A stretch of 29,367 nt of DNA from a virus, in IMG/VR virus record IMGVR_UViG_3300012931_000059, positions 1 to 29,367 of that record; one strand, 5' to 3'. The position numbers were made by a program, and so were the translations under genes. Shown one piece after another: positions 1 through 29,367 of the stretch; within the stretch, counting starts at the first letter, position 1, and every line of letters starts with the position of its first letter. The notes beneath the pieces were generated by a model, which had not been told where the DNA came from, did no database searches, and was given only the letters and a program-made list of their open reading frames with translations.

Positions 1-8
1 AAATACTT

Positions 9-3000
9 ATGGCGGAACTTGGTAATGCGGAAGCTGAGGCTAGAATTGAGGCCCAACGAGTTGCCACTGTAGCTGCTGCGGAGAGGGAGAAGACGGTACT
101 CCGTAATAGGGGAATAGCTGCACTCCGCAACACATCCTACTTGGCTGGCGGATATCAAGCTGGGCACGCAGCCTCACTATTAACTGCTGGTACTGAAGCT
201 GCTGGGGTTGGTGCCGCAGCCATTGGTCTTGGACTAGCAGCTAAGGAGACAGCAGACTTTGACAAGGCTCTGACTCTCGCAACCTCCAACATGCGGGGGT
301 TCTCATCTGCGATGAAAGAGGTACTTGGAGGAGCGGCCCGTGAGTGGTCCACTCAGTTACCATTCAGTGCGGAGGAAGTAGCCAAGTCATTCAAGGATAT
401 GAAGGAAAGCGGGTACAGTGCCTCCCAGACTCTTGGTGAATGGCCGGTATTCGCATCCTTTGCAGTAGCACACAATACCACTTTAGCTAAGTCCATTGAG
501 CACCTAACGGCTGTACAGCGTGCCTTTGGATTGAGTAGTGAGAACATCAAGGACAACTACGCGGGGTTGGAGCACGTCTCTAATATCCTCACTCGGGTTA
601 ATCAGCTTGGCGGTGAGAGTGCAGAGGGATTTGCCCAGGCCCTAGCTGCTGCGGGACCACTGGCTCAAAAATATAACATCAATATTAAAGATGTAGCTGC
701 CGCCCTCCATGGACTGACACTACAGAATGCGGATGGGTCTAGGGCCGGGGAGATATATTCTCGTGTCATTACTACTATAACCAGCGCACAACAGAAGCAC
801 AAGGCAGAGTGGGACAAGTTGAATGTTACAGTAACGGATTCTACAACTGGCAGTATAAAACTATCCGACGTGATGAGGCAGTTGGCAGAGAAGGTGGCTA
901 CCACTAGCTCTAAGACCAATGCCTACAACACTGAGCTACTAGGTCTGTCTTCCAGATCCGACAGATATATAACCACGTTCGTTAAAATGTGGCAAGCAAT
1001 GGAGAAGGCAGAGGGGGGATTCACTAGCCTGGGAGGGGCCACTAGGAAGGTTGAGAATGAGAACCTCAAGCCCTTCAATGTTCAACTAAGCATTCTCAAG
1101 AACAACTTGACCGACGTGGCGATACTTCTGGGGACTCCCCTATTAACTGGTGCTAACAGTGTCATTGGAATTCTCCGTGAGATGAATAAGATGAGCAAGG
1201 GGGCTGTTGCCGCCTATCTCAATCCATTCTATGGTCTGCTACAGAGTCGTAATAAAAAGATTGCCGCTGCCACACCAGGTGTATCTGGCGGGAAGGTGGT
1301 TGACACAAGTGGTAAGGGTCAAGTAGTTGACCCTGAAATAGCAGCCATGATTCAAGAGTTAAATGATGAGGGTAAGACTCTTGTGGAGTGGCGGCGGGAT
1401 CTGGTTGAAGTTAATCGAAAGATCATAACTCTAGGTAAGGAACTTCGAGATATAGACACTTTCCCATCTAAAGATGCGTACAAGAAAGCTCAGGGGGAGT
1501 ATGAGGCTGCAAAGGATCGTCAGGCAACTATCCAGTCTCAGATAGACGAGCTAACAGGCAAAACTGAGAGGTCTAGAGAAAAGGCCCAGCGTAAAGCGGA
1601 GCAGGATGCAGAGGCCCGATACCGGCTGCAAAAGGTTATTGAGAGCAATGAACTCAAATACAACCTTGAGATGCTGGAGATTGTGAAGCAGGGTACAGCT
1701 AAGACTCCTGTGTTTGATGAGGCTAGTGCTCAGGCATCCCTGGATCAGGAACTTGGATTCATCCATGACAAGCGGGACATGATTCGAGCGGCTCTGCAAA
1801 AGGAACTGGCAGATGCCAAAAAAGGCTCCAAACCTGAAGAGGTAGCACGAGTTGAGGGGACTATCCAAATAGTAGACTTGGATGCTATGCGGGATGAGCA
1901 GAAGGCTGCACAGGATGTAGCTCAGCAGTTATTGGCTATCCAGTTGGAGCTATCCAAGAAGAAGTCTGATATCCAGGAGAAAGAGTTAAAGGATACTGAG
2001 GCATTCGATGAGAGGGTCCGGGAGCACGTCTACTCCCTGAATCAGCGCCTTGAGGCAGATCGAAATCAGGCGGCGATGACGGCTGAGTCTAATGAACTGG
2101 CGCACCAGTTGCGTTTGATTGAGATGCAGAAGAAAACTGCGGACTTTGAAGAGTCCACTGGTAAGATATCTGCGGATCAGAAGATGGCCATCTATGATAA
2201 GTTAGATGCCCGTGCTGAAGTTCTACAGAATAACTACCTAACTAGACAAAAGGAACTGCTGGATACCCAAGACACAGTTGACACAGAGCTTGCATCTAAG
2301 TCAGAGGCACTGAATAATCAGCTTCGGGAACTAACTGATAAGAGGTTAGCTCGTGAGCAGTCGGCAGTTATGGCTTCCGCTAAGCAGCAGATATCTGCCT
2401 GGAAGTATGTGGAGAATCAGATAGGGAAAGGAGTTAGCAGCGCCCTATCGTCTATATCCAGCAGTCTATTTGAGGCATTATGGCCCTCCTCCACCAGTTC
2501 ATCCAATAGTAAGAGCACATTGGTGACTAGTTTCCGATCAGCCTACGAATCTCTATCCGCATACTCTGATCCGGCGGGCGCTCTAAAACGCCTAGTCGAA
2601 TCCATCCAGTCTGCGGGTACTGCGGCGGAGGCTAATGCTATTGCAGTCAAGTACTTCGGAGAGACATCTGGACCCCTACTTGCCACTGAGTTACGAAATG
2701 GCACGATATCCGCTAATGAAATAAGCGATGCTATCGAGACGGCCACACAGAGTACTGCCGACTATGAGTCCACTACAGAAAGTACTACCAGCAAGCTGGA
2801 CACACTGTGGAAGAATGCAGCTAAGAGCATTGTTAACACCATTGCTAAGGTTCTAATAGAAGAGGGGTTAACAAAGCTCCTTAAATCACTGTCCAGTATA
2901 GAGACTAAATCCCATAGTCTAGTTACGGTGTTGGGAGAGGTGTGGAAGTCAATTTCCAAGGGAGGAACAGAAGCAGTTGAGAAATTAGCATCAGAAGTAG

Positions 3001-3503
3001 CTTCTGATGCAATGGTGGAGGCAGCAACATCAACAGTGAGTAGTGCAGCCACCACTGCTGCACAGACCACCTCAACAGCGGCGACTACTGCGGCAAGTAC
3101 TACTGGATCTGCTGCATCCTCCGCAGCGTCTTCTGCGGCGTCTAGTGTATCCGGCATACTGACCTCAGTCTTTACTGGTATATCCGCTATCACTGGAGTA
3201 GTCGGGATGTTCCAGTCTGGAGAGACGAATAAAACTCTCGACAGGGTTGTCCTACATACCCTGCAAACTGCCAATGACTTGGCCAATCTGCGGGCCGATC
3301 AATGGTCACAGTACAATCACATCTATGACAGGATGGGTGAGATCTGGAATACCATCATGATTAAAGCTGACATGTTAGCCGACCGGATCACAGGTACCAG
3401 TGGGGGTGGTGGGAGTACCACAGTCAACATAGCTAGCATGACAGTTTCTACAGCTAGTCCGGAAGAGTTTGTACGGCTACTGAAGGCGCTAAAAGCGGTG
3501 TAA
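9..3503 (+). CDS. Tail tape-measure protein, probably 5'-truncated by the window edge
   Basis: This protein sets tail length and is threaded through the tail tube. Residues about 80-400 resemble the TP901-type phage tape-measure core (FDKAL...EVAKSFKDMKESG...LTAVQRAFGLSSENI). Residues about 440-830 are charged and heptad-like, suggesting a long coiled coil. The C-terminal third is rich in Ser, Thr and Ala with hydrophobic stretches. The frame stays open from the ATG at 9 to the window edge and no ribosome-binding site is visible, so the true start may lie upstream. At about 1.5 angstrom per residue, 1164 aa would fit a tail of roughly 170 nm or more (inference from family behaviour). The stop codon lies inside a 13-bp palindrome (3499-3511), which runs directly into the next start codon. 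Confidence 0.88.
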   Translation: MAELGNAEAEARIEAQRVATVAAAEREKTVLRNRGIAALRNTSYLAGGYQAGHAASLLTAGTEAAGVGAAAIGLGLAAKETADFDKALTLATSNMRGFSSAMKEVLGGAAREWSTQLPFSAEEVAKSFKDMKESGYSASQTLGEWPVFASFAVAHNTTLAKSIEHLTAVQRAFGLSSENIKDNYAGLEHVSNILTRVNQLGGESAEGFAQALAAAGPLAQKYNINIKDVAAALHGLTLQNADGSRAGEIYSRVITTITSAQQKHKAEWDKLNVTVTDSTTGSIKLSDVMRQLAEKVATTSSKTNAYNTELLGLSSRSDRYITTFVKMWQAMEKAEGGFTSLGGATRKVENENLKPFNVQLSILKNNLTDVAILLGTPLLTGANSVIGILREMNKMSKGAVAAYLNPFYGLLQSRNKKIAAATPGVSGGKVVDTSGKGQVVDPEIAAMIQELNDEGKTLVEWRRDLVEVNRKIITLGKELRDIDTFPSKDAYKKAQGEYEAAKDRQATIQSQIDELTGKTERSREKAQRKAEQDAEARYRLQKVIESNELKYNLEMLEIVKQGTAKTPVFDEASAQASLDQELGFIHDKRDMIRAALQKELADAKKGSKPEEVARVEGTIQIVDLDAMRDEQKAAQDVAQQLLAIQLELSKKKSDIQEKELKDTEAFDERVREHVYSLNQRLEADRNQAAMTAESNELAHQLRLIEMQKKTADFEESTGKISADQKMAIYDKLDARAEVLQNNYLTRQKELLDTQDTVDTELASKSEALNNQLRELTDKRLAREQSAVMASAKQQISAWKYVENQIGKGVSSALSSISSSLFEALWPSSTSSSNSKSTLVTSFRSAYESLSAYSDPAGALKRLVESIQSAGTAAEANAIAVKYFGETSGPLLATELRNGTISANEISDAIETATQSTADYESTTESTTSKLDTLWKNAAKSIVNTIAKVLIEEGLTKLLKSLSSIETKSHSLVTVLGEVWKSISKGGTEAVEKLASEVASDAMVEAATSTVSSAATTAAQTTSTAATTAASTTGSAASSAASSAASSVSGILTSVFTGISAITGVVGMFQSGETNKTLDRVVLHTLQTANDLANLRADQWSQYNHIYDRMGEIWNTIMIKADMLADRITGTSGGGGSTTVNIASMTVSTASPEEFVRLLKALKAV

Positions 3504-3511
3504 AGATTACA
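3499..3511. promoter_or_regulatory. 13-bp palindrome, exact copy 1 (AGA centre)
   Basis: TGTAAAGATTACA. It contains the tape-measure stop codon (TAA at 3501-3503), and its last base is the A of the next gene's ATG. It therefore occupies the whole translation-initiation region of that gene, which has no convincing Shine-Dalgarno sequence. Confidence 0.75.
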
Positions 3512-6051
3512 TGATTAAGTCTTGCCATGTTCACCTTAACGACTCCGCTGTACCGGCTCTGGTGGCTAGTATTTCATGGTCAGATCAGAGTGGCTCACCG
3601 GCTCAATTCAACTTCAAACTGATATTGGAGAACACTGACACCCAACCCAAGATTGGTTGGAAGGTTGAAGTGTTCCTGGATGATGATGTAACGCTGCTTT
3701 TCCGTGGGTCAGTGGACAGCATTGTTGGAGAGGGGATCTGTGAGGGATCAACAACTAGATGGGTAGAGTTGGATTGTCTAGGGTATGATTCCCGGCTGTA
3801 TCAAAGGTACACTCGGAACGCGGCTACCGGAGACATAGCTCACTATAGGAGCCTGAGTGGACATGCCACTATCACTGCTGGTGAGGGTGCGTGGGTTGAT
3901 GGGTCTGTATATGATGTGGCTCTGGTAGGCAAGGCTGTTCTCATTGAGGGGGTATCTAGGGTAGTATCGGCGGTCGCTGATCCTCTCCACTTCACGCTAG
4001 CCGATGCAGTCAATGTAACTGCTGGCACGTTCGTGTACAATGTGTACTCAGGAGATGCAGTCAAGGATCTCATTAACACATATGCCAATGCGGAAGGATT
4101 CACTACCTCCGGAGTTGGAGATATCTCCAATGGAGCGGTCCTGGATGAGGAGTTATTCTATCCTCCCAGTACGGTGTATGATGCCATAACTCGTATTGTA
4201 GGACTCAATGAAGGATACATGTTCCGCGCTAGACCGGATCAGAGTATTTACTTTGGGCCTTATGTGTCTGTCTCTGCACCATTCAATTTCAATTCCACAG
4301 CCATTCAGAAACGAGAGATAAAGGTGACTACCAGCCGGGAGGACGTGCAGAACGTCCAATTGGCCCAAGTCATGCTGGATGATATAGGGATCACTGAGAA
4401 GATATTCACTGCTGACGGAACCGCCCGGTCTTGGTTTTTGGATTCCAAGATGGGTCAATTTAGTAAGATGGAACTGAATGGGGTTGAAGTTAGCGCGGGG
4501 GATGAAGAGTCAAGTTCCGACTACCTATATGACCTGAACACCAAGGCTATTTGGCTGGCAGCAGCTACGGTAACACTAGGTTCCGGAGATCAGTTGAAGG
4601 TGATGTATTATCCCGTTGGGGTTGACATCACAGAAGCAGCAGATTCCGTAGCTATTGAGGCCCGCCGCACCATTGAGACCACAGGCAGTGGAAGGTATGA
4701 GAAGTTCAAGGACAGGACAACTCAGGGTTTAGTTTCTGGGTACAATTCAGCCGTAAACGACGTGTCTCTGTTGAAGGATGATCTTGTAAAGATTACACTC
4801 AATACCTTCTTGAATGGTCTATATCCGGGCATGACATGCAGTGTAGCAATAGCAGGATGGCCGGATATCAGTGGGGTTTACTACATAGATGCTGTATCTG
4901 CCTCTAGTTCAGAGTTTGCAGGTTCTCCCTATGAGTTGGAATACACAGTAACCCTGATTGATGCTACTCGCCGTGTGCAGGATGTTGAAATCATCCGGCA
5001 GTGGGGTAAGCAGGGCAAAAATCAGATGGGTAACCCTACGGCCACTACTGGAAGTGGTGGAACATCTGGCTCCTTGCCATCTGGGCTCACATTCACTCCC
5101 GCGATTGGGGAATATGGGGAGATCAAGGTCGAGAACGTCAATGTGGCTATCCCCAATGGCATTACTGGAATAGATTTCTATCTGGTGTACATTGATGAGA
5201 CTACCATAGACTGCTGGGCTGAGTTGAATGCCGGTATAGACAGTACCACTGATCCAGTTACCATTGATGCCACGATCAACCCAGATAAGACATCGACTAT
5301 CAGTTTTGGCGCTGGTGATTGGATTATGTTCGGCACACCTGGGAGTTATGAGTGGGCACAGATTACAACCGGATGGATAATCCAACGACACTATCCCGGT
5401 ACTGATGCGGGTGAAGCTACCTTTGAATCTATGATGGCAGCACATGCCACAGGGTGCCACATATTTAAGGGGCAAGTGGCCAGATTCCTATTCAACGCTC
5501 AAACTGGGGGGTTTGCAGATGGTCAAGTTCCCACTGAATTTAACCTGAAGATACCCGGTGTAGTTGTTGGAGCTATCGTAGCCGCGCCATACAATGACAA
5601 TGGGTATGGAGATTGGGTAGTGTACAACTGTGCTCAAGCGTCTGTTCCTGGTATTCGTACCCTTTGCGGTGGCAATTATACTTTCCAGAAGGCTGGAACT
5701 ATGGTAGCGGCGGCAGGAGTCAATTGCAGCATCAGCAAGTCTGTGCAATTTGCAGAGCCCTTGAGGACAGCATTTGCCTATGTAAGTACGGCACCCACTG
5801 GGGATGATGTAATCATTACACTCAGGAAGAGTGCGGATGGGACTACATGGATCACGCTGTCAACGTTGACGATAACGGCGGGGGCACTATTCAGCTACGA
5901 TCCTGGATACCCTCCGGCGGATAGGCGGGAGCCCTATGATGGGACGTGGCCCTGGATTCCACTGCTGCCGGGTGAGTTCTTGAACTGGGTGACTACTCAG
6001 GTGGGGAGCACAGTGGCGGGTGAGGATGTTACGGTGGAGGTATACACGTGA
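3511..6051 (+). CDS. Putative tail-tip / baseplate hub protein
   Basis: An 846-aa virion protein placed directly after the tape measure, where siphophages encode distal tail and hub proteins. The N-terminal half (about 1-500) is beta-rich and reads like a hub/tail-associated protein (early segments VEVFLDDDVTLLFRGSV and GLNEGYMFRARPDQSIYFGP, then a run ending ...EYTVTLIDATRRVQDVEIIRQWGKQG). A Gly/Thr/Ser linker near 505-525 separates a C-terminal beta-rich region that could bind receptors. The start is the ATG at 3511, 7 nt after the tape-measure stop. It carries two internal copies of the 13-bp palindrome (4785, 5808). The family is inferred from position and general character; no catalytic motif is seen. 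Confidence 0.55.
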   Translation: MIKSCHVHLNDSAVPALVASISWSDQSGSPAQFNFKLILENTDTQPKIGWKVEVFLDDDVTLLFRGSVDSIVGEGICEGSTTRWVELDCLGYDSRLYQRYTRNAATGDIAHYRSLSGHATITAGEGAWVDGSVYDVALVGKAVLIEGVSRVVSAVADPLHFTLADAVNVTAGTFVYNVYSGDAVKDLINTYANAEGFTTSGVGDISNGAVLDEELFYPPSTVYDAITRIVGLNEGYMFRARPDQSIYFGPYVSVSAPFNFNSTAIQKREIKVTTSREDVQNVQLAQVMLDDIGITEKIFTADGTARSWFLDSKMGQFSKMELNGVEVSAGDEESSSDYLYDLNTKAIWLAAATVTLGSGDQLKVMYYPVGVDITEAADSVAIEARRTIETTGSGRYEKFKDRTTQGLVSGYNSAVNDVSLLKDDLVKITLNTFLNGLYPGMTCSVAIAGWPDISGVYYIDAVSASSSEFAGSPYELEYTVTLIDATRRVQDVEIIRQWGKQGKNQMGNPTATTGSGGTSGSLPSGLTFTPAIGEYGEIKVENVNVAIPNGITGIDFYLVYIDETTIDCWAELNAGIDSTTDPVTIDATINPDKTSTISFGAGDWIMFGTPGSYEWAQITTGWIIQRHYPGTDAGEATFESMMAAHATGCHIFKGQVARFLFNAQTGGFADGQVPTEFNLKIPGVVVGAIVAAPYNDNGYGDWVVYNCAQASVPGIRTLCGGNYTFQKAGTMVAAAGVNCSISKSVQFAEPLRTAFAYVSTAPTGDDVIITLRKSADGTTWITLSTLTITAGALFSYDPGYPPADRREPYDGTWPWIPLLPGEFLNWVTTQVGSTVAGEDVTVEVYT
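4785..4797. promoter_or_regulatory. 13-bp palindrome, exact copy 2 (AGA centre)
   Basis: TGTAAAGATTACA inside the tail-tip gene, read in frame as Val-Lys-Ile-Thr. Confidence 0.7.
5808..5820. promoter_or_regulatory. 13-bp palindrome, exact copy 3 (TCA centre)
   Basis: TGTAATCATTACA near the 3' end of the tail-tip gene, read in frame as Val-Ile-Ile-Thr. Confidence 0.7.
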
Positions 6052-7118
6052 CCTTCACAGAGAACAGTACAACCCTAGCTGCCACAGTTACTCTCAATGA
6101 GTCATCTAGTGTTGCAGTCTCACTGTCTGACCCGGACGCATTCGAGCGGCCTTACCAAATCAAGGATTCGTTATCCCGTGTGTATAGGGTGAGAGGTTCG
6201 GCTAATCCTGTCCTGTATACGCGGAATGTAACCGCAGGCACTGCTATAGCTAGGAAGAGAGACACTCCCCTTATTCCATTTGATGGATTGGATTGTGCCC
6301 TTCCATCGGGGTCTGCAATGGTTGAGTGCCCCTGGGTTCAGTTGTATTTACCCTCATTTGGAAACTACGTTGGAGATGCTCCCCAGTCTGGGTATTGGAC
6401 CGAGGCTGAACCTGAGATCATCGCGGAGATGACAGACTCTCCTGACGGATCTGGACTGATTGAGATTAGTGCAGTAGTGCCAGCAGGAACATATACAGTG
6501 ATTCCGTACAAGAAACTACTGGCACAGTATATATCCCCCAGCATCAGTGCTCAGGACATCCGTAATGGAATAGTGTGTACCCTAGGAGCATACGGCAGAC
6601 AGATTTCATCTGTCCCAGTATATGGTGGGTCTTTTATCTGGGGGAGGACATTTTTGACGGATGGTGCTGGAGGTGTGTATTTCGAGAGGACTGGCATTGG
6701 AGTTGGAGGAACCAGTGGAGGTCACTACTACCAGTCCATGACTTCCTCCACTATTGAAGATGAGTGTTCATTCTCCGGGGATGTTAGGCTCGTGCTGGAA
6801 CTGGGTGTAGTGTATCCTAATGACGTGACCGAGGGCAACGAACCGGAGTTTGCTATAGTCCTCGGTGGGTCTGGAGCTGATGGGATGCTGACTGATGATA
6901 ATTCCCTAGATCCCTTGACTGACTTCCCAACCAAGTATCCATGGATGGCTATTACAGTTATGCCTGACTCCCGTGGGTACTCCCCAGCCGCCTCTGCCGG
7001 GAACACCCGGTACCGCCGCAGCAAGGCTCCAAAGATCAGGAAGGACCGAGTGAGTTACCCGACTCTTGAGACGGTTGAAGATCCAATGTTGAATGACTAC
7101 TCCCTGAACGGAGAATAG
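6048..7118 (+). CDS. Tail-module virion protein of unknown function
   Basis: A 356-aa protein starting at a GTG that overlaps the previous stop by 4 bp (GTGA), with the Shine-Dalgarno sequence GGTGGAGG just upstream. I do not recognise the family. It is rich in Gly, Ser, Thr and Tyr and predicted mostly beta, with no signal peptide or membrane segment. The C-terminus is basic (RYRRSKAPKIRKDR). Its place between the tail-tip protein and the fibre module suggests a minor tail or baseplate protein. Confidence 0.6.
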   Translation: MTFTENSTTLAATVTLNESSSVAVSLSDPDAFERPYQIKDSLSRVYRVRGSANPVLYTRNVTAGTAIARKRDTPLIPFDGLDCALPSGSAMVECPWVQLYLPSFGNYVGDAPQSGYWTEAEPEIIAEMTDSPDGSGLIEISAVVPAGTYTVIPYKKLLAQYISPSISAQDIRNGIVCTLGAYGRQISSVPVYGGSFIWGRTFLTDGAGGVYFERTGIGVGGTSGGHYYQSMTSSTIEDECSFSGDVRLVLELGVVYPNDVTEGNEPEFAIVLGGSGADGMLTDDNSLDPLTDFPTKYPWMAITVMPDSRGYSPAASAGNTRYRRSKAPKIRKDRVSYPTLETVEDPMLNDYSLNGE

Positions 7119-7120
7119 GT

Positions 7121-7909
7121 ATGAGTTATCCTACCGACATAGATACTTTCCATACTCCAGTGGATGTGTTCTCCGCCAAGTCCTGTTCTAGTACACTTGC
7201 CGCGCTGTGCATGAGTGGGGACACCACTCTACAACTGGCAGATGGGACTACGGGGTTCGCTTCAGCTAATGGGATAGTGTCAATTGAGGATGAGATCATC
7301 ACCTACACGGCCCGGTCAGGCAACAATCTTACTGGGTGTGTGCGCGGATCATTTGGGACTACTGCTATTGGACATGCTCTTGGGGCTACTGTCCGAGCAC
7401 GGCTAGTATCTGGATTCATCACTGAGATACAAACTGCAATTACTGCTATTGAGACTATGCTAGGAATAAGTGGGTCAAACTTCGCTTTGGCTAGTAGCAT
7501 CTTCAAGTGGAAGGGTGTGTGGTCATCTTCAACCACCTACACCACTTACGACGTGGTGAGTTATGGTGGGTCTTCATTCATCAGTAAGATCAACCCTAAC
7601 CTGAACCACACGCCAGCGGATGGAGTCTATTGGGGAATTCTGGCTCAGGGGGGAGCTAGTGCTACTACTACTGCCTATACCATTACGGCGGCAACTGAGA
7701 TTTCCTCTCCCAACACCCCAGAGGATGGGGAGTTCCTGACTGTAATCATTACACAAGATGCTACTGGGTATGCTGTGGCATGGGATTCAAGTTTCAAGAT
7801 ACCCCCGGTGATTCCAACTGATCCCAATATGACTTCTGTATGTCAGTTTGTAGGCAAGTCTAGTTACTGGTGGCTATCGGCAGTGCCAGTGTTAGGAGCA
7901 AAAGCGTGA
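7121..7909 (+). CDS. Tail protein with a carbohydrate-binding-like segment
   Basis: A 262-aa protein with a GGAG ribosome-binding site, starting 2 nt after the previous stop. An N-terminal beta-rich region (about 20-100) contains EDEIITYTARSG and CVRGSF...GHALGATVRAR, a pattern seen in phage fibre-base proteins. Residues about 127-180 (KWKGVWSSSTTYTTYDVV, then W-G-I-L-A-Q-G-G) match the Trp/Tyr spacing of CBM5/12-like modules that phage tails use to touch surface glycans. It ends with a GTGA overlap to the fibre gene, so the two are probably translationally coupled and may act together in adsorption. Confidence 0.6.
   Translation: MSYPTDIDTFHTPVDVFSAKSCSSTLAALCMSGDTTLQLADGTTGFASANGIVSIEDEIITYTARSGNNLTGCVRGSFGTTAIGHALGATVRARLVSGFITEIQTAITAIETMLGISGSNFALASSIFKWKGVWSSSTTYTTYDVVSYGGSSFISKINPNLNHTPADGVYWGILAQGGASATTTAYTITAATEISSPNTPEDGEFLTVIITQDATGYAVAWDSSFKIPPVIPTDPNMTSVCQFVGKSSYWWLSAVPVLGAKA
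7741..7753. promoter_or_regulatory. 13-bp palindrome, exact copy 4 (TCA centre)
   Basis: TGTAATCATTACA inside the CBM-like tail gene (Val-Ile-Ile-Thr). It is the last copy before the 4.4-kb site-free fibre region. Confidence 0.7.
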
Positions 7910-10900
7910 AACTTATCTTTGTGGCTATTTTATCACTCCCCCTGTTCGCACAGTCCAACCAGTTGGTACTTTGTGACCAACAAACAACCCGGCACTGTAT
8001 CACGATCAAGGCACCAACAACTTTGAGTGCCAACCTTGCCCTGACCCTCCCCACTGCCGATGGCAGTTCTACATACTGCCTAAAAACTAGTGGAGCGGGA
8101 GTGCTATCGTTTGGGTCTTGTCAAGCGTCCGGAAACTACATCACGGCGCTCACGGGGGACGTAACCGCATCCGGTCCGGGGTCAGCCGCCGCCACTATTG
8201 CCAGCAATGCCGTGACCTTTGCCAAGATGCAAACAGTATCTTCCGGGGTTTTGCTGGGCCGCGCAACGGCATCCACAGGCAATGTGGAATCCCTGACCGA
8301 TATCCCAACTGGAATCACCATCGGGGGAGCCTACGTATATCGCGTGGGCGGTACGGATGTTGCGGTTGCCGATGGCGGCACAGGAACTTCTACAGGCTCC
8401 ATCACGGGTACTGAGGCATTGACATTTGCGGCGGGAGGCTCGAACCAGAACGTGACCCTGACCCCTAGTGGAACTGGCTATACAGTTCTTGGTGGGAATG
8501 TGGGCATCGGGACAACGAGTCCAGTGGTAAAGTTGAACGTGGCTGGTAGTGGAAATTTGGTGAGAATCGGCGATGGTAGTGGAGATGTGTCAATGACAAT
8601 GGTAAATGGGGCTGGAGTAGGGAAGGTCTTTAATTCAGAGAATATAAATGGTCATCCTACGCTTACTTTTGGCGACAGCTATAATATCAGCACATATGTT
8701 TCTTCGGTAGCAATAGGTATGAGCGGTAACAATGCAGGCGATAACGGTTTGCAGTTTGCGGTCAATGGGAAAACGTCATTTGGGAATACTTATGCCGCTT
8801 ATCTCCATACTCCAGACGCTGGTGTAAAAATAAATTATCCTACGGCTAGTTGGACGCAGTTAATTGTGCAAGGTGCTGTAAGTCAAACTGGTAATTTGCA
8901 GGAATGGTGGAATAGTGCTGGGGCGGCGTTGGCGGTAATAGATAAGAACGGCAACGTTGGGATTGGAACCAGCACACCAGTCCACAAGCTTCATGTGGCT
9001 CAAACCACAGCCGAAACAGCAGCGCTTTTCCGCACCAACTCATCGTATACTTCCGTGGGGTTTCCCTATGGTGTGTACGTTCAGAATACTGACAGCACCG
9101 TTGGGAATTATTTTGCCGTAGCCAATAATGACTCAGCAGGGAATATCAACGCCTGGATAGAGTTCGTCAACGTCGATCACACAACCCCCAAGGGGGCGAT
9201 TGCACTAGTCACACGTGGTGGCTCCAGTTATCCACGCCGGTTATACATCTCGGAAGACGGGTATGTTGGCATCAATAATGTGTCTCCGGGAGCCTATCTG
9301 GACGTGAAAGGGGGAATGCGCCTGTCTGGCTCATCCAGCGGATATGTGGGGTTTGCCGCCCAATCCGCTGCTGGGAATGCCGTGTACGTGTGGCCGAATG
9401 CTGACGGCACGAACGGGTATGTCCTCACTACGGATGGTTCCGGAAATCTAAGCTGGTCCACAAAATCTGGGGGCACGGCAGGTACCATCCAGACCATCAA
9501 TGGTAGCTCAGAAACAGCACAGACTATTGCAGGCGGAACCAATGTATCGGTTACCGAGAGCGGAACTGGTAATGCCGTCCACACCATCTCCCTGACATCG
9601 GGAGCATTGTCGGAAACTACATCTTCCGTCCTGACAATCACCGGTGGGACTGGCGCTGTACTGGGGTCGGGCACCACGATCCAGGTAAAGGCCGCGAGCG
9701 GTTCACAGGCAGGATATTTATCATCTACTGATTGGTCTACGTTCAACGCGAAAGAACCTGCCGTGACGAAGGGGAACATGTCCGAGAGTACGTCTTCCGT
9801 GCTAACAATAACCGGAGGGACGGGGGCAGTTATCGGATCAGGAACCACCATCCAAGTGGCCGCATCAGGGGCATCGTCTTCCGGGTATCTTTCTTCTGCC
9901 GACTGGAACACGTTCAACGGAAAGGTGTCCAGTCAGTGGGTAACTACCGGCAGCAACATCTACTACAGCACAGGTTCAGTTGGTATTGGCACGGCAGCCC
10001 CACAGGCACCGCTCCACGTGGTCAAGGGAACTGACAACGCGGATGCGTTTCTTGTGTCTGGAGCGGATTACAGCAAATATTTTGCGGTGCAATCTAGCTC
10101 GACAGTTGCAAAGATGTTCCACTGGACTGGTTCGGGGTGGGGAAATTTAGCCCTAGTTCCTAGTGGTGGGAGTGTTGGTATAGGGAACTCATCTCCAAGC
10201 TATACACTCGATGTGACTGGCACGCTTAGAGCAACAGCTACAGCCTATATTGCTGATTCCACAATGGCCAGTGGAGTATTAGAATTAGGCACTACCCTGA
10301 CAGGAGATCGGAACTCCTACATTGACTTCCATGGAGATGACACGTATACAGACTATGGACTTCGCATCATCCGGAGTTCTGGATCTAATGGTGTATCGGC
10401 AATTTCCCATAGAGGAGTGGGGGATTTCTACCTGTCCGCAGCAGATGCGGCGCAGATTAGATTCTATACGGCCAATACCGAACGTCTGAGTATTTCTGCC
10501 GTAGGAGCCGTGACGGCAACTAGCTCCCTGACAGTGGGGAGCGGCATTTACGTTACGGGGGATTCCACTATTACCGGAAATGTCGCGGTGGCAGGAATTG
10601 TGGAATCGACTACCGGGGGAATCAAGTTTCCGGATGCCACGATCCAGACGACGGCGGCAATTGTTCCAGAAGCAACAACACAGGATGTTAGGACAGCAGT
10701 GACAAGCATATCTCTCACTACGTCAGCGTCTTCGGTCGGCACTTTCACCGCCGATTATACCGGATCATATTTGGTCAACTCTACGATTGACGCCTATGGG
10801 GACTACGCTGATTTTGTGTGCGCTCAGTTATACATAAATTCGACTCCAACTGATACTTACAAATGCGGAACCATGCTCGTGCGGGGCAGTGGAGTTGCAG

Positions 10901-11871
10901 GATATTCCACCCTGATACCTATAGTCGGAAATTTGGCTTTAAGCGAGGGTGACGTAGTCTACGCAAAAGCATGGAATTGGGCAAACGATAGGGGCACGGC
11001 TACTGCCTCAGTCCATGGGGCACTCATTACTAACGCTACCGGAACCTCTGGAGGCGGCGGGGGGGGAGCAACAAACTTTACCGATCTTGCAGGCACGATC
11101 AATGTGGCTACCCAGATAGCATCTGGCAACAAGCATGGGGATAGCTCGACAATTCAAATGGCGTATGGGACTTTCACTTCTGGTAATTGCTTAGCAATCG
11201 ATGCAAGTGGAAACGTGGTCGATGCTGGAATTCCTTGTGGTGGGGGGTCTGGTACTCCCGGCGTTACTGCCTTCAACGGGCGGGCAGGTAGTGTTGTTCC
11301 AGTTACCGGAGACTACTCATTCTCGATGATTTCTGGATATGCAACTCGTGCGCAAGTGGCAGCAGGTTCTCTACAGGGTGCTGGCTCTCTCATCCAAACT
11401 ACATCTGGATATACATCCGGCATGTGTGCCCAGTTTGCTTCTGATGGAACCCTACAGCCTGCATCGGCTGCCTGTAATGCTACCTCTGGGGGTTCGGTTA
11501 CGAGCGTGGCCCTATCGGCACCCAGTGCCATCTTTGCCGTGACAGGATCTCCAGTTACCACATCGGGGACCCTTACCCTTAGCTTCAAGGCGGTGACCCC
11601 TGGCCTTGTCCTGATGGGAGGGTCGTCTGGGGTAGAGTTCGGCTCCATCACCACATCCATGCTGCCCGCCACAATCTTTAGCAGCACTCCTACGGCATGT
11701 AACACCGGGTACTACGCTGTAGGCATCAGCACTACCGGGACGGCAGTGTGTGACTCGACGCCAATTACGTTTGCTGACACCTATACTGGGAACACAACCC
11801 AGGTGTGCAGCAACGGGTTGGCTGGTATAACAGTATCCCATGGGCTCATCACTTCGATAACTTGCAATTGA
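7906..11871 (+). CDS. Large tail fibre / adhesin with N-terminal export signal and repeats
   Basis: A 1321-aa protein starting at the GTG at 7906, chosen because TAGGAG lies 7 nt upstream and the GTGA overlap matches its neighbours; a GTG at 7870 in frame lacks these. The first ~16 residues form a Sec-like signal (MKLIFVAILSLPLFA). VGIGTxxP-type repeats start near residues 198, 350, 453, 692 and 757. A ~55-residue module is duplicated at about 566-620 and 624-675 (SSVLTITGGTGAV...GYLSS-DW-TFN). The C-terminus has SVTSVALS...SPVTTSGTLTL, common in phage fibres. No S74-type chaperone domain is seen. Cysteines occur in spaced pairs along the chain, unusual for a fibre folded in the cytoplasm. 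A run of eight G lies at 11059-11066. The gene carries no 13-bp palindrome. Confidence 0.8.
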   Translation: MKLIFVAILSLPLFAQSNQLVLCDQQTTRHCITIKAPTTLSANLALTLPTADGSSTYCLKTSGAGVLSFGSCQASGNYITALTGDVTASGPGSAAATIASNAVTFAKMQTVSSGVLLGRATASTGNVESLTDIPTGITIGGAYVYRVGGTDVAVADGGTGTSTGSITGTEALTFAAGGSNQNVTLTPSGTGYTVLGGNVGIGTTSPVVKLNVAGSGNLVRIGDGSGDVSMTMVNGAGVGKVFNSENINGHPTLTFGDSYNISTYVSSVAIGMSGNNAGDNGLQFAVNGKTSFGNTYAAYLHTPDAGVKINYPTASWTQLIVQGAVSQTGNLQEWWNSAGAALAVIDKNGNVGIGTSTPVHKLHVAQTTAETAALFRTNSSYTSVGFPYGVYVQNTDSTVGNYFAVANNDSAGNINAWIEFVNVDHTTPKGAIALVTRGGSSYPRRLYISEDGYVGINNVSPGAYLDVKGGMRLSGSSSGYVGFAAQSAAGNAVYVWPNADGTNGYVLTTDGSGNLSWSTKSGGTAGTIQTINGSSETAQTIAGGTNVSVTESGTGNAVHTISLTSGALSETTSSVLTITGGTGAVLGSGTTIQVKAASGSQAGYLSSTDWSTFNAKEPAVTKGNMSESTSSVLTITGGTGAVIGSGTTIQVAASGASSSGYLSSADWNTFNGKVSSQWVTTGSNIYYSTGSVGIGTAAPQAPLHVVKGTDNADAFLVSGADYSKYFAVQSSSTVAKMFHWTGSGWGNLALVPSGGSVGIGNSSPSYTLDVTGTLRATATAYIADSTMASGVLELGTTLTGDRNSYIDFHGDDTYTDYGLRIIRSSGSNGVSAISHRGVGDFYLSAADAAQIRFYTANTERLSISAVGAVTATSSLTVGSGIYVTGDSTITGNVAVAGIVESTTGGIKFPDATIQTTAAIVPEATTQDVRTAVTSISLTTSASSVGTFTADYTGSYLVNSTIDAYGDYADFVCAQLYINSTPTDTYKCGTMLVRGSGVAGYSTLIPIVGNLALSEGDVVYAKAWNWANDRGTATASVHGALITNATGTSGGGGGGATNFTDLAGTINVATQIASGNKHGDSSTIQMAYGTFTSGNCLAIDASGNVVDAGIPCGGGSGTPGVTAFNGRAGSVVPVTGDYSFSMISGYATRAQVAAGSLQGAGSLIQTTSGYTSGMCAQFASDGTLQPASAACNATSGGSVTSVALSAPSAIFAVTGSPVTTSGTLTLSFKAVTPGLVLMGGSSGVEFGSITTSMLPATIFSSTPTACNTGYYAVGISTTGTAVCDSTPITFADTYTGNTTQVCSNGLAGITVSHGLITSITCN
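11059..11066 (+). repeat. G8 homopolymer in the fibre gene
   Basis: Eight consecutive G inside a polyglycine-coding linker at about residue 1052. Slippage here would shift the frame and remove the C-terminal ~270 residues. Confidence 0.7.
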
Positions 11872-11874
11872 CTT

Positions 11875-12177
11875 ATGCTACTACTCATCGTATTACTCTC
11901 GTCGGCCATCATGGCGATGGCCGCAGACTCTCCGAAATCGGCCGCTACGCCACTCACGAAACCGGCCGTAAAAGAGGCACCGATTCAGGAGACGGTTGCC
12001 CTCAAGATGGAAAACCTTGCTCTCCGCCTGCAACTCCTACAGGCTGAGGCGGAAAAACTCCAGCAGGAACGCACGCGGCTTGCAGAAGCTGCATGCACTT
12101 CAGTGAACATCGCTCCGGTGCGGTGCTCACTGGACCTGCAACGCAAGATGGTTACCGAGATGCCGGAAAAGAAGTAG
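11875..12177 (+). CDS. Small exported coiled-coil protein downstream of the fibre
   Basis: A 100-aa protein starting 3 nt after the fibre stop. Residues 1-17 form a signal peptide or membrane anchor with an A-M-A cleavage motif (LLLIVLLSSAIMAMA). A Lys/Pro/Ala linker follows, then a heptad-patterned helix (about 40-73, ENLALRLQLLQAEAEKLQQE). Two cysteines (in AACTS and VRCSL) lie near the end. Pairing with the signal-bearing fibre suggests a periplasmic partner, fibre cofactor or chaperone. An inner-membrane spanin (anchor plus periplasmic coiled coil) is the main alternative, but no lysis gene is adjacent. No recognised family. Confidence 0.65.
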   Translation: MLLLIVLLSSAIMAMAADSPKSAATPLTKPAVKEAPIQETVALKMENLALRLQLLQAEAEKLQQERTRLAEAACTSVNIAPVRCSLDLQRKMVTEMPEKK

Positions 12178-12188
12178 CTTCAGATAGG

Positions 12189-12201
12189 TGTAATCTTTAC
12201 A
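12189..12201. promoter_or_regulatory. 13-bp palindrome, exact copy 5 (TCT centre)
   Basis: TGTAATCTTTACA, 11 nt after the stop of the exported coiled-coil gene and about 80 bp before the promoter of the HTH gene. Confidence 0.75.
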
Positions 12202-12206
12202 GTCTT

Positions 12207-12273
12207 TCCAGATGCCATACACCCCACTGGCAGGCTGGACTGGAGGGTCACGGCTCCTCTCTCCGTGGCCCTC
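12207..12273. other. Two tandem hairpins in the late/early intergenic gap
   Basis: The first hairpin (12207-12239) has nested stems TCCAG/CTGGA and TGCCA/TGGCA. The second (12243-12273) has an 11-bp stem, GAGGGTCACGG/CCGTGGCCCTC with one G-T pair, and a 9-nt loop. Neither is followed by a T-run, so they are not classical intrinsic terminators. They separate the tail module from the replication module and precede the HTH promoter. Possible roles are a factor-dependent terminator, a structured leader or a small RNA. Confidence 0.5.
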
Positions 12274-12278
12274 AGAAC

Positions 12279-12307
12279 TTGACAGACAGGCATACTTGGG
12301 GTAACCT
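12279..12307 (+). promoter_or_regulatory. Promoter of the HTH gene (TTGACA, 17 bp, TAACCT)
   Basis: TTGACA is a perfect -35. The -10 is weak (TAACCT) at 17-bp spacing and ends 6 nt before the ATG at 12314, placing the transcript start at or next to the start codon. The spacer carries CAGGCATA, shared with the promoters at 12690 and 22232. Confidence 0.5.
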
Positions 12308-12313
12308 ATTTCC

Positions 12314-12706
12314 ATGAGCATTCCTGCCGGATGTGTGCCCAACAAACCAAAGCGAAACCAGATTGTCTTTGCTGGGGCCATCATCAATCAGAATGCGATT
12401 GCTCTATCCCAGAATCTCAGTCAGAGTTATGTGAGCCGTATCCTGCGTGGAGAGCGTATGCCCTCAGTGCCCGTAGCAAAGCGCATGGCAGCAGCTCTGG
12501 GGATGTCACTGGAAGACTTCCTTGACGCTGTAGCGGAACGACGTAGCGAAATTGACACTCAGAAAGAACAGGTACTCAGGGAACACTCCCGACGTGTACA
12601 CAGGGAGATTCAGGATAATGTTATCCGGATCAGGCGTGGCCTGCCGCCCATCCCCACTCTCCCTCTAGAGGGGCTGCCAAAAAAGACCATTGACTCTCAG
12701 GCATAG
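12314..12706 (+). CDS. XRE-like helix-turn-helix DNA-binding protein
   Basis: A 130-aa protein whose residues about 22-78 match a Cro/C1-type HTH (ALSQNLSQSYVSRILRGER, then VAKRMAAALGMSLEDFLDAV). The C-terminal half is charged and helical, possibly for dimerisation. It sits at the head of the replication block behind its own promoter, where a phage regulator would be expected. It is one of two candidates in the window for binding the dispersed 13-bp palindrome. The ribosome-binding site is poor (GGGG 12 nt upstream), consistent with leaderless or weak translation. Whether it represses or activates cannot be told from sequence. Confidence 0.8.
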   Translation: MSIPAGCVPNKPKRNQIVFAGAIINQNAIALSQNLSQSYVSRILRGERMPSVPVAKRMAAALGMSLEDFLDAVAERRSEIDTQKEQVLREHSRRVHREIQDNVIRIRRGLPPIPTLPLEGLPKKTIDSQA

Positions 12707-12718
12707 TTGTAGTAGCAT
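12690..12718 (+). promoter_or_regulatory. Promoter of the helicase gene (TTGACT, 17 bp, TAGCAT)
   Basis: It overlaps the last codons of the HTH gene. The -10 ends 7 nt before the GTG at 12726, so the mRNA would be leaderless. From ACCATTGACTCTCAG through CATA it matches the promoter at 22232 at 19 of 20 positions. Confidence 0.5.
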
Positions 12719-12725
12719 TGGTCCT

Positions 12726-14282
12726 GTGAGCATCCCATCCCCAAGAGAAGCCGGTCTTCCAGAGAAATTCGATTCATGGCGTCCCAACCAAGAGGCCATG
12801 ATTGAGAAGATGCTCCATAGTGATAAGCGCATTGTTGCTATTTGTGCCCCCACTGGAAGTGGCAAGTCTCCAGCCTACATAGCTGCTGCACTATTATCCA
12901 AAGTTCCAACGTGCATTGTCACGAACTCTAGAGGATTGCAGGATCAGTTGATGGCCGACTTTGGAGCTATCGGACTCACCGACATTCGGGGTAGGCGCAA
13001 CTATGATTGTGGGTCAAGACCGGGATGCACCTGTGAAGAGGGCTATGCGTCAAACTGTTCATTCAAGGGGTCCATTGCCTGCCCCTCCAGCCAAGCCGAA
13101 ATGCGGGCGGCTACCTCAATGCTGGTTGTCACCAATTACGCCAAATGGACAGCGGCAAAGAAGTATGGGCAGGGCATGGCTCATTTCCAGCAGGTGATTT
13201 TCGATGAGGGCCATGAGTGTGTTGATGCAGTGGCATCGGCCTTGCAGGTGGAACTCAACCACAAGGAGATTGAGGAAACTCTGGGAATGGACTTCCCAGT
13301 GGGTGGTGACACCCTAGACTTCCAATCCTGGAAGAACTGGGTTATACCAGTGCGTATTAAGGCTATGGCTGAAATGACAATGGCGCAATCCCGCATAGCT
13401 GGAGTTCCAAATCCGAGGATATCCTGGTGTAAACATTACACCCACATGCGCAACTTGGCTAAGCGGCTGGCGGTCCTGTCAGTGGCTAGGCCATCCGATT
13501 GGGTTGTGGAAGAGACTCCCAAGGGGTTCAAATTCGACCCCATCAGTGTGGCCCGATATAGTGAAAGCACCTTATTCCTGGGGATTCCAAAGGTCATCAT
13601 CATCTCTGCTACCCTGCGTCCCAAGACCATGTACATGCTGGGGCAGACTGCGGATAAGTTCGACTTCATTGAGTTTGATTCCACCTTTGACCATAGCCGG
13701 TGCCCTATCTACTGGATTCCTACCATGCGGGTGGACTCTAGACAATCTGACCTGAGACCTCTTTGGGCAAGGCACGATCAGATCGCATCAGCTAGGCAAG
13801 ACCGGAAGGGTATCGTCCAGACAGTATCATTCACCCGCCGCGATGAGGTTTGCGCCCACAGCAGATTCCATGACCGGATGATGATTAACCCTCAAGGTGA
13901 GGCCCCAACTGAAGCTATTGATGAGTTCCGCATGTCCGCACCTGGGACTATCCTGGTAAGTCCATCAGTGGCATCTGGTTACAATTTTCCGATGAGTGAC
14001 TGTGAGTGGCAGTTTCTTTGCAAGATACCATTCTCACCACCCAGTAAGATCCTAAAGGCAAGGGAGGAAGTAGATAAAGAGTACAGAGCATACGAAGCAA
14101 TGCAGAAGATGGTACAGATATTTGGGAGAGGTATGCGGTCCAAAGTGGACCAATGTGAGAACTTCATAGGTGACGATCATCTAGAGTGGTTCCTGCCTAA
14201 ATTCAGGCACCTCGCACCCAAGAGCTTTCACGGATTCTTTAAGAAGGTCGAGGTGCTCCCCCGTCCTTTGAAGAGATTGTAA
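12726..14282 (+). CDS. XPD/DinG-like superfamily 2 helicase with Fe-S-type cysteine cluster
   Basis: A 518-aa protein that probably unwinds DNA 5'-3' during replication or recombination (family role). A Q-like motif lies near residue 18, Walker A APTGSGKS at 41-48, and a cysteine cluster at C95, C101, C103, C111 and C119 where XPD/DinG enzymes hold a 4Fe-4S cluster. Motif II is DEGH at 160-163 (DEAH is usual), motif III is SATL, and motif VI reads QIFGRGMRS. The GTG at 12726 was chosen because a promoter places the transcript start there; there is no Shine-Dalgarno sequence. It contains a 13-bp palindrome at 13428. It overlaps the next start by one base (TAATG). Confidence 0.85.
   Translation: MSIPSPREAGLPEKFDSWRPNQEAMIEKMLHSDKRIVAICAPTGSGKSPAYIAAALLSKVPTCIVTNSRGLQDQLMADFGAIGLTDIRGRRNYDCGSRPGCTCEEGYASNCSFKGSIACPSSQAEMRAATSMLVVTNYAKWTAAKKYGQGMAHFQQVIFDEGHECVDAVASALQVELNHKEIEETLGMDFPVGGDTLDFQSWKNWVIPVRIKAMAEMTMAQSRIAGVPNPRISWCKHYTHMRNLAKRLAVLSVARPSDWVVEETPKGFKFDPISVARYSESTLFLGIPKVIIISATLRPKTMYMLGQTADKFDFIEFDSTFDHSRCPIYWIPTMRVDSRQSDLRPLWARHDQIASARQDRKGIVQTVSFTRRDEVCAHSRFHDRMMINPQGEAPTEAIDEFRMSAPGTILVSPSVASGYNFPMSDCEWQFLCKIPFSPPSKILKAREEVDKEYRAYEAMQKMVQIFGRGMRSKVDQCENFIGDDHLEWFLPKFRHLAPKSFHGFFKKVEVLPRPLKRL
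13428..13440. promoter_or_regulatory. 13-bp palindrome, exact copy 6 (ACA centre)
   Basis: TGTAAACATTACA inside the helicase gene. It is read in a different frame from the other exact coding copies (Cys-Lys-His-Tyr), showing that the constraint is on DNA and not on protein. Confidence 0.7.
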
Positions 14283-14518
14283 TGGCAACAGCTACAGCTA
14301 GGGAGATATTAGAAAGCTACGAATGGGATTCCATGACATCCCAAGTGGAAGAAATTAGGAGACGCCTTGATTTGTTGAGTGAAACCATGGGGCGACGAAT
14401 CCACACCGATCAAGTGGTGGATGAGGCGCTAGTCAACGTGGGCATCTCTATAACCGCGATGCGATCTAAGATCACGCGCATAAAGGAAAAGTATCAATCG
14501 CATGACACCAAACGCTGA
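14282..14518 (+). CDS. Small helical protein of unknown function
   Basis: 78 aa, coupled to the helicase by TAATG and overlapping the next gene by 17 bp. It is mostly charged helix (VEEIRRRLDLLSETMGRRI) with no cysteines and no recognised domain. Its position suggests an accessory factor for the helicase or the following protein. Confidence 0.6.
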   Translation: MATATAREILESYEWDSMTSQVEEIRRRLDLLSETMGRRIHTDQVVDEALVNVGISITAMRSKITRIKEKYQSHDTKR

Positions 14519-15464
14519 AGTGAATTTCCTGGACCTTGGAATGTACACAGCCGGTGGTGGTCTTCCTGAGGGAGACTACGCACTGACGTTTAACGTACTG
14601 ATGTTCCAGGCAACCAAACAGAACGGGCAGACTGCTGGACCCCCCCGTCTGGGTGTAATGATTACGGCCCATTCCCTGACAGACCCAGCAGCAGAGCCCC
14701 GTGACCAGTTCTACTCCATGGGCAGCAATGCGGACAAAGTGTTCGCTCCCAACCCGGACACCGGCAAGGGTCTGGTACGGATTCCGGGTGCCACCGGAGG
14801 AACTCTCAACAATAGCACCAACTGGGCTATGCTGCTGAAGAGTCTGCACGACTCTGGTATGCCCTCTGGATTGGCCTCCAATGACCTGTCGGTGCTGGAT
14901 GGCATCCACGTCCACATGACCAACGTGCCGGAGCCTCAGGAGCGTGCCGGGTTCAAGAGTCAGACGGCGGAAGTCACCGAGGAGAGGAAGGCCGGGACGA
15001 TTGCCATTGTCACCGAGATCAAGGAAGACGGCAAGCCTTGGGAGGGGACTGGCGGGATTCCTGAGGCGGCTCCGGCGAAGGCCCCTGTTAAGGCCGGGAT
15101 CAAGGCTCCGGCCAAGGTGGCTCCGGCTGCGGCCAAGCCCGGAGTGAAACCTCCCGTCAAACCGGCTGTCAAGGCTCCGGCAAAGCCGGTCCCGGCTCCT
15201 GCGGCTGAGCCAGAAGCGCTAGACGAGGAAACTCTGGCGGCATACGCCACTGACGGGTTGGCCACAGTGTTAGGCCAGAATCCCAACGGTGTTGCCAAGT
15301 CGTCTTTGAGGGTCAACACCCTCAAGTACCTCACTGAGACGTACGGTGAGGAAGTCGCCAACTCGGTAGTTGAGACGTACTTCGCTGACGTTGCCTCTCT
15401 CAACTCCATCATCAACGGTATCGGCTTCAATGCGGCCGGCATCATGGTTAAACCGGTAGCCTAG
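14502..15464 (+). CDS. Candidate ssDNA-binding / replication accessory protein with Ala-Pro-Lys linker
   Basis: A 320-aa protein with AAAGGAAAAG about 10 nt before the ATG. The N-terminal ~190 residues form a compact domain (NFLDLGMYTAGGGLPEGDYALTF...). Residues about 190-235 are a flexible linker of repeated APAK, PVK and KAPAK units, and a ~90-residue C-terminal domain follows (AYATDGLATVLGQNPNGVAKSS...). The modular build and the place between helicase, exonuclease and Sak4-like genes suggest an ssDNA-binding or annealing role; no motif proves it. A strong terminator directly follows, so it may be made at a higher level than downstream genes. It holds a near-match of the palindrome at 14654. 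Confidence 0.55.
   Translation: MTPNAEVNFLDLGMYTAGGGLPEGDYALTFNVLMFQATKQNGQTAGPPRLGVMITAHSLTDPAAEPRDQFYSMGSNADKVFAPNPDTGKGLVRIPGATGGTLNNSTNWAMLLKSLHDSGMPSGLASNDLSVLDGIHVHMTNVPEPQERAGFKSQTAEVTEERKAGTIAIVTEIKEDGKPWEGTGGIPEAAPAKAPVKAGIKAPAKVAPAAAKPGVKPPVKPAVKAPAKPVPAPAAEPEALDEETLAAYATDGLATVLGQNPNGVAKSSLRVNTLKYLTETYGEEVANSVVETYFADVASLNSIINGIGFNAAGIMVKPVA
14654..14666. promoter_or_regulatory. Near-match of the 13-bp palindrome (1 mismatch)
   Basis: TGTAATGATTACG, the last base differing from the consensus. It lies midway between exact copies at 13428 and 15843. Confidence 0.45.
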
Positions 15465-15483
15465 GTACTGGCCAGCTAATGGG

Positions 15484-15512
15484 ATGGGTGGGTTTACGGA
15501 CCCACCCATTTT
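15484..15512 (+). terminator. Intrinsic terminator after the Ala-Pro-Lys linker gene
   Basis: A perfect 10-bp stem, ATGGGTGGGT/ACCCACCCAT (15484-15493 and 15500-15509), with loop TTACGG, followed by TTTTC. It lies in the 60-bp gap after the stop at 15464 and would attenuate transcription into the exonuclease operon. Confidence 0.7.
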
Positions 15513-15525
15513 CATGGATAAAGAT

Positions 15526-16176
15526 ATGACAGTCACCCCTGTAGATATTGATCTGTTCCTCCCCAAGCCAGAGATTCCACGCTCAGTTGGGGTCCATGTG
15601 TCTAACATCATACGGTGCATCGCTGTTGAAACAGGAATACTACGGCAAGAGGTAGCCGAGGATCTGAAACTGATCGATATCCGGGAATTCACAGATCCGG
15701 TGCAGATCACTCGTATCCTCATTGGAATGGCTTGGGATCAGTTCTACATCCCTATCATACTGGGGGGACTGGGAGTCAAGGACCACCCCAGAGAGTTGGA
15801 AGTGGACGGCATCTACATGAGCCCTGATGGCGAGTCCCTGGATGTAATCTTTACAGATCATCAGGCTAGGGTTGTGCCCGTAGTCCATGAGGTTAAGACC
15901 ACCTACAAGAGCATCAACACAGTGGTTAGGGGTGGAGATTTGACTAGCCAGTGGATGTGGTTAGCCCAGATCAAGGCATACTGCCGGGCGCTCAATACTC
16001 GGTTAGCAGTGCTCCACGTCCTGTTCCTGTGTGGGGATTACTCCTATCCCATCAGTCCCAAGAATCTGTGCTGGGAGATCGAGTTCACTCAGGAAGAAAT
16101 TGACTCCAACTGGAATCTGATGACTGAGTACCGGGACTATAAAGAGAGAGAAGCGGCAATACTGGGGGAAATGTGA
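15526..16176 (+). CDS. PD-(D/E)XK exonuclease (Cas4/RecB-like)
   Basis: A 216-aa nuclease. The family motif is visible as ELEVDGIYMSPDG (metal-binding Asp), then HEVKTT (E-x-K), with QIKAYCRAL as the downstream helix that often follows in RecB/Cas4-type folds. It likely processes DNA ends for recombination with the neighbouring Sak4-like ATPase. ATGs at 15514 and 15526 are both possible and neither has a good Shine-Dalgarno sequence. An earlier in-frame ATG at 15484 lies inside the terminator stem and is unlikely. It ends in a GTGA overlap with the next gene and contains an exact palindrome at 15843. Confidence 0.75.
   Translation: MTVTPVDIDLFLPKPEIPRSVGVHVSNIIRCIAVETGILRQEVAEDLKLIDIREFTDPVQITRILIGMAWDQFYIPIILGGLGVKDHPRELEVDGIYMSPDGESLDVIFTDHQARVVPVVHEVKTTYKSINTVVRGGDLTSQWMWLAQIKAYCRALNTRLAVLHVLFLCGDYSYPISPKNLCWEIEFTQEEIDSNWNLMTEYRDYKEREAAILGEM
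15843..15855. promoter_or_regulatory. 13-bp palindrome, exact copy 7 (TCT centre)
   Basis: TGTAATCTTTACA inside the exonuclease gene, read as Val-Ile-Phe-Thr between the two catalytic motifs. Confidence 0.7.
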
Positions 16177-16415
16177 CCAAGCCCAAGAATACGATGTCGG
16201 TTAAGGCGGACCCTAGGATGCAAGTGTTACTCCCTGAAGGATACATAGATGCTACATCCTGTGCTGATATTGCAAACAGCAGAAGAGTATTTGTACTGAC
16301 TGAAGATCACCCATACTGTCAACTCCGTGACAGGGTTCTTGCGGTTGTACAAGCTAACTCATGCAGTTGCGTTGATGAGGAATTGCTCACTGACAAAATC
16401 ATGGATGTGATATGA
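16173..16415 (+). CDS. Small protein of unknown function
   Basis: 80 aa, starting at GTG with a 4-bp overlap and ending in an ATGA overlap with the Sak4-like gene, so it is tightly coupled in the recombination operon. Three cysteines are seen (residue ~31, and the pair in SCSC). No domain recognised. Confidence 0.6.
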   Translation: MTKPKNTMSVKADPRMQVLLPEGYIDATSCADIANSRRVFVLTEDHPYCQLRDRVLAVVQANSCSCVDEELLTDKIMDVI

Positions 16416-17278
16416 CGCCAACTAAACAACTACCTAGATCATTCACCACGGGGGGATACAATCTACCAGAACAAGTAAGGCTTGTCCAGGGGCGCAAAAA
16501 CAAGAAGCGTATCATGATAGGCACGGACGGTCCAGCCAACAGTGGCAAGACCGAATTTGCCTGTAGCGCCCCCGGTCCAGGGCAAGTAATCTGCCTGGAT
16601 CGTGGATTCGACGGGATGTTTGATAATCCTAATCCACCAGTGACTCGCCGATCTGACTTCGGATTCAAGGTGGTGCTGCTACCCAAGGCCGGTCAAGCAA
16701 GACAGTCAGATTTCCTGGACTACTGGCGGGAGTTCTACAAAGAGTACCTGGATGCTCTCGCCAATCCGGATTCACTCACGGTAGTGATTGACGGAGATAG
16801 CGACAGTTGGGAGCTACAGCGGCTTGCTGAGTTTGGGAAGCTCACCCAAATCCCAAGTATCATGTACACTAACGTGAATGCCGCTCGCCGGGCCATGTAC
16901 AACCGGGCGTTTGACTCCGGTAAGATTGTCATCGCCACCAACAAGATCAGTAAAGATTACAGGCCGCTCCTGAATCCAGACGGCACCCCCCAGTTAAAGG
17001 ATGGCAAGGAAGTACGGGAGTGGGATGGGAAGAGCTACAGCCGACAGGGATTTGCCGATCAGGACTATCTGTGGCATCTTCAGATTCGCCACCTGTATGA
17101 GCCCGCCTACGTCAATGACAAGCGCAAGGAAGTGCCTCAACAGTGGGGCATCAAGATTATGGCCTGCAAGGCTAATCGAGCCTTGGTGGGCACTGAGTTG
17201 TGGGGGGATGAATGCAACTTCCAGAGCCTTGTGAGTGTGGTGTATCCTCACATTCCACTGGAGGACTGGGGGTACTAG
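16412..17278 (+). CDS. Sak4-like RecA-fold ATPase (single-strand annealing protein)
   Basis: A 288-aa ATPase of the RecA-fold AAA_24/Sak4 type found in phage recombination modules; such proteins bind ssDNA and promote annealing. Walker A is GPANSGKT at 40-47 and a Walker B-like strand is LTVVIDGDSD near 120-129. It lies between a Cas4-like exonuclease and an ERCC4 nuclease, which fits a complete exonuclease-annealase-resolution set. The start (ATGA overlap) is unambiguous, and it shares one base with the next start (TAGTG). A near-match of the palindrome lies at 16949. Confidence 0.78.
   Translation: MTPTKQLPRSFTTGGYNLPEQVRLVQGRKNKKRIMIGTDGPANSGKTEFACSAPGPGQVICLDRGFDGMFDNPNPPVTRRSDFGFKVVLLPKAGQARQSDFLDYWREFYKEYLDALANPDSLTVVIDGDSDSWELQRLAEFGKLTQIPSIMYTNVNAARRAMYNRAFDSGKIVIATNKISKDYRPLLNPDGTPQLKDGKEVREWDGKSYSRQGFADQDYLWHLQIRHLYEPAYVNDKRKEVPQQWGIKIMACKANRALVGTELWGDECNFQSLVSVVYPHIPLEDWGY
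16949..16961. promoter_or_regulatory. Near-match of the 13-bp palindrome (1 mismatch)
   Basis: AGTAAAGATTACA, first base altered, inside the Sak4-like gene in the Ser-Lys-Asp-Tyr frame. Confidence 0.4.
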
Positions 17279-18012
17279 TGATTCTCGTTGACTCCCGAAC
17301 CGGCAGCAAAGAGCTGTTGGGCATCATCCAGCGCATGGGTGTGCCTGCCCAGTTGGAGCAATTACCGTTTGGTGACTTCGCCTTCGAGGGCAACGGGCCT
17401 CATGGAGAAATGCTCATTGGGATAGAGCGCAAGACTCTGCAAGATATACTGAAGTGCATTGACAGTTCAAGACTCGCCGGTCGTCAACTAGTTGGGATGC
17501 GTAAACTTTACAGTCAGCGGTTCGTGCTGATTGAGGGGATGTGGAGGGCCAATATTCAGACTGGCCTGCTGGTGGAGGGCTACAACGGAGGATCAAGCTG
17601 GGGGTACTACAAGCGGGGAGGCCGGGAGGTCATGTACTCTAAGCTATACAGGTACCTACTATCAGTGGAGTTGGCGGGTACTCCGGTCATCTACTCTCAC
17701 GACATCACCCACTCAGCTTACAACATCTGCGAGATTTACCACTACTTCCAGAAGCGGTGGAAGGATCACACAGCAATGAAGACCATGCACCATGAGGAGT
17801 TGCCATCACTGCTGGGTAAGCCCTCGCTAGTACGTAGGTGGGCTAAGGAATTGGAGGGAATTGGAGAGAAGCTATCTGAGGACACAGCACGAGTGTTCAA
17901 GACACCAAGAGCACTTGCAAATGGGGAAGAGTCAGACTTCCTGCGGGTGCCAGGAGTCGGACCCAAAACAGCAATCAGCATTGTAAAGGAGATAAGAGGA
18001 TGGAAACCATGA
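17278..18012 (+). CDS. ERCC4/XPF-type structure-specific nuclease with C-terminal HhH
   Basis: 244 aa, starting at the GTG at 17278 (one-base overlap with the previous stop, GGGGG and GGAGG upstream). The ERCC4 nuclease signature is clear: ILVDSR at the N-terminus, GDFAFEG, and IGIERKTLQDIL carrying the ERK...D active site. The last ~30 residues form a helix-hairpin-helix (LRVPGVGPKTAISIVKEI) that binds branched DNA. The likely role is cleavage of flaps or junctions during replication or recombination. A near-match of the palindrome lies at 17500. Confidence 0.85.
   Translation: MILVDSRTGSKELLGIIQRMGVPAQLEQLPFGDFAFEGNGPHGEMLIGIERKTLQDILKCIDSSRLAGRQLVGMRKLYSQRFVLIEGMWRANIQTGLLVEGYNGGSSWGYYKRGGREVMYSKLYRYLLSVELAGTPVIYSHDITHSAYNICEIYHYFQKRWKDHTAMKTMHHEELPSLLGKPSLVRRWAKELEGIGEKLSEDTARVFKTPRALANGEESDFLRVPGVGPKTAISIVKEIRGWKP
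17500..17512. promoter_or_regulatory. Near-match of the 13-bp palindrome (1 mismatch)
   Basis: CGTAAACTTTACA inside the ERCC4 gene (Arg-Lys-Leu-Tyr frame); first base altered. Confidence 0.4.
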
Positions 18013-18437
18013 TGGATGTTTTGAGGGACATCGAGAGAGAGTTGAAGCTGTATCTGGAGAAAGGAAGAAAGGAGAGTGTGATGAGTAAGGATGAAACAGG
18101 CGGCAAGATCAGCGGGTCTAAGGAGGAAGTGATTGAGTCAGGATATACCACACTACCTGGATCTGTTGGACAGCCTGAATTCATGGGACTGCCCGATTCT
18201 TCCACTATAAATGGGGAGTGGCAGTCAGCGCCAATCGGGGAGAAACTCATTGAAGGGTTATCCGGATCTACGGGGTTTGTACAACTTCGTGGGGTCATTT
18301 TCCACCATATAACAGACAATGAGTGGGAGATGGTCAAAGCGTATAGAGCCTGTGCTGATCCCACATTTACATGGAGCACCACCACGTGGCCTAGGTCTGA
18401 CGATCAGTTGCCTTTGCCTCTAGACGGGGAGTTCTAG
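18000..18437 (+). CDS. Protein of unknown function between nuclease and UDG-exonuclease genes
   Basis: 145 aa with AAGGAGATAAGAGG before the ATG, overlapping the ERCC4 gene by 13 bp. A charged N-terminal helix (MMDVLRDIERELKLYLEKGR) is followed by a Gly/Ser-rich stretch and a Trp-containing C-terminal part. No family recognised. Co-transcription with replication genes is the only functional hint. Confidence 0.6.
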   Translation: METMMDVLRDIERELKLYLEKGRKESVMSKDETGGKISGSKEEVIESGYTTLPGSVGQPEFMGLPDSSTINGEWQSAPIGEKLIEGLSGSTGFVQLRGVIFHHITDNEWEMVKAYRACADPTFTWSTTTWPRSDDQLPLPLDGEF

Positions 18438-18439
18438 TC

Positions 18440-19807
18440 ATGAATCGCTGCCCGGACTGCCCAGCCAAGAATACCTGCATCGGCCCTGATGGACCTGAGG
18501 ATGCGGACTATCTATTCATTGGTGAGGCTCCGGGCCGTGATGAAGACAGGCAGGGACGGGTATTCGTTGGCAAGACGGGGGAGGAAGTAAATCATCACTA
18601 CCTACCACTGTCCGGATTGAATCGTCAACGGGTACGGATAATCAATTCCATAGCCTGCCTGCCCGATCGCTACAAGGGCAAACTAGATCTGAAGAAGAAG
18701 GCTGATGTACAACTGCTAGAGTCATGCGCCGGTCACCACCTGTACCCAGAAATCCGGCGTAAACATTACAAGTTGATTGTCCCCATGGGGGCGTTCGCCT
18801 GCTACGCCATTGATCCCAGCATCAATCTGGAGTTGCAGCATGGGTTCCCAGTAGCCACGCGATTTGGCTTGGCATTCCCCATGTACCATCCGGCTGGGGG
18901 AATCCACGAGCCTAAGAAGATGCTCCTAATCAGGAATGATTGGGATAGGCTCAGGCGGTACATCAGGGGAACCCTGAAACTGCCGTTTGATGAGTTCGAC
19001 GGGGATGAGCAGTATGCTGATATTTCTGAACCATCTGATATTGACGCACTTCTTGGTGGCATGTGGAAGATGCCACTCGCTTGTGATACAGAGAGCACAC
19101 GGAGAAAGAAGCCCTTCTGCCTAACATTCAGTGTTGAGCCGGGTACTGGATACATGATCCGGGCCGATAATCAAAGATGCCTGCAAGCATTTCAGTCTCA
19201 TCTGGACAGGTGGAGAGGGCCTATCTTGTTTCATCACTGGTTGTATGATGCGCAGGTGGTGGCACAAATGGGGCTGAGATTCCCCAATAAGCTAATCAAA
19301 GACACCATGGCTCTAGCCTTCCATCTAGGGAACCTACCTCAAGGATTAAAGGCTCTAGCTTTCCGAGAACTGGCCATGAAGATGCAGGATTTCGATGATC
19401 TTGTAACCCCCTACGCTCTGCCAAAGGTGCTGAGCTACTATCGGGAGGCGCTACTTCAGGAGTGGCCCAAACCCGCAAAGACAACCACCATTGAGGCTGA
19501 TGGCAGTGAGAAGGAACACCAGCCGCAGGCCATGAGCACCAAGATCAAACGGTTCCTCACAGCATATGGCAAAGACAGCACACAGGACCCATTTGAGGCA
19601 TGGAAGAACTGGGATAACAGTTGGGAAGAGATCGAATCTAAGTGTGGTGAGTATCCTGGAAAGTGCATCACCTACGCCCCATTTGAGAAAGTGATACACT
19701 ATGCCTGCCGTGACGCGGATGCCACACTTAGGCTGTACTCAGTTCTCAAGGCCATGAGGAAGTTAGTACGAAGGAAACCGCAGGAGTGTTGGAGAGGAGA
19801 TAGATAG
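18440..19807 (+). CDS. Uracil-DNA glycosylase (family 4-like) fused to a DNA polymerase I-type 3'-5' exonuclease
   Basis: 455 aa. Residues about 1-185 resemble a family 4 Fe-S UDG: C4, C7 and C13 with a further cysteine before HHLYPEI, motif GEAPGRDEDRQGRVFVGKTG, and YHPAGG as the second motif. Residues about 195-455 are a DEDD exonuclease: DTES (motif I), HHWLYD (motif II) and YACRDAD (motif III). The polymerase domain that normally follows is missing; it is encoded separately at 20595-21995. GGGGAG precedes the ATG. Together the two proteins likely rebuild a proofreading polymerase with a uracil-handling domain. A fused UDG-PolA is known from phage SPO1. A near-match palindrome lies at 18758. 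Confidence 0.82.
   Translation: MNRCPDCPAKNTCIGPDGPEDADYLFIGEAPGRDEDRQGRVFVGKTGEEVNHHYLPLSGLNRQRVRIINSIACLPDRYKGKLDLKKKADVQLLESCAGHHLYPEIRRKHYKLIVPMGAFACYAIDPSINLELQHGFPVATRFGLAFPMYHPAGGIHEPKKMLLIRNDWDRLRRYIRGTLKLPFDEFDGDEQYADISEPSDIDALLGGMWKMPLACDTESTRRKKPFCLTFSVEPGTGYMIRADNQRCLQAFQSHLDRWRGPILFHHWLYDAQVVAQMGLRFPNKLIKDTMALAFHLGNLPQGLKALAFRELAMKMQDFDDLVTPYALPKVLSYYREALLQEWPKPAKTTTIEADGSEKEHQPQAMSTKIKRFLTAYGKDSTQDPFEAWKNWDNSWEEIESKCGEYPGKCITYAPFEKVIHYACRDADATLRLYSVLKAMRKLVRRKPQECWRGDR
18758..18770. promoter_or_regulatory. Near-match of the 13-bp palindrome (1 mismatch)
   Basis: CGTAAACATTACA inside the UDG domain (Arg-Lys-His-Tyr frame); first base altered. Confidence 0.4.
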
Positions 19808-19809
19808 CA

Positions 19810-19989
19810 ATGTACTCAAAAGCCATGTTACATGATTGGGCCGATCTCATCCAGACAGACGGCCGGGGTCTAACCAAATGGGAAGAGGATTTTGTACAAT
19901 CCATCATTGAGCAATTAGACGATGGTAAGTCCTTATCTGATCGGCAAGAAGAGATTCTAGAGAGGATCTATGCGGAGAAGACAAGATGA
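19810..19989 (+). CDS. 59-aa acidic helical protein inserted in the polymerase locus
   Basis: It starts 2 nt after the previous stop with GAGGAG upstream and ends in an ATGA overlap. The sequence has the pattern LTKWEEDFVQSIIEQL, then LSDRQEEILERIYAEK, which I have seen as a free-standing or C-terminal module in phage replication proteins. Function unknown. It is the first of three small genes lying exactly where the exonuclease-to-polymerase linker would be in an intact PolA. Confidence 0.7.
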   Translation: MYSKAMLHDWADLIQTDGRGLTKWEEDFVQSIIEQLDDGKSLSDRQEEILERIYAEKTR

Positions 19990-20426
19990 CCAAGTGCCAG
20001 TACCCACTGTGCATCAAACCGTCCATGTGGGTTCCAGTCATCGAAGTGCCCACAATCCGAACAGTGGGGGTCATTGAGCCTACCCTTAATCGGGAACTGG
20101 TGCAGAACTCTTCGCTGATGTACAGAAACAATCTGGTACCCAACATCATCATTTCCCAATATGAGGATCTGATGAAGGACTACCGGAAAGCATCTACTAC
20201 AATCGCCCAGACCACCGAGACTACTAAATTAGTGGGGCAACCAATCTGCCAAGAGCACAGAGATTGCTACAACCTAATGGAGTGGATCAAACCCACAGAT
20301 TGGAGGCACTTGCAGGAGGCTGCCAAAGCTCACGGGTTTGAGATTCCTGCTGGTGTAAACATTACAGTCACTTTCAAGCCTCTGGGATGGACTCCTGGAC
20401 TATCCCATCTGGAGATAGAGAGATGA
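19986..20426 (+). CDS. Unknown protein inserted in the polymerase locus
   Basis: 146 aa, ATGA overlap at both ends. An N-terminal C-x4-C (KCQYPLC) and a later C-x2-H (PICQEHRDC) could bind zinc. No nuclease or intein motif is visible, so it does not look like a homing endonuclease. An exact palindrome lies at 20354. Confidence 0.6.
   Translation: MTKCQYPLCIKPSMWVPVIEVPTIRTVGVIEPTLNRELVQNSSLMYRNNLVPNIIISQYEDLMKDYRKASTTIAQTTETTKLVGQPICQEHRDCYNLMEWIKPTDWRHLQEAAKAHGFEIPAGVNITVTFKPLGWTPGLSHLEIER
20354..20366. promoter_or_regulatory. 13-bp palindrome, exact copy 8 (ACA centre)
   Basis: TGTAAACATTACA, read in frame as Val-Asn-Ile-Thr near the end of the inserted unknown gene. Confidence 0.7.
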
Positions 20427-20581
20427 TTCGAGTGCGAGTGTCTCCTAGTATGATACTGGTACTCATAGATAGGCACAGGAATGGACGCACGCTGGGGTAT
20501 CTAATAGGCAGAACTGGCCACCCATACCGAGTACTGGCTCTCCATCCAGAACTATGCTCTGTCTCCGCAACTAGAATTTAA
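20423..20581 (+). CDS. 52-aa basic protein upstream of the polymerase domain
   Basis: It starts at the ATG of an ATGA overlap, with GGAGATAGAGAG before it. The protein is basic (RVRVSPS..., DRHRNGRTLGYLIGRTG). No family recognised. Coupling on the 5' side supports its reality, although its size leaves doubt. Confidence 0.45.
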   Translation: MIRVRVSPSMILVLIDRHRNGRTLGYLIGRTGHPYRVLALHPELCSVSATRI

Positions 20582-20594
20582 TGAGATCAGTCTA

Positions 20595-21995
20595 ATGCCC
20601 CAGCGCTGCTACAATGGAGTCCGACTACTAGGCAACGGCCCCAGCCTCAAGAACATTGAGAGGCTGGACTCCGGAGCCATGCCCATGATAATCCGCATGT
20701 CTCAGGCTGGAATGATGGTGGACTTGGGCCACTTCACCAGGATGGAGAGGACCTTGGTGGATGATATGGAGCGGATCACTGAGGAGGTCCGCTCCATGAC
20801 TGGCCGGTACTGCAATCTTAACTCCGGGGATCAAAAGTCAGAGCTACTATTCAAGCACTTAGGGCTAAAACAGGCACGGCCCAAAATGACTGGTTCCGGG
20901 GACAGGGAAAGTGTTGAGGATGAGGTACTCACAGCTATCCAGCATGACCACCCCGTAGTGCCCAAGATGCTGGAGTTTGCAGAACTGAGCAAACTACTGG
21001 GCACGTATGTGCGGCCCATGCCAAAGCTGGCACGCCGGGTGGCTCTCGGTGAGTGGCGTATGTTCCCCAATCTTAAGTACACACGGGTACCCAGTAGCCG
21101 ATTGTCCTGCACTGATCCTAACCTGTTGGCCATGCCTAGCCGAACTGATCGGGGTCGGGAGATCCGCAAGGGGTTCGTCACCAGACCGGGGTGGAAGTTC
21201 GTATCAGTTGATGAAAGCCAGATTGAGCCCAGACTGGCAGCACATTGTAGCCAAGACCCTAATCTAATCAGGGTCTATGAGAATGAAGAGGATATCTACT
21301 CTGACTTTGCTATAGCAGCTTTCCACCTACAGGATGATCGATATCAGGACGAGAACGGCAAGTGGATCTATCCGCATGTGCATAAGATGAATCATCGGTA
21401 CCCAGCCAAGACCTGTGTACTCGCATCTATCTATGACGTGAGCGCACCAGGGCTACTGGAACAGATGCCCATTATATGTGCCAACTGCGGCCTAGAGGGC
21501 ACCAAGCACACATGCCGCAAGTTTCAATCCTTGTGGAATGAGGTTAACTGCCAATCTCTCATTGACGCCTTCTACCGGAAGTACCCCGGCGTGATGGCTG
21601 ACAGGCTACACAACCATGCCATAGCCAAGAAGCTAGGGTATGTATATGACATGTGGGGCCGTATACTCCATGTGGCAGCAGTGAGAAGTGTGCTGAAGTG
21701 GGTGGTATCGGCAGCGCTACGAGAAGTGGGCAACTTCCCGTATCAATCAGGAGCACAAGGCACCATCAAGCTAGTTATGGCTCAAGGGGATGACCAACTA
21801 GAAGCTGAGGGGATGTACGAGGTTGTACACCCCCTATTGCAGATTCACGATGAGCTATTATTTGAGGCTCGTGAGGACGTGGTAGAGGATCTATCAGAGC
21901 TTATCACCTGGGACTTCGAGAACTGTGTCCGTCTCAATGTCCCGATCAAAGCGTCTGCTGTATCGGCTGACACATGGGGCGACCTGCCCAAGTAG
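20595..21995 (+). CDS. Family A DNA polymerase, polymerase domain only
   Basis: 466 aa, beginning just where the palm/thumb of Pol I starts (MPMIIRMSQAGMMVD). Motif A is SVDESQIEPR with Asp206 (usual DYSQIELR). Motif B has R268, K272 and Y280, and Leu276 occupies the position of E. coli Phe762. Motif C is IHDE at 417-420 (usual VHDE). The three catalytic carboxylates/basic residues are kept, so it should be active. A C-x2-C...C segment (near residue 300) is inserted between motifs B and C. No 5'-3' or 3'-5' exonuclease is present; proofreading is in the separate ORF at 18440-19807. The Shine-Dalgarno sequence is weak. Confidence 0.88.
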   Translation: MPQRCYNGVRLLGNGPSLKNIERLDSGAMPMIIRMSQAGMMVDLGHFTRMERTLVDDMERITEEVRSMTGRYCNLNSGDQKSELLFKHLGLKQARPKMTGSGDRESVEDEVLTAIQHDHPVVPKMLEFAELSKLLGTYVRPMPKLARRVALGEWRMFPNLKYTRVPSSRLSCTDPNLLAMPSRTDRGREIRKGFVTRPGWKFVSVDESQIEPRLAAHCSQDPNLIRVYENEEDIYSDFAIAAFHLQDDRYQDENGKWIYPHVHKMNHRYPAKTCVLASIYDVSAPGLLEQMPIICANCGLEGTKHTCRKFQSLWNEVNCQSLIDAFYRKYPGVMADRLHNHAIAKKLGYVYDMWGRILHVAAVRSVLKWVVSAALREVGNFPYQSGAQGTIKLVMAQGDDQLEAEGMYEVVHPLLQIHDELLFEAREDVVEDLSELITWDFENCVRLNVPIKASAVSADTWGDLPK

Positions 21996-22158
21996 TGTAA
22001 TCATTACACCTGAGGCGCCGTTCCCCAACGGTGCCAGTTTGCAGCGTTACATCACGCACAAGGACCTCAGTGGCAAAGGCAGTGCCACACAACAGGCAGT
22101 TGCCGGGAGCAACCGGCACTATCCTGCCGCAGTGCGAGCAGATCGTCAAGTGATTCAT
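21946..22158 (-). CDS. Leftward zinc-ribbon protein embedded in the rightward replication operon
   Basis: 70 aa. C-x2-C at the N-terminus (CSHCGR) and C-x2-C later (CLLCG) make a zinc ribbon. A GAGAGAGGGG ribosome-binding site lies about 7 nt before the ATG at 22158; an ATG at 22164 is too close to it. A leftward promoter lies at 22211-22182. The 3' end overlaps the polymerase gene end-to-end by 50 bp, so transcription would be antisense to the polymerase 3' end. Function unknown; small zinc-ribbon proteins in phages are often regulators. The rightward frames here have no convincing gene. Confidence 0.6.
   Translation of the reverse strand: MNHLTICSHCGRIVPVAPGNCLLCGTAFATEVLVRDVTLQTGTVGERRLRCNDYTTWAGRPMCQPIQQTL
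21996..22008. promoter_or_regulatory. 13-bp palindrome, exact copy 9 (TCA centre)
   Basis: TGTAATCATTACA begins immediately after the polymerase stop codon (TAG 21993-21995) and lies inside the leftward zinc-ribbon gene. Confidence 0.75.
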
Positions 22159-22181
22159 CGTCATTCCCCTCTCTCAATTCC

Positions 22182-22211
22182 AGTATGCTCAATAACTGCC
22201 ACAGCAGTCAA
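22182..22211 (-). promoter_or_regulatory. Leftward promoter of the zinc-ribbon gene
   Basis: On the minus strand, TTGACT (22211-22206), 18-bp spacer, CATACT (22187-22182). It is preceded by CGATTTTTC, identical to the sequence before the -35 of the ParB-like gene promoter. Confidence 0.45.
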
Positions 22212-22231
22212 GAAAAATCGAATGGAAACCA

Positions 22232-22260
22232 TTGACTCTCAGACATACATGTTATACCAT
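22232..22260 (+). promoter_or_regulatory. Rightward promoter, second copy of the CTCAGRCATA type
   Basis: TTGACT, 17 bp, TACCAT. The -10 ends 6 nt before the ATG at 22267, so the transcript is predicted leaderless; no Shine-Dalgarno sequence is present. It forms a divergent pair with the leftward promoter at 22211-22182. Confidence 0.55.
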
Positions 22261-22266
22261 ACTTGT

Positions 22267-22641
22267 ATGGCAAACAAAGAGTTCGAATCTGAAGTGCTCC
22301 CCGATATTGAACGGGTGATAGTCAACCCACTCAAACGAAAGCAGTTGAGGGGGTACACAACTATCTACACAGAGTTGCTATCCCAAGAGAAGGAGATTGC
22401 AACCCAGAAGGCTGACCTCGCAGCCAAGATACGGGCCATTGTAGGGGATAAGACAGAAGTGGGATTCATGGTAGGGGATATCCGGTTGCGGCAGTTCTCA
22501 ACCAGCCGGTCAAGCCTCAAAAAGAACCTCCTGCTAGATCTGGGGGTTCCCCCCTCTGTCATCTGTGCGGCCACAACCACATCTGAATCATGGACACTGC
22601 GCATCACCAAACCTAATGGGGAGGGGGAGGAGGATGAGTAG
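22267..22641 (+). CDS. Coiled-coil phage protein of unknown function
   Basis: 124 aa. The N-terminal half is a helix (about 25-62, YTELLSQEKEIATQKADLAAK). The C-terminal half carries a pattern common in phage accessory proteins (LLDLGVPPSVICAATTTSES...LRIT). It ends in an acidic tail. The start is fixed by the promoter 6 nt upstream of the ATG; the longer open frame upstream reads across the antisense zinc-ribbon gene and is not credible. It is the first gene of a new transcript. Confidence 0.65.
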   Translation: MANKEFESEVLPDIERVIVNPLKRKQLRGYTTIYTELLSQEKEIATQKADLAAKIRAIVGDKTEVGFMVGDIRLRQFSTSRSSLKKNLLLDLGVPPSVICAATTTSESWTLRITKPNGEGEEDE

Positions 22642-22936
22642 GACCTACCCCAATATTGGACCCCAAGTATTCTACTCTGTCATGCGCACACTCGACCAAC
22701 TTGGCCCAATGCGAGACATCCTCAATGAACTGATTATCCACCCATCATATCTGACAGTCATACGCCGAGGGAACAAGGATAACCAGTGGTCAGAGATACT
22801 GGTGAATGCCTGGAGTCCAGCGGATCAGTGCTACCTCGTGCATAGCTCCATTCACCCCATTGCCGACCATCAGCACGCCAAAAAGTTAGCCCGGCGTCTG
22901 GGGTCTACCTTCGGGATGGAGGTTGAAGAGGTATGA
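22634..22936 (+). CDS. Unknown protein, 100 aa
   Basis: A very strong ribosome-binding site (GGGGGAGGAGG) lies inside the end of the previous gene, with an 8-bp overlap. The sequence contains WSEILVNAWSPADQCYLVHSS and a C-terminal helix with HAKKLARRLGS. No family recognised. It ends in an ATGA overlap. Confidence 0.6.
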   Translation: MSRTYPNIGPQVFYSVMRTLDQLGPMRDILNELIIHPSYLTVIRRGNKDNQWSEILVNAWSPADQCYLVHSSIHPIADHQHAKKLARRLGSTFGMEVEEV

Positions 22937-23229
22937 GCGACACCCCAAAGGTGCAGATGGGAGACATAGACTACCCAGTCAGACTCTATTCCTCCCACCG
23001 TGTAACTGTGTACCCTCTGTGTAGTGCCTGCGTAACCCATAACGTACAGGCAGTCACCAACGGGAAGACAGTTATACTTCTACCAGTGGGCAACCTGATG
23101 CAGAGGGGTATTATCTTGATGCCCAGAATTGTCAATGATGGGGCAATAGAGACAGACGTATTCAACTTCTCGGGTAAGCCAGTTATCATACACCGATCAG
23201 AGTGCATCAGCGCTTTGGTGAAGGTGTAA
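22933..23229 (+). CDS. Possible dUTPase-fold (beta-clip) protein lacking catalytic motifs
   Basis: 98 aa. The C-terminal half (residues about 50-98) follows the dUTPase core pattern: LLPVGNLMQRGIILMP, IVNDG, VFNFSGKPVIIHRSECISALV, comparable to the strands leading to the family's RIAQL motif. The usual motif 1 and motif 3 catalytic residues are absent, so activity is doubtful. It could be a non-catalytic relative, a dUTP-sensing protein or a different small beta barrel. The resemblance gains interest from the UDG domain at 18440. The stop codon lies inside a 13-bp palindrome. Confidence 0.4.
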   Translation: MSDTPKVQMGDIDYPVRLYSSHRVTVYPLCSACVTHNVQAVTNGKTVILLPVGNLMQRGIILMPRIVNDGAIETDVFNFSGKPVIIHRSECISALVKV

Positions 23230-23237
23230 AGATTACA
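23225..23237. promoter_or_regulatory. 13-bp palindrome, exact copy 10 (AGA centre)
   Basis: TGTAAAGATTACA contains the stop codon of the beta-clip gene (TAA 23227-23229) and is followed at once by the GAAAGG ribosome-binding site of the next gene. Confidence 0.75.
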
Positions 23238-23251
23238 GAAAGGTAGCACCC

Positions 23252-24172
23252 ATGAGAGCAAAGACGATTAAGGCTGTACTAGCCAAGAAGTTCAAAGAAT
23301 TCACGGACTCCATCGAGGATGATGCAGTGCGCAAGGCTGTCAGGGATGACGCCATCATTACGGGGGGGGCTATCACGTCTCTCCTGATGGGGGAAAAGCC
23401 CAACGACTATGACATCTACTTCAAGACTCGGAGCACAGTACTGAAGGTAGCCAACTACTATGTTGACAAGTGGAAGGTAAATCCACCAGCCAAGTTCAAG
23501 GATCATCCTGAAAAACTGGTAGCTATCCGGGTGGATGACACCGACCCTGATCGTGTGCGGGTGGTTGTAAAATCGGCCGGCATCGCATCGGAGAGTGGCG
23601 CGGATGACTATCAGTACTTTGAACAGGCTGATCCAGCGGACGCGGAGCAGTTCGTGGATGCTGTAATACCCGCTGCGGAGGAATCGGACAGCACCAAGGA
23701 CAAGCCAAAGTACCGGCCCGTGTTCCTCACCACAAACGCTATTACCCTATCCGATCAGATCCAACTGATTATACGACTCTTCGGCACTGCGGAAGAGATC
23801 CACAAGAACTATGACTTCGTTCATTGCACTTGTGTGTGGGATGCAGCGGCGCGCACCCTCACCCTTCCTCCGGCTGCCCTAGAATCCATCCTCGCCAAGA
23901 ACTTGCAGTACATGGGCGGATCAAAGTACCCCCTGTGCTCCATCATCCGCACTCGCAAGTTCATACACCGAGGGTGGAACATCAACGCTGGGCAATACGT
24001 GAAGATGGCTTGGGATCTGAACAAGCTGGATCTGATGAACCCGGCTGTCATGGAGGATCAGATGATAGGAGTAGATGCGGCTTACTTCCAGCAAGTACTG
24101 GATCTCCTGAAGGAAAAGGGCGGCAAGATCGAGGAAGCCTACCTGATGGAGGTTATTGACAGGATCTTCTGA
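23252..24172 (+). CDS. Nucleotidyltransferase-fold phage protein
   Basis: 306 aa. The N-terminal region has a nucleotidyltransferase signature: ITGGAITSLL with G38-G39, then PNDYDIYF with D52-x-D54, as in CCA-adding enzymes and minimal nucleotidyltransferases. Later come EEIHKNYDFVHCTCVWD and a region with YPLCSIIRTRKFIHRGW, seen in conserved phage proteins of this type. The substrate is unknown. GAAAGG lies 9 nt before the ATG. It may modify a nucleic acid or protein of the host. Confidence 0.6.
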   Translation: MRAKTIKAVLAKKFKEFTDSIEDDAVRKAVRDDAIITGGAITSLLMGEKPNDYDIYFKTRSTVLKVANYYVDKWKVNPPAKFKDHPEKLVAIRVDDTDPDRVRVVVKSAGIASESGADDYQYFEQADPADAEQFVDAVIPAAEESDSTKDKPKYRPVFLTTNAITLSDQIQLIIRLFGTAEEIHKNYDFVHCTCVWDAAARTLTLPPAALESILAKNLQYMGGSKYPLCSIIRTRKFIHRGWNINAGQYVKMAWDLNKLDLMNPAVMEDQMIGVDAAYFQQVLDLLKEKGGKIEEAYLMEVIDRIF

Positions 24173-24180
24173 GGCGTAGG

Positions 24181-24193
24181 AGTAAAGACTACA
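24181..24193. promoter_or_regulatory. Degenerate 13-bp palindrome (2 mismatches)
   Basis: AGTAAAGACTACA, 8 nt after a stop codon and directly before the AAAGGGGAAA ribosome-binding site of the next gene, the same placement as the exact copy at 23225. Confidence 0.3.
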
Positions 24194-24207
24194 AAGGGGA
24201 AAATAGC

Positions 24208-24966
24208 ATGGCAGCAAAAGACACAACGAAAGACATCAAGACCGCAAAGGTCACCGAAATCATCTCATCGGCTGAACTGGCACGAGTCCAGCGGGAAACA
24301 GGGGAACTCACCGGGGGTTTGATTACCCGCGCTGCGGAACTCCAAATTGAGACTGAGCATGACTATGCCAAAGCGGATAGCTTACTTACTGGGATTCGTG
24401 AAGTCTCCCGGACGGCCCCGATGAAGCTGGATGAGATCATCAAGCCCATCAAAGCAGGATTGGCTTTGTTGAACGGGGTCCGAAAGAAGATGATGGACCC
24501 GCTTGCGGCGTCGGAGGCTACAGTACGTAGCAAGATGCGGGAATACCGGGTCAAGGAACAGGGGGAAATCGACCGGAAGCGGATGGAGAAGGAGAAGGAG
24601 GACCGGAGGATTCAGGAGAAGGCAGAGGAGGCGGAACGGCAGTTGGCTGCTGCCAGAAGTGCCGCCCAGCGCAGGGTACTTGAACGGAAACTTGAGCACC
24701 TGGGGGCTAAGGCTATTGAGGCCCAGTCAGTGGTGGTGGAAAAGCCTGTTGTGGTATCCGGCAGCACCACTAGAACTACCAGAAGGGTCAGGGTGGTAGA
24801 TGCCGATCTACTCATTAGGGCTGTGGCAGACAGCAAGGCCCCATCGGATCTCATCACCATTAACACTTCGGTGCTCAACAAGATGCACCGGGACAACCAG
24901 GACTACACGGAATCCCTGCCGGGAGTGGAAGGGTACGATGACATCTCCATTGTCGAACGGCGGTAG
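24208..24966 (+). CDS. Coiled-coil phage recombination-associated protein
   Basis: 252 aa. A long charged helix spans residues about 50-165 (IREVSRTAPMKLDEIIKPI, MMDPLAASEATVRSKM, then Lys/Glu-rich repeats). The C-terminal domain has TRRVRVVDADLL and ends with VEGYDDISIVERR. This layout matches a frequent phage family of unknown biochemical function often found near annealase or exonuclease genes. The ribosome-binding site is AAAGGGGAAA. Confidence 0.6.
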   Translation: MAAKDTTKDIKTAKVTEIISSAELARVQRETGELTGGLITRAAELQIETEHDYAKADSLLTGIREVSRTAPMKLDEIIKPIKAGLALLNGVRKKMMDPLAASEATVRSKMREYRVKEQGEIDRKRMEKEKEDRRIQEKAEEAERQLAAARSAAQRRVLERKLEHLGAKAIEAQSVVVEKPVVVSGSTTRTTRRVRVVDADLLIRAVADSKAPSDLITINTSVLNKMHRDNQDYTESLPGVEGYDDISIVERR

Positions 24967-25144
24967 TAACCCTAGACTCAAAACATGTGGCAGGTGCCAG
25001 TACTACTCGGCTGAAGACTCTGAGTGCAGACTACTGCCGCCACGATTCATCCAATCCCTAACCTCCCAGTGGGAATTCCCCTACACCAGACCGGATCAAT
25101 GGTGTGGACAGTTCAAGCTCCGCACACCAGACCGCAAAAGATGA
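24938..25144 (+). CDS. Small zinc-ribbon protein
   Basis: 68 aa. CGRCQYY and SECRLLPP, then PDQWCGQFK, give four cysteines in the spacing of a common small phage/bacterial zinc-binding family (function unknown). GGAAGGG precedes the ATG at 24938, so the gene overlaps its neighbour by 29 bp; a TTG at 24950 is an alternative start. Confidence 0.6.
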   Translation: MTSPLSNGGSNPRLKTCGRCQYYSAEDSECRLLPPRFIQSLTSQWEFPYTRPDQWCGQFKLRTPDRKR

Positions 25145-25171
25145 TACGTCCCCCGTGGCTCAAACAACGAT

Positions 25172-25193
25172 GGCCGGGTCGTAAGGTCCGGCC
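25172..25193. other. Small hairpin in the gap before the next gene
   Basis: GGCCGG/CCGGCC stem with a 10-nt loop, no T-run. It lies in the 77-bp gap 25145-25221, which otherwise holds only the next ribosome-binding site if that gene starts at 25222. Confidence 0.3.
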
Positions 25194-25221
25194 TCACAAA
25201 CCAGAACAGAAAGAGAGACTT

Positions 25222-25845
25222 ATGTCAGAGTTACTGGATGAAAGCAGGGCAGTTGAGATACTAACTTGGATAGCAGAGTCATTGAAGCCCAACGGGTTCC
25301 AGAAACTGCCTACATGGGACAGTATAATGGGCCAGTGGTGTGCGGCAGGCCACTACCGGGGCATTGTCTACGTGCCACCCAAGTACTACCAGACCTTCGA
25401 TGGAGCCTGCATGGTCATGATGCGAGATGAGCAGGCTATGACTGTAAAGATTACACCACACAAACATGATCGGAGCGCAAATCCCAGTGTCGATCCGCTT
25501 AGTACCGCCTTAGAGGCGGCGGGGATGGCCATAGATCAGTTGAATACCCTCAATGCTTACATATCCAAGTGTGCTGCTGCAATACTCACAGTCATCGGTG
25601 AGTGTGATCAGCTAGCGAATCTGCAAAAGGAACTGGAGACAGATCGGGCACGGCTGGACTGGTTGTTCTCCAAGGATGGCCCATTCTACCGAGCCTCTGG
25701 AGTATATGTGGATGGAGAATACCAGGATACACCTTGCTGGGAAGGGGGGTTCCATCCCGGCTACTCTCCACTATTGGGGGTAGATCCTAGAGGAGCAATC
25801 GACCTCGCCATGAGTACTCCTCAGTCCCGTCAGGAGGGGAAATGA
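25222..25845 (+). CDS. Unknown protein, 207 aa
   Basis: The start is chosen at the ATG at 25222, preceded by AAAGAGAG. An ATG at 25141 in the same frame (ATGA overlap with the zinc-ribbon gene) would add 27 basic residues but lacks a good ribosome-binding site. It contains ELETDRARLDWLFSKDGPFY and a C-terminal DPRGAIDLAMS, phrases common in phage accessory proteins. No known fold. It has an exact palindrome at 25443. Confidence 0.6.
   Translation: MSELLDESRAVEILTWIAESLKPNGFQKLPTWDSIMGQWCAAGHYRGIVYVPPKYYQTFDGACMVMMRDEQAMTVKITPHKHDRSANPSVDPLSTALEAAGMAIDQLNTLNAYISKCAAAILTVIGECDQLANLQKELETDRARLDWLFSKDGPFYRASGVYVDGEYQDTPCWEGGFHPGYSPLLGVDPRGAIDLAMSTPQSRQEGK
25443..25455. promoter_or_regulatory. 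13-bp palindrome, exact copy 11 (AGA centre)
   Basis: TGTAAAGATTACA, in frame Val-Lys-Ile-Thr. Same codons as the copy at 4785 in an unrelated gene. Confidence 0.7.
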
Positions 25846-26057
25846 CTGAAGTGCTAACGAACAAAGGCGTTCGTGTCAGGGTGGTGTCCCTCGAACCCTC
25901 TGACGAGTTCCCCATCATAGGGGCAGCATACGTTCCAGCGATGGCCGGGTGGGAATCTCAAGCGTGGAATCTTCAAGGTGACACCATCTATTCCTACCCC
26001 TACCAGGACAGTAGACTTGACCCTGACACCGCAGTTCTGTTCCCATGGAAAGACTAG
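25842..26057 (+). CDS. Unknown protein, 71 aa, last gene of the rightward operon
   Basis: It starts in an ATGA overlap after GGAGGGGAA. It is mostly beta, with a C-terminal acidic/aromatic stretch (TAVLFPWKD). No family recognised. It faces the leftward arm across a 73-bp gap that holds a terminator. Confidence 0.6.
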   Translation: MTEVLTNKGVRVRVVSLEPSDEFPIIGAAYVPAMAGWESQAWNLQGDTIYSYPYQDSRLDPDTAVLFPWKD

Positions 26058-26076
26058 AAACTACCCACACAGACAC

Positions 26077-26111
26077 AAAAAATCCCGGTTGCCATCTTTC
26101 AGGCAACCGGG
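26077..26111 (-). terminator. Intrinsic terminator of the leftward arm
   Basis: A perfect 10-bp stem, CCCGGTTGCC/GGCAACCGGG (26084-26093, 26102-26111), with an 8-nt loop. Read leftwards the stem is followed by ATTTTTT. There is no T-run in the rightward direction, so it mainly ends the leftward transcript. Confidence 0.85.
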
Positions 26112-26130
26112 CATCCCCTAGGATGAACTG

Positions 26131-26520
26131 CTATTTCTGGTTCGTTCCTTCCACGCCCCGCTTGATCCGCTCTCTGGTGCGGCGTTGTAGCCACATCAAC
26201 GCATCTTCGCAATACGACAGGGCGATAGCGTTGTCCCGACAGGGGAACGGGCCAGCCTGAAAACAGCGGAGGCGATCAATGACGACTGCCAGCAACGCTT
26301 CCTGTGTGACACCGTTGATTCCAAACTCTTTGATTGGACCGTTCTGGAAGCTGATGTGGACGAAGTTGGACTTCTCGTTCTTCCAAACCTGATCGCCCAC
26401 CCAGTCGATGTGGTATTCGTGGTTTGCACCCCCCTGTCCGGGATCGTCAACCACTGAGATGGTCAATTGGGTTGCAGAGTCCGTCTCTACAACGTGATCT
26501 GTGATGGATCTCTTTCTCAT
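26131..26520 (-). CDS. Acb2/Tad1-type hairpin-domain protein (candidate anti-CBASS/Thoeris sponge)
   Basis: 129 aa. Residues about 57-125 match the helical-hairpin family named after Acb2 and Tad1: ISFQNGPIKEFGINGVTQEA, then a central FQAGPFPCRDN and a terminal RTRERIKRGVEGT. Characterised members bind cyclic oligonucleotide or gcADPR signals and block CBASS or Thoeris defence; many members are untested. An N-terminal ~55-residue extension (DPGQGGANHEYHIDW) precedes the hairpin. AGGAAAGG is the ribosome-binding site. It is last in the leftward arm before the terminator. The ligand cannot be read from sequence. Confidence 0.65.
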   Translation of the reverse strand: MRKRSITDHVVETDSATQLTISVVDDPGQGGANHEYHIDWVGDQVWKNEKSNFVHISFQNGPIKEFGINGVTQEALLAVVIDRLRCFQAGPFPCRDNAIALSYCEDALMWLQRRTRERIKRGVEGTNQK

Positions 26521-26535
26521 TTCACCTTTCCTTAT

Positions 26536-26573
26536 TTCGGATTTGAGTGTGGACTACCACACAACAATCCGAA
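26536..26573. other. Nested hairpin between parB-like and acb2-like genes
   Basis: Outer stem TTCGGATT/AATCCGAA, inner stem GTGTGG/CCACAC, loop ACTA. It lies just after the ParB-like stop and before the ribosome-binding site of the acb2-like gene on the leftward transcript. No T-run, so mRNA stabilisation or processing is likelier than termination. Confidence 0.5.
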
Positions 26574-26578
26574 TAGCC

Positions 26579-27859
26579 CTATTTCTTGCTCTCGCCGGTG
26601 ATCTTGGCCAGAGCGGTGAACAACTGCTTATCCGTCGTGATCCCTGCGAAGCACGCCTTGAGCGCCTCGCCAATCTTCTGCACTTTCAGGTACCCTCCGG
26701 ACGGCAGGCACAGATCCTCCACCACCTTGCGCATTTCCCCCGCCTTCAGAGGGACATACTGACTCTCGACACCTTCCTCTGCCGCAGCCCGCTGGATATC
26801 AGCAGCATCCGGACCCTTCTTGCCAGTTTTCTTGTTCTTGCGGGCCTCGATCAGTTTCTTCGCCCGATCTGCCGCCGCTTCCGTGGTGCTCTGGACTTTC
26901 TTTTCCAGCTTGGCTACCGTGCCCTCAGCCTTGATAGCTGCCTTCTCGGCCTCCTTGGACTCCTTCTCGGCCTCCTGGTAGGCGGCAGTAGCTGCGTCCC
27001 TCTCTCCCTTCTCCTTGGCCAGTTTGGCCACACGGTATGCCTCTGCCGCCGCATCAGCCTTAGCCTTGCGTTCGGCTTCCGCCTTCTCGGCTTCCGCCCG
27101 TGCCGTTTCCAATTCAGTCTTGGCCGTCTCGACCTTGGTGACTACCGCTTGGGCCTTCTCCTCATTCTTCAGCAGCTTTGCTTCGTCGGCTTCCTCCCGA
27201 TCCACTTGAGCCATGCGGGCCGCTTCCGCCCGTTCCAGGATGGCTTCCCACTTGTCCCTGGGGGCCTTGTGGAGTTCATACGCAGTGCCGATGCCCACGA
27301 GACCCTGGTCAATCTTGGTCTGGATCTTCTTTGGAAAATCCAAGAATGACACCAGCATGTTGATGTGAGAGTTACTGGCGGGCTGAACCGCTGTACCCTT
27401 GCGGCCACCGACAACCGAGAAGGTAGCGCGGATTTCCTCACGGTTGATTCCTGCATCCAGCATGCGACGGATGACGACAGCCTTGTCCATCGGCGTGAGA
27501 TCCTTACGCCGAATGTTCTCCACAGACTGGCGCCGGAGCCGCTCAGCATCATCCACGCAGTTGTGGACAGTGGCTGGAATTAGGTACTCCCTACCTTCTT
27601 CCGCAACCTCTTCGTTCAGAGCAATGATCGCCGCTACCCGGTGGAACCCCACAGTGACACTGTGAGTCTTGCCGTCCTCGGTTGGCTCCAGGAGTTCCTC
27701 TACTTCGATGGGGGTGTTGATCCCCCCTTCTTGCCGGATGCTCTCCTTGAGTTCATCCACATGGTTCGTCTTGAGTGAGAACCGTGCGTTTTCACCCAGA
27801 AACAGTTGAGAAGCCGACAGCAGTACCACTGCGGGGGCTTCCGCTTCAAATTCGCTCAT
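26579..27859 (-). CDS. ParB/Spo0J-like DNA-binding protein with long Ala/Lys/Glu coiled coil
   Basis: 426 aa from the ATG at 27859 (GAGAGG upstream). The N-terminal ParB fold includes LGENARFSL, VDELKESIRQEGGINTPIEV and the box GFHRVAAI, where classical ParB has GERR. A helical DNA-binding region follows (about 105-200: RKDLTPMDKAVVIRRM, SHINMLVSFLDFPKKI). Residues about 215-350 are an Ala/Glu/Lys coiled coil, and the last ~70 form a separate helical domain. No ParA gene is in the window. It is a candidate binder of the dispersed palindrome; ParB-fold phage proteins can also serve other roles. A GTG at 27910 would add 17 residues. Confidence 0.72.
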   Translation of the reverse strand: MSEFEAEAPAVVLLSASQLFLGENARFSLKTNHVDELKESIRQEGGINTPIEVEELLEPTEDGKTHSVTVGFHRVAAIIALNEEVAEEGREYLIPATVHNCVDDAERLRRQSVENIRRKDLTPMDKAVVIRRMLDAGINREEIRATFSVVGGRKGTAVQPASNSHINMLVSFLDFPKKIQTKIDQGLVGIGTAYELHKAPRDKWEAILERAEAARMAQVDREEADEAKLLKNEEKAQAVVTKVETAKTELETARAEAEKAEAERKAKADAAAEAYRVAKLAKEKGERDAATAAYQEAEKESKEAEKAAIKAEGTVAKLEKKVQSTTEAAADRAKKLIEARKNKKTGKKGPDAADIQRAAAEEGVESQYVPLKAGEMRKVVEDLCLPSGGYLKVQKIGEALKACFAGITTDKQLFTALAKITGESKK

Positions 27860-27916
27860 AGATCCTCTCTTTTTGTTACGCCCCGAGTGGGGCTTAGGTT
27901 TGACAGCCACGACTCC

Positions 27917-27945
27917 AGACTATCCCTGTGGAGAGTCAGAGTCAA
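27917..27945 (-). promoter_or_regulatory. Promoter of the ParB-like gene
   Basis: On the minus strand, TTGACT (27945-27940), 17-bp spacer, TAGTCT (27922-27917). CGATTTTTC precedes the -35, as at 22211. The transcript would start near 27910, giving a ~50-nt leader with a Shine-Dalgarno sequence before 27859. Confidence 0.5.
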
Positions 27946-27978
27946 GAAAAATCGGATGGGACTGGCCTACATTCCGAA

Positions 27979-27991
27979 TGTAAAGATTACA
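27979..27991. promoter_or_regulatory. 13-bp palindrome, exact copy 12 (AGA centre)
   Basis: TGTAAAGATTACA, 33 bp upstream of the -35 of the ParB-like gene promoter, in the 200-bp gap 27911-28109. That gap also holds the 12-bp palindrome CCCAATATTGGG at 28050-28061 and no supported gene. Confidence 0.75.
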
Positions 27992-28109
27992 CCGGGGCTA
28001 GTTCCATATCACAGGGTATCGCCGCAAGCACCGAGAGCACCTGTAGTGGCCCAATATTGGGTGCATGATTCGATGGTGGAACAATCTGCACCACAATTTG
28101 GATAGGAAC

Positions 28110-28403
28110 TCAACCATTTGCCCCCCTTGATATCTTTGGAGTATCTCCATGCGATCTTGTACGATATTCTTCCATCTCCAACTTGGAGATGATTGACTGA
28201 AGCAGCCCAGTTATCCGCTGGTAGTCCGCCAGCATACAGTCAGTAGCCACCTTCCCAGTCGCCCTAATGGACTTCTGGATATCCGGGGGATACGGGTGGG
28301 CTCGTAACCCTGTCCAATAGCCAACTGTTTGGACAGACTGCTCTAGATGACTGAGTAGACAGTTAGCTCGATATTCTAGCTTTCTGATTTCAGGCATAGT
28401 CAT
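28110..28403 (-). CDS. Unknown helical protein, 97 aa
   Basis: It starts in an ATGA overlap with the upstream gene. Helical, with HLEQSVQTVGYW and ITGLLQSIISKLEMEEY. The DNA carries a 19-bp inverted repeat (CATCTCCAA/TTGGAGATG, 28173-28191) within the coding sequence. No family recognised. Confidence 0.6.
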   Translation of the reverse strand: MTMPEIRKLEYRANCLLSHLEQSVQTVGYWTGLRAHPYPPDIQKSIRATGKVATDCMLADYQRITGLLQSIISKLEMEEYRTRSHGDTPKISRGANG

Positions 28404-28726
28404 AACAGCCCCTTATACCGGTCCTGTAGTTCATGAGTAGCCCCATTGAATGGACACACCCTTGACCAGTCTAGTGGTAGAGTGCCGATCCTGCTAGCCG
28501 CTTTCTTTGCTGCTTCCAATGAGGCATATTGGGCACCCGGCAGTCGTAGCCCGCTGGCCACATGCACCAGATGCCAATCCCCAGACACTTCAATTACGCC
28601 GAAGGTGCCATCAGTGTATCCCTCAAACCAACACTCAAGGCTACCTTCAGGCACTACCCGCATGAGTAGGCGAGACGCCAAAGACTCGTGCAAGTGTATG
28701 TCATCAGGTTCCCACGGTCGCACCAT
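28400..28726 (-). CDS. Unknown protein, 108 aa
   Basis: Strong ribosome-binding site GGAGGTGG. The middle (GDWHLVHVASGLRLP, then SLEAAKKAASRI) reads like a small alpha/beta domain seen in phage accessory proteins; the C-terminus has DWSRVCPFNG. Function unknown. Co-transcribed leftwards with its neighbours. Confidence 0.6.
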   Translation of the reverse strand: MVRPWEPDDIHLHESLASRLLMRVVPEGSLECWFEGYTDGTFGVIEVSGDWHLVHVASGLRLPGAQYASLEAAKKAASRIGTLPLDWSRVCPFNGATHELQDRYKGLL

Positions 28727-28746
28727 AACACCACCTCCAAAGATAG

Positions 28747-28765
28747 TGTAAATGCACTGTAAATG
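28747..28765. promoter_or_regulatory. Tandem half-sites of the 13-bp palindrome
   Basis: TGTAAATG occurs twice, 11 bp apart (one helical turn), just after the stop of the upstream leftward gene and before the next ribosome-binding site, where full copies sit elsewhere. Confidence 0.25.
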
Positions 28766-28774
28766 GCCTGAAAC

Positions 28775-28984
28775 TTAGTCTTTTTCAGCAGTTGGGGTAG
28801 GCCACTTTACCCCGAAGACCTTGTGGATTGCCGCCGCGACATCAAGATATTGCTGCCGGTAAAAGCTCCACATTTGTGTACGGCTACGGTACCTGCCCTT
28901 GAGCCGATGAGCTTCAACAACCCAATCGGCATCGTAGGGTACCTGTACCTGTAGCCTGGAATGGACAAGTCTGTATCGAATCAT
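28775..28984 (-). CDS. Small HARP-like domain protein
   Basis: 69 aa. VPYDADWVVEAHRLKGRYRS then TQMWSF and a terminal helix (DVAAAIHKVFG) follow the pattern of small phage proteins related to the HARP-type domain (Y-D-x-x-x-V...W-x-F...). GGAG ribosome-binding site. An exact palindrome lies directly upstream of that site. Function unknown. Confidence 0.5.
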   Translation of the reverse strand: MIRYRLVHSRLQVQVPYDADWVVEAHRLKGRYRSRTQMWSFYRQQYLDVAAAIHKVFGVKWPTPTAEKD

Positions 28985-28994
28985 GATGTCTCCA

Positions 28995-29007
28995 TGTAAT
29001 CTTTACA
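28995..29007. promoter_or_regulatory. 13-bp palindrome, exact copy 13 (TCT centre on +, AGA on -)
   Basis: TGTAATCTTTACA, starting one base after the stop codon of the leftward pilin-like gene and ending just before the GGAG of the HARP-like gene. Confidence 0.75.
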
Positions 29008-29008
29008 C

Positions 29009-29182
29009 CTATCTATCAGGCCACTCAACACCAGTCAACCTACCAGTCATATTGGTGTACAAACTACTGATGCCATGGGTAAGTTGTGAGAGTGTGGACA
29101 ACAGGGCTAGAGCTAGGACAGCCACAACCAAGGAGTATTCGACTAGATCCTGCCCGGTGTTATCATTCCATAGATTCCGCAT
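29009..29182 (-). CDS. Flp-type (type IVb) pilin-like protein, 57 aa
   Basis: A short leftward gene with GGTGGTGAGAT before its ATG. Residues 10-30 have the Flp prepilin signature: Gly10 followed by QDLVEYSLVVAVLALALLS. This gives cleavage after Gly, Glu at +5 and Tyr at +6, then one hydrophobic helix. The length matches Flp pilins (about 50-70 aa). Such proteins are normally exported subunits of Tad/Flp adhesive pili, processed by a TadV/FppA-type peptidase. No other tad gene is present. In a phage context it could be a decoy, a superinfection-exclusion factor or a captured host gene. It sits 13 bp after the Ala-repeat gene and 24 bp before the HARP-like gene. Confidence 0.7.
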   Translation of the reverse strand: MRNLWNDNTGQDLVEYSLVVAVLALALLSTLSQLTHGISSLYTNMTGRLTGVEWPDR

Positions 29183-29195
29183 ATCTCACCACCTA

Positions 29196-29367
29196 CTAAT
29201 ATGCTAGTGCCTGCTCTGCCAATGCCTGAAAATTAATGGGAGCAATGGCGGCGCGGGCGGCGTAGGCGGCGGTGTCGGCGGCGGCGGTGTCGGCGTAGGT
29301 GGCGGCGTCGGCGGCGTAGGCGGCGGCGTAGGCGGCGGCGGCGCGGGCGGCGGCGGCGCGGGCGTCG
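29196..29367 (-). CDS. C-terminal part of an alanine-repeat protein, 5' truncated by the window edge
   Basis: Leftward frame, open from the window edge to TAG at 29196, 56 visible residues. The repeats have the form (A/D/R/T/Y)-A-A with GCC-dominated codons (TAC, GAC, CGC and ACC at the variable positions), then a unique tail, INFQALAEQALAY. Similar (Y/D/R)AA-repeat proteins occur in phages and bacteria without known function. The pattern predicts one long alanine-rich helix, reminiscent of type I antifreeze helices, though function cannot be inferred. The unique tail and a single uninterrupted frame support coding over simple repeat DNA. Confidence 0.6.
   Translation of the reverse strand, partial: DARAAAARAAAAYAAAYAADAATYADTAAADTAAYAARAAIAPINFQALAEQALAY
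29246..29367. repeat. GGC-rich 3-bp/6-bp repeat tract
   Basis: Imperfect GGC/GTA/GTC/GCG triplets running to the window end, corresponding to the alanine-repeat coding region on the minus strand. Prone to slippage in-frame, so repeat number may vary. Confidence 0.85.

Follow-up and report, generated by a model that had tools for sequence, protein, structure and literature searches.

A Flp-type prepilin gene in the accessory arm of a tailed phage: a candidate counterfeit subunit of the host Tad pilus

Tad pilins and phage proteins directed at pili

The gene described here lies in the window (the whole stretch of DNA that we analysed, a linear virus record of 29,367 bp), and its closest described relatives are the major pilins of Flp/Tad systems (PF04964), represented by Caulobacter PilA (8u1k/8u2b) and the Flp of Bryobacterales. 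It shares with them a short leader ending in Gly, E5 and Y6, a lone hydrophobic helix and 47 mature residues, whereas it differs in being phage-encoded, without detected cpa/tad genes, and in having N22, the hydrophobic residue 29 and S41 replaced and a charged tail. In Caulobacter, the core hydrogen bonds of the Tad pilus are made by the residues equivalent to E5 and Y6, the C terminus of PilA points outward and phage PhiCb5 binds that end (PMC11067988). PilA of the non-host strain NA1000, to which PhiCb5 does not adsorb, has N43R (mature residue 29) among four changes (PMC11067988). Furthermore, a pilA stop60L mutant, in which PilA is extended at its C terminus, was obtained as resistant to PhiCb5 and does not retract its pili (PMC13170226); that PilA gains 55 residues, whereas the mature window pilin keeps the host length of 47 residues.

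Phage proteins that inactivate type IV pili and thereby confer superinfection exclusion are known from other systems. Specifically, Aqs1 of DMS3, Gp05 of D3112 and Gp21 of vB_Pae_QDWS block or alter the pilus receptor, which is also the outcome proposed here, but they are described in the accessible sections of a superinfection-exclusion review as inactivating the PilB assembly ATPase or lowering pilin/PilB expression, whereas the agent here would be a pilin copy and the system Tad (PMC11436027). Oac of phage D3, from the same sections, is likewise carried by a phage as an accessory gene and alters the receptor of the host (PMC11436027), although by enzymatic modification and not by the structural decoy proposed here. 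Pilus motor inhibitors and receptor modifiers are listed in those sections, and pilin copies are absent from them (PMC11436027). The initial annotation of the window knew of no established phage role for a Flp pilin; in agreement with this, a phage-encoded Flp pilin was not found in the full text of open-licence papers, nor was receptor exclusion by a dominant-negative pilin found described there as a phage strategy.

The pilin gene and its homology to Flp pilins

The pilin gene belongs to a minus-strand arm with the features given below, and tape measure, helicase and polymerase genes are among the phage genes in the remainder of the window.

29196 to 29366, minus strand: Ala-rich AAYAA-repeat gene, truncated by the contig end so that its C-terminal part is present (open reading frame; upstream operon neighbour)
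29186 to 29194 (29194-29186), minus strand: Shine-Dalgarno-like AGGTGGTGA, 3 nt before the pilin ATG
29009 to 29182, minus strand: Flp-type prepilin gene, 57 aa (open reading frame; PF04964 and lineage-profile matches; codon score; AlphaFold2 helix)
29153 to 29182, minus strand: leader peptide MRNLWNDNTG of the prepilin, with cleavage predicted after Gly10 (aligned with host tad-locus Flps, which share the G/QDLVEY site)
29012 to 29152, minus strand: mature pilin, 47 residues, with QDLVEY core, helix and altered tail LTGVEWPDR (position-wise comparison with 79 host Flps)
28775 to 28984, minus strand: HARP-like phage gene, 69 aa (phrog_24323, E 5.5e-6; 44% identical homologue in phage G258)
28400 to 28726, minus strand: 108-aa open reading frame of the same operon, no Pfam or significant PHROG match
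28110 to 28403, minus strand: 97-aa open reading frame of the same operon, no Pfam or PHROG match
26579 to 27910, minus strand: ParB-like phage gene of the same-strand module (phrog_1033, E 8e-14; 37-42% identical homologues in seven related phage contigs)
26131 to 26520, minus strand: 129-aa open reading frame, the last gene of the minus-strand arm
26084 to 26111, minus strand: intrinsic terminator-like hairpin closing the arm (10-bp stem with 8 GC pairs, then a T run)

The 57-aa frame is present in the open reading frame list of the window and translates as MRNLWNDNTGQDLVEYSLVVAVLALALLSTLSQLTHGISSLYTNMTGRLTGVEWPDR, with the ATG at 29182 as the sole in-frame start downstream of the preceding stop. 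The initial annotation had located the frame correctly, without naming the strand, which is minus. Its prepilin signature is seen in the translation as MRNLWNDNTG/QDLVEY, and the ribosome-binding site that it mentioned corresponds to AGGTGGTGA, 3 nt from the ATG, which matches AGGAGGTGA at 8 of 9 positions. The codon score of the frame was +0.12 per codon, compared with means of 0.23 for coding and -0.48 for non-coding frames; only 1% of non-coding frames attain this score, and the codon usage resembles that of the phage's own genes.

A PF04964 search, which had been proposed with the initial annotation, did return a match to the pilin frame (18.5 bits, E 0.0018), but this fell below the Pfam gathering cut-off of 32.2 bits. 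A genuine host pilin from a Bryobacter tad locus also stayed below the cut-off with 29.3 bits, indicating that the cut-off is too strict for the Bryobacterales Flp lineage, while the copy in phage contig G006 cleared it with 35.4 bits. From these three scores, the window pilin is filed as a diverged relative of PF04964 rather than as a Pfam-called member.

We then used a profile of the lineage itself. A seven-row alignment of viral-contig copies served as the query of a genome contig scan, which returned 294 relatives, and the best 80 of the 294 were nearly all from Acidobacteriota, mostly Solibacteraceae/Bryobacteraceae. Homologues of cpaB and/or cpaC adjoin flp in 73 of these best 80 loci, and a single locus, L114, lacks all four usual neighbours that were looked for. 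Leaving out this locus gave a lineage profile of 79 Acidobacteriota (Bryobacterales) tad-locus Flps, a host set biased to the closest relatives of the query and containing zero phage sequences. The window frame scored about 69 bits with this profile (69.1 bits, E about 2e-19), whereas the best of 20,000 shuffles of the pilin reached 13.2 bits, and it was among the few matches in 19,747 open reading frames from phage contigs. The pilin-like gene of the initial annotation thus has a sub-threshold PF04964 match as well as a strong lineage-profile match. A chance open reading frame was rejected on the shuffles and the codon score.

In a PDB search, moreover, a mixed-alignment profile matched the solved structures of Tad pilins, 8u1k and 8u2b; a single-sequence phmmer search of the PDB with the window pilin gave only noise, and an NCBIfam search gave no Flp match, even for a host pilin. 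AlphaFold2 predicted a single helix at residues 7-50 (mean pLDDT 81) without a globular domain, in accordance with the one hydrophobic helix of the initial annotation. The window pilin is 40-49% identical to the aligned host pilins. Judged from the pilin, the host of the window phage is probably a soil member of the Acidobacteriota (Bryobacterales), so that a phage-borne pilin would serve as a host clue for uncultivated viruses. Acidobacteriota are abundant soil bacteria, and their phages are little explored.

The stop of the Ala-rich gene lies 13 nt before the pilin ATG, and the HARP-like gene follows next downstream after a gap of 24 nt; the pilin gene is phage-borne, in a tight minus-strand operon of a tailed phage. 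Host contamination was ruled out by the gene neighbours and by the sequence distance from host pilins. Flp-type (Tad, type IVb) prepilin homology and phage-borne location, taken jointly, are close to certain. CpaB, CpaC, prepilin peptidase and T2SSE were not detected over the cut-off in the window record, a fragment beyond whose ends other Tad genes could lie. Likewise, a prepilin peptidase was not found in G000, G004 or G006, and no T2SSE ATPase scored over the cut-off there.

Distribution of the pilin among phages

The helicase relatives of the window phage comprise 11 contigs at 48-62% identity and further, more distant ones. Together with the window, contigs L237-L247 form a phage group of up to about 70 kb with a common helicase and, in several members, a ParB-like gene; no close named relative of this group was found in INPHARED, and a PolA-based scan gave no relatives of the window phage. 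Seven helicase-related contigs carry the ParB-like homologue, and none of the 16 helicase-related records searched has a Flp gene. A 14-bit match in one contig (G257) was rejected as a short frame without the prepilin motif. In G258, Ala-rich genes, the HARP-like gene and the ParB-like gene stand in the same order as in the window, without the pilin. Since relatives keep the ParB-/HARP-like module without it, the pilin is optional cargo in a conserved phage arm, and the accessory arm of the initial annotation can be described as a variable slot. Note that this phage group repeatedly has proteins with Ala/Tyr/Asp repeats (AAYAAD) in its minus-strand arm, at 29196-29366 of the window and in G258 (L268).

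Scanning IMG/VR for GQDLVEY frames yielded nine further contigs with Flp-like open reading frames. Two of these, G006 and G004, carry Bryobacterales-type pilins, which reached 77-80 and 64-65 bits, respectively, with the lineage profile; among the other seven, six scored 34-44 bits and one had no score. A fourth copy comes from an Acidobacteriia MAG, where it lies on the 16.5-kb contig L235; this contig is phage-like, with clamp loader, dNMP kinase and exonuclease genes, and the MAG has a canonical Flp of its own in a tad locus. Homologous frames are therefore intact in three other phage contigs; in the window phage's own relatives, where the initial annotation had proposed to look, the gene is absent, not broken. 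It was also not found in 46 other terminase-related phage records, and tblastn of INPHARED with the window, host and G006 pilins returned nothing even at E 10. One window phage protein, searched without a positive control against 200 genomes of the MAG's order, gave no prophage relatives.

G006 and G004 are syntenic relatives with terminases about 50% identical, and the pilin occupies different sites in them, which suggests separate gains or movement of the gene. Specifically, the G006 gene lies between a glycosyltransferase and a methyltransferase, at the edge of a glycosyltransferase/epimerase/cupin cassette of G006/G004, whereas the G004 gene lies between head-morphogenesis/endolysin-like genes and a head protease. 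The two phages have in common (L017:4907-9819; L018:13107-18780) family-2 glycosyltransferases, an RmlD-like epimerase fused to a methyltransferase, and a cupin, and the cassette possibly serves surface or virion glycosylation tied to the same receptor biology. In a tree of 62 columns, a single clade of the four phage copies was not rejected (AU p 0.45), and in a larger tree the window and G006 pilins paired with support of 97/93 on long branches.

Residues altered in the phage pilins and their possible role

We compared the four phage copies (window, G006, G004 and L235) position by position with the 79 host pilins. QDLVEY, including E5 and Y6, is kept in all four, although ascertainment accounts for part of this conservation, since the few phage copies were gathered by their GQDLVEY motif. 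On the other hand, N22, present in 79/79 host pilins, is replaced in every phage copy, and residue 29, hydrophobic in all 79, is S, S, G and R in the four. S41 (78/79 host pilins) is G in each phage copy. The tail after mature residue 38 has 3, 4, 3 and 1 charged residues in the phage copies and 0 in each of the 79 host pilins.

That the core is retained while the outward part has changed is consistent with a decoy that co-assembles and keeps rival phages out. As Tad machinery was not detected in the available phage sequence, the leader of the window pilin would be cleaved after Gly10 by the host prepilin peptidase, and the processed pilin would join the host's inner-membrane pilin pool. With the core assembly residues E5 and Y6 kept, it may then co-assemble with host pilin in the Tad pilus or jam the pilus. 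The altered outward face (mature residue 29 and the charged C-terminal tail) might spoil retraction, or the binding face for rival pilus-dependent phages, and with this counterfeit pilin the phage would gain superinfection exclusion. We infer the host identity, leader cleavage, co-assembly and receptor effect, and put at about 0.4 the probability that the phage pilin is incorporated into the host Tad pilus or jams it, with a changed receptor face and superinfection exclusion as the outcome, from sequence and from the Caulobacter analogy, with four copies of the Bryobacterales pilin type as its basis. Similar altered copies in several viruses suggest that phages may tamper with the host surface by a counterfeit pilus part. 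It is a more doubtful generalization that Acidobacteriota phages repeatedly recruit a Tad pilin and remodel it into a dominant-negative subunit that would co-assemble through E5/Y6 and leave the pilus disabled or re-faced. If the decoy reading is true, the remodelled pilin is a structural decoy, unlike the anti-pilus proteins in the accessible sections of the review, which inactivate the motor or lower pilin expression; it would also hint at Tad pili as phage receptors in Acidobacteriota, and the protein would offer a tool for jamming Tad pili.

Changes at host-invariant residues could also come from fast drift of a useless gene. The pilin would then be a captured host gene in passage, or else a repurposed small membrane protein whose helix acts outside the Tad system, perhaps as a lysis or membrane factor. 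We consider this rather unlikely: the sporadic presence (absent from the 46 terminase-related and 16 helicase-related records), the long branches and the endolysin-like peptidase and head gene adjoining the G004 copy fit it, but the intact frame, Shine-Dalgarno site, coding-like codons and compact operon do not, nor do the occurrence of one pilin type across three phage backgrounds and the retention of E5 and Y6, which is in part an effect of the search motif.

Somewhat less likely still is a signalling role, in which unassembled phage pilin in the inner membrane enlarges the pilin pool and shifts surface sensing/c-di-GMP, attachment or biofilm formation to the phage's advantage. For Bradyrhizobium, it was proposed that Flp which accumulates without export stimulates c-di-GMP synthesis and biofilm formation (PMC12918737), and the diverged helix residues (N22, residue 29) could block polymerisation. 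However, the changed, charged tail would be unneeded for such a role, no signalling gene was seen near the pilin, and the precedent comes from other phyla only.

That the phage supplies a working receptor, with its pilin replacing or supplementing the host's so that infected cells stay piliated or attach and aid phage spread, agrees with the kept core architecture but is quite improbable, given that a host pilin is already there and that the consistent loss of host-invariant residues speaks against a faithful substitute. Finally, it is hardly credible that the pilin is not phage-borne, whether as a piece of host DNA attached to a viral contig or as a chance frame: the gene does lie <360 bases from the end of the contig, and host flanks can occur in IMG/VR contigs, but identity to the aligned host pilins is just 40-49%, none of the tad genes that accompany nearly every host flp is present, phage genes lie downstream with an Ala-rich gene upstream as in G258, and shuffles reached only 13.2 bits.

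Other observations concern the viral contigs beyond the decoy reading. The L235 contig also carries a patatin-like gene (phrog_25573, 14384-15295). More distant Flp-like frames on L002 and L019-L023, which scored 34-44 bits and have phage-type neighbours by family search in L021 and L023 only, are possibly further independent captures. In addition, over 30 viral contigs (L024-L059) have Flp pilins of a GATAIEY type, two of them in tandem in L050, and from their sequences these IMG/VR frames look like ordinary Flps of other bacteria.
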